Made by a program: the position numbers and the translations under genes. The notes under the pieces were generated by a model. The model was not told the DNA's origin. It worked only from the letters and a program-made list of their open reading frames with translations, and did no database searches. From contig NZ_PEBJ01000002.1 in the NCBI RefSeq assembly GCF_002802915.1, forward strand, positions 62,001-126,000: a stretch of DNA of 64,000 nt. Direction: 5' to 3'. The stretch is from Bifidobacterium felsineum (GTDB lineage: Bacteria > Actinomycetota > Actinomycetes > Actinomycetales > Bifidobacteriaceae). This document shows, piece by piece, positions 1 to 64,000 of this stretch (position 1 is its first letter; each line of letters begins with the position of its first letter).

Positions 1-109
1 GTAGCGAACGGTTGTTCACGCGGTCGCTCATGGCCTGATCATTGCCCGGAGCGTTCTTGCGTTCCTCGGCCTCATATTCCTTATCTTTCTCGGTGACTAC
101 CTCACCCAT
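1..109 (-). CDS. Unrecognised protein, N-terminal fragment cut by window edge
   Basis: A start codon at 109 (minus strand) is preceded by a good AAGGAG ribosome binding site, and 36 codons are open to the left edge. The visible N-terminus (MGEVVTEKDKEYEAEERKNA...) is very charged and looks like a disordered leader rather than a folded domain. I do not recognise the family. Transcription runs leftwards, away from folC, so it is not in the folC-smc unit. Confidence 0.55.
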   Translation of the reverse strand, partial: MGEVVTEKDKEYEAEERKNAPGNDQAMSDRVNNRSL

Positions 110-742
110 CGATACTCCTTATAAATGAAGGCTCATGTTACCGCTCCCATACTAGTCGTTCGAATTCATTTGATGCATGCCGTTCGTGGTTTTGCGGATT
201 TGCAAGTCTGGTGAGAGTTCGCATGTTGCAACAGGCGGAAAATAGGTGTGCAGTCAGTGCGTAGCGTACTGCATGCGATGAGGACTTGCTCGGCTGAGAT
301 TCCTTGTGCAAACGCGGAATCGAAGAATGGCAAAGCAAAACGAAAATTGTAGGTACGCGCGCATTCGATGAGTGTGTGAGCTGGAGGTGTGAGCAATAAT
401 TCGGTATCTCTACCATTGCATAATGGCATATATCGTGACAGCACACCGTCCTTTGGGCATATCGACATGGCCAGCGAATCCGCTTTTTAGAGGAATTGCG
501 GCAGGCAACAAGCATGCTGTGATTCACCGAGTGCAGAATGAGAGCATGATGGCTGAGTCCTATAGACCCCGGCGATTACTATGGTGGAAGTTTTCGCTTG
601 AAAGTTCATATTCGGCACGGCGGCTGCAGATTATGCTCCTGCTGGTGCCGAAGATGGAACGGGGTAACGCTTCACAAGCCCGGCGGCGGTCAGTACCGAG
701 TCGGGAGTGCAATGCGTCAAAGAATTGAGATGGAGGATGGGT
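110..742. other. Long intergenic stretch with no convincing gene
   Basis: This 633-bp region lies between two divergently transcribed genes. Open frames exist on both strands (for example 423-728 plus and 138-527 minus), but their translations are rich in Cys, His, Arg and Ser, look like no family, and lack ribosome binding sites. There is a small hairpin, GATTCC-N12-GGAATC, near 298-321. I see no tRNA, T-box or folate riboswitch pattern. It should hold the promoters of both flanking genes and could contain decayed coding sequence. Confidence 0.5.
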
Positions 743-2344
743 ATGTCATTCGAGCATCCGAATAGGAACAACGAGACGATGAGGGACGTCGAGCTGGATA
801 TCATGAGCCGGCCTCCTGAGCACAACACCACGAACCTTGATCTGGATCGTATGAATCTGATGCTCGATTTGCTCGGACACCCCGAACAGTCCTTCCGCGT
901 GATTCATGTGACCGGCACCAACGGCAAGGGCTCCACCGCTCGTATGGCCGAGGCCATTTGCCGTGCATACGGCATGCGCACGGGTCTCTACACATCTCCG
1001 CATCTGGAGCGCATCAACGAACGCATCTGCATCGATGGCCAGCAGCTTTCCGATGATGATTTCATCGATATTTGGGATCAGACCAAGGACTTGGTGGCTT
1101 TGGTTGACGCCAAGATGGAGGAGCAGGGCAAGCCGAAGATGAGCTTCTTCGAAGTGCTCACCGCCATGGCCATTTGGAAGTTCGCCGATGCCCCGGTGGA
1201 TGTGGCCATCGTGGAGGTTGGTATGGGTGGCGCATGGGATGCCACAAATGTGATTAACGCCGATGCCGCAATCATCGGTCCGGTGGACATGGACCACATG
1301 CAGTGGCTGGGGGACACGGTCGAGAAGATCGCCGGTGAGAAGGTCGGCATCATCAAGCCCGGTTGCACCGCGATCATCGGCCCGCAGCCTCATGAGGAAG
1401 CAGTCATGCCGATCATCGAGGATGCTGCAGCGCGCAACCACGCCACGCTGGTGCGTGATGGCTATGAGATGACGGTGTCCGACCGTATGCCGGCCGTCGG
1501 CGGTCAGGTCGCCACGCTGACCACGCCGAACGGCACATACGAAGGTGTGCCAATCGCCAAGTTTGGCGAACATCAGGCGCATAACGCGCTGGCTGCGCTC
1601 GCCGCCGCCGAAGTGGTGATTCCGGTCAATGGACCGTTGGATGGTGATCTGGTGGCCGAGGCGTTGAGCTCGGTTAAGATTCCCGGCCGCATCGAGCAGA
1701 TCCGCACCTCGCCGACCATCATTCTGGACGGCGGGCACAATGTGAACGCCGCCGAAGCGTTGCGCAAGGCCATCGAGGAAAGCTACGACTTCAAGCAGCT
1801 GGTTGGTGTGGTGGCCATGATGCGCGACAAGCAGGTTGAGGAATACCTCGGCGTGCTGGAACCGATCCTGAGCTCCGTGGTGGTCACCGAAAACTCCTGG
1901 CGTGACCGTGTGATGTCCGCCGACGATCTTGAGAAGATTGCCGTGGATGTATTCGGCCGTGACCGTGTGATCAAGGAACCGAATCTGCCGGATGCCATTC
2001 AGACCGCCGTCAACATGGTCGATGCCGAAGATGAACTGGGCGTTGGCTATGGCCATGGTGTGCTGATCTGCGGCAGCTTTGTCACCGCCGGTGACGCCCG
2101 CACGATGCTTGAGGAGCATGCGAGCCCGACCATGAAGCAGGCCATGAACATCCATCAGCCGGTGGTCGATCCTGATGATTCTGATGATTCGAATGCCGAT
2201 GATGATGCCGCCGATACGCTCGACGACCAGATCAGCCCTGACGACTTCGACGTATTCGATGTGCTTGGCCTTGGCAAATCCGGTCTCGGCGGCAACGCGA
2301 ACGATACGGATGCTGACGGCACCGATCAGGCTGCAGGTCAGTGA
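743..2344 (+). CDS. folC: Bifunctional folylpolyglutamate synthase / dihydrofolate synthase
   Basis: FolC adds glutamate to dihydropteroate or to folates using ATP, in the cytoplasm. The 533-residue product has the Mur-ligase-like P-loop GTNGKGST near residue 58, followed by LYTSPHLERINERI and the family motif VGMGGAWDATN. The C-terminal ligase half includes ILDGGHNVNAAEAL. The ATG at 743 is chosen because GGAGG sits 6 nt upstream; an in-frame ATG lies at 737. The last 60 or so residues form an Asp-rich tail (DPDDSDDSNADDD...) beyond the usual end of the family, probably disordered. smc starts 12 bp after the stop, so the two genes are probably co-transcribed. Confidence 0.93.
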   Translation: MSFEHPNRNNETMRDVELDIMSRPPEHNTTNLDLDRMNLMLDLLGHPEQSFRVIHVTGTNGKGSTARMAEAICRAYGMRTGLYTSPHLERINERICIDGQQLSDDDFIDIWDQTKDLVALVDAKMEEQGKPKMSFFEVLTAMAIWKFADAPVDVAIVEVGMGGAWDATNVINADAAIIGPVDMDHMQWLGDTVEKIAGEKVGIIKPGCTAIIGPQPHEEAVMPIIEDAAARNHATLVRDGYEMTVSDRMPAVGGQVATLTTPNGTYEGVPIAKFGEHQAHNALAALAAAEVVIPVNGPLDGDLVAEALSSVKIPGRIEQIRTSPTIILDGGHNVNAAEALRKAIEESYDFKQLVGVVAMMRDKQVEEYLGVLEPILSSVVVTENSWRDRVMSADDLEKIAVDVFGRDRVIKEPNLPDAIQTAVNMVDAEDELGVGYGHGVLICGSFVTAGDARTMLEEHASPTMKQAMNIHQPVVDPDDSDDSNADDDAADTLDDQISPDDFDVFDVLGLGKSGLGGNANDTDADGTDQAAGQ

Positions 2345-2356
2345 CGGGCCTACTCC

Positions 2357-5300
2357 ATGTATCTCAAAGAGCTCACCCTACGCGGCTTCAAATCCTTCGC
2401 TTCGGCCACCACCTTGCGGTTCGAGCCTGGGATTACCGCGGTCGTAGGCCCGAACGGGTCAGGTAAGTCGAATATCGTCGACGCGCTGACCTGGGTCATG
2501 GGTGAGCAGGGTGCCAAGAACCTGAGGGGCACATCCATGGAGGACGTGATCTTCGCGGGCACGTCCTCCAGACCTCCACTTGGCCGCGCACAGGTGAGCC
2601 TGACCATCGATAACTCCGATCACACATTGGATATCGATTACACGGAAGTCACCATCTCCCGCACGATATTCCGCAATGGCGGTTCGGAATACGCCATCAA
2701 CGGGTCGACATGCCGCCTGCTGGATATCCAGGAGCTGCTTTCAGACACGGGTCTTGGCCAACAAATGCATGTGATTGTCGGCCAAGGACGATTGGACGCG
2801 ATTCTCAAAGCCGATCCGTCCGGACATCGCGCATTCATCGAGGAAGCCGCAGGCATTCTCAAACATCGCAAGCGCAAGGAACGCGCCTTGCGCAAACTGG
2901 CCAATACCGAGACGAATCTGAACCGTTTGGATGACTTGCTCCGAGAATTGCATCGCCAGTTAGGTCCTCTCGGTAGACAGGCCCGCATTTCTCGCAGAGC
3001 GGACGCCATTCAGATATCGGTGCGAGACGCGCAGGCCCGACTGTATGCCGAAGATGCGCAGCAGTCGATGACCCGCCGGGAAACCGTGCGCAAGGAACTG
3101 GGCGAAGTGCGAATTGATTTGGCTGCCGCCCAACGTGAGCTGGCGCAAGTGAAGGTGCGCATCGAGCAGGTGGAATCCCTGACCTCCCAATCGAGTCCCG
3201 CCATCGCGCAAGCCAATCAATACTGGCATGATTTCGCCCAAACCCGGGAACGGCTGCTTGCTCTGGCGCAACTTGCCGACGAACGTGCACAATCGACGGC
3301 TCACGGCATCGTCAGCAATATGGGCGAGGATCCCGACTTGCTGCATGCGCGTGCCGATGAGCTTGAGCAACAGGCCGGTGTGCAGAGCCGCATGGTGAGC
3401 GATGCCCGACTGGCTTTCGACAAGGCCACGGAACAGCGAGCCGATAATGAAAGACAGTTGGCTTCGGTACGCCAGACGCTGACTGAATTGCGCAAAACCG
3501 CGCAGGAGCGCGACTCCGCAATCACCAGGCTTCGTGAATTGATTGCTCGCGAGGAATCCGCAGTGCAATTAGCCCAAAGCAGGGCCAAGGATTATACAGG
3601 CCAGCGCAAAACGGCAGTCGAGCAGCGTGACGGCGTACAGCTCCAACTTGATGCCTTGCATAAGGAATCCGAAGCGGTTTCGGACGACAATGGTGCGGCG
3701 TTGGATGCCGCCCGTGCAACATTGTCGGAATGCCGCGATGCGCTGAATGATCTGACGGGCACGCAGCGCAATCTGCAATCGCAGATCATCTCCCTGAACG
3801 CCAAGGCCGATGCGCTCGCCGACACATTGGCCAGTCGTAACGCATCCGGCGCGTTGGAACATGACGAAGCCGCGCACGTTTTAGGGCGACTCACCGATTT
3901 CATCCATGTCGCTGAAGGATGGGAAGAAGCGGTGGCCCATGTGCTCGGCCAATTTTCCAGTGCCATCGTGGTCGCCGAGTCGAGCAACATGCTCCATGCG
4001 TTGGAACGTGCCCGCGAAGACAAGCTGGGGAAGGCCGTGATGATTGCGGCAGCGCATGGCTCGACCGCGCGAATGGAACAACATCCGCCAGTGACAGATG
4101 CCGACGATGCGGACAGGGGAACCGTTCGTCGGCTTGATTCGCTGGTCACCATCAATCCTCAGGCTGCCAACAACGTTGCGGCACAGGATGTGGTAGCTGC
4201 TGTGCGACTGCTGCTGAACGATACGATTGCGGCGGATAGCCTCGAACAGGCACAACATCTGGTGGAATCCGGACAAGCGGAACAGGCAGTGACAGCCCAA
4301 GGCGAAATGCTGTGCAGGGGAGTGGCGGCGGTTGGTGGCTCATCGCTCTCCCAATCCGATTTGGCTCTTGCCGCCAAACGCGATAAGGCATTGGCACAGG
4401 CATCGCAACTCGAAGTTCAGGAGCAACAGGTTGCCGAACAGGTAGCCCACGCCAAACGGCAGCGGGATGAGGCTGCGCGAGCCGTCGATCAGGAATCCTC
4501 CAAGCGCACTGAGCTCAGGCTCAAGATACAGCAAGCGCAGAGAACATTGCAGGCGACGCAACAGCGACTTGCCTCATTGAACAAGCAGGTCGCGCAATTC
4601 GATCATCGTATTGCCGAGACGAAATCGCAGGAGCATGACCATCAGCTCAAGCTCGATGATCTCAAGCGTGCTTTGGAATCCGCTCAGCAGTCCGGCGGCA
4701 CACAGGAACAATGGGATGATCTCGAGGAACGGGAACATGAACTTGAACAGGCATTGTCCCGTGCTCGGGAGCATGAGGTCGAGGCCAAAATCGCTTGGAA
4801 TGATGCCTCCCGTAAGGCCGAATCATTGCGCAGGCAGGTGGAATTGCTTCGCGATAACGCCAAGGAGGCGACGGAACGACGCATCCGTATCGAAGCATTG
4901 AATGCCAAGCGCAGGGTGCAAGTCACACATTTGGAAGGTGTGGCCCAAGATGCGCGCAGTGTGGCTGCGATGGTGGCGGAGACGCTGCAAGGCATAGCAG
5001 GCGAGCGTGACCGTCTGCAGGCTGAAGCGTCCAGCCATGATGAAGAGCTGAAGACGTTGCGCGCGCAACGCAATGCCATTGAGCCCCAGGTCACTGATCT
5101 GACCGCTCGTGAACACACGTTGGATGTGAATCGTGAACGACTCGCCATGGAGACTGGCCAGCTTACGCAGAAAGTTTCCGACGAACTCGGATTGACGTTG
5201 GAGGAATTGGTCCAGGAATATGGTCCTGACCAGCCCGTGCCGGTTCTCGATGATGACGGCAACCCAGTGCCGCTCGACGAGTCGTCGGATGACGATGTTT

Positions 5301-6022
5301 CACCATCCGGTGACGAGACGGCTTCCGAAGATGAAGCACCGTCGCAACGCTTCCAGACCGTGCCCTATAACCGCGCCGAGCAGAGGAAACGATTGGACAA
5401 AGCCCGGCGCGATCTGGCAGCCCTCGGCAAGATCAATCCATTGGCCATGGAAGAATATGAAGCCTTGGAGGAGCGCAATAAATATCTTAACGATCAGCGT
5501 AACGATGTGGCGAAGTCCCGTGATGATCTCATGCAATTGATCAAGGACCTTGATTCCACCATGGTCACGGTGTTCAAAGCGGCGTTTGATGATACCGCCA
5601 AGGCTTTCGAACAAGTATTCGCGACGTTGTTCCCCGGAGGCACAGGGCGGCTTCGTTTGGAAAACCCGGATGATCTGCTGACCACTGGCGTATTGGTGGA
5701 GGCAAGCCCTGCCGGCAAACGCGTCAAACAGCTGAGTCTGCTTTCCGGCGGGGAACGCTCGTTGACGGCATTGGCGCTACTGTTCGCCATCTTCACCGCA
5801 CGTCCCAGCCCGTTCTATGTGATGGACGAGGTGGAGGCCGCGCTCGATGATGTGAATCTCACCAGATTGATCAATGCGTTGAATGAGCTGCGTGAACATG
5901 CGCAGCTCATCATCATCACCCATCAGCAGCGCACGATGAGCATCGCCGATGCGCTCTACGGTGTAACCATGCGCGCCGATGGCGTGACCGCCGTTATCAG
6001 CCAGAAACTGAATCGCAAATAA
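2357..6022 (+). CDS. smc: Chromosome segregation ATPase SMC
   Basis: SMC is the ATPase subunit of the condensin complex, which compacts and separates daughter chromosomes together with ScpA and ScpB, both encoded near 20.8-22.3 kb. The 1221-residue protein has an N-terminal Walker A (GPNGSGKSN, about residue 33), a long coiled coil, a hinge region around residues 500-650, a second coiled coil, and a C-terminal signature (LLSGGERSLTALALLFAIF) with Walker B (FYVMDEVEAALDD). An acidic Ser/Asp insert (DESSDDDVSPSGDETASEDE) near residues 970-1000 interrupts the second coiled coil and is probably a flexible loop. Length and motif order are normal for the family. Confidence 0.97.
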   Translation: MYLKELTLRGFKSFASATTLRFEPGITAVVGPNGSGKSNIVDALTWVMGEQGAKNLRGTSMEDVIFAGTSSRPPLGRAQVSLTIDNSDHTLDIDYTEVTISRTIFRNGGSEYAINGSTCRLLDIQELLSDTGLGQQMHVIVGQGRLDAILKADPSGHRAFIEEAAGILKHRKRKERALRKLANTETNLNRLDDLLRELHRQLGPLGRQARISRRADAIQISVRDAQARLYAEDAQQSMTRRETVRKELGEVRIDLAAAQRELAQVKVRIEQVESLTSQSSPAIAQANQYWHDFAQTRERLLALAQLADERAQSTAHGIVSNMGEDPDLLHARADELEQQAGVQSRMVSDARLAFDKATEQRADNERQLASVRQTLTELRKTAQERDSAITRLRELIAREESAVQLAQSRAKDYTGQRKTAVEQRDGVQLQLDALHKESEAVSDDNGAALDAARATLSECRDALNDLTGTQRNLQSQIISLNAKADALADTLASRNASGALEHDEAAHVLGRLTDFIHVAEGWEEAVAHVLGQFSSAIVVAESSNMLHALERAREDKLGKAVMIAAAHGSTARMEQHPPVTDADDADRGTVRRLDSLVTINPQAANNVAAQDVVAAVRLLLNDTIAADSLEQAQHLVESGQAEQAVTAQGEMLCRGVAAVGGSSLSQSDLALAAKRDKALAQASQLEVQEQQVAEQVAHAKRQRDEAARAVDQESSKRTELRLKIQQAQRTLQATQQRLASLNKQVAQFDHRIAETKSQEHDHQLKLDDLKRALESAQQSGGTQEQWDDLEEREHELEQALSRAREHEVEAKIAWNDASRKAESLRRQVELLRDNAKEATERRIRIEALNAKRRVQVTHLEGVAQDARSVAAMVAETLQGIAGERDRLQAEASSHDEELKTLRAQRNAIEPQVTDLTAREHTLDVNRERLAMETGQLTQKVSDELGLTLEELVQEYGPDQPVPVLDDDGNPVPLDESSDDDVSPSGDETASEDEAPSQRFQTVPYNRAEQRKRLDKARRDLAALGKINPLAMEEYEALEERNKYLNDQRNDVAKSRDDLMQLIKDLDSTMVTVFKAAFDDTAKAFEQVFATLFPGGTGRLRLENPDDLLTTGVLVEASPAGKRVKQLSLLSGGERSLTALALLFAIFTARPSPFYVMDEVEAALDDVNLTRLINALNELREHAQLIIITHQQRTMSIADALYGVTMRADGVTAVISQKLNRK

Positions 6023-6026
6023 AAAT

Positions 6027-6058
6027 GGCGGGAGACTCGTATGAAGAGCGCTCCCGCC
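6027..6058. terminator. Bidirectional terminator between smc and the FemABX gene
   Basis: GGCGGGAG (6027-6034) pairs with CTCCCGCC (6051-6058) around a 16-nt loop. It sits between the smc stop codon (6020-6022) and the end of the convergent FemABX-like gene (6077). A run of A on the left side can serve as the U-tract for the minus-strand transcript. Confidence 0.6.
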
Positions 6059-6076
6059 ACCGGTATTGTTGCCTTG

Positions 6077-7075
6077 CTACTTTCGCAGGGACTTGCGCAA
6101 ATGCTGCAGCATCTGCAGTGCCCAGTAGAAGCTCCTCTTAATCGGAATATCACGAGCTGGAGCTACTGGGGTGATTTCTTCGGTGAACTTGGTCTTGAAT
6201 TCGTTCAGTCCTTTCAACGAGGGAGCGAAATCCGATCCAATGCCCATCAAATCGTAATCCGTGATGCCCTGTGTGCCGAGGATGCAGCATTCGGAATACA
6301 GCAGTTTATCGGTAACATGGAGACGCATAACCTCACTGCGCATTCCCGCATAGTAGCGTACGGCGCGTGAACCATTCACCGTGACGATAGACCAGGCTAC
6401 GACCTTACCCTCGATGCGTGCGGCAAAGACACGGCAATGATTGGCCCCAAGGGCCTTGATCATATCGGAATAATCGCTCATCGGTGCGGGAGCGAAACCG
6501 TCACGTTTGCCGGTCTCGACCATAACGTCGTAGTACTCGGAAAAATCTTTTAGCGCCTGCTGCGTTTCGTCTGCTACCTCAGCCGGGCACTCTCGGAGGG
6601 ACTTGCGCACATCGCGGCGGCCACGGCGCTTCATGCGGGACAGAATCGCATCATCGCCACCTGTCACGTCAATGACCACAGTAGCATCGTAAGGCACAGT
6701 GGACAGCACTGGCTTGGTGCCGGTGCTATACCAAGTGTCTATACGGATGAAGGCTATGTTGCGATCGGTGCGCTTAACCATATCCACGATGGCGGCGATC
6801 ACCTTCTGTTCATCGGATTCACTTGGTTTGGCAAGCCAAGTCGGGCCGTGAACGGATCGGAGATAGTGATATCCGTGAGTTTCATAATCAATGAACGAAA
6901 TCACCGCTATGACTGCATCATCTTGAGTGATGAGATAGCTGCCCCACGGTGTGCGGCCATCAATATCCGCCTGATAGTCCGACCAGACTGCCGTCTGCTC
7001 AATAGGCAAGGCGATGCCCGCCCGCGCTGCTTCGGATTCGAGTGTGGCTCCATCGACTTTCTTTAAAGTAATCAT
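6077..7075 (-). CDS. FemABX-family aminoacyltransferase (peptidoglycan interpeptide bridge)
   Basis: FemABX enzymes transfer amino acids from aminoacyl-tRNA onto the stem peptide of lipid-linked peptidoglycan precursors. The 332-residue sequence has two GNAT-like halves. The first contains an SFIDYETHGYHYLRSVHGPTW-like stretch, and the second has DYSDMIKALG, VVAWSIVTVNGSRAVRYYAG and a terminal YDLMGIGSD...LNEFKTKF motif typical of the family. The ATG at 7075 is preferred over a TTG at 7105 because AGGA lies just upstream. It follows murE on the same strand with a 72-bp gap, so the two probably act in one pathway. The amino acid transferred cannot be read from the sequence. Confidence 0.8.
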   Translation of the reverse strand: MITLKKVDGATLESEAARAGIALPIEQTAVWSDYQADIDGRTPWGSYLITQDDAVIAVISFIDYETHGYHYLRSVHGPTWLAKPSESDEQKVIAAIVDMVKRTDRNIAFIRIDTWYSTGTKPVLSTVPYDATVVIDVTGGDDAILSRMKRRGRRDVRKSLRECPAEVADETQQALKDFSEYYDVMVETGKRDGFAPAPMSDYSDMIKALGANHCRVFAARIEGKVVAWSIVTVNGSRAVRYYAGMRSEVMRLHVTDKLLYSECCILGTQGITDYDLMGIGSDFAPSLKGLNEFKTKFTEEITPVAPARDIPIKRSFYWALQMLQHLRKSLRK

Positions 7076-7147
7076 TGTGATAATCCTATGTTCTCTTGTG
7101 CACAAACTGTTGGCGATAAATCAATTGATTGTTGTTCTGATTGCTGA

Positions 7148-8716
7148 TTACTGCGCGATGCCGAGCAGACGGCGTACAACATGCCCGTCTCCTTCGTAGG
7201 GAGCGTGCTTGCCTTCCACTTTGATCCACTGCTCCTCGCCCTTGCCGATGACCAGCAGCACGGTCATGCGACCCTCCGCCGCCGTCTGTTCGGCCTCCCG
7301 AACGGCCTGTTCGATGGCCTTGGCACGGTCGAGAATGATTTCGCTGGACACATTGGGATTGGTGATGTATCCGCGCATCTCGTTCAAGATATCGAGCATC
7401 GGCTCCTTAACGGTGTCTTCCGAGGTTAGGATGATGCGATCGGCTTTTTCCTGAGCTCCGTTGATAATACCCTCGCGACGATCCACGGCTTTGTCTCCGA
7501 CGGAACCGGTGACCACGATGATGCGGGGATTGCGTTCAGCATACTTATGCGACACGAAATCGATCAGCGTGCGAGTGCTGACGAAATTATGCGCATAATC
7601 CACATACGCCACAATCGTGCCATCCTGATTGGCGAAATGCTCCATGCGCCCGGAAATACGGACATGTTCCAGCGCGGCGAATGCGGAGGAATCCTCAGGC
7701 ACTCCTGCCGCACGGGAAAGCGCGATGGCCGTGGCCGCATTGGCGGCATTGAATCCGCCCTCAAGTTCCAGAGAGAAGTCGCCGATGGCTTGGCCATGTT
7801 CTCGGAATATGTATCGCGATGCATTATTCGGGTCAGGCAACGCAATGAAATCGCTGTCTTGCGCGACGCTGCCTGTATCTCCATCACGGAGCGCGAATGT
7901 GACGACCGGCACTTGAGCGTTATGGGCGTCTTCGCGAATCAGATCGGCGTGATCGCAATCGGTGCCGAGCACCAGCAACTTGCAGTTATTGGTAATCTGA
8001 CGCTTGCAGTACAGGTAGTCCTCGAACGTTGGGTGCTCGATGGGGCTGATGTGATCGGGAGAGATGTTCAGGAACGCCGCCACATCGAATGTGAGTCCAT
8101 AGACTCGGTTGACCTTGTAAGCCTGGGAAGACACCTCCATGACGAGGTATCGCATGCCATTGCTCACGGCCTCATGCATCATGCGGAAGGCGTCGAGGCT
8201 TTCCGGGGTGGTCAGGGCCGATTCGACGTAGGTGTGGCCATCGAGACAGTTGTCCACCGAGGAGAACAACGCGCATTTGCCATCGGAATAGGCGTTGAGT
8301 ACGGCCTGCGTGAAATAGGCGGTCGTGGTCTTGCCTTTGGTGCCGGTGATGCCGATTACCGTGAGCTTGTCTTGCGGGCGGCCGAAGAACTCGGCGGATA
8401 GCAGGCTCATGGCCTTGCGCACATCGGTCACGATCAGGCCGGGAGCGGAGGTCTCCTGGCTGTAATCCGTCTGGGCGACGTATGCGGCCAGACCGCGTTC
8501 GTCGATGTTCCGAAGGAATGAAGACTTGAAATTGCCTTTGCAGAACAGCAAGGTGCCATCGGCTACTTCACGTGTGTCATAGGTGATGTTGCCGAACGGA
8601 TGATCGTGTTCGGCGATTCTCCCGGCATCAAGAGTCCAGCAATCGCCTGCGATGATTTCGCGTAACAGATGATGGTGTTCAAGCAGCTGTGCCGCCGAGG
8701 CCAAAGTCAAAGCCAT
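7148..8716 (-). CDS. murE: MurE-type UDP-MurNAc-tripeptide ligase, non-DAP
   Basis: MurE ligates the third residue of the peptidoglycan stem peptide to UDP-MurNAc-L-Ala-D-Glu with ATP. The 522-residue product shows NITYDTREVADGTLLFCKG, the P-loop GITGTKGKTTTAYF (about residues 122-135), VMEVSSQAYKVNRVYGLTFD and the C-terminal YVDYAHN and VVTGSVGDKAVDRRE motifs. In DAP-adding MurE enzymes the specificity loop reads DNPR; here the equivalent segment reads LTSEDTVKEP, which argues for lysine or ornithine as substrate. The start at 8716 is supported by GGGAG 8-9 nt upstream; a longer reading to 8842 would run through the promoter region shared with sigH. Confidence 0.85.
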   Translation of the reverse strand: MALTLASAAQLLEHHHLLREIIAGDCWTLDAGRIAEHDHPFGNITYDTREVADGTLLFCKGNFKSSFLRNIDERGLAAYVAQTDYSQETSAPGLIVTDVRKAMSLLSAEFFGRPQDKLTVIGITGTKGKTTTAYFTQAVLNAYSDGKCALFSSVDNCLDGHTYVESALTTPESLDAFRMMHEAVSNGMRYLVMEVSSQAYKVNRVYGLTFDVAAFLNISPDHISPIEHPTFEDYLYCKRQITNNCKLLVLGTDCDHADLIREDAHNAQVPVVTFALRDGDTGSVAQDSDFIALPDPNNASRYIFREHGQAIGDFSLELEGGFNAANAATAIALSRAAGVPEDSSAFAALEHVRISGRMEHFANQDGTIVAYVDYAHNFVSTRTLIDFVSHKYAERNPRIIVVTGSVGDKAVDRREGIINGAQEKADRIILTSEDTVKEPMLDILNEMRGYITNPNVSSEIILDRAKAIEQAVREAEQTAAEGRMTVLLVIGKGEEQWIKVEGKHAPYEGDGHVVRRLLGIAQ

Positions 8717-8818
8717 AAATCGTTTCTCCCTGTTTCTTACCGAAAGATATTCTACAGTCCGTTTGCGCCACGGCATGGCAGCGGTGGCATCGGCCACGAT
8801 ATGAGCACACGAGTTGGC

Positions 8819-8824
8819 TACAAT
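8819..8824 (+). promoter_or_regulatory. Putative -10 box of sigH, leaderless arrangement
   Basis: TACAAT ends 8 nt before the GTG start of sigH, which has no ribosome binding site. This spacing would place the transcript start at or next to the start codon. Confidence 0.45.
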
Positions 8825-8832
8825 GAGCAATC

Positions 8833-9579
8833 GTGACCACAACGAACCAAGTACCAGATCAAATCGCTCCAGGCGATACGAACACGGGCAAGCACATGGT
8901 TTTGGGGGAGACCATGGCGTCCAAACGCGCCCGGTTCGAGCAGCTGGCCATGCCTGCTGTCAATGCGCTGTATCGGCAGGCGATGCGTTTGACCAACAAT
9001 CCCGAGGATGCCCAGGATTTGGTTCAGGATACCTTCGAGCGTGGTTTCAAGGCCTTCGACACCTTCCAGCCCGGCTCCAATTTCGAGGCGTGGATGACCA
9101 CCATCGAACGCAATGCCTACTTCAACCAGTACGCCAAAGCCAAGCGTCGCCCTCAGCGCGCCAATGATTCAACCGGCGAATATGATGACTGGGATATCTA
9201 TGACGCCGCGGAGCATTCATCGGATGGGCTGAAATCCGCTGAAGAGGAATATCTGGACGCTTTCGCTCCTGAAGAGATTATGCAGGCGCTTGCCAAGCTT
9301 TCCCCCGAGCGCCGCCAGGTGTTTATCGATGCTGCTATCGATGGCAAGTCATACCAGCAGGTGGCGGATGAGCAGGGGGTAAAAATCGGTACGGTGATGA
9401 GTCGTTTGAACCGTGCGCGAGCCCAGCTCAAACGTGAATTGGCAGCATATGCGCGCGAACGTGGGTATGTAGCAGATGAAACGGCGAAATCAGCCGGTTC
9501 ACCATCCGCGAAGTTGCGGAAAAACGCGAGTGAGCGCCACGAAACCGTTCATAATGGAAATGATGGAAAGGAGATGTGA
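8833..9579 (+). CDS. sigH: ECF RNA polymerase sigma factor, SigH/SigR type
   Basis: An extracytoplasmic-function sigma factor that directs RNA polymerase to stress promoters. The 248-residue protein has region 2 (ALYRQAMRLTNNPEDAQDLVQDTFERGFKAFDTFQPGSNFEAW...) and region 4 (LAKLSPERRQVFIDAAIDGKSYQQVADEQGVKIGTVMSRLNRARAQLK). The region 2 pattern with NFEAWMTTIERNAYFN matches the actinobacterial SigH/SigR group that responds to thiol-oxidising and heat stress. The next gene, which overlaps it by one base, encodes a cysteine-rich small protein as expected for a cognate redox anti-sigma factor. GTG 8833 is taken as start from the upstream -10 box; ATG 8914 behind GGGGGAG is an alternative. The C-terminal 35 residues are low complexity. 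Confidence 0.88.
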   Translation: MTTTNQVPDQIAPGDTNTGKHMVLGETMASKRARFEQLAMPAVNALYRQAMRLTNNPEDAQDLVQDTFERGFKAFDTFQPGSNFEAWMTTIERNAYFNQYAKAKRRPQRANDSTGEYDDWDIYDAAEHSSDGLKSAEEEYLDAFAPEEIMQALAKLSPERRQVFIDAAIDGKSYQQVADEQGVKIGTVMSRLNRARAQLKRELAAYARERGYVADETAKSAGSPSAKLRKNASERHETVHNGNDGKEM

Positions 9580-9581
9580 TG

Positions 9582-9932
9582 ATGAACGATCATAGCGTTG
9601 AACAGACACGTCATATCTCCATTACCAGTGCGACATCCGATGGTGTGGTGAGCAGAACCGAAGTGCATATCACCACCCGGCAGTGCTGCTCGGGCGATGG
9701 GTCTGCGGCATGCAACTGCCAGTCTGAACAAGGCGGGATTGCGCAGGATGCTCAGGAATACGGCCAGTATGGGCGGCCGGAGGATTGCTTTGATCCCTCA
9801 ACATGCTGCGATGCGCGTGAACAGGCGTTGATTGCGGCGCTACGTGCCTATCTGCGCCCGGATGTTGCTCCGGAATGCCTCATGGCAAAGCTTAAGGCCA
9901 CGCTCGATCATTGTTGTGGCGAAGATCAGTGA
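9582..9932 (+). CDS. Cysteine-rich putative anti-sigma factor (RsrA/RshA-like)
   Basis: This 116-residue protein directly follows sigH. The start region overlaps the sigH stop, and ATG 9582 lies 8 nt after AAAGGAG (ATG 9579 is also possible). It contains ten cysteines, including three CC pairs, and ends in LRAYLRPDVAPECLMAKLKATLDHCCGEDQ, which resembles the C-terminal part of mycothiol-system anti-sigma factors. I cannot find the canonical HxxxCxxC zinc motif, so zinc binding would need other ligands. The proposed role is to sequester SigH until oxidation releases it; this rests on gene position and cysteine content and has not been shown. Confidence 0.65.
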   Translation: MNDHSVEQTRHISITSATSDGVVSRTEVHITTRQCCSGDGSAACNCQSEQGGIAQDAQEYGQYGRPEDCFDPSTCCDAREQALIAALRAYLRPDVAPECLMAKLKATLDHCCGEDQ

Positions 9933-10001
9933 CCACGTGACGTGTAGCTCCGGAAACTGAATAGCTACTCTATTGCCGCTGCCGGAATGAGAAGAAAAAC
10001 A

Positions 10002-10035
10002 ATGAAGCCCGTCTGATTGCTCAGGCGGGCTTCAT
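10002..10035 (-). terminator. Rho-independent terminator downstream of bL37
   Basis: ATGAAGCCCG (10002-10011) and CGGGCTTCAT (10026-10035) form the outer part of a 14-bp stem that also includes one wobble pair. On the minus strand it is followed by TTGTTTTTCTTC, a U-tract suited to ending the bL37 transcript. On the plus strand it may also stop readthrough from the sigH unit. Confidence 0.75.
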
Positions 10036-10062
10036 GCATATTCCAATGGAATACGTCAAGAA

Positions 10063-10137
10063 TCAGGCGTTAGGACGCTTGCCGTGGTTAGCGGCCTTCT
10101 TACGACGATCCTTACGCTTACGTCCGCGCATGCCCAT
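10063..10137 (-). CDS. Large-subunit ribosomal protein bL37 (24 residues)
   Basis: A 24-codon gene too short for routine gene callers. The product MGMRGRKRKDRRKKAANHG-KRPNA is almost all basic. It matches, from memory, the pattern RGRKxRDRxxxxANHGKRPN of bL37, a small protein first seen in mycobacterial ribosome structures, where it binds 23S rRNA. The start is supported by AAAGGAG 6 nt upstream. A strong terminator follows 27 bp after the stop (10002-10035), so this is a single-gene transcript. The identification depends on recalled family sequence plus composition and gene architecture. Confidence 0.8.
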   Translation of the reverse strand: MGMRGRKRKDRRKKAANHGKRPNA

Positions 10138-10271
10138 GATGGACTCCTTTACTTAAAGAAAAAATAAGCCTTCGGAATTATGCCACATCGCTCCGACGAC
10201 ATGCAACACGTGTGTCATTGTCGTGCATCGCGACGTGGCGTGATTCCGAAGACCTCTGTGACTGATTGGAC

Positions 10272-11219
10272 TCAGTGCTGTTCGGCCTTGATGAACAGCT
10301 TCGTGGTGCTGGATTCACCAGGCTTGATCACGATGAGATCCTTACCGGTGTTGAATGCGTTGGCATACGCGGTCTGCGGTTCCACAGCGGTGCCGGCCGG
10401 ATGCTGGAAGGCAGGGAAGCCGGTGCCGGTGCACACCTGGAAGGAGGTGACGGTTTCGTCGCCGCCGACCTTGATGACCAGGCCATCGGGGCGGGTGAAG
10501 ATGGCGGTGACGGAGCCGTCGGCGTCGCGCTTCAGGTCGGTCCATGCGTCATCGAACGGCTGGTTGACCAGCAGCGGGTTGTCGTTGAGGTCGTACTTGG
10601 TGCCCTCCACCGGCTCGGTGCCGGTTGGAATCAGATTGTCATCCACGGTGACGTGGGTGGCGGCCGGGACGGTCAGACGGCACTGTGCGTTGTGGCCGTC
10701 GATTTCGTCGCCGTAGCCGTTGAAGCCATTGTCCAGCCATGGGTGGATGGCCAGGGCCCACGGGGCGTCCACATCGCCATAGTTTTCGGCCTTGACGGTG
10801 ATTTTCATGCCGTCCTCGGTCAGTTCGTGAGTGGCGTACACCTTGATGGCGAACGGGTAGCCGAGCAGGAACGGAGAGCGCCAGGACTGGGTGACGGAGC
10901 TTTCGGTCAAGGACTCGAGCTTCCAGAAGGAGCGGTAGCCATAGCCGTGGATGGCGGTGTTGCGGTCATGCTCATCAATCGGCAGCGTGTAGGTCTTGCC
11001 TTCGAACTCGTAAGTGCCTGCGGCGATACGGTTCGGGAACGGGATGAGCAGCTGGCCGTGGCAGCAGGTGATGGGGTCATCGGCGCCGAGCGGCACAATT
11101 ACATTCTTGCCCTTGTAGGTGATCTTGCGCATATTGGCGCCAAGTTCGGTAATCACGGCTTTGTAATCGCCATAAGAAATGCTGTACTGCTGGCCGGTGC
11201 GCGGCGTTGTGTTCGTCAT
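10272..11219 (-). CDS. Aldose 1-epimerase family protein
   Basis: This cytoplasmic 315-residue enzyme belongs to the galactose mutarotase superfamily, which interconverts alpha and beta anomers of aldoses. Expected positions are present: FPNRIAAGTYEFEGKTY, the histidine in AIHGYGYRSFW, the second histidine in LAIHPWLDNG, and a C-terminal glutamate in AVEPQTAYANAFN. A GGGAG ribosome binding site precedes the ATG at 11219. It is transcribed alone; paired palindromes at 11253-11276, just upstream, suggest sugar-dependent control by a LacI-type repressor. The precise sugar is unknown. Confidence 0.82.
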   Translation of the reverse strand: MTNTTPRTGQQYSISYGDYKAVITELGANMRKITYKGKNVIVPLGADDPITCCHGQLLIPFPNRIAAGTYEFEGKTYTLPIDEHDRNTAIHGYGYRSFWKLESLTESSVTQSWRSPFLLGYPFAIKVYATHELTEDGMKITVKAENYGDVDAPWALAIHPWLDNGFNGYGDEIDGHNAQCRLTVPAATHVTVDDNLIPTGTEPVEGTKYDLNDNPLLVNQPFDDAWTDLKRDADGSVTAIFTRPDGLVIKVGGDETVTSFQVCTGTGFPAFQHPAGTAVEPQTAYANAFNTGKDLIVIKPGESSTTKLFIKAEQH

Positions 11220-11252
11220 GGAATCACTCCCGTAGTGAGATTGTGTTGGGTT

Positions 11253-11276
11253 CGATAACCATTGTTATCGCTAACA
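11253..11276. promoter_or_regulatory. Overlapping palindromes, likely LacI-type operator
   Basis: CGATAAC-N4-GTTATCG (11253-11270) is a perfect inverted repeat. It overlaps TGTTATCGCTAACA (11263-11276), which has the CG-centred shape of LacI-family operators. The site lies 34 bp upstream of the epimerase gene and about 100 bp upstream of ispH, so either gene could be controlled. Confidence 0.5.
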
Positions 11277-11377
11277 GTCAGTGTAGCGCGTTTTTTGTGC
11301 TTACTCGCCTTATTAGTCCGGGCTTTGCCGAGAACCTGCTCTAGACTGAAGGGCAGTGTGCGAACAAGGAGAAACGA

Positions 11378-12379
11378 ATGACCAAATGTGTGGTGCTGGC
11401 CGATCCCCGAGGCTTCTGCGCGGGTGTGGATCGTGCGATTCTTACGGTGCAGACGATTTTGAAGGCGGCTGCATCATCGGGCAAGCTGGTGCGTGACGAT
11501 GGCTTGCCGCCGGTGTATGTGCGCAGACAAATCGTGCACAACAAGCATGTGGTCGAGGATTTGGCGAATCAGGGTGCCGTATTCGTCCAGGAATTAGGAG
11601 AGATTCCTGATGCCGCGGCCGCCGCGGGCATTCCGGTGGTGTTTTCAGCCCATGGTGTGTCTCCGTTGGTCAAAGAGGAAGCCAAACGCCGTGGCATGCA
11701 TGTGGTGGATGCCACTTGCCCATTGGTGGGCAAGGTGCATCGTGAGGTTCTCCGTTTCGTGCGCGAGGGCTACGAAATCATATATATCGGGCATAAAGGC
11801 CATGATGAGGCGGTCGGCGTGGTGGGGGAGAGTCCGGAGCATGTGCATTTGATTGAGCATGCGGACGATGTGGCGTCGCTGGATTTCGCTCCGGAAACGA
11901 AGCTTGTGCTGCTTTCGCAGACCACGTTGAGCGTGGATGAGACCGCCGGCACAATCGCCGCGCTGAAGGCTCGATTCCCGTGGATTGAGGAGCCTCCGAG
12001 CTCGGATATCTGCTATGCCACTTCGAATCGTCAGGCTGCGGTGAAGTTGGTGGCTCAGCAGTCCGATTGCGTGGTGATTGTGGGCTCTGCGAATTCCTCG
12101 AATTCCGTGCGTCTGATGGAAGTGGCGCAGGAAGGTTTGGGGGAGCGAGGCAAGGCCTACCGTGTGGATGATGCCAGTGAATTGAAGCCAGAATGGTTTA
12201 CCGGTGTTGAGGTCGTGGGGATTTCCTCAGGTGCTTCCGTGCCGGACGAATTGGTATCCGGCGTTATCGAAGCCTTGCAATCCCAAGGTTTTACAGGCAT
12301 GAAATCCGTGGAGACGATTAAGGAGAACATGCATTTCGTGCTACCCGCAGAGCTCCGCGGGAAGCCGTCGCGAGCATAG
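11378..12379 (+). CDS. ispH: 4-hydroxy-3-methylbut-2-enyl diphosphate reductase
   Basis: IspH carries out the last step of the MEP pathway, reducing HMBPP to isopentenyl and dimethylallyl diphosphate with a [4Fe-4S] cluster. The three cluster cysteines are visible: C14 in RGFCAGV, C114 in DATCPLVGKV and C212 in SDICYATSNRQ. HNKHVV and SAHGVSP are also present. AAGGAG lies 5 nt before the ATG. The 333-residue length is normal. The stop codon sits inside a small hairpin (GCGAGC-ATA-GCTCGC) that begins a repeat-type element, so the last few codons may come from that element. Confidence 0.96.
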   Translation: MTKCVVLADPRGFCAGVDRAILTVQTILKAAASSGKLVRDDGLPPVYVRRQIVHNKHVVEDLANQGAVFVQELGEIPDAAAAAGIPVVFSAHGVSPLVKEEAKRRGMHVVDATCPLVGKVHREVLRFVREGYEIIYIGHKGHDEAVGVVGESPEHVHLIEHADDVASLDFAPETKLVLLSQTTLSVDETAGTIAALKARFPWIEEPPSSDICYATSNRQAAVKLVAQQSDCVVIVGSANSSNSVRLMEVAQEGLGERGKAYRVDDASELKPEWFTGVEVVGISSGASVPDELVSGVIEALQSQGFTGMKSVETIKENMHFVLPAELRGKPSRA

Positions 12380-12507
12380 CTCGCTCACTTCGCCTATGAA
12401 GAGTCCACTGAACTCTTCATTTTACGGCTCAGTCGGCTGAGCTTCGCCGCCGGTAGCTTCGCGAGCCTAGGCTCGGGTTGTTATGGCTCCTCTCGTTGAG
12501 GGGAGCC
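12370..12507. repeat. Hairpin-rich intergenic repeat after ispH
   Basis: Successive palindromes are present: GCGAGC-ATA-GCTCGC (12370-12384), an 11-bp stem with ACT loop and one mismatch (12396-12420) followed by TTTTA, GCTCAG-TCGG-CTGAGC (12427-12442), CGAGCCTAGGCTCG (12462-12475) and a 10-bp stem at 12485-12507. The flanks of the 12396-12420 hairpin (GCTCACTTCGCCT before it and ACGGCTCAG after it) recur after typA near 27.73-27.78 kb with different stem bases. It may also end ispH transcription. Confidence 0.7.
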
Positions 12508-12532
12508 AATACAAATATCGGGAGCCCTGCAA

Positions 12533-13042
12533 TCACCATGTGCCGATCGGTGCCGCAGTACCATCCAGCACCTTCAAAAGGTCGTTTGGATTGACGCCGA
12601 CGGATAACCCGCGTTTGCCTCCGGAGACCAAAATTTTATCGAATTGTAATGCGCTTTCGTCCAAAACGGTTTTGTGATGGGTCTTTTGGCCCAGCGGGGA
12701 GATGCCCCCCACCACATATCCGGATTCACGCATGGCGACCTTCGGATCGGCCATAGTAGCCTTCTTCGCTCCGACCGCCGCAGCCAACGCCTTCAAATCC
12801 ATGTGGCCGCTGACCGGCACCACGCCGACCACACGTTCGGTGCCCGTGTCGGCCATTAGTGTCTTGAATACCTGATGCTCGTCGAAACCGAGTTTGGTGG
12901 CGGCCTCTATACCGTAGCCATCGTCCATATGGTCGTTGGAATGTTCATATTCATAGAGTTGGAATTCCACGCCGGCTTTCTCCAACTGCACTGTGGCAGG
13001 AGTGGAGCCAGTACCTTTGCCGTGTTTGTTCTTCTTTGCCAT
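12533..13042 (-). CDS. ybaK: YbaK/EbsC-type aminoacyl-tRNA deacylase
   Basis: YbaK proteins hydrolyse mischarged Cys-tRNA(Pro) in trans, after prolyl-tRNA synthetase error. The 169-residue sequence shows the fold landmarks STPATVQLEKAGVEFQLYEYEH, GFDEHQVFKTLM, VVPVSGHMDLKALAAAVGAKKATMADP and GYVVGGISPLGQKTHHKTVLDESAL. The ATG at 13042 is chosen because a reading to 13075 would start inside the gap terminator. No ribosome binding site is visible; TACAAC ends 7 nt before the start, suggesting a leaderless message. Confidence 0.88.
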   Translation of the reverse strand: MAKKNKHGKGTGSTPATVQLEKAGVEFQLYEYEHSNDHMDDGYGIEAATKLGFDEHQVFKTLMADTGTERVVGVVPVSGHMDLKALAAAVGAKKATMADPKVAMRESGYVVGGISPLGQKTHHKTVLDESALQFDKILVSGGKRGLSVGVNPNDLLKVLDGTAAPIGTW

Positions 13043-13049
13043 GGTCTCT

Positions 13050-13055
13050 GTTGTA
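13050..13055 (-). promoter_or_regulatory. Putative -10 box of ybaK, leaderless arrangement
   Basis: TACAAC on the minus strand ends 7 nt before the ATG at 13042; no Shine-Dalgarno sequence lies between. Confidence 0.35.
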
Positions 13056-13062
13056 CTACAAA

Positions 13063-13089
13063 GAAACCCCCGCACACAGCGGGGGTTTC
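13063..13089 (-). terminator. Rho-independent terminator of gap
   Basis: GAAACCCCCGC (13063-13073) pairs with GCGGGGGTTTC (13079-13089), an 11-bp perfect stem with a 5-nt loop. On the minus strand it is followed by TTTG. It lies 48 bp after the gap stop codon. Confidence 0.85.
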
Positions 13090-13136
13090 ATGAGCTTAGT
13101 TCTTAAGCGAACCTATGCGGGTAGACCCGCGCGGAT

Positions 13137-14195
13137 TCACTCGGAGATCTCAGCGAAGTACAGCAGGGTACGGATCATGTTGGAGGTGAAGCCGTACTCG
13201 TTGTCGTAGAAGGAGACGGTGCGAGCCAGGGTCAGGCCGTCGATGTTGTTCACATCGGTCTGAGTCGGGTCGAACACACCACCGTGGGTGTCGCCGAGGA
13301 TATCGGAGGAGACGATGCCCTCATCGTTGTAGCCGTAGTAATCGGTGTTGGAGAAGGCTTCCTTGAAGGCGGCGTTGATCTCGTCAGCGGTGGTTTCCTT
13401 GTTCAGAACGGTGGTCAGCTCGGTGACGGAGCCGTCCGGAACCTGAACGCGCTGAGCGTGACCCTGCAGCTTGCCGTTCACGGACGGAACGACCTTGCCG
13501 ATGGCCTTGGCAGCACCGGTGGAGTGAGCGATGGTGTTGATGCCAGCAGCACGCAGGTTGCGGCCGGACTTGGTGCCACGCGGGCCATCAAGCAGCATCT
13601 GGGTGCCGGTGTAAGCGTGGATGGTGGTCATGAAGCCGGCCTTGATGCCGAACTTCTCGTCCAGCAGCTTGACCATGGCGGCCATGGAGTTGGTGGTGCA
13701 GGAGCCAGCGGACACGATGTTGTCGGTCGGCTTCAGGATAGTGTGGTTCACGCCGAACACGACGGTCGGGGTGACGTCATCCTTGGCCGGAGCGGAGATC
13801 AGAACCTTCTTGGCACCGGCGTTCAGGTGAGCCTGGGACTTCTCAGCGGAGGTGTAGAAGCCGGTGCACTCGAGCACGAACTCAACACCGTCGTTCTTGA
13901 CCCACGGAATGTTGTTGGCGTCCTTCTCGGCGTAGACCTTGTATTCCTTGCCGTCCACCACGATGGAGTCCTCGGTGGCCTTCACGTCAACCGGGGTGCC
14001 GTCGTCGTGACGGAAGGTGCCGTGGGTGGAATCGTACTTCAGCAGGTAAGCCAGGGTGGCCGGAGTGGTCAGATCGTTGATGGCGGCAACTTCGATGTCA
14101 CCAGCCTGGCCGCCGCGAGCCTGCAGCTCGAAGATGCGACGGAAGGCGAGACGACCAATGCGACCGAAGCCGTTGATACCAATCTTAACTGTCAT
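13137..14195 (-). CDS. gap: Glyceraldehyde-3-phosphate dehydrogenase
   Basis: GAPDH oxidises glyceraldehyde 3-phosphate to 1,3-bisphosphoglycerate with NAD+ in the lower part of the bifid shunt. The 352-residue protein has the nucleotide-binding start [17 protein letters not shown], the catalytic cysteine C166 in [11 protein letters not shown], and the substrate-site stretch [39 protein letters not shown] lies 6 nt before the ATG. Codon choice is strongly biased (few rare codons), as expected for an abundant enzyme. It is monocistronic: a terminator follows, and a LacI-type palindrome lies about 140 bp upstream. Confidence 0.97.
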
Positions 14196-14333
14196 GTAAT
14201 TCTCCCTTGTAGGGTGGCGGTAATGTGCCTTGACACACCACGCCATTGTTTACCAACAGTTGTTACTGTAATGCCGACTGTGTACACAAAGCAACGTTTG
14301 AACGTGTGTTTTGGGCAAAAAATTCCATTTTTT

Positions 14334-14347
14334 TGTGAGCGTTCACA
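14334..14347. promoter_or_regulatory. LacI-family operator-like palindrome upstream of gap
   Basis: TGTGAGCGTTCACA has 5-bp perfect half-sites (TGTGA/TCACA) around a CG centre, the shape of operators bound by bifidobacterial LacI-type carbon regulators such as AraQ and MalR. It lies 139 bp upstream of the gap start and also close to the 3' end of thiN. Assignment to a given regulator is inference. Confidence 0.5.
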
Positions 14348-14482
14348 TCACTGTTTGCATGAGGTTCTTCATTCGTTCATTCGCTGCGAAGCCGGTCTTA
14401 TGCAAGGCAGTGCGCCAGCCTTGCCTTACGCGGTGCGAAGAAGAGATTGAGCGCTTGCACGCTGTTGCTCGGCGTTGATGTT

Positions 14483-15223
14483 TCAGCGCACTAGCAGTGC
14501 GGAAACTTCAGTATCCAATTCGCCGATGCCTCCCTCGAAATCATGGACATGTTCGATTGAGGGTAATGCCACTTCAATGGGGAATGTGACGATCAGCGTG
14601 CCTTGCGCCACACTGATCGAAGCGGGTACGTTATCGCGGAATTCATTGCTCACACCCTGTACCACCGTATTGGTCAAGGTGCCGTGTTCGAGCTCGTATT
14701 TAAGCCCCGGTTCGTTCACGTCAAGCGAAACATCAGACAGTGAGAAGACGGAAACCATATGGCCCGCTTCCGGAACCGGATGGGCGGCGAAAGACAGTGA
14801 CCCATCGCAGATGGCAGTGACCACGGTGCCGTCTCCGAAGAGATAACCGCTTGCGCCATGCTGGGCCAACAGCGCCATCAGCTGAATATTGGAAAGCGTG
14901 TGGTCCACCCGGCCGCCAAGACCGCCCCAGATGCGGAACTCGCGGCATCCGGCGGCCCAGCCGATTTTCAGCGCCGAGAGCATATCCGGATCATCCTTCA
15001 ACGGCGGCAGCACCACGGTTCGCAGTCCATCGGCTGCCGCTGGTCGAGCGCCTTCAAGCGAATCAAAATCACCTACCACCACGTTCGGTGTGATGCCCAG
15101 GGCCCGAGTGTGGTCAAGTCCGCCATCGGCGGCTACAACATAAGCGTCTGATGGAATCAATGCCGGATCAGGATCTCCGTAATATTCGCCAGCGCCGAAA
15201 ATCGCACATACTTTAGTCGTCAT
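14483..15223 (-). CDS. thiN: Thiamine pyrophosphokinase
   Basis: Converts thiamine plus ATP to thiamine diphosphate, the cofactor of phosphoketolase, the key enzyme of the bifid shunt. The 246-residue protein carries the family motifs AADGGLDHTRALGI, VVGDFDSLEG, LPPLKDDPDMLSALK and GGLGGRVDHTLSN, then a beta-rich C-terminal half. It has no ribosome binding site; TACAGT ends 7 nt before the ATG, which suggests a leaderless message. Confidence 0.88.
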   Translation of the reverse strand: MTTKVCAIFGAGEYYGDPDPALIPSDAYVVAADGGLDHTRALGITPNVVVGDFDSLEGARPAAADGLRTVVLPPLKDDPDMLSALKIGWAAGCREFRIWGGLGGRVDHTLSNIQLMALLAQHGASGYLFGDGTVVTAICDGSLSFAAHPVPEAGHMVSVFSLSDVSLDVNEPGLKYELEHGTLTNTVVQGVSNEFRDNVPASISVAQGTLIVTFPIEVALPSIEHVHDFEGGIGELDTEVSALLVR

Positions 15224-15230
15224 GACGTCA

Positions 15231-15236
15231 ACTGTA
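15231..15236 (-). promoter_or_regulatory. Putative -10 box of thiN, leaderless arrangement
   Basis: TACAGT on the minus strand ends 7 nt before the ATG at 15223, with no Shine-Dalgarno sequence in between. Confidence 0.4.
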
Positions 15237-15300
15237 GCCCGTCTGCTGCTAGGCTGGCTGAGCAGCGCATCACCTGTGAGCGGATGGATGGGAGTAAGAC

Positions 15301-16962
15301 ATGGCGCATATCACTGAGGCAAGCGAAAGACCCATCCTCAGATCCAAAGTGTTCCTGTATATCACCGAATTCTTCTCCGGCATGTCCGTGATGGCAGCCG
15401 AATTAGGTGCCTCGCGACTGCTGGCACCGTATTTCTCCAGTTCGCAGATCGTGTGGACCATCATCATCGGCACCATCATGATCGCGCTGGCATTGGGCGC
15501 TGTCTTCGGCGGGCGCTGGGCGGACAAGGATCCGAACCCGGACAAGCTCTACATGCGCATCATGGTCGCGGCCGTATGGATCGCGCTGATTCCACTGGTC
15601 GGTAAATACCTGATTCTGATTATCTCCGGATTGCTGATCGTCACCGTGTCGACGAACTTCTTGATTATCGCCGCGTTCATTTCCTGTGCCATCATCTTCG
15701 TGCCGCCGCTGTTCCTGCTAGGCACGGTGACCGCCGGACTCAATAAATTCGCCACCACATCGCTGGAAGACAATGCCTCCGTGGTGGGCAGGCTTTCGGC
15801 CTGCAATACCATCGGTTCGATTCTCGGCACCTTCCTGCCCACATTTGTCACGATTCCGGCTGTCGGTACATTTGTCAGCTTCCTGATATTCTCCGGCGCT
15901 CTGCTGCTGATTCCGCTGATCTACTTCATCTCCATCAAAGCGCATCGCGTGGCATGCGCGGTGTCCGCAGCGGTTTTCGTAGTCACCAGCTGCGTCTCCC
16001 CGCTTACCGGATTCGCATTCTGGGAAACCAACCTGGCCTACGAAGGGGAGTCCATATACAACTATCTGCAGGTCAAAAACCTCTCCGATCGCACGATTCT
16101 GTCCACCAATGTGCTGTTCGGTGTGCAATCGGTCACGATGAAGGAACCCGGATTAACCGGCATGTACTACGACACAGCGCTCGCCGCTCCGGCGCTCGCG
16201 GACAAGGCGGATTCCGCGCTGATTCTCGGCATGGGCACCGGCACCTACGCACGCCAGCTCAAGCAGTACTATCCAAAGATGAACATCACCGGCGTGGAGA
16301 TCGATCGGAAGATCACAAACCTCGCCGGGCGATATTTCTCCGAGCCAAGTGATGTGCCGGTCAGCACGTACGATGGCCGTGCATGGCTTGCCGCCTCGCA
16401 TGATTCCTACGATGTGATCATGGTCGACGCCTATCAGGACATCACTATCCCGTTCCAGATGAGTTCCACCGAATTCTTTTCCATGGTTCGGGAACACCTC
16501 AATCCCGGTGGCGTGATGGTGGTCAATATAAATATGGTCTCGGATGGCGAGGGATCCATCAACGAAGCGCTGAGCGGCACGATTGCCAGTGTGTTCGGTG
16601 CCGGGAACATGCTCACGGCCGACGTGCCGAATACCACGAATCGTGAACTATTCGCCAAAAAACCGGCCGACAATCAATCGACAAGCGATATGAAGCAGAT
16701 CGCCCAGGCGGATAGTCTGCGGCAACGGACCTATGCGCGCACTTCTAGCAGCGAGCTGGAATGGTATATGGAAGAGGTAGCCGGTCGATTCACCGCCGTG
16801 AGCGAGCCGGATTCCTCCTCGACCATCTTGACCGATGACAAGGCTCCGGTGGAGGTGCTGGGCATGCGCGCCATTGATCAGATCATCGCCCAGGAGGCAG
16901 GCCCGTACCGCGAAATCCTGCAGAAGGAAGGCATTGGCGGTCTGCTGCGTGCAGTGCAATAG
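15301..16962 (+). CDS. Membrane-anchored spermidine-synthase-like methyltransferase-fold protein
   Basis: The 553-residue protein begins with about six hydrophobic segments (residues 15-255), including FFSGMSVMAAELGASRLLAPYFSSSQIVWT, typical of the fused MFS-like/spermidine synthase family. The second half is a Rossmann domain with ALILGMGTGTYARQL, MNITGVEIDRKITNLAGRYF, STYDGRAWLA and YDVIMVDAYQDITIPFQMSS. The GMGTG and D-A-Y-Q positions match aminopropyltransferases, but the usual GGGDG motif is altered, so true polyamine synthesis is doubtful. GGGAG lies 6 nt before the ATG. It stands alone between the divergent thiN and infC. Confidence 0.72.
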   Translation: MAHITEASERPILRSKVFLYITEFFSGMSVMAAELGASRLLAPYFSSSQIVWTIIIGTIMIALALGAVFGGRWADKDPNPDKLYMRIMVAAVWIALIPLVGKYLILIISGLLIVTVSTNFLIIAAFISCAIIFVPPLFLLGTVTAGLNKFATTSLEDNASVVGRLSACNTIGSILGTFLPTFVTIPAVGTFVSFLIFSGALLLIPLIYFISIKAHRVACAVSAAVFVVTSCVSPLTGFAFWETNLAYEGESIYNYLQVKNLSDRTILSTNVLFGVQSVTMKEPGLTGMYYDTALAAPALADKADSALILGMGTGTYARQLKQYYPKMNITGVEIDRKITNLAGRYFSEPSDVPVSTYDGRAWLAASHDSYDVIMVDAYQDITIPFQMSSTEFFSMVREHLNPGGVMVVNINMVSDGEGSINEALSGTIASVFGAGNMLTADVPNTTNRELFAKKPADNQSTSDMKQIAQADSLRQRTYARTSSSELEWYMEEVAGRFTAVSEPDSSSTILTDDKAPVEVLGMRAIDQIIAQEAGPYREILQKEGIGGLLRAVQ

Positions 16963-17018
16963 AACATGCGCTGAGATATGAGTTGCGACACGCTCGAAGG
17001 TAATGTCCGGGCGTATGG

Positions 17019-17250
17019 TACACTTTCCATTTGGCTTGAGAAATCAAGAAAGCGGGGTAACCCCACCTGGAAACCTTTCAAGGTCTCGGGTTCAAGGCAA
17101 CAGCCTAGTGATTGCGGATGATAAAGCAATCAATGATGTGATGCTATGTGACATGCGTCAGCATTGCGGATGAGCGGCCAGCGTGAGCATGGCTTGTGTT
17201 GCTATGAATCCGATGCTTTGTTGGGATTTTCAGTGGACCCGTGTAGGAAC
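17019..17250 (+). promoter_or_regulatory. Structured leader of the infC-rpmI-rplT operon
   Basis: A -10-like TACACT (17019-17024) opens a leader of more than 200 nt. It contains consecutive stems: CTTGA-GAAA-TCAAG (17035-17048), GGGG-TAA-CCCC (17054-17064), ACCT-TTCA-AGGT (17073-17084), GGC-AACA-GCC (17096-17105) and GATTGC-N10-GCAATC (17110-17131). In other bacteria this operon is controlled by L20 or IF3 acting on its leader. Such a role here is inference. Confidence 0.5.
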
Positions 17251-17985
17251 ATGCAGAGGATTGGAGTCATCATCAGCGACGAACCACGTATTAACGACGA
17301 GATTCGCGTCCCGCAGGTGCGCCTGATCGGCCCGAAGGGCGAGCAGGTGGGCGTCATCGCGACCACTGTCGCGCTGAACCTGGCCAAGGAGGCAAACCTC
17401 GATCTCGTCGAGGTGGCACCGAACGCGAAGCCTCCGGTCGCCAAGCTCATCGATTACGGCAAGTTCAAGTACAACGAGAAGATCAAGGCTCGTGAAGCTC
17501 GCCGCAACCAGAGCACCGCGGAAATCAAGGAGATTCGTTTCCGCCTCAAGATCGACGATCACGACTTCGAAGTGAAGAAGGGTCATGTGACCCGATTCCT
17601 GAACGGCGGCGACAAGGTCAAGGTGACCATTATGCTGCGCGGTCGTGAGATCTCCCGCCCGATCGGCGGTGTCGAGCTGCTGCAGCGCTTGGCTGACGAT
17701 GTCGAGGAATTCGGCACCGTGGAATCCAAGCCGAAGCAGGAGGGGCGCAACATCATCATGACCCTCGCCCCGAAGGGCAAGAAGGTGCACACGCAGTCCG
17801 AGCAGCGCCGCCGTGGAGCAGAATCCCGCGCTGAGCGTCAGGCTCGCCAGGCTGCACGTCTTGCCGCCAAGCAGGAGGCTCAGGCACAGGCCGTTGCCGA
17901 TGCCAAGGCCTCGATTTCTCCCCAGACTTCCGATATGAAGAAGCAAACCAGCAAGGAGGGCAGCAATGCCGAAGATGAAAACTAA
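17251..17985 (+). CDS. infC: Translation initiation factor IF-3
   Basis: IF-3 binds the 30S subunit and checks start codon selection. The family core begins at [27 protein letters not shown] and includes [36 protein letters not shown] and [10 protein letters not shown] Lys/Gln/Ala-rich tail of about 55 residues follows the normal end. The start is uncertain. ATG 17251 has a poor ribosome binding site; AGAGGA at 17255-17260 and GGAG at 17263-17266 instead point to AUC at 17269 or 17272, directly before SDEPRINDE. Non-AUG starts are known for infC, where they allow autoregulation. Its end overlaps rpmI by 20 bp. Confidence 0.93.
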
Positions 17986-18160
17986 TTCCGCCGCTTCCAA
18001 GCGCGCTCGTATCACCGGCTCCGGCAAGGTGATGCAGGTCGGTTCCGCTATGCGCCACAACCTCGAGCACAAGTCCGCTCGCAAGCGTCGCGCTCTGTCC
18101 GCTGACGCTGTGCTGCGCGGTGGCCAGGCCAAGAAGCTGAAGCAGCTTCTGCAGAAGTGA
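17966..18160 (+). CDS. rpmI: 50S ribosomal protein L35 (bL35)
   Basis: A 64-residue basic protein of the large ribosomal subunit starting with the typical [21 protein letters not shown]. The start lies inside the end of infC, with AAGGAGG 6 nt upstream, which suggests translational coupling. The family signature MPKMKT and the KxxRKRR segment are present, and length is normal. Confidence 0.97.
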
Positions 18161-18214
18161 GCTTCAAGGCTTACACGAATAATTAAGACTTTTTAGAAAG
18201 CTGAGGAATAGATT

Positions 18215-18598
18215 ATGGCACGTGTCAAGCGCGCAGTGAGCGCCCACAAGAAGCGTCGCGTTGTTCTCGAGAGGGCTTCCGGCTACCGCGGCCAGCGCTC
18301 CCGCCTGTACCGCAAGGCCAAGGAACAGCTGCTGCACTCCTTTAACTACAACTTCCGCGACCGCAAGGCTCGCAAGGGTGACTTCCGCAAGCTGTGGATC
18401 CAGCGTATCAACGCTGCCGTCCGCGCTGAAGGCATCACCTACAACCGCTTCATCCAGGGCCTGCACCTTGCTGGCATCGAACTGGATCGTCGCGCTCTTG
18501 CCGAGCTGGCCGTCTCCGATCCTGAGACCTTCAAGACCATCGTCGAGGCCGCCAAGGCTGCTCTGCCTGAGGACGTCAACGCTCCGGTCGAGGCCTGA
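18215..18598 (+). CDS. rplT: 50S ribosomal protein L20 (bL20)
   Basis: L20 binds 23S rRNA early in large-subunit assembly and in some bacteria represses its own operon. The 127-residue sequence has [42 protein letters not shown] family N-terminus, [14 protein letters not shown] and [23 protein letters not shown]. It follows rpmI by 54 bp and ends the operon, with a terminator about 95 bp downstream. Codon use is strongly biased as in other ribosomal genes. Confidence 0.97.
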
Positions 18599-18693
18599 GA
18601 CAGGCAATCCACCGGATTGTCTGCAGCCGAGGTGAGCAGCTGTGCTGCGAAGGACGCGTGAAACAAACGGTCCGTTGGACTGAGATTGTGATG

Positions 18694-18719
18694 GAAACCC
18701 CGCTATTCGGCGGGGTTTC
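18694..18719 (+). terminator. Terminator of the infC-rpmI-rplT operon
   Basis: GAAACCCCGC (18694-18703) pairs with GCGGGGTTTC (18710-18719) over a 6-nt loop. The T-rich tail is short (TTTCGTCGTTG). It is the only strong hairpin between rplT and xerD. Confidence 0.75.
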
Positions 18720-18810
18720 GTCGTTGTACGCCGTTTTTCCGCCCTTTTGTTTTTCATTACACGTACGCTGACTGATGCTCAACGTACGTTTAGCGAGAAA
18801 AGAATTGGCT

Positions 18811-18816
18811 TACGAT
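18811..18816 (+). promoter_or_regulatory. Putative -10 box of xerD, leaderless arrangement
   Basis: TACGAT ends 8 nt before the ATG at 18825; no ribosome binding site lies between. Confidence 0.45.
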
Positions 18817-18824
18817 AGAGCATC

Positions 18825-19751
18825 ATGAATAGTAGCTTCGACAGACTCACCGAGCAGTTCCTTGTGCACATCGGCGTAGAACGAGGACTAGCGAAAGCCA
18901 CCGTGTCGGCATATGAATCCGACGTCAACAAGTATGTTGACTGGCTTGAGTCCAGAGGCATTGAAAATGCGGATGCCATTACCTCCCGGGACGTCGAGGA
19001 CTACGTCGTATCTTTGGATGCTGCGGGGGAGTCCGCGCGATCCAAAGCCAGACGGTTGGCTTCCCTTCATGAGTTCCACCGTTTCGCACTGGCCCAGCAC
19101 GTGGTCGCCAATGATGTTTCCGCGGCAATCAAAGCGCCGAAAGGTGCATCCACATTGCCCGATGTGCTGAATATCGATGAGGTGACCAAGCTCCTGGATG
19201 CGGCCGCAGTTGGTGGATCGGACGATCCTGTGGTACTGCGCAACAAAGCATTGCTGGAATTCATGTATGCCACTGGCTGCCGCGTCTCCGAGGCTGCAGG
19301 AGCGAATCTTGACGATATCGACTTGGATGAGCACGTGGCACGCCTTATGGGCAAAGGCTCCAAACAGCGTCTGGTGCCGATTGGCAGTTATGCATGCGAG
19401 GCATTGACCGCATATCTCAATATGGCTCGAGGTGAGCTTGAGCGCCGGTCGTCGGCTGCCATACCGGAGCGACGGGCGCTGTTCCTCAATAAAAGAGGTC
19501 GCCGCATTTCTCGGCAGTCGATTTGGGAAGTGGTCAAGGATGCAGGGAAACGTGCCGGTATCACGCGACCGTTGCATCCGCATACGCTGCGTCATTCGTT
19601 CGCCACGCATCTCATTCAAGGCGGCGCTGATGTGCGCACCGTGCAGGAACTGCTGGGGCATGCCAGTGTGACCACCACACAGATTTACACACATGTGAGC
19701 CCTGAGCACTTGATTGAAGCGTATCTGTCGTCCCATCCGCGCGCCAGATGA
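18825..19751 (+). CDS. xerD: Site-specific tyrosine recombinase XerD
   Basis: With XerC (34.5 kb) it resolves chromosome dimers at dif. The 308-residue protein has a core-binding domain (residues 1-95) and a catalytic domain with all tyrosine recombinase residues: R153 in ATGCRVSEA, lysine in MGKGSKQRLVP, HxxR in HPHTLRHSFATHL, histidine in LLGHASVTTTQ and the nucleophilic tyrosine in TQIYTHVSPEHL. It is followed by parA, scpA and scpB, a common segregation gene order. No ribosome binding site is seen; a -10-like box lies 8 nt upstream. Confidence 0.94.
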   Translation: MNSSFDRLTEQFLVHIGVERGLAKATVSAYESDVNKYVDWLESRGIENADAITSRDVEDYVVSLDAAGESARSKARRLASLHEFHRFALAQHVVANDVSAAIKAPKGASTLPDVLNIDEVTKLLDAAAVGGSDDPVVLRNKALLEFMYATGCRVSEAAGANLDDIDLDEHVARLMGKGSKQRLVPIGSYACEALTAYLNMARGELERRSSAAIPERRALFLNKRGRRISRQSIWEVVKDAGKRAGITRPLHPHTLRHSFATHLIQGGADVRTVQELLGHASVTTTQIYTHVSPEHLIEAYLSSHPRAR

Positions 19752-19815
19752 GGCGGGTATCCCTCACAGAGTAGGCTATAGACAGTTGCGATTGCGATGA
19801 AGGGTGCGGGCGGCG

Positions 19816-20775
19816 ATGGAAGATTGGCGCGATGACCGGGAAACGGTCAATGGTTTCAAACAAGGAACTTTGCCTATGGCCGGAACGTATGTCGTTGCAC
19901 CACAGACAGTGGAAGATGTTGATAAGGTAAACAGTATGCCTACCGATCTGCTTGGACGTGAATATGAAACTTTCCCCGCTCCTCAGCCGCTGCAACAGCA
20001 TGGCCCGGCCAGGGTCATCGCCATGTGCAACCAAAAGGGAGGCGTAGGTAAAACCACCAGTTCGATCAATATCGCAGGAGCACTTGCCCAGTATGGCCGC
20101 CGTGTTCTGATCGTGGATTTCGACCCGCAGGGCGCTGCCACCGTGGGCCTCGGCATCAATGCGAACGCGGTGGACAATACGATTTACACGGCACTGTTCG
20201 ATATTTCCGTGGATCCGCATGACGTAGTCCAGCACACAGCATTTGAAAACATCGACATCATCCCCGCGAACATCGACCTGTCTGCCGCGGAAGTGCAGCT
20301 GGTCACCGAAGTGGGGCGTGAACAGATTCTGAACGGTGTATTGCGCAAGCTGAAGAACGAATACGATCTGATCATCGTCGATTGCCAACCGTCGCTCGGC
20401 TTGCTGACCGTTAATGCTTTGACCGCTGCGGATGGCGTAATCATCCCTGTGGCTGCCGAATTCTTCGCCCTGCGTGGTGTGGCGTTGTTGATGCAATCCA
20501 TCGAAAAAGTGCAGTCGCGCATCAATCCAGCTCTTGAAGTCGATGGCGTGCTGGTGACCATGTATACCAACACCTTGCATTGTGAGGAAGTCTGCCAGCG
20601 CATCTACGAGGCGTTCAAAGACAAGGTGTTCCACACCTGCATCTCTCGTTCCATCAAACTGCCGGATTCCACAGTGGCCGCAGCTCCGATTGTGATTTAT
20701 GCACCTGGGCACAAGACCGCGAAAGAATATCGTGAAGTGGCGCGCGAAATGGTGGCGCGCGGCGTGGTGGCATAA
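19816..20775 (+). CDS. parA: ParA-family chromosome partitioning ATPase
   Basis: A Walker-type ATPase of about 319 residues. The deviant Walker A reads CNQKGGVGKTTSSINIAGALA, followed by VLIVDFDPQGAATVGLG and YDLIIVDCQPSLGLLTVNAL. An N-terminal extension of about 65 residues precedes the ATPase core. No parB lies next to it; instead scpA follows 26 bp later, so this is the SMC-associated ParA paralogue typical of actinobacterial xerD-parA-scpA-scpB clusters, not necessarily the oriC ParA. The start is uncertain: GTG 19804 and ATG 19816 are both possible with weak AGGG upstream. Confidence 0.88.
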   Translation: MEDWRDDRETVNGFKQGTLPMAGTYVVAPQTVEDVDKVNSMPTDLLGREYETFPAPQPLQQHGPARVIAMCNQKGGVGKTTSSINIAGALAQYGRRVLIVDFDPQGAATVGLGINANAVDNTIYTALFDISVDPHDVVQHTAFENIDIIPANIDLSAAEVQLVTEVGREQILNGVLRKLKNEYDLIIVDCQPSLGLLTVNALTAADGVIIPVAAEFFALRGVALLMQSIEKVQSRINPALEVDGVLVTMYTNTLHCEEVCQRIYEAFKDKVFHTCISRSIKLPDSTVAAAPIVIYAPGHKTAKEYREVAREMVARGVVA

Positions 20776-20801
20776 ACGGACGTCGTACCTCGAACCAGTC
20801 G

Positions 20802-21683
20802 ATGATGAGCGATGCCGATTTTGAGACGGCGAGCAATATAGTGCAGGAAACAGCTGCTGCCGTTGATGAAGCTGGTACTGAAGGATTCCATGTGAATCTG
20901 GAGGTGTATTCCGGTCCTTTTGATGTGCTGCTTGGACTGATCGCCAATAATAAGCTTGAGCTCACCGAGGTTTCGCTCTCCTCGATTACCGAGGAATTCC
21001 TGGCATATGTGCGCGCAATCGACTTCACCGCAAACATGGATGAAGCCAGTGCCTTTCTTGACGTTGCTTCGATATTGGTGGAGGCCAAAAGCGCGGCGAT
21101 TCTGCCGGGCGCTGACGAAGAAGGCGCTGACGAGCAAAGCCTTGAGGCGCTGCGTGAGCGTGACTTGCTATTCGCTCGATTGATCCAATACCGCGCGTAT
21201 AAGCAGGCGGCATCCGATTTCCGTGCGCGCTTGGCTGCCAATGCCGGGCGTTTCCCGCATCCGGCATATATGGATGATGCGCTATCGGCTATGCTGCCTG
21301 AGCTGGTATGGACGATAACGCCTACTGATCTGGCCCAACTGGCAGCCCGAGTGATTGCCAATGCGCCGGCATCCGAAGTCTTCGTGCACCAACTCCATGT
21401 GCCCCTGGTCGATTTGCGCGCGCAATCCGCATTGGTTCGCAATCGTCTGATGAATGCATTGAAGAATAGCGCCAAGCAGTCAATGTCATTCGCCGAATTA
21501 ACCGAAGACTGTACTTCCAAGCTGGAAGTGGTTGCACGATTCATGGCGATACTGATTTTCTTCAAGCAGGGAGCGTTGCAATACCGGCAGGGCGGACCGT
21601 TCGAGGAACTAGAACTGCGTTGGGTTGCCGGTGTTGATGATGCCATGAGCGACGTGAATATATCCGAAGGAGACTTTGCCTGA
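20802..21683 (+). CDS. scpA: Segregation and condensation protein A
   Basis: ScpA is the kleisin that bridges the two SMC heads. The 293-residue protein shows the family start FHVNLEVYSGPFDVLLGLIANNKLELTEVSLSSITEEFL, the conserved helix ASAFLDVASILVEAKSAAILP, and the C-terminal winged helix region FAELTEDCTSKLEVVARFMAILIFFKQGALQYRQ. Its stop codon overlaps the scpB start (TGATG), indicating translational coupling. Start could be either ATG 20802 or ATG 20805. Confidence 0.93.
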   Translation: MMSDADFETASNIVQETAAAVDEAGTEGFHVNLEVYSGPFDVLLGLIANNKLELTEVSLSSITEEFLAYVRAIDFTANMDEASAFLDVASILVEAKSAAILPGADEEGADEQSLEALRERDLLFARLIQYRAYKQAASDFRARLAANAGRFPHPAYMDDALSAMLPELVWTITPTDLAQLAARVIANAPASEVFVHQLHVPLVDLRAQSALVRNRLMNALKNSAKQSMSFAELTEDCTSKLEVVARFMAILIFFKQGALQYRQGGPFEELELRWVAGVDDAMSDVNISEGDFA

Positions 21684-22318
21684 TGAGTGATACAACGCGT
21701 CAACCTCAAGACGGTTTTACGGTAGAGGATTTTCCGGGCGGGCTGCCCTCATGCTTGGAAGCGTTATTGATTGTTGCCGATCAGCCGCAGACTACTGCGG
21801 ACATTGCGCGAATCCTTCATCTTGATATATCAGTAGCCGAACAGGCGCTTCAAGCCTTGCAGTGTGAATATGAAGGGGATGCAGGCGCTGGCATTCGCCC
21901 GCGTGGATTCGAGCTGCGCCATACCGCCCGCGGATGGCAATTCACCAGTCGAGCGGTATTCGAATCCATTGCCGCAACGGTTGCGACGGACGGGCAGACC
22001 GCTCGTCTCAGCCAAGCCGCTTTGGAGGCGCTTGCCATCGTGGCATACAGGCAGCCGGTCACGCGCGCGCAGGTGGCGGCGATTCGAGGCGTCAACTCGG
22101 ACGGCGTGATTCGTTCGCTGAGCATTCACGGGCTCATTAAGGAGAGCGGTGCCGATCCTGAAACGCGCGCCGCATTGCTAGTCACCTCTGAACTCTTCCT
22201 TGAGCGCATGGGCCTGGATTCGTTGGATCAGTTGCCGTCATTGGCGCCATTCCTGCCATCGGAGGCGGAAGTGGCACATTTGGCCCAATCGGATGAGGCG
22301 GATTATTCCGAGGGGTGA
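21683..22318 (+). CDS. scpB: Segregation and condensation protein B
   Basis: ScpB dimers bind ScpA and complete the condensin complex. The 211-residue sequence has tandem winged helices: CLEALLIVADQPQTTADIARIL, then GWQFTSRAVFESIAATVA, and LSQAALEALAIVAYRQPVTRAQVAAIRGVNSDGVIRSLSIHGLIKE, which is the diagnostic ScpB motif. It begins within the scpA stop codon and ends the segregation cluster. Confidence 0.93.
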   Translation: MSDTTRQPQDGFTVEDFPGGLPSCLEALLIVADQPQTTADIARILHLDISVAEQALQALQCEYEGDAGAGIRPRGFELRHTARGWQFTSRAVFESIAATVATDGQTARLSQAALEALAIVAYRQPVTRAQVAAIRGVNSDGVIRSLSIHGLIKESGADPETRAALLVTSELFLERMGLDSLDQLPSLAPFLPSEAEVAHLAQSDEADYSEG

Positions 22319-22335
22319 CCGTTTTTTATTAGTTA

Positions 22336-22350
22336 TAGTCATTCTGACTA
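22336..22350. promoter_or_regulatory. Palindrome upstream of the NrtR-type regulator
   Basis: TAGTCA-TTC-TGACTA is a perfect 6+3+6 inverted repeat. A -10-like TATGCT follows at 22361-22366, so the palindrome overlaps the expected -35 position. This suits repression, probably autoregulation by the NrtR-type protein encoded at 22441. Confidence 0.55.
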
Positions 22351-22440
22351 AAAGTAGTGCTATGCTGAGCAGCTAGGGGAAGGCTCCTACGGGATTTGCC
22401 GATGGCTGCAATCTCTCGATAGTGAAGAAAGAAGCATGGC

Positions 22441-23280
22441 ATGGGATTTGGCAACGTATCAGAACGCCGTAACGCGCCGCCGCAGGTCGGTGTCTCGGTG
22501 GTAATTCTTGCGCTTGGTCCCAGAGATGCCGATAACACTGATGGCGAGTCCAATGCCGCGCGTTCGCAACTGTGGATGCCGTTGGTGAAGCGTGTGCGTC
22601 AGCCATTCATGGGGTCCTGGGCCTTGCCGGGTGGCCATTTGAGGGCTGACCGTTCTCTGGAGCAGTCGGCGTTCGAAGCATTGGAATCCACGACGGCGCT
22701 GCATCCGCGCTATTTGGAACAGCTGTATACGTTCGGCGATCCCGATCGGTCTCACGGTGGATTGCCGATGGTGTCCATCGTGTACTGGGCGCTGGTGGAG
22801 CAAAGCGAAGCCGTGGCTTTCGAAGATGGTCACAATGTGCGCTGGTTCCCGGAAGATGATTTGCCTCAATTGGCATTCGATCATCAGACCATCATCGAAT
22901 ATGCATTGGAGCGGTTGCGCTCCAAAATCGAGTATTCCGATGTGGCGACTCGTTTGCTTGGCCCAACGTTCACTTTGCGCCAGCTACATGACGTGTATGA
23001 AGCCATCGCCGGGCAGAGCATCGATTTGGCGAACTTCCGCCGCAAGATGCTTGCTTCGGGGGATTTGGAAGACACCGGGTCAAAACGTCGTGAAGGTCGC
23101 CAGCGGCCTGCCACGGTATACCGGTATGTTCCCCAAGAGCCGATTGACGATATTGCGCAAGGAACTTTTAGCGTTCCGAGTGCTTATTCCGCCAGCCGAT
23201 CATCCATCAATGCGGAGCATCAACATGCCGCTACACACGATGATGCGCTGGCTCCGCTTATCCCTTCCGCGCAACGATAA
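22441..23280 (+). CDS. NrtR-type transcriptional regulator (Nudix domain plus winged helix)
   Basis: The 279-residue protein has an N-terminal Nudix fold (QVGVSVVILALGP..., SWALPGGHLRADRSLEQSAFEAL) and a C-terminal winged helix (LLGPTFTLRQLHDVYEAIAGQSIDLANFRRKMLASGDLEDTG). The Nudix box is degenerate: the catalytic REXXEE segment reads FEALES, as in NrtR regulators that sense ADP-ribose or related nucleotides without hydrolysing them. NrtR proteins control NAD metabolism and pentose genes. A palindrome lies upstream, and an NCS1 transporter and a hydrolase follow on the same strand. A 30-residue low-complexity tail ends the protein. Confidence 0.82.
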   Translation: MGFGNVSERRNAPPQVGVSVVILALGPRDADNTDGESNAARSQLWMPLVKRVRQPFMGSWALPGGHLRADRSLEQSAFEALESTTALHPRYLEQLYTFGDPDRSHGGLPMVSIVYWALVEQSEAVAFEDGHNVRWFPEDDLPQLAFDHQTIIEYALERLRSKIEYSDVATRLLGPTFTLRQLHDVYEAIAGQSIDLANFRRKMLASGDLEDTGSKRREGRQRPATVYRYVPQEPIDDIAQGTFSVPSAYSASRSSINAEHQHAATHDDALAPLIPSAQR

Positions 23281-23304
23281 CAGGATAGGAAGCGCACATA
23301 TTTT

Positions 23305-23320
23305 TTCGATTCACATCGAA
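23305..23320. promoter_or_regulatory. Palindrome upstream of the NCS1 transporter
   Basis: TTCGAT-TCAC-ATCGAA is a perfect 6+4+6 inverted repeat, 36 bp before the transporter start. It differs from the TAGTCA palindrome at 22336, so a second regulator or an unrelated hairpin is possible. Confidence 0.4.
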
Positions 23321-23356
23321 TGAATCAATGATCAAATCAAGAGAAGAAGGTTCACT

Positions 23357-24811
23357 ATGAGTGATACCAAGGAGAAGAGCTCTGCGCTCTCCGTGGAGGA
23401 ACAGGGCATCGACACCATTGCCGAGTCCGACCGCCACGGCAGCCCGAAGGACCTGTTCTGGCCCTGGTTCGCCGCCAATATTTCTGTGCTCGCCATGTCG
23501 TACGGCGCATGGGCGCTGGGATTCGGCATCTCGTTCTGGCAGGCGACGCTTGCCTCGATCCTGGGCATTGTCGTCTCATTCCTGCTGGTGGGCATCGTAT
23601 CCATCGCAGGCAAGCGCGCCAACGCCCCGACGATGGTCATCACCCGTGCCACCTTTGGCGTGGAGGGTGCCAAGGTGCCGTCCGTGCTGAGCTGGATTGC
23701 TACGCTCGGTTGGGAGATCTCCCTGACCACCACCGCCGTGCTGGCGCTCGCTTCCACCTTCCAGCGTCTTGGCTGGGGCTCCGGTGCCGCGCCGAAGATC
23801 ATCTCCACCATCATCGTGGTCGGTCTGGTGGTTGTGGCCGGCATCTTCGGCTACGACCTCATCATGAAGGCGCAGCAGGCCATCACCATCATCAGCGGCG
23901 TGGTGACCATCGGCTTCCTGATTCTCGGCTGGTCGCACATCGATTTCGCCGCCGTTGGCGCCTCGCAGGCCGGCTCGGCTCCATCCGTACTCGGTGCCTT
24001 CCTGTTTGTGATGACCGGTTTCGGCTTGGGCTGGGTGAATGTGGCCGCTGATTACTCCCGCTATCTGCCGCGCAAGTCCTCCAATTCCGGCATCGTGTTC
24101 TGGTCCACGTTCGGTGCGTCGCTCGCTCCGGTGCTGCTCGTGATTTACGGTGGTCTGCTCGCCGTCTCCAACCAGAAGCTCTCCGACGCTGTGGGCAATG
24201 ATCCGATCGGCGCCATGGCTTCCATCCTGCCGACCTGGTATCTCGTGCCATTCACGCTCGTGGCTGTGCTCGGCCTCATGTCCGGCGCCATCATGGACAA
24301 CTACTCCAACGGTCTGGCGCTGTTGAGCTTCGGCATCAAACTGCCTCGCGTGGCCGCCGCTGGTTTGACCGCAGCCTTGACTGTGCTTGGCGTGGTCTAT
24401 GTGACCTTCTTCTCCGATACCTTCATCGGCCCGTTCCAAGGCTTCCTGATTACCCTCGGTGTGCCGATGGCCGTGTGGACTGGTCTGTTCATCGCCGATG
24501 TGCTGCTGCGCAAGCAGGACTACAACACAGAAGACCTGTACAAGGCTGATGGTCGCTACGGTGCATGGAATGTGAAGTCTCTGGTGATTCTCGTGGTCGG
24601 CACGCTGCTCGGCTGGGGTCTCGTGGTCAACACGTCCGCCAGCTGGCTCGAATGGCAGGGCTACTTCCTTGGCCTCTTCGGCGGCAAGGATGGCGCTTGG
24701 GCATCCGCCAACCTTGGTGTGATTGTGGCATTGGTCATCGGCTTCGTGGGTGCGCTGATTTTCCAGCGTGGTGACATCGCCGCCCAGGAATCTCAGGACA
24801 AGGAGGACTGA
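23357..24811 (+). CDS. NCS1-family nucleobase/vitamin:cation symporter
   Basis: A 484-residue membrane protein with about 12 hydrophobic segments. The N-terminal part SPKDLFWPWFAANISVLAMSYGAWALGFGISFWQA and the loop NAPTMVITRATFGVEGAKVPS match the NCS1 family (CodB/purine-cytosine permease group). GLGWVNVAADYSRYLPR is the conserved TM6-7 region. It sits in the plasma membrane and imports a nucleobase-like or vitamin-like compound with a cation. The hydrolase gene starts 2 bp after its stop, and an NrtR-type regulator precedes it, so its substrate is perhaps a nicotinamide-type compound; this is inference. AAGAAGG precedes the ATG. Confidence 0.85.
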   Translation: MSDTKEKSSALSVEEQGIDTIAESDRHGSPKDLFWPWFAANISVLAMSYGAWALGFGISFWQATLASILGIVVSFLLVGIVSIAGKRANAPTMVITRATFGVEGAKVPSVLSWIATLGWEISLTTTAVLALASTFQRLGWGSGAAPKIISTIIVVGLVVVAGIFGYDLIMKAQQAITIISGVVTIGFLILGWSHIDFAAVGASQAGSAPSVLGAFLFVMTGFGLGWVNVAADYSRYLPRKSSNSGIVFWSTFGASLAPVLLVIYGGLLAVSNQKLSDAVGNDPIGAMASILPTWYLVPFTLVAVLGLMSGAIMDNYSNGLALLSFGIKLPRVAAAGLTAALTVLGVVYVTFFSDTFIGPFQGFLITLGVPMAVWTGLFIADVLLRKQDYNTEDLYKADGRYGAWNVKSLVILVVGTLLGWGLVVNTSASWLEWQGYFLGLFGGKDGAWASANLGVIVALVIGFVGALIFQRGDIAAQESQDKED

Positions 24812-24813
24812 TT

Positions 24814-25377
24814 ATGACTGTTCCATCTGATGAATGGCTGGTCGTCATCGACCGCCAAAAAGTGTTCGCTGAATCCGATTGGTCCGACTGGGCTTGCCCG
24901 GACGGTTCCTTCCATACTACGGATGCGGCGTTTGAGGCATTGGCCAAGGCCTACGGCGACCGTGTGGTATACACCCGTTATGTGGCACCAACGCCTGCCA
25001 AGGATGCTTGGGTGGATTACTTCAAGGACTGGCCGCAGTTCCTGGTACCGCCGGACGATCCGATGTACGACCTGACCGAGGATACCGCGGCTCTGGCCGG
25101 CGGCCATCCTATTGTCAGCCTTGCCACGTTCGGCAAGTGGGGGAGTGAACTTGCTCAAGCCATTGGCGGTGCCAAGAAAATCGCTGTGTGCGGTGTGGCC
25201 ACCGATTGCTGCGTGATCACCACTGCGCTTGCCGCAGCCGATGCGGGCATTGCTGTGCGTGTGGCCGCAGACGCCTGCCAAGGCTCCAGCCCGGAGAACC
25301 ACCAGCGTGCTCTCGACACGATGGCCCTGTTCGCGCCCCTCATCACCATCACCGATTCCGCGGAAATCCTCGGCTGA
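24814..25377 (+). CDS. Isochorismatase-fold cysteine hydrolase
   Basis: The 187-residue protein belongs to the cysteine hydrolase family that includes nicotinamidase and isochorismatase. Expected catalytic residues are an aspartate in WLVVIDRQKVF, a lysine near TFGKWGS, and the nucleophilic cysteine in CGVATDCCVITTALAAADAG, with the cis-peptide V-A-T. Its start lies 2 bp after the transporter stop, so it acts in the same pathway. Nicotinamidase activity would fit the upstream NrtR-type regulator, but the zinc-site histidines of nicotinamidases are not clear. A terminator follows. Confidence 0.8.
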   Translation: MTVPSDEWLVVIDRQKVFAESDWSDWACPDGSFHTTDAAFEALAKAYGDRVVYTRYVAPTPAKDAWVDYFKDWPQFLVPPDDPMYDLTEDTAALAGGHPIVSLATFGKWGSELAQAIGGAKKIAVCGVATDCCVITTALAAADAGIAVRVAADACQGSSPENHQRALDTMALFAPLITITDSAEILG

Positions 25378-25403
25378 TTAATCGCGCGTGATGATGATTT
25401 CAG

Positions 25404-25435
25404 AGCCTGTACTGCCTATGAGGCAAGTGCAGGCT
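25404..25435 (+). terminator. Terminator after the NCS1/hydrolase unit
   Basis: AGCCTG (25404-25409) pairs with CAGGCT (25430-25435), with an inner GCCT-ATG-AGGC stem, followed by TTCCTTATG. The U-tract is imperfect. Confidence 0.6.
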
Positions 25436-25572
25436 TTCCTTATGCGTCGGGGATCTCAAGAAAACCAAGAAAGAGGAAGTGCGTAAAGTGCTGGCACTAT
25501 GCGCAAGGTCAAGCCATGTCGGTACACTCGTGACGGTTTGTGTGTAAGTACAGGGAAAACAAAACCCAATAG

Positions 25573-25596
25573 ATAAGTACATAAGTACGCAAGTAC
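25573..25596. repeat. Tandem octamers in the typA leader
   Basis: Three consecutive 8-mers share AAGTAC: ATAAGTAC (25573-25580), ATAAGTAC (25581-25588) and GCAAGTAC (25589-25596). A further TAAGTAC occurs about 30 bp upstream. They lie 40-65 bp before the typA start, where a regulator or RNA structure could act. Confidence 0.5.
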
Positions 25597-25637
25597 CGAA
25601 CGATTACGCAAAAGAATCAGTATTAAGAGAGGTTTCG

Positions 25638-27563
25638 ATGGCGGTTCGTGGAGATATCCGTAATGTGGCGATTGTGGCTCACGTCGATCACGGCAAGACC
25701 ACGCTGGTCAATGCCATGCTTCAGCAGTCCCACGTGTTCAACGAGCGTGAGGAAGTCCCGGATCGTGTGATGGATTCCAACGATCTCGAGCGTGAGAAGG
25801 GCATCACCATCCTCGCCAAGAACACGGCCGTGGAATACACCGGTCCGCTGGCTGCCAAGTACGGTCACCCGGACGGCATCACCCTGAACATCATCGACAC
25901 CCCTGGCCACGCTGACTTCGGTGGCGAGGTGGAGCGCGGCATCTCCATGGTCGATGGCGTCGTGCTACTCGTGGACGCATCCGAAGGCCCGCTGCCGCAG
26001 ACCCGTTTCGTGCTGCGCAAGGCTCTCGAAGCCAAGCTGCCGGTCATCCTGTGCGTGAACAAGGTCGATCGCCCGGATGCCCGTATCGATGAGGTCGTCT
26101 CCGAATCCACCGATCTGCTGCTGGGCCTTGCCCAGGACGTTGTCGAGGAAGGCATCGACCTCGATCTCGACCACCTGCTCGATCTGCCGGTTGTCTACTG
26201 CGCCGCCAAGGCCGGCTACGCCTCCACCAACCAGCCGGAGAACGGCGCTCTGCCGGACAACGACAACCTCGAGCCGCTGTTCGAAGACATCATCAAGTAC
26301 ATCCCGGCTCCGGAATATGAGGAAGGCGCACCGCTGCAGGCACACGTGGCCAACATCGACTCCTCCGACTTCCTTGGCCGACTCGGCCTGGTCCGCATCT
26401 ACAACGGCACCCTCGAGAAGGGCAAGACCTACGGTCTGAGCCGTGTGGACGGCTCCATCGAAAACTTCCGCGTGGCCGAACTGCTGCGCACCCAGGGCCT
26501 CGAGCGCACTCCTGTGGCCTCCGCCGGCCCTGGCGACATCGTGGCAGTCGCCGGTGTGAACGACATCATGATCGGCGAAACCATCGTCGACCCCAATGAC
26601 CCGAAGCCGCTGCCGCTGATTCACGTCGACGATCCGGCCATTTCCATGACCTTCGGCGTCAACGATTCCCCGCTGGCTGGCACTGAGGGCAAGGACCACA
26701 AGCTCACCGCTCGTATGATCAAGGACCGTCTGGACCGCGAGCTCATCGGTAACGTGTCCATCAAGGTGCTGCCGACCGACCGTCCTGACGCTTGGGAAGT
26801 GCAGGGCCGCGGCGAGCTGGCACTGGCCGTGCTGGCCGAGCAGATGCGCCGCGAAGGCTATGAGCTGACCGTCGGCCGCCCGCAGGTGGTCACCAAGAAG
26901 ATCGACGGTGTGGTCAACGAGCCTATGGAAAGCACCACCATCGACGTGCCGGAAGAGTACATGGGTACCGTCACTCAGCTCATGGCCGACCGTAAGGGCC
27001 GTATGGATTCCATGTCCAACCACGGCTCCGGTTGGGTGCGTCTGCAGTTCACCGTGCCGTCCCGCGGCCTGATCGGCTTCCGTACCGCTCTGCTGTCCGC
27101 CACCCGCGGCACCGGCATCGCATCCTCCATCTCCGCCGGCTACGCTCCGTGGGCCGGTCAGATCGTGACCCGCCAGAACGGCTCCATGGTCTCCGACCGT
27201 CAGGGTGTCGCCACCCCGTACGCTATGCAGCGTCTGCAGGCTCGTGGCAACTTCTTCGTCGAACCGCAGTCCCCGGTCTACGAAGGCCAGGTTGTGGGCG
27301 TGAACAACAAGCCCGATGAGCTGGATGTGAACATCACTCTAGCCAAGCACATGACCAACATGCGTTCTTCCACCGCCGACGTGCTGGAAACCCTGACCCC
27401 GCCGATCAAGATGAGCCTCGAGGAGTCCCTGGACTTCGCCAACGAGGACGAGTGCGTGGAAGTGACTCCGGAGTCCATCCGTGTGCGCAAGATTATCCTC
27501 GGCCGCGAAGATTGGTACAAGTGGCGCGCCAAGCAGCGTCGCCAGAATAACCAGACTAAGTAG
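25638..27563 (+). CDS. typA: Ribosome-associated GTPase TypA/BipA
   Basis: TypA/BipA is a translational GTPase that binds the ribosome and aids assembly and stress growth. The 641-residue protein has G1 [11 protein letters not shown]2/switch [17 protein letters not shown]3 [15 protein letters not shown]4 NKVDRPDAR, then elongation-factor-like domains and the BipA-specific C-terminus [20 protein letters not shown]...[25 protein letters not shown]. The gene's last codons (QNNQTK-stop) lie in a hairpin that is repeated downstream. AGAGAGG precedes the ATG. Codon use indicates high expression. Confidence 0.97.
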
Positions 27564-27805
27564 TCTGATTATTCAGCCGACGCTGCCTTCGCGGATGCCC
27601 TGTGGTGGCATCCGCTCGCCTCGGCTACGAACAGTCCACTGGACTGTTCGTTTAACGCCTCGGCATCGTCAGAATAACCAAGCTAAGTAGTTTGGTTGTT
27701 CTGACGACCTTCGCGGGCGCTTGTGGTGCGCCCGCTCACTTCGCCTATGGAAAGCCCACTGGGCTTTCCATTTAACGGCTCAGCAGAACAATCAGACTAA
27801 GTAAG
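27537..27805. repeat. Tandem hairpin repeat copied from the typA 3' end
   Basis: Two units of about 125 bp lie in tandem. Each has hairpin I (27537-27582; 27667-27706, loop CTAAGTAG), hairpin II (27591-27615; 27713-27735, loops CTGTGGT and TTGTGGT) and hairpin III (27627-27651; 27747-27771, both 11-bp stems with ACT loop), followed by TTTAACGSCTCRGC. A third, partial hairpin I start is at 27785-27803. Stem bases differ between units but stay complementary. Hairpin I of the first unit includes the typA stop codon. Confidence 0.85.
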
Positions 27806-27810
27806 GCAAC

Positions 27811-28227
27811 ATGAAACCTTGGTCTCATAGGCAAAGCGCGTTGGTCAGAGCGGTAATTACGATCTTGGCCGGCGCGCTTGCCGCGTTTGTGGGCACGTTC
27901 GCGCATCGCATGGGCGCGGACATGAATATTCCATATGGATTGGTGCTGGCCTTCGTGCTGATCATTCTCTCCACATGGTGTGCTCGTGCCCGTATGGGTG
28001 TCATCGGATTGGCGTTGCACCTTATTGCCTCCTCGATGACCGCATGGGGGCTTGCCCTGACCACGACATCCGGCAATGCATTGATTGTGGCCGGGTTCCA
28101 AGGCGATATGCCATATTTCACACAGCATGCCGGGTACATATGGCTCTATGGTCTGGTTCTGGTGCAAGTGGTCATGCTGATATTGCCTACACGCTGGTTC
28201 ACCATCCCGGCACAACGCGACGTATAG
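27811..28227 (+). CDS. Small four-helix membrane protein, unknown function
   Basis: A 138-residue protein with four predicted membrane segments (about residues 14-32, 42-58, 63-85 and 108-128). The second loop contains HRMGADMNIPYGL. I do not recognise a functional family; it resembles short uncharacterised actinobacterial membrane proteins. The ATG follows AAGG by 5 nt, and the gene begins right after the typA-derived repeats, so its upstream region may be shaped by them. pheA starts 100 bp later. Confidence 0.75.
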   Translation: MKPWSHRQSALVRAVITILAGALAAFVGTFAHRMGADMNIPYGLVLAFVLIILSTWCARARMGVIGLALHLIASSMTAWGLALTTTSGNALIVAGFQGDMPYFTQHAGYIWLYGLVLVQVVMLILPTRWFTIPAQRDV

Positions 28228-28230
28228 AGC

Positions 28231-28299
28231 ACTTTTCGCACGAAACGGACGTTCGAGGGCTGAAAATCGGTCCATCCACGTACTTTTCGCGCGAAAAGT
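28231..28299. promoter_or_regulatory. Pair of operator-like sites upstream of pheA
   Basis: ACTTTTCGCGCGAAAAGT (28282-28299) is a perfect 18-bp palindrome. A related, less symmetric copy ACTTTTCGCACGAAACGG lies at 28231-28248, 51 bp upstream, which is about five helical turns. The second site ends 14 bp before the putative pheA -10 box. The regulator is unknown. Confidence 0.6.
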
Positions 28300-28313
28300 G
28301 TGTGGAACGCCGC

Positions 28314-28319
28314 TACGAT
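28314..28319 (+). promoter_or_regulatory. Putative -10 box of pheA, leaderless arrangement
   Basis: TACGAT ends 8 nt before the ATG at 28328. There is no ribosome binding site. The same hexamer and spacing occur before xerD. Confidence 0.45.
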
Positions 28320-28327
28320 AGAACGTT

Positions 28328-29308
28328 ATGGCGCGTATACAACTCTTTTACCTCGGTCCGGAAGGCACCTTCACCCATCAGGCGGCAATGACAGCTGCCG
28401 AGCAGTTTGCCCCGCTGGGGGATTTTGACCTCGTGCCGTTGCCTGACGTTCCGGCGATTATGAACGCTGTGCAATCGCGTCAAGGTTGGGGAGTAATCGC
28501 TTGGGAAAACAATGTCGAAGGCTACGTGGTCCCAAACCTGGATGCTCTAATTGATGCCACTGATGTGGCGGGCTTCGCTAGAGTCAGCGTGGACGTGGCA
28601 TTCAACGCGTTCACGGTGAAAGGACACGCCATTTACGACTGCACCGGCCAGCCGGTAAGTGCACATCCACATGGCCTTGCCCAATGCACGAAATTCATCA
28701 CCGAACATCATCTCAGGCCCAAAGCGGCATCATCCAATGCCGCCGCCTGCCGTGACCTGCAACCTGGTCAAGTGGCGCTGGGCCCGAGCATCTGCGGCAA
28801 GCTCTACGATCTTGACGTGCTTGGCGAGCGGGTGCAGGATTTCGATGGTGCCAGAACCGATTTTCTGGTTATCGCCCCTCGCGATGTCGTTCAGGAATTG
28901 AACGCCCGCGCCCAGCACGGCGACGCCAATGACTTCGAAACCATCATCACATTCATTCCCCTAGCCACAGGACCGGGAGTTGTAGCTAATATTCTCGACA
29001 TTCTGCGCGTCGCCGGACTGAATATGACCAGCTTCATGTCCCGTCCCATCAAAGGCCATGACGGCACCTATAGCTTCATCGATACCTTGGATGCGGCGCC
29101 TTGGGAACCTCGATTCCAAAAAGTATTGGAAATATTGGCTATGAAAGGCATCTGGATGAAGACCTTGGCCGTATACCCCCGCCGTGAACGTCCGAACCCG
29201 CCGGTGGACGCATGGATGTTGCCGAAGGGCGGCATCCATATTGATACGGAACATATGTCTGATGGTTGGCAGCACACCGAGAGCGTACGAAAGGAACTGT
29301 TGTGGTAG
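28328..29308 (+). CDS. pheA: Prephenate dehydratase
   Basis: Converts prephenate to phenylpyruvate for phenylalanine synthesis. The 326-residue protein has the dehydratase start FYLGPEGTFTHQAAM, the catalytic-region motif ARTDFLVIAPRD (canonical TRF) and a C-terminal ACT domain with GPGVVANILDILRVAGLNMTSFMSRPIKGHDGTYSFIDT (ESRP-like region), which usually gives phenylalanine feedback. The family's chorismate mutase domain is absent, as usual in actinobacteria. tyrA follows with a 7-base overlap. A palindromic pair upstream suggests transcriptional control. Confidence 0.94.
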   Translation: MARIQLFYLGPEGTFTHQAAMTAAEQFAPLGDFDLVPLPDVPAIMNAVQSRQGWGVIAWENNVEGYVVPNLDALIDATDVAGFARVSVDVAFNAFTVKGHAIYDCTGQPVSAHPHGLAQCTKFITEHHLRPKAASSNAAACRDLQPGQVALGPSICGKLYDLDVLGERVQDFDGARTDFLVIAPRDVVQELNARAQHGDANDFETIITFIPLATGPGVVANILDILRVAGLNMTSFMSRPIKGHDGTYSFIDTLDAAPWEPRFQKVLEILAMKGIWMKTLAVYPRRERPNPPVDAWMLPKGGIHIDTEHMSDGWQHTESVRKELLW

Positions 29309-30303
29309 ATACGGTTGGCATTGTAGGGCTTGGCCTCATCGGTGGATCGTTGGCCAGGCGTCTAGCCCAACGCGGCATCAAGGTCGTGGCGTGGAATCAT
29401 CGCCCTCATCCTTATGCTCAGGCCGAAGCGGACGGTATCTATTGCAAGAGCACGATTGCCGAGCTGATGAGCGCTGATCCGGACGTGGTAGTGCTGTGTA
29501 ATCCGCTCAAAGCCATGCCCGCTATTCTCGCTGAACTGAAGCCGTTGTTGGCCAAATCTCCGCGCACCACACTTACCGACGTTGGTTCGGTCAAAGGTAT
29601 GGTCCGCGATCAAGTCAAAGCAGCTGGTCTGGGGGAGTGCTATGTGGGCGCCCATCCGATGGCGGGCAATGAGCTTTCCGGTTGGCGGGCCGCCGACCCG
29701 CATCTCTATGATGATGCACTCTGGGCCGTGACTGTGGATGAGGATACCGCATACAACCGCTTCTTCAGTGTTGCTTCCATGATTACCCATGACGTAGGCA
29801 ACAGGATTATTGTGCTCGATGATGAAACACACGACAAAGGTGCTGCGATGATTTCGCACATGCCTCATGTAGTGTCCACCGCGTTGATTAACGAGCTCAC
29901 CGCCAACCCGGACCGTAACGTCGCCGCAGCGCTTTCCGCAGGCTGCTGGCGAGATATGACTCGTGTGGCGCTCACCGACCCCGACCGCACACGAGCCATG
30001 GTTGAGGAAGATGCTTTGAACGTGGAAGTATTGCTCCGCCGCATGGCTTCACGTCTCACCGCCATGGCCGATCAGCTCCACAATGCTGATGCCTCTGCGA
30101 TTGGGCGGTTCTTCGCTGAGGGGGATCCGTTCCGCCGGTATAAGGCCGAAATGTCCTCAACGGACGCTTTCACACGTCAGGAACTTGAAATTCCGGAACA
30201 AGGATGGCAGCAGACGTTGCTGTTCTCGGCCAGGCGTGGTGAAGCCATCACCGGTTTCGTGAATCTGCGGCAGGCGATTATCGAACTACGACCCGCAATC
30301 TAA
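29302..30303 (+). CDS. tyrA: Prephenate dehydrogenase
   Basis: Oxidatively decarboxylates prephenate to 4-hydroxyphenylpyruvate for tyrosine. The 333-residue protein has a Rossmann start VDTVGIVGLGLIGGSLARRLAQRG, DVGSVKGMVRDQV, the catalytic histidine region YVGAHPMAGNELSGW and a helical dimerisation C-terminus with SHMPHVVSTALINEL. The GTG at 29302 is chosen: it overlaps the pheA stop, and AAGGA lies 6 nt before it, so pheA and tyrA are translationally coupled and make the two aromatic branches together. Confidence 0.93.
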   Translation: MVDTVGIVGLGLIGGSLARRLAQRGIKVVAWNHRPHPYAQAEADGIYCKSTIAELMSADPDVVVLCNPLKAMPAILAELKPLLAKSPRTTLTDVGSVKGMVRDQVKAAGLGECYVGAHPMAGNELSGWRAADPHLYDDALWAVTVDEDTAYNRFFSVASMITHDVGNRIIVLDDETHDKGAAMISHMPHVVSTALINELTANPDRNVAAALSAGCWRDMTRVALTDPDRTRAMVEEDALNVEVLLRRMASRLTAMADQLHNADASAIGRFFAEGDPFRRYKAEMSSTDAFTRQELEIPEQGWQQTLLFSARRGEAITGFVNLRQAIIELRPAI

Positions 30304-30403
30304 CAGCGGTGCATGCCATAAAGGCGTACAGTGGAAATTATTGAGATGACCTGTTTCGCCAAAGAAGACGAAGCACACCACACAGATTTAGGGGATGATT
30401 GAT

Positions 30404-30661
30404 ATGACGCTACCTCGGCAGATTCCCGTAGGCGCTCGCGTAGTGGTCCGCATCACAGATGGCATCGATCCGGCAGATGGACGTATGAAATTCCGCGATT
30501 ACGTAGGGCATGTGACCTCATGGGACGGTTACACACTGGAGATGGTGAGAGATGCAGCCGCCAACGGTTCGCGCCCGGCTCAGAACGTGACCATTCACCA
30601 GGAGCAGATTGCCACTCTGAAGCCGGTTCCAGAGCGTCCGAAGCACCAGCCTCGCCCCTGA
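30404..30661 (+). CDS. Small conserved actinobacterial protein (beta-barrel type), unknown function
   Basis: An 85-residue protein: IPVGARVVVRITDGIDPADGRMKFRDYVGHVTSWDGYTLEMVRDAAANG... The alternating pattern suggests a small beta-barrel. It resembles the N-terminal domain that precedes the acetyltransferase domain in some actinobacterial GNAT proteins, but no acetyltransferase follows here. ATG 30404 is preferred because AGGGG lies 9 nt upstream; ATG 30395 would abut it. It follows tyrA by 100 bp and ends shortly before a convergent ABC permease gene. Confidence 0.65.
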   Translation: MTLPRQIPVGARVVVRITDGIDPADGRMKFRDYVGHVTSWDGYTLEMVRDAAANGSRPAQNVTIHQEQIATLKPVPERPKHQPRP

Positions 30662-30692
30662 CCGCTACCAGCCCGGGATGAGGCTCTACGCG

Positions 30693-33587
30693 TCACTCCG
30701 CTGCCACGGCATCAAGCACTGGTTGTTTCAGCGCGCGGGAAGCGGGGGAGACCGAAGCCACCAGTCCTATCAGAATTGCCAGGGCGAGGAAGACTCCCAA
30801 CTGGTTCCATGGAATGCTGAGCACCGAAAGTCCATTCGCCTGATAGACCACCCGAATCACCACTCCGGCCGCGACGCCGACCACCATACCCATCATGGTG
30901 CCGAACACTGCGATGATGGCCGCCTCGATACCGAGCATGCCGCGCACCTGTGCTCGCGAGGTGCCAATGGCGCGAAGCAATCCGATTTCCTTGGTGCGTT
31001 CGGATACCGACAATGCCAGCGTGTTCACAATGCCGAAAATTGCGATCACAATCGACAATGCCAGTAGGGCATACAAGACCAACAGAATTTGATCGACCAT
31101 CGAACTCATCGTGGACTTGAATTCGTCACGGTCCTGCACATTCACCACATAATATGATTTCACGGCCTTGATCAACCGTGTTTTCAGAGCATCGATATCG
31201 GTGCCATGCTTGGCATTGATGAACAACATGATGGTGAACATCGTGTATTGGTTCGCGATCTTGTTCGCGGCATCGTCGTTCATCAGCACCATCGAACGGT
31301 AGATGGAATTCTCGATAATCGCGCCGACCTTCATCGTGACGTGCGTGGTTTCGGTCTTGGTCTTCACCAGTGTGGTAGGGTCGACGTTCTTCGCATCTTC
31401 GGCGGCCTGTTGCGCTTCAGCGGATTTCGACTGAGCCCCCGATACATCCCCGGAAGCCAGCAACTGCTGCGCTTCAGCGGTAAGACCGTCGATTTTTGCC
31501 TTGACCTGCGCTTGATAATCGGTTTGTGCTTTGGCAGTGGCTTCCTCATCGACCACGACTTGCCGGCCATTGACCTTGACGGTATCGCCGACCTTCCAGC
31601 CATTGTCTTTCGCCACCTGCAAACCGACGACCAGCTCGCCATTGCGTAACGCTGCGTTTGCATCACCGGAATTGGTCACTGGCGCGAACACCTTCGTGAA
31701 GAGCGAGGGTTGCTCGGCGAAGGTCATCGCCGCAGCCGCATCATCGCCGGAGCCATAGGTCACGCCCATAAGCATGCGACTTTGGGAAACCGTATCCACA
31801 CCATTGGTTTTCCTGATTGCGTTGATTGCCTCATCCGGAATTTGCCCGTTGGATACCGACATGGCAGAGAAGTCAGACTTGAGACCGGAGTCCACGATGC
31901 CCGCCACTGAGGCCTTTGCCGAGGCGGCCACTACACCCAAACAGCTGACGATGGCCACGCCTACGAACAGTGCAGCCGCCGTGTTCGCCGTGCGTCGCTT
32001 GCTTCGTGAGAGATTACGCGTCGCCAATCGGCCGGTTACCGTGAATACATGTGCGGGAATCCAGCCAAGTACTGCGCTGGTAGGCGTCACCAGGGCAGGA
32101 GCAAGGACAATGACACCGATGACCACCAAACCTGCGCCAATGCCTAAAGGCCAGCCCGTGCCCAGCGACTTGAGCCAATCATTGAACCCATTCCAAGGCG
32201 ATACGGCGACGCCGGTGTCATCGGCCAATGCGATGCGCCAGCATAACAGCCATGCCAATGCACCCAAAATGAGCATGACCGTACCAATGACGCCGCGGGG
32301 CCACACCGGCTTCTCAGGATTCACCGTCTCATTCATCGCCTGAATCGGCGGTGCCGTAGCCGCACGGCGAGCCGGCAATGCGGCACCGATAAACGTGACC
32401 AGAACGCCTACGATCAAGCCGACCAGCATATCGGACACACTGGGGTCCACCGCTCCGGTCATTGGCGTACCCAGCCGGTCCATCAACATTACGATGCCCC
32501 TGACCATGATCCACCCCAGACCTATGCCGATGCCGGAGCCGACAAGGCCTAACAGGATGGCCTGAACAGCCACCGTGACGAACACTTGGACGGGGGATGC
32601 GCCGATGGAACGCAGCAATGCATACCCGCGCATCGACTCGCGCACAATCATCGAGAACGTATTCGTGATGATGAACGAACCAACGAATAAGGCGATGACC
32701 GCGAAAATGAGAATCAACGGTTGGATGAAGCCCAGAGCCTTCTTGGTGCTTGCGGCATTATCATCGCGCACACTTTGACCGGTTACCGCTACCGCATGAG
32801 CATCGGACGGCAGAGCAGCATTGATGCTGTCCGCCAACGTCTGCTGCTGGGCCACAGTCAGCGGTTGGCCATCGGCAGCTGAGCCATATACGGTCAGGTA
32901 TCGGGCAGTGCCCACCTGACCGGACTGCTGCTGGAAATACTCTTTCGCGGTTTGTGGATTAAGGCCGATGATAATGGCTCCGGCCTGGGATGACGCGGTG
33001 GAGAATATGCCGACCACACGCACGTCTGCAGGCCCATCCGGATACACGATTTTCGTGGTGTCGCCGACTTTGAGCCCTGCACTTTGTGCCGCAAATGTGT
33101 GCAGTGTGATTTCATCTTTGGCCTTGGCCCAACGCCCTTGTGTAAGCGTGGCCGAGCGCCAAGTGCCTTTCGTCAATCCCATGCCAACGGTCATTCCGCC
33201 GGTGGTGGAGACTGCGTTGTCATCTTTGCCGACCAGTACCAGGCCATTCACCTCATACACGGCCTCAGCTGTATCCACACCTTTGACGCCATTGATAGTG
33301 TCTACCAGCGATATGTCGATGCGGTTGTAGCTCTTTGACTCCGCTGACGTCGAATCCGAACTCGAGCTCGAACTGAAGCTTGATGAGGAATCCTTTTGCT
33401 CCTTATTGCCACGCACATAGACGTCGGCATCGGAATTCGAGGCCATCATCTGATCGACCTGATTGTTCATCATTTCGCGGAAGCAGAACGAACCCACCAC
33501 AAAGCTCACGCCAAGTGCGATGGCGATGATGGACATGACGAATCGCCCGAAATGCGCCCGGGCATCGCGCAAGCCGATTCTGATCAT
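30693..33587 (-). CDS. FtsX-type ABC transporter permease (MacB-like, fused two-unit)
   Basis: A 964-residue membrane protein with one N-terminal helix (residues 15-37), a large extracellular MacB-type domain, three helices (about 290-410), a linker with further helices (430-540), a second extracellular domain, and three C-terminal helices ending in the FtsX motif TKEIGLLRAIGTSRAQVRGMLGIEAAII. An equivalent motif MRGYALLRSIGASPVQVFVTVAVQ occurs in the first half, so it is a duplicated FtsX unit. A Ser-rich stretch (residues 66-82) is exported and may be flexible. It overlaps the ATPase gene by 4 bp. Such systems export peptides or lipids or shape the envelope; the substrate is unknown. Confidence 0.88.
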   Translation of the reverse strand: MIRIGLRDARAHFGRFVMSIIAIALGVSFVVGSFCFREMMNNQVDQMMASNSDADVYVRGNKEQKDSSSSFSSSSSSDSTSAESKSYNRIDISLVDTINGVKGVDTAEAVYEVNGLVLVGKDDNAVSTTGGMTVGMGLTKGTWRSATLTQGRWAKAKDEITLHTFAAQSAGLKVGDTTKIVYPDGPADVRVVGIFSTASSQAGAIIIGLNPQTAKEYFQQQSGQVGTARYLTVYGSAADGQPLTVAQQQTLADSINAALPSDAHAVAVTGQSVRDDNAASTKKALGFIQPLILIFAVIALFVGSFIITNTFSMIVRESMRGYALLRSIGASPVQVFVTVAVQAILLGLVGSGIGIGLGWIMVRGIVMLMDRLGTPMTGAVDPSVSDMLVGLIVGVLVTFIGAALPARRAATAPPIQAMNETVNPEKPVWPRGVIGTVMLILGALAWLLCWRIALADDTGVAVSPWNGFNDWLKSLGTGWPLGIGAGLVVIGVIVLAPALVTPTSAVLGWIPAHVFTVTGRLATRNLSRSKRRTANTAAALFVGVAIVSCLGVVAASAKASVAGIVDSGLKSDFSAMSVSNGQIPDEAINAIRKTNGVDTVSQSRMLMGVTYGSGDDAAAAMTFAEQPSLFTKVFAPVTNSGDANAALRNGELVVGLQVAKDNGWKVGDTVKVNGRQVVVDEEATAKAQTDYQAQVKAKIDGLTAEAQQLLASGDVSGAQSKSAEAQQAAEDAKNVDPTTLVKTKTETTHVTMKVGAIIENSIYRSMVLMNDDAANKIANQYTMFTIMLFINAKHGTDIDALKTRLIKAVKSYYVVNVQDRDEFKSTMSSMVDQILLVLYALLALSIVIAIFGIVNTLALSVSERTKEIGLLRAIGTSRAQVRGMLGIEAAIIAVFGTMMGMVVGVAAGVVIRVVYQANGLSVLSIPWNQLGVFLALAILIGLVASVSPASRALKQPVLDAVAAE

Positions 33588-34411
33588 GCGCTTGGCTCCT
33601 CGCCTTCATCCGCGAAGACCTCGAGTATCTGGTCATAGGTGGGGTGCACAAGATCCTGGGTGATATTGCCGTCCGCTAGCACCAGCACGCGGTCGGCATA
33701 GGAGGCTGCACGCGGGTCGTGCGTCACCATCACGATGGACTGGCCATATTCATGCACGGATTGCTTCAAAAAGCCGAGGACCTCACGGCTGGAATGCGAA
33801 TCAAGATTACCGGTCGGCTCGTCGGCGAAGATCACGGACGGGCGTGCCATCATGGCTCGTGCACAGGCTACGCGTTGCTGCTGGCCTCCGGAAAGCTGAC
33901 TTGGCCGGTGAGTCAGTCGCTGCTCAAGGCCCACGACTTTGACGATTTGCCTAAACCAATCGCGATCGATTGGCTTTTTGGCGATTTGCAATGGTAGGAG
34001 GATGTTTTCCTCGGCGGAGAGCGTGGGCACCAGATTAAAGGACTGGAAGATGAACCCGATTTGTTCGCGGCGTAATTTGGTCAGTTGCCGTTGGTTCATA
34101 GCCGAGACCTCCAGACCTTCCACGATGACCTGGCCGCTGGTCGGCTGGTCAAGCCCGGCCATGCAATGCATCAATGTGGATTTGCCTGAGCCGGACGGTC
34201 CCATGATCGCCGTCATCTGGCCACGCTCGAACTCCACGTTCACATGGTTCAATGCCACGACCTGGTTATCCGCGTCGCCATAGACTTTCGTCAGATCGAT
34301 GGCCTCGGCCACCACATGATCCGGCTGGTTGCGTTGTTGCGCACCGTTCGTGCCGGCATTCGTGCTGTGCTCGCTATGCTGCCTGATGTTTTGCTTGCTG
34401 TGCCGTGCCAT
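33584..34411 (-). CDS. ABC transporter ATP-binding protein (LolD/MacB type)
   Basis: The 275-residue ATPase partner of the downstream permease. It has Walker A GPSGSGKSTLMHCMAGLDQPTSG, Q-loop IGFIFQSFNLVPTLSAEENI, signature LSGGQQQRVACARAMM, Walker B VIFADEPTGNLDS and the H-loop VMVTHDP. The first 35 residues (SKQNIRQHSEHSTNAGTNG...) are low complexity and beyond the family core. The stop codon overlaps the permease start (ATGA), so the two are translationally coupled. It is divergent from xerC. Confidence 0.93.
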   Translation of the reverse strand: MARHSKQNIRQHSEHSTNAGTNGAQQRNQPDHVVAEAIDLTKVYGDADNQVVALNHVNVEFERGQMTAIMGPSGSGKSTLMHCMAGLDQPTSGQVIVEGLEVSAMNQRQLTKLRREQIGFIFQSFNLVPTLSAEENILLPLQIAKKPIDRDWFRQIVKVVGLEQRLTHRPSQLSGGQQQRVACARAMMARPSVIFADEPTGNLDSHSSREVLGFLKQSVHEYGQSIVMVTHDPRAASYADRVLVLADGNITQDLVHPTYDQILEVFADEGEEPSA

Positions 34412-34515
34412 AGCACCCCGATCGTCTGCTTCAATTGCCTGCTGGGCTTCGATTCACTGGACTTAGCCTATAGTGTAACGAAAGGTTGATGCAGCGGTAA
34501 GGGGAGGCCTGATAT

Positions 34516-35529
34516 ATGCAATTCGAGCAGCATGTCGACGCCTTCATCCGCTATTTGAAGGCCAACCGCGGTCTTTCCGAAAATACGCTCAAAGCGTATC
34601 GTGGCGATATCGAATCCTGTCTGGCGCTGTTTGCACGCCGCGGCATCGAAGATCTGAATGAAATCACATTGGATGATTTGCGTAGCTGGATGGCTGTGGA
34701 ATCCCGCGATCATGCCAGGAGTAGCATGGCTCGCAAAACCGTGGCGGTGCGCGGATTCTTTTCGTGGGGATATGAGCATGGAATGGTCCGTACGAACCAG
34801 GCCGCAACGTTGCTCACCCCATCCATACCGAATACGCTGCCGGCGGTGCTCACCGAAATTCAGGCCGAACAGCTGATGGATCAAGCTGATGATGATTCGA
34901 ATGCCACGAGTACTGCAAATAATGCCAATGATGTGGGCGACCATGCGGATGCTCAGAATGAGGATACCGAGAAGGCTTTCGATGATGCCACGCGGCATAG
35001 CGAGCATATGGCCGGAAGGATGCATGCCGAGACGCTGCGCAATACGGCTGTTCTTGAATTACTGTATGCCACCGGTATCCGTGTGGCGGAGCTGATTGCC
35101 TTGAACATCGACGATATCGATTTTCTCAATCACACCATCAAAGTCACGGGCAAAGGAAATAAACAGCGTGTTGTTCCGTTTGGTATTCCTGCGATGAAGG
35201 CACTGCAGGCATGGCTCGAACACGGACGCCCAAAATTGCAGAATCTCAATTCCGCCAACGCCCTGTTTCTCGGCGCGCGTGGCGGTCGGCTCAATCAACG
35301 TGTTGCTCGTGAAGTGGTGCATAAGGCCGCGCGTGAGGCAGGTGTGCCGGATATCAGTCCACATGCGTTGCGCCATTCGGCGGCGACGCATATGTTGGAC
35401 GGGGGAGCAGATCTCAGGGAAGTGCAGGAGCTGCTTGGTCATGCGTCGCTGAAAACCACGCAACGGTACACCCATGTATCAATCGAACAGTTGAAGAACC
35501 GGTATACACAGGCATTCCCTCGGGCCTGA
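34516..35529 (+). CDS. xerC: Site-specific tyrosine recombinase XerC, with inter-domain insert
   Basis: Partner of XerD in dimer resolution at dif. The core-binding domain covers residues 1-105, and the catalytic domain has R189 in ATGIRVAEL, lysine in TGKGNKQRVVP, HxxR in SPHALRHSAATHML, histidine in LLGHASLKTTQ and tyrosine in QRYTHVSIEQL. Between the domains lies an Asn/Asp-rich insert (about residues 122-172, DQADDDSNATSTANNANDVG...) that makes it 337 residues instead of about 300. The insert falls in the linker, so activity is probably kept. GGGGAGG precedes the ATG. Confidence 0.92.
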   Translation: MQFEQHVDAFIRYLKANRGLSENTLKAYRGDIESCLALFARRGIEDLNEITLDDLRSWMAVESRDHARSSMARKTVAVRGFFSWGYEHGMVRTNQAATLLTPSIPNTLPAVLTEIQAEQLMDQADDDSNATSTANNANDVGDHADAQNEDTEKAFDDATRHSEHMAGRMHAETLRNTAVLELLYATGIRVAELIALNIDDIDFLNHTIKVTGKGNKQRVVPFGIPAMKALQAWLEHGRPKLQNLNSANALFLGARGGRLNQRVAREVVHKAAREAGVPDISPHALRHSAATHMLDGGADLREVQELLGHASLKTTQRYTHVSIEQLKNRYTQAFPRA

Positions 35530-35662
35530 CCAAAATGTGGACACTACCGAATGAAGCTGTGATAAGGCTGAATGACGGCATAGAGAGGCCTTCGATTTAA
35601 CACATACGTAACATGGAATTTGCTTCTTGTCTCCAAAGTGCGAGACAATGCAATCAATCAGC

Positions 35663-35744
35663 AACGGGGTTGGTTTGCCGGCAGACGCGCACAATGCGTC
35701 GCTAGTAGCCAACCCCGTTCGCGTGAAAGTAGGGCTTCGGCCCT
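35663..35744 (+). promoter_or_regulatory. Hairpin leader of the opp operon
   Basis: AACGGGGTTGG (35663-35673) pairs perfectly with CCAACCCCGTT (35709-35719), enclosing an inner GACGC-N7-GCGTC stem (35684-35700). A second hairpin, AGGGC-TTCG-GCCCT, follows at 35731-35744 with a stable UUCG loop. The oppA ribosome binding site is 15 nt further on. There is no U-tract, so control of stability or translation is more likely than termination. Confidence 0.6.
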
Positions 35745-35770
35745 GCGACCTTATGAATAGGAGAAAACAT

Positions 35771-37408
35771 ATGAAGAAGAAAGCTCTTGCTTTCGCTGCC
35801 GTGGCTTGCTCCATGGCTATGCTGCTGAGCGCCTGCGGCGGCTCCAGCTCCAACACCGCATCCAGCACTGCTGGTGCGAACATCATCACCGCTTACAACT
35901 CCGAGCCGCAGAACCCGCTGATCCCGTCCAACACCAACGAAACCGGTGGCGGCAAGCCGGGCGACCTGCTGTTCTCCCGTCTGGTCTCCTTCGACAAGGA
36001 TGGCAAGGCTTCCAACGAAGTGGCTGAGTCCATCACCCCGAACGATGACGCCACTCAGTACACCATCAAGCTGAAGTCCGGCTGGAAGTTCACCGATGGC
36101 ACCCCGGTCACCGCTGAGTCCTTCACCAAGGCTTGGTCCTACGCTGCTAACGCCAAGAACGCTCAGAAGGCTTCTTCCTTCTTCTCCACCATCAAGGGCT
36201 ACGACGAGCTGCAGGCTGATGGCCTCAAGGGCACTGAGCAGCTTTCCGGCCTGAAGGTTGTGGACGACACCACCTTCACCGTTGATCTGAACCAGTCTGA
36301 TTCCGTGTTCCCGATCAAGGTCGGCTACCTGGCCTTCGCTCCGCTGCCGGAGTCCTTCTACAAGGATCCGAAGGCCTTTGGCCAGAAGCCGGTCGGTAAC
36401 GGCCCGTACAAGCTGGATCACTGGGATCACAACAAGGAAATCGCCCTCGTCAAGAACCCTGACTACAAGGGCAACGAGCAGGTCAAGAACGACGGCGTGA
36501 CCTTCAAGGTCTACACCGACGACTCTGCCGCTTACCGCGACATTCAGGCTGGCAACCTCGACGTGATGGAATCCGTCCCGGCCGCCTTCACCAAGACCTT
36601 CAAGACCGACAAGAAGGTCCAGGCTTACTCCGAGGCCGGCTCTGTCATCCAGACCTTCACCATTCCGTCCACCCTTGATCACTTCAAGAACGACGAAGAA
36701 GGCCAGCTGCGTCGTCAGGCCATCTCCATGGCCATCGATCGTCAGCAGATCATCGACAAGGTGCTCAACGGCATCGGCACCCCGGCCACCGACTTCACCT
36801 CTCCGAAGACCCCGGGCTACTCCGACTCCCTGACTGGCTCCGACAACCTGAAGTTCAACGCCAAGAAGGCCAAGGAACTGTGGGCCAAGGCCGACGCCAT
36901 CTCCAAGTACGATGGCCCGCTGACCTTCTCCTACAACGCTGATGGTGGTGCCAAGCCGATCTACGACGCTGTTGTGAACCAGCTGAAGAACAACCTCGGC
37001 ATCGACGCTTCCACCAACCCGATCCCGACCTTCCAGGAATTCCGTGACGCTATCATCAACCGTCAGATGACTGGTGCCTTCCGTACCGGTTGGCAGCCTG
37101 ATTACCCGTCCGCTGAGAACTACCTGTGGCAGCTGTACTCCTCTGCCGCTGCTGACGGCAAGGGCTCCAACGATGGCGATTACAAGAACCCTGACTTCGA
37201 CGCCCTGTGCCTGCAGGCCGCCGCTGCCAAGGACACCGACTCTGCAAACAAGCTGTACCAGCAGGCTCAGGAGATTCTCTTGAAGGATCTGCCGGCTATC
37301 CCGCTGTACTACTCCAACGCTTCCGGTGTTGCTTCTCTGAATGTCAAGTCCGGCTACGCTTTCGACTGGCAGAACCTCCCGACCTACACTGAGATGTCCA
37401 AGAAGTGA
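35771..37408 (+). CDS. oppA: Oligopeptide ABC transporter substrate-binding lipoprotein
   Basis: A 545-residue lipoprotein that captures peptides outside the membrane for the OppBCDF importer. The signal peptide MKKKALAFAAVACSMAMLLSAC ends in the lipobox LSAC. The mature protein matches the SBP family 5: NSEPQNPLIPSN, YTIKLKSGWKFTDGTPVTAESFTKAW, PVGNGPYKL, LRRQAISMAIDRQQIIDKVL and the terminal LPAIPLYYSN. ATG 35771 is chosen because GGAG lies 7 nt upstream and the signal peptide starts there. Codon bias is extreme, so it is highly expressed. A terminator follows before oppB. Confidence 0.95.
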   Translation: MKKKALAFAAVACSMAMLLSACGGSSSNTASSTAGANIITAYNSEPQNPLIPSNTNETGGGKPGDLLFSRLVSFDKDGKASNEVAESITPNDDATQYTIKLKSGWKFTDGTPVTAESFTKAWSYAANAKNAQKASSFFSTIKGYDELQADGLKGTEQLSGLKVVDDTTFTVDLNQSDSVFPIKVGYLAFAPLPESFYKDPKAFGQKPVGNGPYKLDHWDHNKEIALVKNPDYKGNEQVKNDGVTFKVYTDDSAAYRDIQAGNLDVMESVPAAFTKTFKTDKKVQAYSEAGSVIQTFTIPSTLDHFKNDEEGQLRRQAISMAIDRQQIIDKVLNGIGTPATDFTSPKTPGYSDSLTGSDNLKFNAKKAKELWAKADAISKYDGPLTFSYNADGGAKPIYDAVVNQLKNNLGIDASTNPIPTFQEFRDAIINRQMTGAFRTGWQPDYPSAENYLWQLYSSAAADGKGSNDGDYKNPDFDALCLQAAAAKDTDSANKLYQQAQEILLKDLPAIPLYYSNASGVASLNVKSGYAFDWQNLPTYTEMSKK

Positions 37409-37450
37409 GTTGAAACTCACCTGACATCGAGCGAGTAGTTTGGTAATTCA

Positions 37451-37486
37451 AGGGGCGAGGATCGTATGATCCCCGCCCCTTTTTAT
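37451..37486 (+). terminator. Rho-independent terminator between oppA and oppB
   Basis: AGGGGCG (37451-37457) pairs with CGCCCCT (37474-37480), with an inner GGATC-GTAT-GATCC stem and one mismatch, followed by TTTTTA. It probably lowers expression of oppBCDF relative to oppA by partial readthrough. Confidence 0.85.
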
Positions 37487-37676
37487 ACCTTCTTAGACCT
37501 TCCCCGCAGGGGAACGGCATCGAAATCGACTGAGGGGCAGTCCTATATACCTATATAACTATGTTGTCGAGCCTTAAAAGCAACACGTATACGGTATTAC
37601 GTCCAATAATCGGGCGAGTTAACGTGAGTTTACATACTGCCGTCAAGGCATGCGGTAAACTATCGACGTATTTGCC

Positions 37677-37714
37677 GACCGGCAAGGGCAACGCATACCC
37701 TTCCGCAGCCGGTC
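37677..37714 (+). promoter_or_regulatory. Hairpin just before oppB
   Basis: GACCGGC (37677-37683) pairs with GCCGGTC (37708-37714), with an inner AAGGG/CCCTT pairing (37684-37688 and 37698-37702). It ends 10 nt before the oppB ribosome binding site and may protect the processed oppBCDF message or affect translation. Confidence 0.45.
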
Positions 37715-37734
37715 ATGGAATAAGGAGCAACCGT

Positions 37735-38661
37735 ATGGGTAAGTATCTTCTGCGACGCATTCTGCAGATGATCCCCGTGGTTCTCGGCACGACGCTGTTG
37801 GTGTACGCGCTTGTCTTCCTGCTGCCTGGCGATCCCGTCAAGGCCATGTTCGGTGACAAGCCCATCAACGAGGCAGTCGCAGCCCAGATCCGCGCAGAGT
37901 ACCATCTCGATCAGCCGTTCATCGTTCAGTACTTCATCTATCTGAAGAACGCGCTGACCCTCGACTTCGGCAACACCTTCGCCGGCCAGCCTGTTATCGA
38001 CGAAATCACCCGCGCTTTCCCGGTCACCATCAAGCTGGGCCTGATGGCATTCGCCTTCGAAGCAATTTTCGGTGTGGTATTCGGTATCATTTCCGGTCTC
38101 AAGAAGGGCAAGTGGTACGACACGGTTATCCTGATCGTCTCCCTGCTGCTCATCTCCGTGCCGACCTTCGTCACCGGTTTCGTGCTGCAGTACCTGCTCG
38201 GCATCCAGTGGTCCATCCTGCCGGTGACCGCAGGTGCCGACCCGACCTTCCTTGACCTGCTCATGCCGGCCATGGTGCTCGGCTCGGTCTCGATGGCATA
38301 TATCATTCGACTTACCCGCGCTGAAATCTCCTCCAACATCGCCGAGGACTACGTGCGCACCGCACGCGCCAAGGGTATGTCCAACGGCCAGGTGATGCTG
38401 CGTCACGTGCTGCGCAACTCCCTCATTCCGGTCGTCACCTACCTGGGCCAGGACATCGGCGCGCTGATGGGTGGCGCAATGATTACCGAACAGATCTTCA
38501 ACATCCACGGCATCGGCTTCCTCACCTACCAGTCCATTCTGAAGGGTGAAGCAAACCTCGTGGTGTCCATCGTCACGTTGCTCATGCTGATCTTCGTGGT
38601 GTGCAACCTCATCGTCGACCTGCTGTACGCGGCTCTCGATCCGCGCATCCGCTACGCGTGA
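37735..38661 (+). CDS. oppB: Oligopeptide ABC transporter permease OppB
   Basis: A 308-residue inner-membrane permease with six membrane segments. The start MGKYLLRRILQMIPVVLGTTLLVYALVFLLPGDPVKAMFG is typical of the OppB/DppB family, and the EAA loop reads DYVRTARAKGMSNGQVMLRHVLRNSLIPVVTYLG. ATG 37735 follows AAGGAG by 7 nt; longer upstream reading would cross the leader hairpin. It heads the oppB-oppC-oppDF unit, with oppC starting 19 bp after its stop. Confidence 0.95.
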   Translation: MGKYLLRRILQMIPVVLGTTLLVYALVFLLPGDPVKAMFGDKPINEAVAAQIRAEYHLDQPFIVQYFIYLKNALTLDFGNTFAGQPVIDEITRAFPVTIKLGLMAFAFEAIFGVVFGIISGLKKGKWYDTVILIVSLLLISVPTFVTGFVLQYLLGIQWSILPVTAGADPTFLDLLMPAMVLGSVSMAYIIRLTRAEISSNIAEDYVRTARAKGMSNGQVMLRHVLRNSLIPVVTYLGQDIGALMGGAMITEQIFNIHGIGFLTYQSILKGEANLVVSIVTLLMLIFVVCNLIVDLLYAALDPRIRYA

Positions 38662-38680
38662 TAAGAGAGGAGTGAACAAC

Positions 38681-39685
38681 ATGACTAACGAAACGCTTGA
38701 CAACCAGCTTGATAACTCCGGCGAGCCGACTCCTGACTACTTCATGGAGACGCTGCCTGGCCAGGACCGTTACGTGGCTCCCCTTGATGAGACTCCGTTG
38801 CAGGATGTCGACTCCGTGGACGAGTCCGCTCCGGCCACCAGCATGTGGGCCGACGCATGGCGAACCCTGCGCCGCAACCCGCTGTTCATCATCTCCGGCC
38901 TCGTCATCATCTTTATTATCGTCGTGGCCATCGCTCCCGGCCTGTTCACCAAGCAGGACCCGAACGCTTGCGATTTGGCCAACTCCTTGAGCCCTGCTTC
39001 CAGCGGTCATCCGCTCGGATTCGATCTTCAGGGCTGCGACGTGTACACTCGCGTGGTGTACGGCACCCGCACTTCTCTGTCCGTCGGTGTGCTCTCCACC
39101 CTGCTCGTGGTGCTTCTCGGCACCCTGATTGGTGCCATCGCCGGCTTCTGCGGTGGCTGGGTTGATGCCGTACTGAGCCGTATCACCGACATCTTCTTCG
39201 CACTGCCGATGCTGCTCGGCGCCATCGTCGTGCTCCAGATGTTCAAGACCTCCAAGTCCATCTGGAAGATTGTGCTCGTGCTGGCGCTCTTCGGCTGGGT
39301 CGGTGTCTGCCGTATCGCGCGAAGCGCTGTGCTTGAGGCCAAGAACCTCGAGTTCAACACCGCTTCCACCGCACTGGGCTCCACGCCTATGCGCAACCTG
39401 TTCCGCCACATCCTGCCGAACTCCCTGGCTCCGATCATCGTGATCGGCACTACGTCGCTCGCTTCCTACATTGTGGCTGAAGCAACGCTGAGCTTCCTTG
39501 GCGTGGGTCTGCCCACCACCACTGTGAGCTGGGGCGGTGACATCTCCAGCGCCCAGACCAACCTGCAGACCGATCCGCTTGTGCTGTTCTACCCGTCTGC
39601 CGCACTGGCCATCACCGTGCTCGCATTCATCATGATGGGCGATGCCGTCAAGGATGCCCTTGATCCGAAGAGCCGTACGGCCTGA
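38681..39685 (+). CDS. oppC: Oligopeptide ABC transporter permease OppC
   Basis: A 334-residue permease partner of OppB. An acidic cytoplasmic N-terminus of about 60 residues precedes MWADAWRTLRRNPLFIISGLVIIFIIVVAIAPGLF; other landmarks are HPLGFDLQGCDVYTRVVYGTRTSLSVG (family HPLGTDxxGRDVxSR) and the EAA loop LEAKNLEFNTASTALGSTPMRNLFRHILPNSLAP. The second Arg/Asp pattern is normal except that GRD reads GCD. ATG 38681 lies 10 nt after AGAGGAG; a GTG at 38672 is too close to it. oppDF follows after 21 bp. Confidence 0.94.
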   Translation: MTNETLDNQLDNSGEPTPDYFMETLPGQDRYVAPLDETPLQDVDSVDESAPATSMWADAWRTLRRNPLFIISGLVIIFIIVVAIAPGLFTKQDPNACDLANSLSPASSGHPLGFDLQGCDVYTRVVYGTRTSLSVGVLSTLLVVLLGTLIGAIAGFCGGWVDAVLSRITDIFFALPMLLGAIVVLQMFKTSKSIWKIVLVLALFGWVGVCRIARSAVLEAKNLEFNTASTALGSTPMRNLFRHILPNSLAPIIVIGTTSLASYIVAEATLSFLGVGLPTTTVSWGGDISSAQTNLQTDPLVLFYPSAALAITVLAFIMMGDAVKDALDPKSRTA

Positions 39686-39706
39686 GCAAGGGAGTAGAGG
39701 AATATT

Positions 39707-41722
39707 ATGACTACCAACTCCAACGCACAGATGCTGGCCATGCAGAAGGAGCACGGCCCGCTGCTCGAAGTCAAGAATCTCGCCGTCGACTTCACCACGG
39801 ACACCGGTAAGCCGGTGCACGCCGTGCGCAACTCCTCCTTTACCGTCTACCCGGGCCAGTGGGTGGCCATCGTGGGCGAGTCCGGTTCCGGTAAGTCCAC
39901 CTCCGCCATGGCTGTCTTGGGTCTGCTGCCGGGCACTGGTCATGTGGTCGGTGGTTCCATCAAGCTCGACGGCCAGGAGATCGCAGGCGCCAAGCAGTCC
40001 GAATTCGACAAGCTGCGCGGCACCAAGATGGGTCTGGTCCCGCAGGACCCGATGAGCAACCTGAACCCGGTGTGGCGTATCGGCACCCAGGTCAAGGAAG
40101 CGCTGAAGGCCAACAACATGGACGTGGCCCACGAGAAGCGCTCCGCTCTCGCCAAGGCTCTGGCCGGCGAAGACGCAGCTGTGGAACTCAAGGGCAGCGA
40201 TGATGAGACCTTCCTCGGTTCCAAGGAGATGCCGGCCCTGATGGACGAAGCCAAGAAGGCTTTGACTGAAGCTGGCGTCACCGGCGAAGCATTCGATAAG
40301 GCCGTGGCACGCTTCGAAAGCGAATGGGTTCCGGGCTCCGAAACCCGTTGGCGTGTGGCCGATGACCTCATCAAGGCTGGTGTGTCCGACGATCAGGCTT
40401 GGTACCTGGCCAAGAAGTATGTCACCGGTTCCAGCATGGACGATCGCATCGCAGGCCTGCTTTCCGAAGCCGGTCTGCCGGATGCCGCCACCCGTGCCCG
40501 TCAGTTCCCGCACGAGTTCTCCGGTGGTATGCGCCAGCGTGCGCTCATCGCCATCGGTCTGGCTTGCCGCCCTGATCTGCTCATCGCCGACGAGCCGACC
40601 TCTGCACTGGACGTGACCGTGCAGAAGCGCATCCTCGACCACCTGCACTACCTGACCGACTCTCTCGGCACCGCAGTGCTGTTCATCACCCACGATCTGG
40701 GCCTCGCCGCCGAGCGTGCCCAGCACATCGTTGTGATGTACAAGGGTCAGGTCGTCGAGTCCGGTCCGTCTCTGGAAGTGCTCCAGCACCCGCAGCACCC
40801 GTACACCAAGCGACTGGTGGCTGCTGCTCCGTCTCTGGCTTCCCAGCGCATCATCTCCGCCAAGGAGCGCGGTGAGAACGCCGATGCTCTGCTGGACCAC
40901 AAGGTGGCTGATGAGAACGAGCTTGAAAAGAGCGAGCACATCATCACCGTTGACCACCTGACCAAGGAGTTCAAGCTTCCGCGTAAGAAGGAAATGTTCA
41001 AGGCTGTCGATGACGTGTCCTTCTCCGTCAAGCGTGGCACCACTCTGGCCATCGTGGGTGAATCCGGTTCCGGTAAGTCCACTGTGGCGAACATGGTGCT
41101 CCACCTGCTGAAGCCCACCTCTGGCAAGGTGTTCTACGAAGGCCGCGACACCTCGACGTTCAATGCCAAGGATTTGCTGGACTTCCGCCGCCATGTGCAG
41201 CCGGTGTTCCAGAACCCGTACGGCTCCCTGGATCCGATGTACTCCATCTACCGTTCCATCGAAGAGCCGCTGCGTATCCACAAGATCGGCGACCAGAAGT
41301 GGCGTGCCAACCGTGTCAAGGAACTGCTTGACATGGTGGAAATGCCGCAGTCGGTGATGGGTCGTTACCCGAACGAGCTTTCCGGTGGCCAGCGCCAGCG
41401 TATCGCCATCGCACGTGCTATGGCCCTCGACCCGGATGTCATCGTGTGCGATGAGGCTGTCTCCGCCCTTGACGTGCTGGTTCAGGATCAGGTGCTGCAT
41501 CTGCTCAACGATCTGCAGGCCGAAAAGGGCTTGAGCTACCTGTTCATCACCCACGATTTGGCTGTGGTTCGTCAGATCGCCGACGAAGTCGTGGTGATGC
41601 AGCACGGCAAGCTCGTCGAACACGCCACCACCGATGAAGTGTTCGACCACCCGCAGAAGCAGTACACCCGAGACCTGCTCGACGCCATTCCAGGCGGCAA
41701 GCTCCAGCTCGGTCTGGACTGA
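39707..41722 (+). CDS. oppDF: Fused OppD-OppF oligopeptide ABC transporter ATPase
   Basis: Both ATPases of the importer are in one 671-residue chain. The first has Walker [10 protein letters not shown] (57-65), Q-loop [14 protein letters not shown] (Q113), signature FSGGMRQR (271-278) and Walker [13 protein letters not shown]. The second has [29 protein letters not shown] and [12 protein letters not shown]; the alanine and valine next to DE are usual for OppF. Between the first Q-loop and signature lies an extra helical segment of about 100 residues (141-243, [14 protein letters not shown]...[10 protein letters not shown]) missing from ordinary OppD. C-terminal HPYTKRLV and [11 protein letters not shown] motifs confirm the peptide-transporter subfamily. 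Confidence 0.93.
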
Positions 41723-41745
41723 TTGTAAAACTCAAAGCAGTTGCC

Positions 41746-41832
41746 GGCGAAGCTCGGCATACATAGTGCCCGACACACTCAAGGCCGTTTGGCCAAGCTT
41801 ACAGTCGGTCACTATGTATGCCGGGCTTCGCC
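41746..41832 (-). repeat. 87-bp palindromic element, copy 1 (29-bp arms, 29-nt core)
   Basis: Arms 41746-41774 and 41804-41832 pair over 29 positions with one wobble and one mismatch. The core is 41775-41803. Read on the minus strand, the core is 26/29 identical to the core of the second element and contains CTTGGCC-RAAC-GGCCTTGAGTGT. The arm sequence (starting GGCGAAGCTCGGCATACAT) is unrelated to that of the second element. It lies 23 bp after the oppDF stop. Confidence 0.9.
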
Positions 41833-41881
41833 TTATTGAATTACAAAATGCCTCAGTAATTGTTTATATGGTTGATACGGA

Positions 41882-41968
41882 GGTGATGGTTGGGATATGC
41901 GTTGCTGGACCGTAGGCTTGGCCGAACGGCCTTGAGTGTGTCCAGCAACGCATATCCCAACCATCACC
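41882..41968 (+). repeat. 87-bp palindromic element, copy 2 (29-bp arms, 29-nt core)
   Basis: Arms 41882-41910 (GGTGATGGTTGGGATATGCG...) and 41940-41968 are perfect reverse complements over 29 bp. The core is 41911-41939, GTAGGCTTGGCCGAACGGCC in its left part. It is in opposite orientation to copy 1, 49 bp away across an A+T-rich spacer, and ends 23 bp before the exoA stop. In both copies the core is bounded by GAC and GTC. Confidence 0.9.
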
Positions 41969-41991
41969 GGCCTCACGGCCAGAGTAATTAA

Positions 41992-42852
41992 TCACACGTC
42001 ATAGGTGATGGTTAGGGGAGCATGGTCGGACCAGCGTAGGTCGTAGGTGGGGGCTTTGTCGATGACGAATCCGCGGGCGGTCTCCGCAAGCTCGGGCGTG
42101 GCGAACTGATAATCAATGCGCCAGCCGACATTGTTGTCGAAAGCGCGGCCACGTTGACTCCACCATGTATATGGGCCTTGGATATCGCCGGCAAGGTTGC
42201 GCATCACATCAACGAATTCATATTCGTTCAGCCATTTGTCAACGTACGCGCGTTCTTCAGGCAGGAATCCGGCATGCTTCTCGTTGGCCTTGGCGTTCTT
42301 GATATCCAACGGCGTATGCGCGATATTGAAGTCGCCGCAAAGCACGGCCTGCTTACCACCACGCGCTGCTTCATCTCGCAGCTCGCCCATACGAATCAGC
42401 ATCGTGTCCAAGAATCGGTATTTCTGTTCCATCTTGAGCGGGTCATCGGTATTGCCGGCATGCACATACACGCATACCACGGTGATCACATAGCCTTGCG
42501 GCGTGCGGATATCCGTTTCAATCCAACGGCCGGAATCCACATCGTCGTTCAATCCCGGCAAACCGTATCGCTGCTCGACAACCGGCAAATCAGAGAGCAA
42601 CGCCACACCTGCACGACCCTTCACCCGGCAGATTTCATTGGTGAGCGTGAAATCCTCGGCCGATTCTATGACGCCTGCCTGAGCGTATTCAAATGCGAGC
42701 TTGCCGTAAATCTTGTCGATATCCGGCTGCGGGGCACGAACCTCCTGCATGCACCAAACATTCGGCGTATGTCTGCCCGCCCATGTGGTAATGCCCTTGC
42801 GATCGGCGGCTCGCAAACCATTGACATTGGAAGTGGTAATAGTGATGGTCAT
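41992..42852 (-). CDS. xth: Exodeoxyribonuclease III family (AP endonuclease)
   Basis: Cuts DNA at abasic sites during base excision repair. The 286-residue protein has the EEP-family residues: N in ITTSNVNGLRAADRKG, E in VWCMQEVRAP, the GDFN motif in VLCGDFNIAHTPLDIKNAK, YTWWSQRGRAFDNNVGWRIDYQFAT and the final catalytic D-H in RWSDHAPLTI. ATG 42852 fits the family N-terminus. It has no ribosome binding site; TACTAT ends 6 nt before the ATG. Its 3' end faces the two palindromic elements. Confidence 0.93.
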   Translation of the reverse strand: MTITITTSNVNGLRAADRKGITTWAGRHTPNVWCMQEVRAPQPDIDKIYGKLAFEYAQAGVIESAEDFTLTNEICRVKGRAGVALLSDLPVVEQRYGLPGLNDDVDSGRWIETDIRTPQGYVITVVCVYVHAGNTDDPLKMEQKYRFLDTMLIRMGELRDEAARGGKQAVLCGDFNIAHTPLDIKNAKANEKHAGFLPEERAYVDKWLNEYEFVDVMRNLAGDIQGPYTWWSQRGRAFDNNVGWRIDYQFATPELAETARGFVIDKAPTYDLRWSDHAPLTITYDV

Positions 42853-42858
42853 GCGGCC

Positions 42859-42864
42859 ATAGTA
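42859..42864 (-). promoter_or_regulatory. Putative -10 box of the exonuclease III gene, leaderless arrangement
   Basis: TACTAT on the minus strand ends 6 nt before the ATG at 42852, with no ribosome binding site. Confidence 0.4.
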
Positions 42865-43000
42865 TTCACTTCCGCCTACCAATCCACGTCAATGGATTTG
42901 CTGAACGCTGCCGGCAAATCAATAACATCAATGTTCAGCTTTCTTTGAGCCGGGGTGCTAGGCTTAGCAGGGTTGCAACCGTTACATGAAACGAGGAATT

Positions 43001-43852
43001 ATGGGACTGTTCGGATTCGGTAAGAAGAAGGACAAGAAGGAAGCCAAGCCGGCTGAAACCGTCGATGAAGACAAGGTAGCCGCCGAGGCTGCTAATGCCG
43101 CGGCCAAGGCGGAGAGCGCCGAAACCGTGCTGGCCGAGCCGTCCAATGAATATGAGGGCCGTGGCGAAGAGCGAGGCCCGTGGGACGTGAACGATGAAGA
43201 CGTTCCGGATTACGACGATTATCTGGACCTCGGCGCCTACTATCTACCGTTCCTGCAGGGCATCGAACTGCGAATCAAGGCCAGCCGCGCCACCCAGCAG
43301 GTGCTGGGTTCCACCATTACCTATGGTGCCTCCAGCTTGGAAATCGAAGCGTTTGCCGCTCCGAAGACCATGGGTTTGTGGGATGATGTGCGCGCTGATC
43401 TGCTCGAGGCTAATAAGAACGCTTCTGAGACCGAAGGTGTGTTTGGCACTGAGCTGAAGCTGCCGGTCAACGTCAAGGGCGGCAAGACCGTGAACACTCG
43501 TATTGTCGGTGTGGACGGTCCGCGCTGGATGTTGCGTGGCATCTTCTCCGGCAAGGCCGCCGTGGATCCGGACAGCCCGGAGACTCGCGCGCTGAACAAG
43601 TTCTTCGCAGACATTGTGGTGGAGCGCGGCGAGGAGCCGCTCGCTCCACGCGATCTCATTCCGATGCACCCGCCGGTCGCCCCGGCGGAGCGCAAGGCCG
43701 CCAAGGCTGCTGCCGAGGCCGAAGGCCAGGACGGCAAGGAGCACTTCAAGGACATCCCGGACAACAAGCCGAAGGGCCCGCTGAGCCAGGATCAGACCAC
43801 CGAGGTTAAGACCACGCTCGCCCGTGGCCCGATGTTCTCCGAAGTCCGCTGA
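43001..43852 (+). CDS. DUF3710 family protein
   Basis: A 283-residue cytoplasmic protein of the actinobacterial DUF3710 family, whose role is unknown. It has a charged Lys/Glu/Ala N-terminus (residues 5-45), the family core GPWDVNDEDVPDYDDYLDLGAYYLPFLQGIELRIK and the stretch RIVGVDGPRWMLRGIFSGKAA, and a Lys/Ala-rich C-terminus. ATG 43001 has GAGG 5 nt upstream; an in-frame ATG at 42986 is less likely. DUF3159 follows after 2 bp, a pairing conserved in actinobacteria. Confidence 0.85.
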   Translation: MGLFGFGKKKDKKEAKPAETVDEDKVAAEAANAAAKAESAETVLAEPSNEYEGRGEERGPWDVNDEDVPDYDDYLDLGAYYLPFLQGIELRIKASRATQQVLGSTITYGASSLEIEAFAAPKTMGLWDDVRADLLEANKNASETEGVFGTELKLPVNVKGGKTVNTRIVGVDGPRWMLRGIFSGKAAVDPDSPETRALNKFFADIVVERGEEPLAPRDLIPMHPPVAPAERKAAKAAAEAEGQDGKEHFKDIPDNKPKGPLSQDQTTEVKTTLARGPMFSEVR

Positions 43853-43854
43853 CC

Positions 43855-44562
43855 TTGGCAGAGCAGAAGAAACGCACTGGTCTATCCGCACTGGCCGACG
43901 CTGGCAGCGATGCGGAGGATTTCTCCGTTATCGATGCCATCGGCGGTCCGCGCGGAGTCATTGAATCCATGCTGCCCGGCGTGGTGTTCGTCGTGCTGTT
44001 CGTGGCTACCAGCAATCTGAACCTGACCATCGCGGTATCCGCGGTGCTAGCAGTATTGCAGGTCATTGTTCGACTGATTCAGCGGCAGTCGGTTATGGGT
44101 GCATTGTCTGGCTTGATTGCTGTAGGCGTCTGCCTTGTCTGGGCATGGCAGACGCATGAGGCGCGCAATTATTACGTATTCGGATTCATCACCAATGCTG
44201 CTTATGCCGTATTGCTTACGGTTTCGCTGATTGCTCGCGTGCCGGGACTCGGCTTGGTAATCGAATTCATCCGCAGCTTGCCGACCGAACAGTTCAAAGC
44301 ATGGTTCGATGATTGGATGGGTGATAAGCCGCTCAAACGCGCCTATATGATTGTCACTGGATTGTGGACCGGATTGTTCGTGCTGCGTCTTATTGTGCAG
44401 GTTCCTCTGTATGTGACTGATCATGTGGCGGCCCTCGGCATCACACGGTTACTGATGGGCATCCCATTCTGGGCTCTTGCCATTTGGGTAAGCTATCTGA
44501 TTATCGCCACTCCTATGCATAAACATAAAGCCCTTGCCAGAAAGGACAGTGATGCAAGCTGA
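43855..44562 (+). CDS. DUF3159 family membrane protein
   Basis: A 235-residue protein with five or six membrane segments after a polar start (LSALADAGSDAEDFSVIDAIGGPRGVIESMLPGVVFVVLFVAT). The segment VIDAIGGPRGVIES is the DUF3159 signature. Function is unknown. It appears to start at TTG 43855, right after the DUF3710 stop, probably by translational coupling, and it overlaps the start of the methyltransferase gene by 11 bp, so the three genes form one unit. Confidence 0.82.
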   Translation: MAEQKKRTGLSALADAGSDAEDFSVIDAIGGPRGVIESMLPGVVFVVLFVATSNLNLTIAVSAVLAVLQVIVRLIQRQSVMGALSGLIAVGVCLVWAWQTHEARNYYVFGFITNAAYAVLLTVSLIARVPGLGLVIEFIRSLPTEQFKAWFDDWMGDKPLKRAYMIVTGLWTGLFVLRLIVQVPLYVTDHVAALGITRLLMGIPFWALAIWVSYLIIATPMHKHKALARKDSDAS

Positions 44563-45808
44563 GGTTCGCATCGAACGATACGCCGATCAAGGCCGCTGCG
44601 TGGCACATATCGATGGCCGCGTGGTATTCGTGCGCTTCGCTCTACCAGGCGAACTGCTGCGCATTGAATTGGATGAGCCTCATGATCGCGACGACCGTTT
44701 CTGGACTGGCGAAGTGGTGGAAGTGCTTGAGCCTTCACCTGATCGTGTTGCCCCGGCATGGCCTCTTGCCGGCCCATTGGCTATGGGTGGAGGAGTAGGC
44801 GGAGCCGACCTTGTGCATGTGTCGTTGCCCGGGCAGATTCGGTGGAAAGCCATTACCGTTTCCGAGCAGATGAGCCGTCTCGGTCATGTGGATGTTGCGG
44901 TTCCTGTGGAGCGTATTGCCGGTGACGAGGAGTTGGGCGGACTTCACTGGCGCACACGCATTGAGATGATTGTCGATGAGCAGGGGCGCCCATCCATGCG
45001 TCGCCGTGGCACGCATCATCGTGTGGCCATCGATACCATGCCGTTGGCCAGCCAGGCTCTGTTGCATATTGCCGATCAGGAACATATCTGGGATGGTGGA
45101 TTCGAGCCGGGCTCGCAAATCAGACTTTCTGTTCCTGAACCTCGCGGTAGTGAGGCGCTACCCAATGATTATGCGGTGCTGGTCGATGGCGAATTGCGTT
45201 CGGGCAACCAGCTGCTGACCGAGCAGATGCCGGTCAACGGGTCTATGTTCACCTATCATGTGGATGCCGGCGGATTCTGGCAGATGCATCGTGGAGCGCC
45301 AATCGCGCTCGTATCCCATGTGATTGATGTGGCCAATAATCAGCTTCAGGGCAAACTGGACCCGGTGATTTGGGATCTCTACTCCGGTTCCGGCCTGTTT
45401 ACGTTGCCGCTGGCCACATTGACCGGCGAACATACGCGTATGTTCAGCGTGGAAGGCGCAACCGTGGCTGTTAAGAACGCGCAGCGCAACCTACGCGCCA
45501 TGGGACTGACCAATGTCGACGCGCGCACCGGCGACGTCTCCCGCACGTTGAATCACGTTCCTGCCAATCTTGCCAAGCCGGATGTGGTAGTGCTAGATCC
45601 GCCTCGTGCGGGAGCCAAAGCCAAGGTTTGCCGCCAGATAGCAGCCTCTGGTGCTCCCAATGTGATTTACATTGCCTGTGATCCGACCTCGCTCGCCCGT
45701 GATACGGCCACGCTCATCGCCGAAGGTTACCGGTTGCAGGATATTCGAGCATTCGACATCTATCCGATGACCCACCATGTGGAAACCGTGGCCCTGTTCA
45801 CCCGCTAA
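44552..45808 (+). CDS. TrmA/RlmD-family RNA (uracil-5-) methyltransferase
   Basis: A 418-residue SAM-dependent RNA methyltransferase with an N-terminal TRAM domain (MQAEVRIERYADQGRCVAHIDGRVVFVRFALPGE), and a Rossmann domain with FWQMHRGAP, IWDLYSGSGLFTLPLA, VVVLDPPRAGA and the catalytic cysteine in VIYIACDPTSLARD. The N-terminal iron-sulfur cysteines of RlmD are absent. Target uridine in tRNA or rRNA cannot be told. AAAGGA lies 7 nt before ATG 44552, which is inside the end of the DUF3159 gene. Confidence 0.88.
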   Translation: MQAEVRIERYADQGRCVAHIDGRVVFVRFALPGELLRIELDEPHDRDDRFWTGEVVEVLEPSPDRVAPAWPLAGPLAMGGGVGGADLVHVSLPGQIRWKAITVSEQMSRLGHVDVAVPVERIAGDEELGGLHWRTRIEMIVDEQGRPSMRRRGTHHRVAIDTMPLASQALLHIADQEHIWDGGFEPGSQIRLSVPEPRGSEALPNDYAVLVDGELRSGNQLLTEQMPVNGSMFTYHVDAGGFWQMHRGAPIALVSHVIDVANNQLQGKLDPVIWDLYSGSGLFTLPLATLTGEHTRMFSVEGATVAVKNAQRNLRAMGLTNVDARTGDVSRTLNHVPANLAKPDVVVLDPPRAGAKAKVCRQIAASGAPNVIYIACDPTSLARDTATLIAEGYRLQDIRAFDIYPMTHHVETVALFTR

Positions 45809-45809
45809 T

Positions 45810-46397
45810 ATGCGAACCATGAGCCATCGAATCAGAGCGGTCATAAGCGCAGTGATTTGCGCGATGACTGTACTATCGTTGTCCGCCTGCACGCCGGTCA
45901 ATCGAGCTGTGGGCGACACTCAGGATACGACATCTGAAGTTGCCCATGACTCCGTACATGCCTCAGATGCTGAAGTAGGATTCGTGGGCTCTGAGGATTC
46001 CGCTGCGGATAAGCTTGCCATTGATGCACTTGTCGATGCGGATATCAACGTCTATTACGCGGCCTTCAATGCCGCAGATGATGGGGGAGCGAGTACCGCG
46101 CAGCAGTCGGTTACCGATTTCGTGGCACGATCCGTCGATTTTATTGTCATCAGCGGATTCAATATTACGGATACGAATCGTGATGCTTGGGTTCAAACGC
46201 TTACTAATGCTCGTGAGGCGGGAATACCGGTGGCATTGTTGAACCCCAACAATCTGCCGGACGATAATGTGCTGTACGCGGCCGCATTGACCGTAAATGA
46301 TCGTGATGCCAATGCCTCGCGCATATCGGATGCGGTGATGACAATCATCCACGATGAACCGCATGAACGCTCCATCGTCGTATCGACGGTTTCATGA
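45810..46397 (+). CDS. Short lipoprotein with half of a sugar-binding-protein fold
   Basis: A 195-residue protein with a lipoprotein signal (SHRIRAVISAVICAMTVLSLSAC, lipobox LSAC). The mature part, including INVYYAAFNAADDGGASTAQQSVTDFVARSVDFIVISGFNI and NAREAGIPVALLNP, resembles the first lobe of periplasmic-binding-protein type 1 domains (ribose-binding group). The protein stops after about 130 mature residues, where that family continues for 150 more. It could be a truncated gene or a one-lobe protein; the reading frame is clean. It starts 1 bp after the methyltransferase stop. The stop overlaps the palindrome GGTTTCATGAAACC. Confidence 0.65.
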   Translation: MRTMSHRIRAVISAVICAMTVLSLSACTPVNRAVGDTQDTTSEVAHDSVHASDAEVGFVGSEDSAADKLAIDALVDADINVYYAAFNAADDGGASTAQQSVTDFVARSVDFIVISGFNITDTNRDAWVQTLTNAREAGIPVALLNPNNLPDDNVLYAAALTVNDRDANASRISDAVMTIIHDEPHERSIVVSTVS

Positions 46398-46438
46398 AAC
46401 CTTCTCTTCGCCTTCAGCGCAGGTAAGGCATAACGCGC

Positions 46439-46444
46439 TAGTCT
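46439..46444 (+). promoter_or_regulatory. Putative -10 box of the P-type ATPase gene, leaderless arrangement
   Basis: TAGTCT ends 7 nt before the ATG at 46452, with no ribosome binding site. Confidence 0.4.
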
Positions 46445-46451
46445 TGCAACC

Positions 46452-49010
46452 ATGAGTGCAACAGCAACCGTGAACATGCCTGATATCAGCGAAACCGGCC
46501 TTAGTGCGCAGGAAGTGTCGCAGCGTATCGAAAGTGGCCAATCGAACGCGGTGAAGACCTCCACGTCGCGATCGGTCAAAGACATCGTTCGAGCCAACGT
46601 GTTCACGTTGTTCAATGGTCTTATTTTCGTGGCGATGGTGATGGTGTTGCTCACCGGATCGTGGAAGGATTCGGTATTCGGTTTCGTCATCATCATCAAC
46701 ACCGGCATCGGTATCGTCACTGAGCTGAAGGCCAAGCGAACGTTGGACAAGCTTTCCATTCTGGTGGCCTCGGATTTTTTGGTGCGACGTGACGGCAACG
46801 ACGTCGAAGTACCGCACAACGAAATCGTGCTCGGCGATCTGCTGTGGATTCGCTCCGGCGAACAAGTGCCCGCAGACGGTCAAATCGTTGAAACTTGGGG
46901 ATTGGAACTCGATGAATCGATGCTCACCGGCGAATCACGTACGGTGAGGCATAAGGCGGGGGAGCAGGTGTACTCCGGTGCGACCGCCGTCTCCGGCATG
47001 GCGTTGGTCAGGGTCAACGCCGTAGGTAGCCATTCGTATGCCGCCACACTTACCGCTCAGGCGAAGGTCTACAAGAAAACCGTGTCTGACCTGAACAAGG
47101 GCATCAATACGATCTTGAAATTCATGACCTTTTTGGTGGTGCCGTTATGTGTGCTGCTGATTCTCTCGCAGGTACATGCGGTAGGCGGATGGAATCATGC
47201 GATCGCCACGGGAGAATGGCGTGCGGCCGTGGTCGCCGCCGTAGCAGGTGTGGTCGGCATGATTCCCGAAGGTCTGGTGTTGCTGACTTCTCTGAATTTT
47301 GCCGTAGCAGCGATGCGACTTGCCCGACACAATACGTTAGTGCAGGAATTGGAATCAGTGGAGACGCTCGCCCGCGTGGATGCATTGAATTTGGATAAAA
47401 CCGGCACGATTACGAATGGTTCTATAGCTTTCCATCAGCTGATCATGCTTGACGCTACGGCTAATGCGGATGCTGAGAAGGAAACGACGCAGGCACTCTA
47501 CGATTGCTGCAATGAAGAGCAGCCGAACGGTACTGGCAAGGCGGTACTGGCTGGATTGCAGTCTCAAGGCTATGAGCCAGGGCAAATTACTGATCGAGTG
47601 CCATTCTCGTCCGCCCGCAAGTGGAGCGCAGTGGTTAAACCTGATGGCATCTGGACCATGGGTGCTCCGGAAGTGATGATTTCGGCGCTTGACGGGGATT
47701 ATGCGGATGTGCTGGACCAGGTCAACGCATACGCCAATGATGGCAATCGCGTGCTGCTGGTCGCAAGGTCTCTCCCTCAGTCGGCTACGCCGACAGCTCC
47801 CTCATCAGAGGGAGCCGATGAGATGGATTCTCTGGTGAGCGGCAAGGTCTCATCTGAGGGAGCCGATATTGCCGATAGTCTTCGGCTCGACCCACATGCC
47901 AAGCCGATTGCATTGGTACTGTGCGCCGAACAGATTCGCGTTGACGCCGAGCAAACACTCGCATGGTTCCGCGAACAGGGCGTGCGTTGCCGCGTGATTT
48001 CCGGCGATAATCCAGTTACCGTTGGTGCAATTGCCCGAAAAGTGAAGCTCACTGGCGAGCGTGAACCAGTGGCGATGGACGCGCGCAAACTTCCTGACGA
48101 TGTGAACGAACTGGCGCGCGTACTGGAAAACGTGGACGTGCTCGGCCGAGTGCTGCCGAATCAGAAGAAGGCGATTGTCGAGGCGTTGCATGCGCAAGGC
48201 CATGTGGTGGCCATGACCGGCGACGGCGTCAATGACGCGCTCGCCATCAAAGAGGCCGATCTGGGTATCGCTATGGGCAATGCAGCCCCTGCCACCAAAG
48301 CCGTGGCGCAAGTGGTGCTCGTTGATTCCAAATTCTCCCATCTGCCGGATGTGGTGGCTCGGGGCCGTCAGGTGATGGCCAATATGGAGCGTGTGGCCAG
48401 CCTGTTTTTGGTCAAAACCGTGTACTCGGCTCTGATTTCGCTCGGCGTGGTGCTGACTCAGATTCCATACCCGTATCTGCCGAGGCATATCACCTACATC
48501 GGTGCGCTCACCATTGGTATGCCGGCATTCATTCTGGCGCTGGCGCCTAATACCCGCCGCTATATTCCGGGATTCCTGAAACGCGTGGTGAAATTCGCGT
48601 TGCCTGGCGGCATCGCCACCGCACTGTCTGTGCTTATGGCGGCATGGGTGCTCCCGAACATCATGGGGTGGAATGTGATTTCCAATGATGCGGATCTCGC
48701 TGCACAGCGAGCCACAAGCGCCATCATTCTATTTGTGATGGGTGTGTTTGTGCTGGCTCGCGTGGCACGGCCGCTCAACAGCTGGCGCGGTGCATTGGTC
48801 GCCGTGTTCGCCGCTGCGGGTGTGATTGGCGCGTTCATTCCATTCGTTGCACAGTTCTTCGCACTGATGATTCCAACAGGTGCTACATTGCTGGCCACCG
48901 TGATTGCGTTGGCGAGTGCTGCCGTGATTTTCGCGTTGTGCCTGTGGCTGGTCCCGCTTGTCGGTCATGCTGCGGCCAGTATGTTGCGCAGACACGGCTT
49001 CACCATCTGA
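46452..49010 (+). CDS. Cation-transporting P-type ATPase, CtpE-like
   Basis: An 852-residue ion pump of the plasma membrane. It has actuator motif [15 protein letters not shown]4 motif [16 protein letters not shown], phosphorylation site [33 protein letters not shown] and hinge [25 protein letters not shown], with about ten membrane helices. The PEGL motif and overall pattern resemble mycobacterial CtpE, a calcium-type pump; K+ or Mg2+ cannot be excluded. In the nucleotide-binding domain (about residues 440-484) a segment containing SSEGAD twice is encoded by a hairpin-bearing repeat, an apparent in-frame insertion. It appears leaderless. Confidence 0.9.
47780..47868. repeat. Hairpin repeat inside the P-type ATPase gene
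   Basis: GTCGGC-TAC-GCCGAC (47780-47794) is followed by GCTCCCTC-ATCA-GAGGGAGC (47796-47815), a perfect 8-bp stem. GAGGGAGCCGAT recurs as a direct repeat at 47808-47819 and near 47856-47867. Such CTCCCTC/GAGGGAG hairpins look like intergenic repeats, but this one is within an open frame and encodes [15 protein letters not shown] and [11 protein letters not shown]. Confidence 0.7.
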
Positions 49011-49128
49011 AAAATCGCATATTGTCTCACGTTTTAATCCGACACGCCAGAGGCAAAGTAACGTACCCGTACCATTTGAAGCGGATAATCAGCGGCATCA
49101 ACAGCCGATACATGATTTCGGAGGCAAT

Positions 49129-51834
49129 ATGTCCTTACGTGACGCTCAACTGGCGACGCTCAAAGCCGCTGGCAAGGACTTCGATTACTACAACATCGCC
49201 AATCTCGACGGTATCGATCACCTGCCTTACTCGTTGAAGGTACTCGTAGAGAATCTGGTACGTAACATCGATGGTGCGAACATCACCGATGAGCATGTCA
49301 AGACCTTGCTGAATTGGGATCCTGCAGCCCAGCCCAGCCACGAGATTCAGTTCACCCCGTCACGAGTCATCATGCAGGACTTCACCGGCGTGCCCTGCAT
49401 TGTGGATCTTGCCACCATGCGTGATGCGGTGAAGGACCTTGGCGGCGATCCTGAGGTTATCAACCCGCAGGTTCAATCCGACATGGTCATCGATCACTCC
49501 GTGCAGATCGACAAGTATGGCATCGCCGACGCCGTGCAGCAGAACATGGATATCGAATACCAGCGCAACGGTGAACGCTACCAGTTCCTGCGTTGGGGCC
49601 AGCAGGCGTTCAAGAACTTCCGCGTGGTGCCACCGGGAACCGGTATCATCCACCAGGTCAACATCGAATACCTCGCCAAAGTGGTGATGAGCAAAGACTC
49701 CGGCCTGAATGATGGCCGACAGCTCGCCTACCTTGATTCCTGCGTAGGCACCGACTCCCATACCACCACCGAAAACGGTCTCGGCGTACTCGGCTGGGGC
49801 GTTGGTGGTATCGAAGCCGAAGCCGCCATGCTCGGACAGCCGATTTCCATGCTTGTGCCGCGCGTGGTCGGTTTCAAGCTCACCGGTTCCATCCCGGAAG
49901 GCGTCACCGCCACCGACGTGGTGCTGACCATCACCGATATGCTGCGCAAGCATGGCGTGGTCGGCAAGTTCGTGGAATTCTACGGCGAAGGCATCGCCTC
50001 CGTGCCGCTCGCCAACCGTGCCACCATCGGCAACATGGGCCCTGAATTCGGCTCCACTTGCGGCATCTTCCCGATTGACCAGGTTACCCTCGACTACCTG
50101 AAGCTCACCGGCCGCTCCGACGAACAGGTGGCCCTTGTCGAAGCCTACGCCAAGGCCAACAAGCTGTGGGGCGACGCCTCCGACCCGGATTACGTCGAGC
50201 CGCAGTACTCCGAATACGAGGAGCTCGACCTTTCCACTGTCAAGCCGTCCATCGCCGGCCCGAAGCGCCCGCAGGATCGCATCCTGCTCTCCGAATCCAA
50301 GAGCATGTTCGAAAAGACCCTGCCCGCCTACGAAACCGAGAAAACGGTCAAGGAGCCGGTTGCCGTTTCCACCGATTTCCGCGGCGACTTCGATCTGACC
50401 AACGGTGATGTGGCCATCGCATCCATCACCTCCTGCACCAACACCTCCAACCCATCCGTGATGATCGCCGCCGGCCTGATCGCCCGCAACGCTCACGCGC
50501 TGGGTCTGAAGCCGAAGCCATGGGTCAAGACCTCACTGGCTCCGGGCTCCCAGGTGGTGGCCGACTACCTGAAGGCCGCAGGCCTGCAGGATGATCTCGA
50601 TGCATTGGGATATCAGTTGGTCGGCTTTGGCTGCGCCACCTGCATCGGCAACTCCGGCCCTCTGCTGCCCGAGATCTCCAAGGCCATCAATGAAAACGAC
50701 CTGACCGTCACCGCCGTGCTCTCCGGCAACCGCAACTTCGAAGGTCGCATCAGCCCGGACGTCAAGATGAACTATCTGGCATCCCCGCCGCTCGTCATCG
50801 CCTATGCGCTCGCCGGCACGATGGACTTCGACTTCGCCACCCAGCCGCTCGGCAAGGATAAGAACGGTAATGATATCTACCTGAAGGACATCTGGCCCAC
50901 TAACGCCGAAGTCGCAGCCGTGGTGGACGGAACGGTCAGCCGTGAAATGTTCCTGAAGGATTACGCCTCCGTATTCGACGGCGACCACCGTTGGAAGGGT
51001 CTGGATGTGCCGGAAGGCGAACTCTTCCAATGGGATGAGAACTCCACCTACGTGCGTAAGCAGACCTTCTTCGATGGCATGAAGGCCCAACCGGATCCGG
51101 TCAAGGACATTCATGGCGCCCGTGTGCTGGCTCTGCTCGGCGACTCGGTGACCACCGACCACATCTCCCCGGCAGGCGCATTCAAGGCCTCCAGCCCGGC
51201 CGGCAAGTACCTGACCGAGCATGGTGTGGCGCCAAAGAACTTCAACTCCTACGGTTCACGCCGAGGCAACCACGAAGTCATGGTGCGCGGTACGTTCGGC
51301 AACATCCGTCTGCGTAACCAGCTGCTTGCTTCTGTTGGCGAGGAGGTCACGCCCGGTGGTTTCACCTACGATTTCACCACTGGCAAGCCATCCACGATTT
51401 TCGACGCCTCGCTGAACTACAAGGCCGCGAGCACGCCGCTGGTGGTACTCGCCGGCAAGGAATACGGCACCGGCTCCTCCCGCGACTGGGCGGCTAAGGG
51501 CACGCTGATGCTCGGCGTCAAAGCCGTGATTACCGAAAGCTTCGAACGCATCCACCGTTCCAACCTAATCGGCATGGGCGTGCTGCCGCTGCAGTTCCCT
51601 GAAGGCGAATCCTACGAGACGCTGGGATTGAACGGCACGGAAACCTATGACATCGATGGGGTGGAGGAGCTGAATTCCGGCAAGACACCGAAGACCGTTC
51701 ACATCACTGCCACGCACACCGACGGTTCCAAGACCGAGTTCGATGCCGTGGTGCGTATCGACACCCCCGGTGAAGCGGACTACTACCGCAATGGAGGCAT
51801 CCTCCAATACGTGCTGCGCAACCTGATGAAGTAG
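49129..51834 (+). CDS. acnA: Aconitate hydratase A
   Basis: Isomerises citrate to isocitrate via a [4Fe-4S] cluster, here most likely for glutamate synthesis because bifidobacteria have an incomplete citrate cycle. The 901-residue protein has cluster cysteines in [13 protein letters not shown] and [12 protein letters not shown], plus [53 protein letters not shown] and [16 protein letters not shown] 49129 follows CGGAGG by 4-5 nt; longer readings would begin inside the ATPase gene. A terminator follows the stop. Confidence 0.96.
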
Positions 51835-51850
51835 GGATATCAGTAGTGTC

Positions 51851-51887
51851 AAAAGGTCGGCATCCCACTCGAGATGCCGACCTTTTT
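51851..51887. terminator. Bidirectional terminator between acnA and the DUF262 gene
   Basis: AAAAGGTCGGCATC (51851-51864) pairs with GATGCCGACCTTTT (51873-51886). The T-run after it serves acnA, and the A-run before it serves the convergent DUF262 gene. Confidence 0.9.
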
Positions 51888-51907
51888 GCTATCGTCAACG
51901 TGTTGTG

Positions 51908-54016
51908 TCACCGAGTCTGCAAACGGCATTGCTTCCAGATATCGCTGAGCTTTTCTCCGTTGGACGTACGTTTCCATACTTCAAGGCCACCGCTGCGACG
52001 GCCGCCCGCAGCCGCGCGTGCGGCCGCAGTCGGCGTCGGATATTCTGAGCCATCATCCAAACGGAACCGTCCGTTTTCAGTAACCGTGGCATACCAACGC
52101 TCGCCCTTGCGCGGACGCTCCCAGACCAGTCGCTCGCCCGGCACCAAGAGCCCGGCCTGAATCACCTGGCGGATGGTCACACGCTTCGAGCTGCGGGTGG
52201 TGTGAGACACCGAGGACTGCGGAAGAGCCTCAATGTTTTGTGCCGTCAGATCATTGTGATTACGGTCATAGCGAATACCCCAATATTCCACGATAAGACG
52301 AATCGTCTCCTCCTGACGCTTCTCCAACAGGGTGGGCGTGCAGGCATTGAAATCCTTCAATTCGTTCGTCAATGGGAAGCGACGGGAATTCGGCCGTAAC
52401 AGCATGGCATCGCGTCGGGCGGGAAATTCGCTGAATTTATCCAGTTGATTATCCTGACCCTGCACCAATGCCATGTTTCCCAAACGGTACAGCCAAAAGT
52501 CATGCTGTTCAGGCGACCAGTCAGCAAATGATTGCGATCGTTCGATATCCAACGGCATGATTGGCAGTGCGCTGAACCGACGCGGCCTATCGAGATGACC
52601 GCCTGCCTTCTGCTCATTGGCGCGCAATAACAGCAGACGCACCAGTGCGCTATCCGTTTGCATTTCCCCATGCAAGCGCACAATAGCGTTTTCCCGGTCA
52701 TCATCGCTGATTTTGAGCCCATTGCTGCGCTCCACCAGATATCCTTTATCAAGGTCGCGGATTGCGGCATTCGCATATCCACGCCGGTCGATGGCATCGG
52801 TTCGAAGCAGCGTGCGAATGCCGGTTACCCGTTCAAGGGCTGAAAGAATCTCCAACAGACGTCGCTCATCATGCGGTTCCAACGATGCGAGCGTCACCGA
52901 GGATTTCGAAGCCCGGGACGCGCGCTGCACAAACGGTGAGCAGTCAGGGTTGCCAAGCTGACGATACGAGTTGACCAGCGCCCACATGGCCACCGGCTTC
53001 CACTCATGATTGCGGTAATCGTTGAGATTTTCCAGCCGATACCGTACTTCGTCCGGCAGTATCGTCTCACTTGGCCGGGTGAGAATCTGCCACGCCATCG
53101 CATATGGTGCAAGTACCGTATTGATGAATGTGGGCACCGTGCCGTTGCTGACATACGGCTTAAGCACATTGGCGAGGAAGTCCTCAATCAGCTTGTCGGT
53201 ATCGGGCTGATGGGCGAGGATGAGATACAGATAAGCGAAGAACTCTTCGCTGTCACGCGGGTCATCGCCGATCGGGTCGATGATGTCATCCCATCGGGCG
53301 GTGTACATCTCAAGTTCCGCATCGCTTAGACCGGAGGTTGCACGCGCTTTGAACACATCGGATGGGGTGAGGGGAAGACCACGCATATTCATCACATCGA
53401 AGATGCGGTGCGCACCATCGAGATCATCGGTGGTAACGATGACCAAAGTCACTTGGTTGACCAGATATTGCGCGAATTGCTGCCGTGTGGAAGTGCTCCA
53501 CGTGGATATCTCGTCATATACTTTGCGGATGTTGTTCACCATATTGCGTTGCGCTGCCGTGGCCAAATCATCGTTATCCATGTCGAACACGGATTCGAGA
53601 TTGTCTTCCTGCACATGTTCGCGAAAGAATGCCGCATCTCGTTCGCGCAACGTCAATCGTGGCTCGTTCGCAATGCCACGCAGCTTGTCACCGGGCTCCA
53701 CCAGCAGCGCGTCGAGCTGACGCATCAGATCCGCATCCTGCTCCAGATCACGCAGCACGGCGATGATGATGGACAGGGACACCAGACGCTGCTGCCCATC
53801 AATCACGTCGTATTGGCTATCGTCTTTGCGCACCAGAATCAACGAACCGAGGAAATACGGCGTATGGGGCGATTTGGAGGCATCCTTCAAATCACTGACC
53901 AGCTGCAGAATATTCTCCGGTTTCCATATGTATGCACGCTGGAAGGAGGGGATGGTGAATCGATAATCCGGAGTGAACACCCTGCCCAAAGGAAGTTCTT
54001 TTGCACTGATTGCCAT
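51908..54016 (-). CDS. DUF262/DUF1524 protein with C-terminal RAMA domain (putative defence)
   Basis: A 702-residue protein with a DUF262 N-terminus like GmrS: IPSFQRAYIWKPENILQLVSDL, FLGSLILV and the nucleotide-binding motif DVIDGQQRLVSL (71-80). A DUF1524 region follows (about 470-590), with YRLGNMALVQGQDNQLDKFSEF. The expected nuclease motif EHxxP appears as LPIMP near residue 484, so the catalytic His is missing. Residues 613-695 (TIRQVIQAGLLVPGERLVWE... SEYPTPTAAARAAAGG) form a RAMA domain, found next to restriction and modification enzymes and thought to bind DNA or sense modified bases. It stands alone, between acnA and a GNAT gene. A role against phage DNA is inference. Confidence 0.82.
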   Translation of the reverse strand: MAISAKELPLGRVFTPDYRFTIPSFQRAYIWKPENILQLVSDLKDASKSPHTPYFLGSLILVRKDDSQYDVIDGQQRLVSLSIIIAVLRDLEQDADLMRQLDALLVEPGDKLRGIANEPRLTLRERDAAFFREHVQEDNLESVFDMDNDDLATAAQRNMVNNIRKVYDEISTWSTSTRQQFAQYLVNQVTLVIVTTDDLDGAHRIFDVMNMRGLPLTPSDVFKARATSGLSDAELEMYTARWDDIIDPIGDDPRDSEEFFAYLYLILAHQPDTDKLIEDFLANVLKPYVSNGTVPTFINTVLAPYAMAWQILTRPSETILPDEVRYRLENLNDYRNHEWKPVAMWALVNSYRQLGNPDCSPFVQRASRASKSSVTLASLEPHDERRLLEILSALERVTGIRTLLRTDAIDRRGYANAAIRDLDKGYLVERSNGLKISDDDRENAIVRLHGEMQTDSALVRLLLLRANEQKAGGHLDRPRRFSALPIMPLDIERSQSFADWSPEQHDFWLYRLGNMALVQGQDNQLDKFSEFPARRDAMLLRPNSRRFPLTNELKDFNACTPTLLEKRQEETIRLIVEYWGIRYDRNHNDLTAQNIEALPQSSVSHTTRSSKRVTIRQVIQAGLLVPGERLVWERPRKGERWYATVTENGRFRLDDGSEYPTPTAAARAAAGGRRSGGLEVWKRTSNGEKLSDIWKQCRLQTR

Positions 54017-54075
54017 ACTGCATCCCCCTTAATGATCCTTTATTTCCGCATATGCTTGCGAATCCCCACTGGTGA

Positions 54076-54732
54076 TTAGCCTACCAGCGTTTGCTGGGAG
54101 TCGATCGTGCCCTCATACAGGTAGAAGGACATGCTTTCCTGATGGACTCGGGATGCCGGCAGGGTTATGGATTCGATTTGCTTGAGGCCGGTGTGCTCGT
54201 AGAAGCCCACGTTGCAAGTGGTATCGGTGTACAGGAAGTACTTGCTGAGACCAGCGGTACGGAAATCGGCAATCATTCTGCGGAACATGCGCTTGCCGAG
54301 TCCCAGACCGCGTGCCTCGGGATCGAGCACGAACAGCACCACTTCCGCACCATAATCATGGCCTGATTTGCGTGCTCGGTGCGTAAGCTGATGGTCAATG
54401 GCCAGAATGCCAACGATTTCATGGATAGCCTTGATGCCCTCTGGAGCCGTCAGCAAACGACGCAGGCCATTGAGATAGTTGCGCTTATGCCGATTCCACG
54501 TGCCGCGCGTGTCGTGAGCATCGATACGGCCGAGAATCAAAGCCACCGGCTTGCCGTCTTTCACAGCGGCATAGGCATTGGTGGTACGCGCCAGACAATT
54601 CTCCCAATCGGCTTCCGCGGCAATCAAGCCGGTACACTCATCGAATTCGGCATACCAAGTACGGCGCACCAAATCAATCAATTGAGGGTAGTCATCACGT
54701 TGCAAAGGGCGTATGGTCACGGTTTCATTCAT
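54076..54732 (-). CDS. GNAT-family N-acetyltransferase
   Basis: A 218-residue acetyltransferase. It begins VTIRPLQRDDYPQLIDLVRRTWYAEF, and the acetyl-CoA binding segment is VLFVLDPEARGLGLGKRMFRRMIADFRTAGLSKYFLYTDTTCNVGFYEHTGL, with the R/Q-x-x-G-x-G pattern as RGLGLGK. The substrate is unknown. ATG 54732 is preferred because CATAAT lies 7 nt upstream and there is no ribosome binding site; ATG 54741 would overlap that box. It is transcribed in the same direction as the DUF262 gene but separated from it by 59 bp. Confidence 0.85.
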   Translation of the reverse strand: MNETVTIRPLQRDDYPQLIDLVRRTWYAEFDECTGLIAAEADWENCLARTTNAYAAVKDGKPVALILGRIDAHDTRGTWNRHKRNYLNGLRRLLTAPEGIKAIHEIVGILAIDHQLTHRARKSGHDYGAEVVLFVLDPEARGLGLGKRMFRRMIADFRTAGLSKYFLYTDTTCNVGFYEHTGLKQIESITLPASRVHQESMSFYLYEGTIDSQQTLVG

Positions 54733-54739
54733 GCGTTCC

Positions 54740-54745
54740 ATTATG
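54740..54745 (-). promoter_or_regulatory. Putative -10 box of the GNAT gene, leaderless arrangement
   Basis: CATAAT on the minus strand ends 7 nt before the ATG at 54732. Confidence 0.35.
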
Positions 54746-54763
54746 CCCTGTATGCTTCGTCAT

Positions 54764-55468
54764 CTATAACCGTGATGGTAAATCGGCCCGTTCCACCAAT
54801 CGAGCCATCTGCACACGTCCCATATTGAGCTTGTCCGCTGCCGAGGAAAGATGCGCCTTTGCGGTACGCTCCGAAATAAACATACGACTGGCTATTTCGG
54901 CATTGGTATAGCCTTCCGCTGCCAATAATACGGCTTCGCGCTCGCGTTCAGGAAGCATATTGAGCAGGTCGCGTGCCTCGTCATGACGGTAATGTGGTCG
55001 TGACGCGTTGAGATCGGAGATAAGTTGTTTCTGGCTGGCGATATTGAATTGTGGAGCACCCTTACATACCGCGATAATACGTTGAAGAATCTCGTCCGGA
55101 GCATCGGTTTTCGAAACAAATCCTTCCGCGCCGGCTTCCACCGCGCGCTCCACTGTGCCGGACGGGCTCAGCGACGTCAGAATCAACACATGCGGGGCAG
55201 GGGAGAGGCTGCGCAGCTGGCGGGTTGCCTCGATGCCATCCGTTCCGGGCATAGCGATATCCATCAGCACCACATCAGGATGCTCTTTGCGTGCTCGCTC
55301 CACACAGGACGAGCCGTCAAGTGATGTGGAGACCACGGTGATGCGTCCATGCGAATAATCATTGAGGATCAAACTCATGGCTTGACAGATCATAGGGTCA
55401 TCATCAATGATGCTCACACGAATGGTCGGGGATTCGCCGTCGTTGTTCTTCTCGCTCACGGTAGCCAT
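54764..55468 (-). CDS. NarL/LuxR-type two-component response regulator
   Basis: A 234-residue regulator. The receiver domain shows RVSIIDDDPMICQAMSLIL, the phospho-acceptor aspartate in DVVLMDIAMPGTDGIEATRQL, and the conserved lysine in GFVSKTDAPDEIL. The C-terminal LuxR helix-turn-helix reads LPEREREAVLLAAEGYTNAEIASRMFISERTAKAHLSSAADKLNMG. Start 55468 lies one base past the kinase stop, so kinase and regulator form one transcript, kinase first. The target genes are not evident from the neighbourhood. Confidence 0.92.
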   Translation of the reverse strand: MATVSEKNNDGESPTIRVSIIDDDPMICQAMSLILNDYSHGRITVVSTSLDGSSCVERARKEHPDVVLMDIAMPGTDGIEATRQLRSLSPAPHVLILTSLSPSGTVERAVEAGAEGFVSKTDAPDEILQRIIAVCKGAPQFNIASQKQLISDLNASRPHYRHDEARDLLNMLPEREREAVLLAAEGYTNAEIASRMFISERTAKAHLSSAADKLNMGRVQMARLVERADLPSRL

Positions 55469-55469
55469 C

Positions 55470-56807
55470 TTAGCTGCGCCATGGAAGCAGCACATCGACA
55501 TGGAACAACCGTCGATCATCCATACCATAACGGCACTGCCCGCCTACGGACTGCACCCGCGCTACCAAACCGGATAGGCCCGCACCGGTTCGAGAAGTGG
55601 GCGCATCGTTGGTCAGAGGATTGCTGATATGAATATGCACACCTGATTGTTCGGATACGGTGATCTCCAAAGAAACCGGAGCTCCGGGCGCATGCCTACG
55701 TGCGTTGGTCAGTCCTTCTTGAACGGCTCGGTAGGCGATTTTGCTCATAGACTCATCCAGCTCGCTCAGTTGGTGAATATCAATCCAAGTGCTTAATGAC
55801 GTACCGGAATTACGTACATCCGCGATAAGCGCGTCCAAGGATTCGCGGGTCAGTGAAGTACTGTCGGAAGGCCCCAGTTGCTCCCACGCTTGCTGCGGAT
55901 TACGCAGCATATCAATGATTGAATGAGCCTCATCCAAAGCTCCAGCCGATTGACGGCGAATGTCTTCGGCCTTATCGGCCAAGGCCTGCGCTTCAGAGGA
56001 ATCGCCGAGCTTGGATGCTTCCGCTTTAAGTGCACTGGCATTCAGCGCAAGGAGCGATAGGGAATGCGCAAGCGTGTCATGTGCCTCTGCGGCGATGGCG
56101 TCAGCCAGTTGTTGATTATTGAGATCGGTTTGCAGATTTTCCGCATGGCTTGTTGCGGCGTTCGCCAAAGCGTTCGCCGTACGTAGACGTGCCCGTGAAC
56201 GAATATGCAAGCCAAGCAATGTGGCGATGGCTGATGCTGCCAGTGCGGTGATAATTGCGGTGAGGATGATGGTTGGCTCTTCGACCAGCATCACTATCGG
56301 TTTGCCTGAATCGCCGCCCGTATACGGCTTGGCGAAGATAAGATGCCAGAGTGAACCTTTTGCGGGTTGAGTGGCATCTCGTAATTGCGACCATAGCGTA
56401 ATGGCGGTGCCTGCAATTACGGTTCGAATGCTGATGTTGCGCTGGGAGCGTCGTGCCAGAAGAGCGGTCATCGCCATCAAGACAAGCATGGAATCAAATG
56501 GAAACACCGCCACCATAATGCAGGCAATCCAGAACGTAGGTTCAGGATATTCGCTTCGAGCTAGCAGAAGAAAACCGGCGGGCAGCGAAATCAGTACGCA
56601 TACGATGGCGAAAACGTAGCCTGGGGAATCTTCAGTGTAGTTCTGCGCGAAGAAGGCCGTTTGCATAAGACACATCAGACTTGCGAGCGGAATCATGACA
56701 ACGGAACACCATACGCGAGTATGCACTGGCACATCATCACTGTGAGATGACGGCACAGTCGAGCCTGAGAGCATAGGCATGCGAAAGATGTTCTTCAAGT
56801 TCGTCAT
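55470..56807 (-). CDS. Two-component sensor histidine kinase (HisKA_3 type)
   Basis: A 445-residue membrane kinase of the NarX/DesK group. About five hydrophobic segments occupy residues 35-200, then a short linker and the dimerisation helix with the phospho-acceptor histidine in IAAEAHDTLAHSLSLLALNASAL. The ATPase domain has the N box AVQEGLTNARRHAPG and the G box TGAGLSGLVARVQSVGG. No extracellular sensor domain is obvious, so the signal is probably sensed in or near the membrane. ATG 56807 is chosen over GTG 56816; neither has a strong ribosome binding site. Confidence 0.9.
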   Translation of the reverse strand: MTNLKNIFRMPMLSGSTVPSSHSDDVPVHTRVWCSVVMIPLASLMCLMQTAFFAQNYTEDSPGYVFAIVCVLISLPAGFLLLARSEYPEPTFWIACIMVAVFPFDSMLVLMAMTALLARRSQRNISIRTVIAGTAITLWSQLRDATQPAKGSLWHLIFAKPYTGGDSGKPIVMLVEEPTIILTAIITALAASAIATLLGLHIRSRARLRTANALANAATSHAENLQTDLNNQQLADAIAAEAHDTLAHSLSLLALNASALKAEASKLGDSSEAQALADKAEDIRRQSAGALDEAHSIIDMLRNPQQAWEQLGPSDSTSLTRESLDALIADVRNSGTSLSTWIDIHQLSELDESMSKIAYRAVQEGLTNARRHAPGAPVSLEITVSEQSGVHIHISNPLTNDAPTSRTGAGLSGLVARVQSVGGQCRYGMDDRRLFHVDVLLPWRS

Positions 56808-57007
56808 GACTTTCACTCTATGGCGTGCTTCATTGCCACGCTACTGGACATGCGGCATAGCAAATGATGCAAAACTGCCCGGGTGGGCAATAAGAAATGT
56901 CCGTTGGTCCACTGATGGTTACCGTCAAATCCCGGTAGCGTCGAAATAGTCAAAGCAACGTTTCCATTCGGTTTTGACCGATTCGAGCGAAGAGAAAGAA
57001 GCATGAC

Positions 57008-57610
57008 ATGACCAACAATAATTTCGCGCCTCAGCAGCCGGTGCAACCGACTTCGCAACAACCCATTCAGCCGCCCGCACAGCATAGTAAAAACAAGAAA
57101 TCGCTATGGAAACGATGGTGGTTCTGGCTTATTATCATACTTGTGGTATTTGCCATTGCTGGTCAAGGAGCGGCAAAGAACAATAGCTCTGCAGGGAATA
57201 CGCAGTCTTCTTCTTCTACTACTTCACAGCAAAGTTCAGCTGATGCCGATAGTCCAGATGAGAATACGCAGAATCAGCAAAAAGAATCAGAGAAATCTGA
57301 TGTGCCAGCAGATTACAAATCAGCTTTACGCCAGGCTGATACCTATGCCAATACGATGCATATGTCAAAAGCAGGGGTATATGACCAGCTGACAAGTGAA
57401 TACGGGGGCAAATTCTCAGCTGAAGCAGCGCAGTATGCAGTGGATAACGTGAAAACGGATTGGAATGCAAATGCGCTGGCAAAGGCGAAGACGTATCAGG
57501 AAACTATGGCTATGTCTCCCGAAGCGATTCGTGATCAATTGACGAGCCAGGCCGGTGAAAAATTCACGCCGGAAGAAGCAGACTATGCAATTGAGCACCT
57601 TAATGATTGA
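57008..57610 (+). CDS. Membrane-anchored protein with two Ltp-type repeats
   Basis: A 200-residue protein. A Pro/Gln-rich cytoplasmic start (residues 5-28) precedes one membrane helix (WWFWLIIILVVFAIAGQG, about 37-54), a Ser/Gln/Asp-rich linker, and two repeats: SALRQADTYANTMHMSKAGVYDQLTSEYG and ALAKAKTYQETMAMSPEAIRDQLTSQAG. These match the Ltp family repeat, known from a Streptococcus phage lipoprotein that blocks DNA entry of related phages. Here the anchor is a helix, not a lipid. G+C is lower than in the neighbours, so it may be acquired or under relaxed constraint. It is divergent from the two-component genes. Confidence 0.78.
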   Translation: MTNNNFAPQQPVQPTSQQPIQPPAQHSKNKKSLWKRWWFWLIIILVVFAIAGQGAAKNNSSAGNTQSSSSTTSQQSSADADSPDENTQNQQKESEKSDVPADYKSALRQADTYANTMHMSKAGVYDQLTSEYGGKFSAEAAQYAVDNVKTDWNANALAKAKTYQETMAMSPEAIRDQLTSQAGEKFTPEEADYAIEHLND

Positions 57611-57749
57611 TTAAATCGGTGAACTGACGGCGGATGGACGGTTGACGTATGACTGTCTACCCGCCGTTTCGCTGTTGGCCGAGCATATTCATGGAACGTT
57701 CAGGTTATCTCCTCTAGTATTGGTGGTGGAACACAACAAAGGAGCGATT

Positions 57750-58664
57750 ATGACATTCGGTCAGCAGCCCCAGCACAACGGGCAGTACAACCCGCAATAC
57801 AATACCCCAGACTACAACGCTGCCCAGCAGGCAGGCTACGGTCAGCAGTACATGCAGAACGGATACAACCAGCAGAACTACGGCCAACAGTATGCACAGC
57901 AGCCGTATGGGCAGAACCAGAACTTCCAGTACGCACAGCCGCAGGGCGCAGGTGCAGGCACCGCCGCCATCAACACGACGATGACCTACAACTATGAGCA
58001 GGCGCAGCGCGTCTCCGTGACGCGGGCCTACGGCGAAATGACCATCGGCCTGATCGTCACCGCAGTGGTGGCCGTACTTGGGCAGGTCACCGGCGCCTAC
58101 TACAGCTTCCTGATGGCCACCGGCATGATCGGCCTGATTGGCCTGTGCGTGGCTCAGGTGGCGCTCGCCGTGATTCTCGGTGCACGCGTAATGAAGATGA
58201 GCACCACATCGGCCCGCGTCATGTTCTACGTGTACGCCGCGCTGATGGGCTTCACCTTGAGCTCTATTTTCATGGTCTATGATCTTGGCTCAATCGGTAT
58301 GGCGCTTGGCATTACCGCGGCCTTCTTCTTCGCACTCACGATGTTCGGCATGACCACCAAGTTCAACATGCTCAAGGCCGGCCCGATTCTGATGGTCGGT
58401 CTGATTGTGCTCATCATCTCGCAGGTGGTGCTGATGTTCATGCAGGTTGATGGCATGACCCAGATCGTGTGCGCGATCGGTCTGATTCTCTTTGCCGGCA
58501 TGACCATTTACGATGCCCAGTCCACGCGAGCATTGTTCGCCGCATACGAAGCACAGGGACCGGAGATGATCAAGAAGGTCTCCATCCTGTGCGCGCTGAA
58601 CCTGTACTTGGACTTCGTGAACATGTTCCTGTACATCCTGCAGCTGTTCGGCAACAGGGACTAA
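57750..58664 (+). CDS. Bax inhibitor-1/YccA family membrane protein
   Basis: A 304-residue protein with a Gln/Asn/Tyr-rich cytoplasmic N-terminus of about 80 residues (MTFGQQPQHNGQYNPQYNTP...) and seven membrane helices. The BI-1 family core is visible as RAYGEMTIGLIVTAVVAVLGQVTGAYY, YVYAALMGFTLSSIFMVYDLGSI, GMTTKFNMLKAGPILMVGL and FAGMTIYDAQSTRALF, and it ends NLYLDFVNMFLYILQLFG. Some bacterial members leak calcium in a pH-dependent way. AAAGGAG lies 5 nt before ATG 57750. A terminator follows. Confidence 0.88.
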   Translation: MTFGQQPQHNGQYNPQYNTPDYNAAQQAGYGQQYMQNGYNQQNYGQQYAQQPYGQNQNFQYAQPQGAGAGTAAINTTMTYNYEQAQRVSVTRAYGEMTIGLIVTAVVAVLGQVTGAYYSFLMATGMIGLIGLCVAQVALAVILGARVMKMSTTSARVMFYVYAALMGFTLSSIFMVYDLGSIGMALGITAAFFFALTMFGMTTKFNMLKAGPILMVGLIVLIISQVVLMFMQVDGMTQIVCAIGLILFAGMTIYDAQSTRALFAAYEAQGPEMIKKVSILCALNLYLDFVNMFLYILQLFGNRD

Positions 58665-58691
58665 GCCTCGATTCTGAGCAATATAATAATT

Positions 58692-58719
58692 GCCCGACCA
58701 CATTGTGGCCGGGCTTTTT
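58692..58719 (+). terminator. Terminator after the Bax inhibitor-1 family gene
   Basis: GCCCG-A-CCAC (58692-58701) pairs with GTGG-C-CGGGC (58705-58714) with one internal mismatch, then TTTTT. Confidence 0.85.
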
Positions 58720-58741
58720 CATACCCGTCATAAGCGCGCAT

Positions 58742-58747
58742 TAGGCT
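58742..58747 (+). promoter_or_regulatory. Putative -10 box of the EamA gene, leaderless arrangement
   Basis: TAGGCT ends 8 nt before the GTG at 58756; no ribosome binding site is present. Confidence 0.35.
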
Positions 58748-58755
58748 GGCTCACC

Positions 58756-59751
58756 GTGAAGAGACAAGAAATCATGGGTATGTTCGCCCTTGTGCTGACC
58801 GCATTAATCTGGGGATTCGCGTTTGTGGCGCAGGTGCAGGGCATGGATTCCATGTCTCCGCTGTTCTTCAACGCCTGCCGATTTACGCTTGGCGCGTTGT
58901 CTCTGGTGCCTATTCTTATCTGGCAGCGCGGCCAGAAGGCTCGTGGCCGCCAGGGGGGTGATACTACGGAAAGTGTCGCTGCGCAATCTGCTGCTGCATT
59001 GGACAATTCTCATGGCCGGCAAGGCGCGACGTCTTTTTGGCGGTCACTGCTCGCAAATCCTGTGGTCATTTCCGTGCTGTGCGGCATCATATTGTTCACC
59101 GCAAGCACTTTGCAGCAATACGGCATTCTCTATGGCAAATCAGCCGGTCGTGCCGGATTCCTGACCGCGCTTTACATTGTGATGGTGCCGTTGCTGGCAT
59201 TTGTGTTCCTGCACCGGCGCATCGGCCTGCCGGTATTTGTCGCGGTGACAATGTCCATCATCGGTTTTTACTTCCTATGCATCACCGATGGTTTCGGCTC
59301 CATTGGGCTCGCGGATATTCTGCTGGTATTCACTGCGGCGCTGTTCGCCGCGCACATTCTGGTGATTGATGAATTAGGTGCGAAAGTCGATGCGATTGTG
59401 CTGTCATTTGGCCAGTTCTGCACCACCGCAGTACTGAGCTGGGTGGGCTCCCTGATGGAGGGCTCGGTGAACTGGACAGGTGCGCTCCACGCGTGGACGC
59501 CAATCGTGTACGCCGGCATCGGTTCGGTGGGCATCGCCTATACATTGCAAGTGGTGGGTCAACAGTGGGTGCCGCCCACCCGAGCCAGCCTGCTAATGAG
59601 CTTGGAATCGTTCTTCTCAGCTGTCGGCGGAGCAATATTCTTAGGCGAAATCATGACGCCACGCGGCTACCTTGGTTGCGCGCTGATCTTCTTCGGTACG
59701 TTGCTTGCGCAGGCTCCTGCCAAGCTGCCAAAATTCCTGCGCAAAGAATAA
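58756..59751 (+). CDS. EamA-family (DMT) transporter
   Basis: A 331-residue membrane protein with ten hydrophobic segments in two EamA halves. The first half begins VKRQEIMGMFALVLTALIWGFAFVAQVQGMDSMSPLFFNACRF, and the second ends PPTRASLLMSLESFFSAVGGAIFLGEIMTPRGYLGCALIFFGTLLAQ, which is typical of DMT metabolite exporters. A polar loop near residues 65-100 (KARGRQGGDTTESVAAQS...) is longer than usual. The substrate is unknown. GTG 58756 is chosen because of the upstream -10-like box and the family N-terminus; ATG 58774 is an alternative. Confidence 0.85.
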   Translation: MKRQEIMGMFALVLTALIWGFAFVAQVQGMDSMSPLFFNACRFTLGALSLVPILIWQRGQKARGRQGGDTTESVAAQSAAALDNSHGRQGATSFWRSLLANPVVISVLCGIILFTASTLQQYGILYGKSAGRAGFLTALYIVMVPLLAFVFLHRRIGLPVFVAVTMSIIGFYFLCITDGFGSIGLADILLVFTAALFAAHILVIDELGAKVDAIVLSFGQFCTTAVLSWVGSLMEGSVNWTGALHAWTPIVYAGIGSVGIAYTLQVVGQQWVPPTRASLLMSLESFFSAVGGAIFLGEIMTPRGYLGCALIFFGTLLAQAPAKLPKFLRKE

Positions 59752-59782
59752 CGATTCTCGTATAAGAACAGGTGCTGCAAAA

Positions 59783-59806
59783 AGCTCCCTTCCGGGGAAG
59801 GGAGCT
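59783..59806 (-). terminator. Terminator of the small alarmone synthetase gene
   Basis: AGCTCCCTTC (59783-59792) pairs with GAAGGGAGCT (59797-59806) around a CGGG loop. On the minus strand TTTTTGC follows. It can also end the convergent EamA transcript. Confidence 0.85.
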
Positions 59807-59860
59807 GATATTGAGGGTCACGGAGCAAGGCAGTGCTTCCGGTGCGGATGAGTCGCTGCT

Positions 59861-60661
59861 CTAGTCCGTGGTCTTTGGCGCTTCGCCGACCTGTGGAGCA
59901 CCATTGATATCACGATGGATGTTTTGCATCTGCACTTCGATGTTCTGCAGGCTGCGCGAGCAATCCAGCAGCGTCTGCGAATGCTCATTGAGCTTGGCAT
60001 CCGGCAGATCGGTCTTGTAACGCAACGCATGCTCCAGGGAAGCCCAGTAATCCATGGCGATGGTGCGGAACTGTACCTCAACCGGTGTGTAATGCGCGCC
60101 AGAAGACAGAAACACCGGCACTGCGTAGATCACATGCAGCGAGCGATAGCCGTTCTGCTTCGGATTCTTGATGTAATCCTTCACGCGCAACACCTGGATA
60201 TCCGATTGCGAAGACAGATAGTTCGAGACGGAATACACGTCATCGCGGTAATTACAGATCACCCGGATGCCTGCCACGTCGAACAGGTTGTCTTTGATGG
60301 AATTCACGCTGATCGGCAGACCCTTGCGCTCGAGTTTGCCGATGATGGAATTCACCGATTTCAGACGGCGCTCCATATGATGAATCGGGTCATGGCTGAA
60401 TCGCACCTGGAACTCATCGTCGAGAATCTCCAGTTTGGTGCTGATCTCATACATGGCGCCTTCATACACCTGCATCTGATCGATGAATTCGGTAATTTCA
60501 TCAGCGCTGAAGCGGCCTTCCGGCAAGTCCAGCATCTTCAGACGGGCGTTGAGGTCTGCGGTGTTGAGTCGATTATGTCGGTCAAGTATCACGTCAATTA
60601 ATATACCCGGCCCATCCTGCCGAAACTGGATGAAGCCGGGGAATCTTCTACAATGCTTCAT
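59861..60661 (-). CDS. Small alarmone (p)ppGpp synthetase, RelQ-like
   Basis: Synthesises (p)ppGpp or related alarmones from GTP/GDP and ATP under stress. It has only the RelA/SpoT synthetase domain: DEFQVRFSHDPIHHMERRLKSVNSIIGKLERKG, DNLFDVAGIRVICNYRDDVY, IKNPKQNGYRSLHVIYAVPVFL and PVEVQFRTIAMDYWASLEHALRYK. No HD hydrolase, TGS or ACT domain is present, as in RelQ/RelP enzymes. Start is uncertain: ATG 60661 gives 266 residues; ATG 60535 gives 224, closer to other family members, but neither has a good ribosome binding site. It is divergent from miaB. Confidence 0.87.
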   Translation of the reverse strand: MKHCRRFPGFIQFRQDGPGILIDVILDRHNRLNTADLNARLKMLDLPEGRFSADEITEFIDQMQVYEGAMYEISTKLEILDDEFQVRFSHDPIHHMERRLKSVNSIIGKLERKGLPISVNSIKDNLFDVAGIRVICNYRDDVYSVSNYLSSQSDIQVLRVKDYIKNPKQNGYRSLHVIYAVPVFLSSGAHYTPVEVQFRTIAMDYWASLEHALRYKTDLPDAKLNEHSQTLLDCSRSLQNIEVQMQNIHRDINGAPQVGEAPKTTD

Positions 60662-60741
60662 CGTTCACAGGGCAGCAGATGCCGACGCATGGCTGTAGGC
60701 TGTGATGATTGCATGACGCGCCCCATGACGAACCCGGCAGT

Positions 60742-60747
60742 TAGAAT
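60742..60747 (+). promoter_or_regulatory. Putative -10 box of miaB, leaderless arrangement
   Basis: TAGAAT ends 9 nt before the ATG at 60757; no ribosome binding site is present. Confidence 0.35.
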
Positions 60748-60756
60748 CTAGAACTT

Positions 60757-62211
60757 ATGAACGAAGACATGATGACCGAGGCGGAGCGCGCCTCGATTGA
60801 AACCAGCGGAGCTGAAGCCGCAGCAGGGGAGCGAGGCAAGGGCGTATTCCATATCCATACGCTGGGCTGCCAGATGAACGTGCACGATTCCGAACGCATC
60901 GCCGGTGTATTGGAAGCGGATGGTTATGTGCCAGCCACACAAGAGCAGATCGACGCCCATGATTTTGATGTGATCGTGCTCAACACCTGCGCTGTACGTG
61001 AGAATGCTGCCGAGCGCATGTACGGTACCATCGGTCTGTTTAACCGTATTAAAATGCAGCGCCCGAATCTGCAGATTGCCGTCGGTGGTTGCATGGCACA
61101 GCTTGATCGCGAACGCATCGCCAAGCGTAAGCCATGGGTTGCCGCTGTATTCGGCACCAAGAACATCGAGGATTTGCCGAAGCTGCTCGATCAGAATCGC
61201 CTCACCGACAAGCCGCAGGTGAGGGTCAGCGACCAGTTGCAGGAGTTCCCGAGCCAGTTGCCTGCGGCTCGTGCCTCCCGCGTGAGCTCATGGGTGGCGA
61301 TCTCCGTAGGATGCAACAACACGTGCACGTTCTGCATCGTGCCTACCACGCGCGGCAAGGAGAAGGATCGTCGACCGGGCGATGTGCTCGCGGAAATCCG
61401 CAAATGTGTGGCCGACGGAGCCAAGGAAGTGACGCTGCTCGGCCAAAACGTGAACTCCTACGGCTACGGTATCGGTGATCGTTATGCGTTCAGCAAACTG
61501 CTGCGTGCCTGTGGCGAAATTGAGGGACTGGAGCGTGTGCGATTCACATCGCCGCATCCGGCTGCGTTCACCGATGACGTGATTGCCGCGATGGCCGAAA
61601 CACCGAACGTGATGCATCAGCTGCATTTCCCTTTGCAATCAGGCTCCGACCGTATTCTGCGTGCGATGCGTCGTTCCTACCGTTCCGCCAAGTTCCTGGA
61701 TATTCTGGGGCGTATTCGTGCCGCCATGCCGGACGCTCAGATTTCCACCGACATCATCGTCGGTTTCCCCGGTGAGACGGAAGAAGATTTCCAGGCCACG
61801 CTGGACGTGGTGCGCAAGGCGCGCTTCTCCACGGCGTTCATGTTCATCTATTCGCCGCGCCCGGGCACTCCGGCCGCATCGATGGAACAGATTCCGCGTG
61901 ATGTGGTGCAGGAACGATTCGACCGCTTGGTGGCCCTGCAGGAAGAAATCACGCAGGAGAATATGGAAAGCTTTGTTGGTCGTGATGTCGAGGTGATGAT
62001 CACCGGCAAGCTTGGCAAGAAGGATTCCGATACGCACCGCGTCTCCGGCCGTGAAAAAACCGGCGTACTGGTGCATATCGGTGTGCCGGAAGGGCAGCCG
62101 GTGCCGGAGGTCGGTGATTTCGTGACCGTGACCGTGACACATGCCGGCCGTCATAACCTCCTTGCCGACCCGGATATCGCCGCCGGCCAAACCTATTCGG
62201 TCCGTCACTGA
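60757..62211 (+). CDS. miaB: tRNA-2-methylthio-N6-dimethylallyladenosine37 synthase MiaB
   Basis: Adds the methylthio group to i6A37 of tRNAs reading UNN codons. The 484-residue radical SAM enzyme has the N-terminal cluster cysteines in [23 protein letters not shown] and VGGCMAQ, and the radical SAM motif [27 protein letters not shown] and [11 protein letters not shown] are typical, and a C-terminal TRAM domain ends the protein. miaA, which makes its substrate, starts 11 bp after its stop, so the modification pathway is one operon. Confidence 0.96.
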
Positions 62212-62222
62212 AGGAAGTCATT

Positions 62223-63212
62223 ATGACTCAACGCGTCGTTTCCATCGTCGGCCCAACCGCATCCGGCAAAACCGGCCTCGGCATCGCCATCGCCAAGCGT
62301 TTGGCAGAGCAGGGCGAACGCGCCGAAATCGTGAATGCCGACGCTTACCAGATGTATCGCGGCATGGATATCGGCACTGCCAAGCCAACTGCCGAAGAAC
62401 AGGCGGCTGTGCCACATCATCTGATCGATATCATCGACCCGGAGGAATCGATGAGCGTGGCCCGCTTCCAGGAGCTGGCTCGTGAAACCATCGCGGATTT
62501 GCAGTCGCGTGGCATTCGCCCGATCCTCGTCGGCGGTTCGGGTCTCTACGCGCGTGCGGCCATCGACGATATCTCCTTTCCCGGTACCGATCCTGAAATC
62601 CGCAAGAAATACGAGGAGCGGGAAAAAATCGAAGGTGCCGGAGCATTGTTCGAAGAGCTCAAGGCCAAGGATCCCGAAGCTGCCGCCCGTATGGACCCGC
62701 ATAATCCACGCCGTACCATCCGCGCGCTAGAGGTTATCGAACTGACCGGTCGCCCATATTCGGCAAGCCTGCCACGTTACAAGTATGTGATTCCCTCAGT
62801 GCAGATCGGCTTGGATTTAAGCCGCGAGGAATTGGACCATCGCATCGACATACGCACCAAGCAGATGATGACCAACGGTTTCGTTGAAGAGGTGGAACGC
62901 CTACGCCCGCGCCTTGGCGCCACAGCCGTGCGTGCGCTCGGCTACCAGCAGATCATTGATCTGTTGGATGGCATCTGGGACGAATATGATGCCTTTGCTG
63001 ACATTGCGCAGAAAACCAAGCGTCTCGCGCGCAAACAGATGGGATGGTTCGGCCGCGATCCACGCATCCACTGGCTGCAGGCGTTGAATCCGAAGCTGGT
63101 GGACAATGCGATGGCCATCATCGCGCACGCGGACGCCGGCGACTACGACCCCATCGACGCCCAAGCTGATGCCTATGTGCAGCATCACCTCGGCGACATC
63201 GTCGCAGCGTAA
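62223..63212 (+). CDS. miaA: tRNA dimethylallyltransferase MiaA
   Basis: Transfers the dimethylallyl group from DMAPP, produced via IspH (11.4 kb), to A37 of tRNA. The 329-residue protein has the P-loop [84 protein letters not shown] and the C-terminal [25 protein letters not shown] precedes the ATG. Its end lies 1 bp from the end of the convergent Fic gene. Confidence 0.96.
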
Positions 63213-63213
63213 A

Positions 63214-64000
63214 TCAGTGTGCAGGCCCCTGATCCCATCCGGCGATCAGGAACACGCGTGTCGGATTCGCAGGGCGTAGCATCGATTCGAACATGCGCTC
63301 GAACGCGGCAATATCCCCGCGATATGCCGTGTGCTTGGCCGTGCGATAGGCTTCACGCGTCACCAAGCCCCAGTCCAGATCCCAGCCGGCATCATGCGCG
63401 AGCCGGGAACCGAACATGCGCAGCACCATCGCGTTGCCTCCGCGGAACGGGTGCAAATAGCCAAGTTCGTCATACACAACGGCGAACTTGTGGATGAACA
63501 CGTCCCTGTCCAACGCATGAAGATTACGGTTCTCCGCCAATTCCATCGCGATGTTATGCGCGCCCGTCTCAATCAAACCCGCTGGGAAGAATGCCTCCGG
63601 ATTATTGGCTCGCGCCCGATCATTGGTCACTTCACGCGTGGTGTTCGACGTGCGTAGCTTTCCGGCGTCATCGAACACGCCCTCAAACAATCCGCGATGA
63701 ATCGCCACCAACTCATCCAAGTCGCCGGACGGATTCCAACGGCGCTCAGCCAACAGTACTGTGCGCGCGAATACGGCATCCGCGCGATTCGTGGCGTGAT
63801 CGTCCAAAGAGCCATCCGAAAGACGATTCTCCCCGGTCGGTCCCACGGCATGAATGCGCATGGAGGTTTGCTCATCGGCGATATCGATGAGCTGGCTTAC
63901 ATCCTGGCTGCCCTGTTCATAAGCCGCCGCGGCTCGCATCGTTGCCTCGCCCGGCGTCATGGCCTCCAGTGCGCAGTTCTTGAGTGCAAATGCGACTGCG
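63214..64000 (-). CDS. Fic/DOC-family protein with altered active site, 5' end beyond window
   Basis: The frame is open from the stop at 63214 to the right edge. An internal ATG lies at 63960, but coding continues upstream of it (AVAFALKNCALEAM), so the true start is probably outside. The Fic core is recognisable: TNRADAVFARTVLLAERRWNP, AIHRGLFEGVFDDAGKLRT and the catalytic loop LHPFRGGNAMVLRMF. The canonical loop is HPFx(D/E)GNGR; here the acidic residue is Gly, and GR is replaced by A-M, so AMPylation may be lost or changed. The regulatory alpha-inh motif cannot be judged, since the N-terminus is missing. Confidence 0.82.
   Translation of the reverse strand, partial: AVAFALKNCALEAMTPGEATMRAAAAYEQGSQDVSQLIDIADEQTSMRIHAVGPTGENRLSDGSLDDHATNRADAVFARTVLLAERRWNPSGDLDELVAIHRGLFEGVFDDAGKLRTSNTTREVTNDRARANNPEAFFPAGLIETGAHNIAMELAENRNLHALDRDVFIHKFAVVYDELGYLHPFRGGNAMVLRMFGSRLAHDAGWDLDWGLVTREAYRTAKHTAYRGDIAAFERMFESMLRPANPTRVFLIAGWDQGPAH

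Follow-up and report, generated by a model that had tools for sequence, protein, structure and literature searches.

The two palindromes at positions 41746 to 41968 of the window, by which we mean the whole 64,000-nucleotide stretch of Bifidobacterium felsineum DNA that was analyzed, are members of a hairpin family with a near-constant tip and with drifting arms that are mostly paired. The reading that we favor, with a probability of about 0.58, is that these elements are non-autonomous mobile palindromes of the REP/RPE kind, made up of an apical core of ~35 nt on a ~29-bp stem of free sequence, and that a putative enzyme moved them as a folded single strand.

Copy 1, on the plus strand, consists of a 29-nt left arm (41746 to 41774), the conserved core ACACTCAAGGCCGTTTGGCCAAGCTTACA (41775 to 41803), which is one of 16 in the genome, and a 29-nt right arm (41804 to 41832); its arms pair at 27 of 29 positions. 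Copy 2 lies in the reverse orientation, with its core on the minus strand (41911 to 41939), one arm facing copy 1 (41882 to 41910, minus strand, the right arm in core orientation) and the other facing the neighboring minus-strand gene (41940 to 41968, minus strand, the left arm), and its arms pair at 29 of 29 positions. Each core contains a GGCC/GGCC inner stem, at 41783-41786 and 41791-41794 in copy 1 (plus strand) and at 41920-41923 and 41928-41931 in copy 2 (minus strand). The coordinates, the arm lengths and the 29+29+29 layout reported in the earlier note were exact on recomputation, as were the perfect arms of copy 2, the two imperfect positions of copy 1 and the agreement of the cores at 26 of 29 positions once one of them was reverse complemented. 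Its description of the arms of the two copies as unrelated did not stand: the left arms are identical at 17 of 29 positions, a value reached by 0 of 10,000 shuffles, and the right arms at 15 of 29, and the arms are therefore related. A 22-nt core motif (≤3 mismatches) had two matches in the window against 0.00 expected from shuffling, and a chance origin of the core pair is excluded. The plus-strand gene upstream of copy 1 (39707 to 41722), which from its motifs we take to encode an ABC transporter ATP-binding protein, has a stop codon that ends 23 nt ahead of the element, and so does the minus-strand gene (41992 to 42882, presumably exodeoxyribonuclease III-like) that lies upstream of copy 2 in core orientation. 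No Rfam family reached its gathering score in the window, and at relaxed E values the elements matched only miRNA, snoRNA and lncRNA models, far below their cutoffs. Elsewhere in the window, a 23-nt imperfect inverted repeat (87%) surrounds CACTTTTCGC...GCGAAAAGTG at 28230 to 28306; it lacks the core and is an unrelated palindrome.

The B. felsineum genome contains 16 core copies, 8 in each direction (26-nt motif, ≤3 mismatches; reversed control, 0), and 55 of the 112 Bifidobacterium genomes searched have the core, at most 42 times in one genome (control, 0). The proposal that a conserved core is joined to variable yet palindromic arms had been made from the two window copies alone, and it survived the genome-wide search as a real trait of the family: 136 of 168 distinct Bifidobacterium-group copies had paired flanks, counted as at least 80% of 28 ungapped positions, and the arms differed between copies. 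The remaining 32 showed weaker pairing, had shifted arms or were partial. An exact scan for the core in a named genome collection matched at least 115 stretches; among the matches listed, judged by their titles, were 25 named Bifidobacterium species, four unnamed Bifidobacterium, one Bifidobacteriaceae metagenome-assembled genome (MAG), which has 3 copies, and 13 loci from Candidatus Saccharibacteria MAGs, several of them from goat and sheep gut. Nine Saccharibacteria genomes, all selected via a matching locus, carried 1 to 15 copies each. With ≤2 mismatches allowed, the core was present in 7 of 199 sampled genomes of the carrier Saccharibacteria family, four of which have one or two copies. 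At the same setting it was absent from 377 of 379 sampled Patescibacteria, a sample in which the two positives include the query genome and the reversed control gave one chance match, and from 395 other sampled genomes of the Bifidobacterium phylum, the single positive among 396 being B. felsineum itself. The exact pattern was found in no viral contig and the core in no plasmid, and among phage records it occurred in one unannotated 9.2-kb "Bacteriophage sp." fecal scaffold (MT837054.1, L191), near its end. A phage or plasmid origin was rejected on this absence, the one fecal scaffold apart.

The core was near-invariant in 151 Bifidobacterium-group and 14 Saccharibacteria copies, with the consensus GAC-ACACTCAA-GGCC-GTTC-GGCC-AAGCYTACG-GTC, a conservation that is partly by construction because the core itself was used to fetch the copies. 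Its inner stem covaries, being GGCC/GGCC in 191 of 232 copies and GGGC/GCCC in 24 of 232 (the latter form occurs in Saccharibacteria), and the internal loops that flank this stem are conserved. The outer stem has a modal length of 29 bp (72 of 168 copies; 30 bp in 24 and 28 bp in 20). Palindromy played no part in fetching the copies, and a mean of 0.87 of 28 ungapped arm positions in the 168 copies formed Watson-Crick pairs, compared with 0.46 when partners were shuffled among copies and 0.25 to 0.30 when partners were slid. From the 142 of 168 copies that paired at ≥22 of 28 ungapped positions, we took 55 representatives with arms less than 70% alike. Positions 7 to 28 were paired in 80 to 100% of these, with all four Watson-Crick pair types at each of positions 7 to 22; over positions 13 to 25, pairing was 91 to 100%, and 12 of the 13 positions had all four pair types. 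Bases at the outer ends of the stem were weakly conserved. Among the 16 copies of the B. felsineum genome, the arms had a mean identity of 0.46, compared with 0.28 for shuffled arms, and the core had one of 0.96. The most similar arm pair in that genome was ≤0.68 alike, which fits an old or inactive family; some species have sets of copies whose arms are related by eye.

A search of 0.86 Mb of the genome by palindromy alone recovered five of the six copies known from the pattern, missing the weakly paired copy at C11:13236. It also found two variant-core copies (CGTAAAGCATGGCCCGAGCGGCCTGGAGCGAT and ACGCTCCGGGCCGCTCAGGCCAAGTCCTTACG) on contig C11 of B. felsineum, at L278:10150-10237 and L291:7249-7338, and a variant similar to this pair is present at the window's orthologous locus in two other genomes (G021 and G054; L049 and L050). 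Many core-free palindromes were found as well, and the arms of some pair perfectly over 25 to 28 bp; long palindromes here are therefore not all of the element's kind.

The history of the arms could be followed at orthologous loci, where we compared 64 non-identical pairs of copies, which share members and so are non-independent; 63 of these fell into four groups by flank identity. Core identity between orthologues stayed at 0.96 to 0.99. In the 3 pairs with flank identity of ≥95%, identity was 0.93 for the outer arm and 0.96 for both the left and the right neighboring sequence. The corresponding values were 0.77, 0.77 and 0.83 at 90 to 95% (12 pairs), 0.66, 0.64 and 0.68 at 85 to 90% (25 pairs), and 0.45, 0.54 and 0.51 at 75 to 85% (23 pairs), the arms appearing slightly faster because they were compared ungapped and the flanks gapped. 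Thus, the arms and the intergenic DNA beside them drift at similar rates, while the core and the pairing persist, and compensatory changes are visible at the window's own locus. Since the arms are inherited with their locus and drift there, they need not be made anew at each insertion. If every compensated change had to wait for two separate mutations, paired sites should lag behind unpaired ones; their nearly equal pace suggests hairpin-templated copying from one arm to the other. In selfish DNA that sits idle, pairing would not be expected to last at old loci unless it was maintained by template switching or by host selection.

Comparison between species bore out the expectation that the presence of an element at a given site varies, other species having the same gene neighbors with the element missing. 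The window's locus in one genome (G024) has an ordinary terminator instead of the element. At another locus (L002), B. felsineum has a terminator and an element, and B. saguini keeps the adjoining terminator without the element. Absent sites can be losses. B. saguini is nearly gapless opposite one B. felsineum copy (L009/L406), and this absence may be a loss because a third species (G073) has a copy at the same place. We saw no insertion at the level of strains. Target-site duplications of at least 4 bases at the stem ends were found in 0 of 146 copies. Four of the 146 copies have direct repeats of 6 nt near the ends, where shuffling gave 0.35 (largest value, 3), a weak excess with too few cases for a rule.

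Mismatches in the stems were biased between strands. In core orientation, the 142 stems contained 117 A·C against 56 G·T mismatches and 92 C·T against 9 G·A mismatches, and the 55 representatives contained 46 against 27 and 49 against 5, respectively. Read on the opposite strand, the favored mismatches are G·U and G·A, which are tolerated kinds, pointing to a single folded strand. A tandem G·A adjoining the core recurs in both phyla. The opposite strand was also predicted to be the more stable, as RNA in 145 of the 168 and 50 of the 64 copies folded and as DNA in 135 and 47 of these, respectively, counts that include the constant core, which itself favors one strand. The strand bias is compatible with RNA and single-stranded DNA alike.

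In Saccharibacteria, predicted genes enclosed 23 of the 53 contexts at core-fetched loci, 16 of them in the sense and 7 in the antisense direction, a count that leaves out 5 copies fetched by tgt or ligA and 6 copies that lay too close to the end of a contig or locus; at the loci fetched by tgt or ligA, 5 of 5 copies were inside genes, as expected. The intragenic copies are in frame, in hosts that include ligA, topA and gatB. Nine host proteins were assigned by Pfam to DNA ligase, topoisomerase, queuine tRNA-ribosyltransferase (TGT), GatB, MurB, RecX, exonuclease VII, a class I tRNA synthetase and an exonuclease with Exonuc_X-T_C. Between them, the copies are read in three frames, giving DTLKAVRPSLRS, GHTQGRSAKPTV and, in antisense, EDRKLGRAPLSVS. 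Base-exact junctions could not be placed in Saccharibacteria because the orthologues are too diverged.

In Bifidobacterium, the elements lie mainly behind genes. According to codon-based gene calls made for this analysis, 155 Bifidobacterium-group contexts comprised 60 tandem sense, 54 convergent, 30 tandem antisense and 7 divergent cases, together with 3 that overlap a predicted gene and 1 that lacks a called gene on one side; no copy (0 of 155) was inside a gene. Background gaps of ≥90 bp in the fetched stretches of B. felsineum were 316 tandem, 73 convergent and 104 divergent (n = 493), and divergent gaps are thus under-represented among the copies (7 of 155 versus 104 of 493). A same-strand gene lies just upstream in 115 of 155 contexts, with its stop codon at a median distance of 26 nt. 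A promoter in the left arm, considered for a TTGAC-like flank, was dropped, TTGAC being within 9 nt of the stem in 19 of 146 copies.

This placement is what one would expect under the main rival to a mobile element, which we regard as unlikely, namely, an RNA hairpin used by the host at 3' ends, cotranscribed with the upstream gene, its stem blocking exonucleases or recruiting RNase III and its tip binding a protein, and spread by duplication and transfer. The excess of same-sense over antisense copies in tandem gaps (60 versus 30) also fits a transcribed 3' hairpin, and so do the persistence of the core between orthologues while the arms drift and the retained pairing of the stem. However, the mismatch bias favors the strand opposite to the mRNA strand of the upstream gene, the Saccharibacteria copies are inside reading frames in both orientations, other species manage without the element at the same site, and the window has no Rfam family at gathering score. 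In addition, only 18 of 146 copies have a U-tract (at least 5 T among the 8 nt that follow the stem). The same scarcity, with 0 terminator-like sites at the window's copies, told against the earlier suggestion of paired convergent terminators. Intrinsic terminators that came to share a loop through local duplication would sit well with the position behind genes and between convergent genes, but they are refuted as the whole story by the genus-wide and cross-phylum copies, and at L002 the ordinary terminator adjoins the element and is kept in element-free B. saguini; we give this explanation hardly any weight. A reading of every copy as a small RNA gene of its own on its best-folding strand, with a tip that binds a common partner and a stem that serves as a scaffold, would account for the strand bias toward G·U and G·A, the predicted stability bias toward one strand and the conserved internal loops around the inner stem. 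We nonetheless judge it improbable, as no strongly conserved columns precede the stem on the folding strand, there are 0 promoter-like sites on either strand at the window's copies, and the frames of conserved genes are an odd location for such genes.

A further alternative, raised in the earlier note, is that, whenever an element inserts, the core directs the synthesis of new inverted arms with the target as source, as by hairpin-primed copying; one locus looks as this would predict, and a few partial copies also speak for it. In B. felsineum (L289, ~19560-19660), a single arm is present with no core or second arm where B. saguini has a full element (L185); the lone arm is of the predicted kind, but deletion is equally likely there because the flank common in the family is also present. 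A half copy in B. cebidarum (L089), made up of the left arm and most of the core, stands opposite an element-free B. felsineum site (L273) and is joined at a GTAGGC common to target and core, beside the end of an open frame, a single case of possible insertion that hints at a GTAG target. A tandem array in B. pluvialisilvae (L178, ~2538-3026) is built of incomplete elements that each retain a single arm and a portion of the core, and B. callitrichidarum retains the flank and the first arm bases where B. miconisargentati has an element (L056/L051). Against these cases stand the arms of orthologous copies, which are inherited with the locus, descend recognizably from a common arm and drift like the adjacent intergenic DNA, and the arms within a genome, which are more alike than chance. 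The making of arms from the target is therefore not borne out, and we hold it to be very improbable.

Under the mobile-element reading, the strand that reads GAC-CGTARGCTTGGCCGAACGGCCTTGAGTGT-GTC would fold and be recognized, probably through the core, the inner stem and the tandem G·A. The stem would merely hold the core and the ends together, and a stem that is only a holder would leave the arms free to drift. A trans-acting enzyme, common to Bifidobacterium and Saccharibacteria or passed between them, would have done the moving, and template switching within the hairpin, as the drift of paired sites suggests, may copy a mutation from one arm onto the other. Mobility of a folded single strand would explain the strand bias, the unrelated sites, the presence in genes in both orientations, the lack of duplication at the stem ends and the sharing across phyla. 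An IS200/IS605 Y1 or RAYT transposase was rejected as the mover in the carriers tested: B. felsineum has no Y1 transposase (PF01797), 7 of 112 genomes of the genus have one, and PF01797 was found in 0 of 15 carriers, 11 of them Saccharibacteria. A laterally shared protein was also sought by blastp of the open reading frames of one Saccharibacteria genome (G113, 0.40 Mb) against 1.14 Mb of B. felsineum, the window included, and no odd shared gene was found, a weak comparison because about half of each genome was compared. There, 102 queries matched, with a median identity of 35%; the top matches included antisense frames and otherwise look like what we take to be UvrA, RecA and ribosomal proteins.

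The family shares features with several known systems. MITEs have ends that are common to their copies and are mostly flanked by target duplications. The present elements resemble them in being short and non-autonomous with terminal inverted repeats, but here the ends differ from copy to copy (mean arm identity, 0.46) and duplications of at least 4 bases at the stem ends are absent (0 of 146). The attC sites of integrons are strand-specific folded hairpins with unpaired or bulged bases, conserved outer boxes, and a stem and tip that are variable; our elements share the strand-specific folded hairpin with a variable stem sequence, whereas here it is the tip that is conserved and the outer ends are only weakly so. 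In the excerpts of PMC3733652 that were available, REP/GTAG repeats are described as hairpins with stems of 5 to 13 bp that lie for the most part behind genes and between convergent ones, with copies also inside replication and repair genes. The present family is likewise a hairpin with GTAG or GTAA in its core, a 3' bias behind genes and a place between convergent genes, but in comparison with those excerpts its GTAG/GTAA is internal, at the foot of the core, and is not an end tag, and its stem is ~29 bp. Unlike REP/RAYT systems, it has no accompanying Y1 transposase in B. felsineum or the 15 carriers tested. Rickettsia palindromic elements (RPE) are described, in excerpts of PMC3733652 and PMC10969869, as several families that are intergenic or inserted in frame inside conserved genes, the longer ones (~150 bp) being said to encode a conserved peptide. 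As far as those descriptions go, our elements are like RPE in being short palindromes of several families that are intergenic or, in Saccharibacteria only, in frame in unrelated conserved genes; they differ in that the constant part is the tip and that three reading frames are used. CGTC-tagged repeats, according to the same excerpts of PMC3733652, have no known transposase, a trait in common with our elements, but they have an end tag and stems of 8 to 9 bp, unlike the ~29-bp arms found here, which have no conserved sequence beyond a weak composition and have end bases that are weakly conserved. The family is thus likely of the REP/RPE kind without being placed as a member of either group: the REP end tag and a RAYT were not found, in-frame insertion as in RPE was, and RPE were compared by description. 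Among open-license PMC papers, our searches turned up no report of such hairpins in Bifidobacterium or Saccharibacteria, and the main text of PMC3733652 contains no occurrence of Bifidobacterium, Actinobacteria or Saccharibacteria.

If the mobile-element reading is true, a major genus of the human gut carries a mobile hairpin family in dozens of its genomes, as do some of its ultrasmall gut neighbors, a sequence of ~35 nt connects two distant phyla, and an undiscovered single-strand recombinase or transposase is predicted. The near-neutral drift of paired sequence would also allow selection for pairing to be separated from hairpin-templated correction.

Exchange of the tip was suggested by one loop of ligA, which we sorted by hand, between anchors of our choosing, in 30 Saccharibacteria loci. 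Six have the core (one reversed), 1 has a variant core, 7 have other hairpin modules, 11 have a loop of native length (27 to 30 nt between the anchors) and 5 have intermediate or odd sequences. A core-bearing locus (L376) and one with a three-way-junction-like module (L388) agree in their outer arms at 26 of 32 positions. The outermost of these belong to ligA codons that would be conserved in any case, unlike the inner stretch AATACCCTCCT, and modules therefore appear to have been exchanged on inherited arms. A bolder version of the mobile-element reading, which we put forward tentatively and with more doubt than belief, is that identity resides in an exchangeable apical module alone (the 35-nt core or, in Saccharibacteria, larger three-way-junction modules) on a generic long stem. 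Here, a putative non-Y1 enzyme would act on one folded strand, modules would be swapped on the same arms at hot spots in essential genes, hairpin-templated copying rather than selection on sequence would keep the arms paired, and transfer in the gut would have taken the element across the divide between Bifidobacterium and Saccharibacteria. The larger three-way-junction-like tips, with motifs such as CCCGTGGCGACGGG, mark additional hairpin families that occur in frame in the same ligA and tgt loops (L378, L382, L388, L389 and L349 to L351), and these modules have no match in Rfam. A motif of the module unlike the core was absent from the Bifidobacterium loci examined; it had 24 matches in Saccharibacteria loci, some of them overlapping, and one in L242, likewise from Saccharibacteria.
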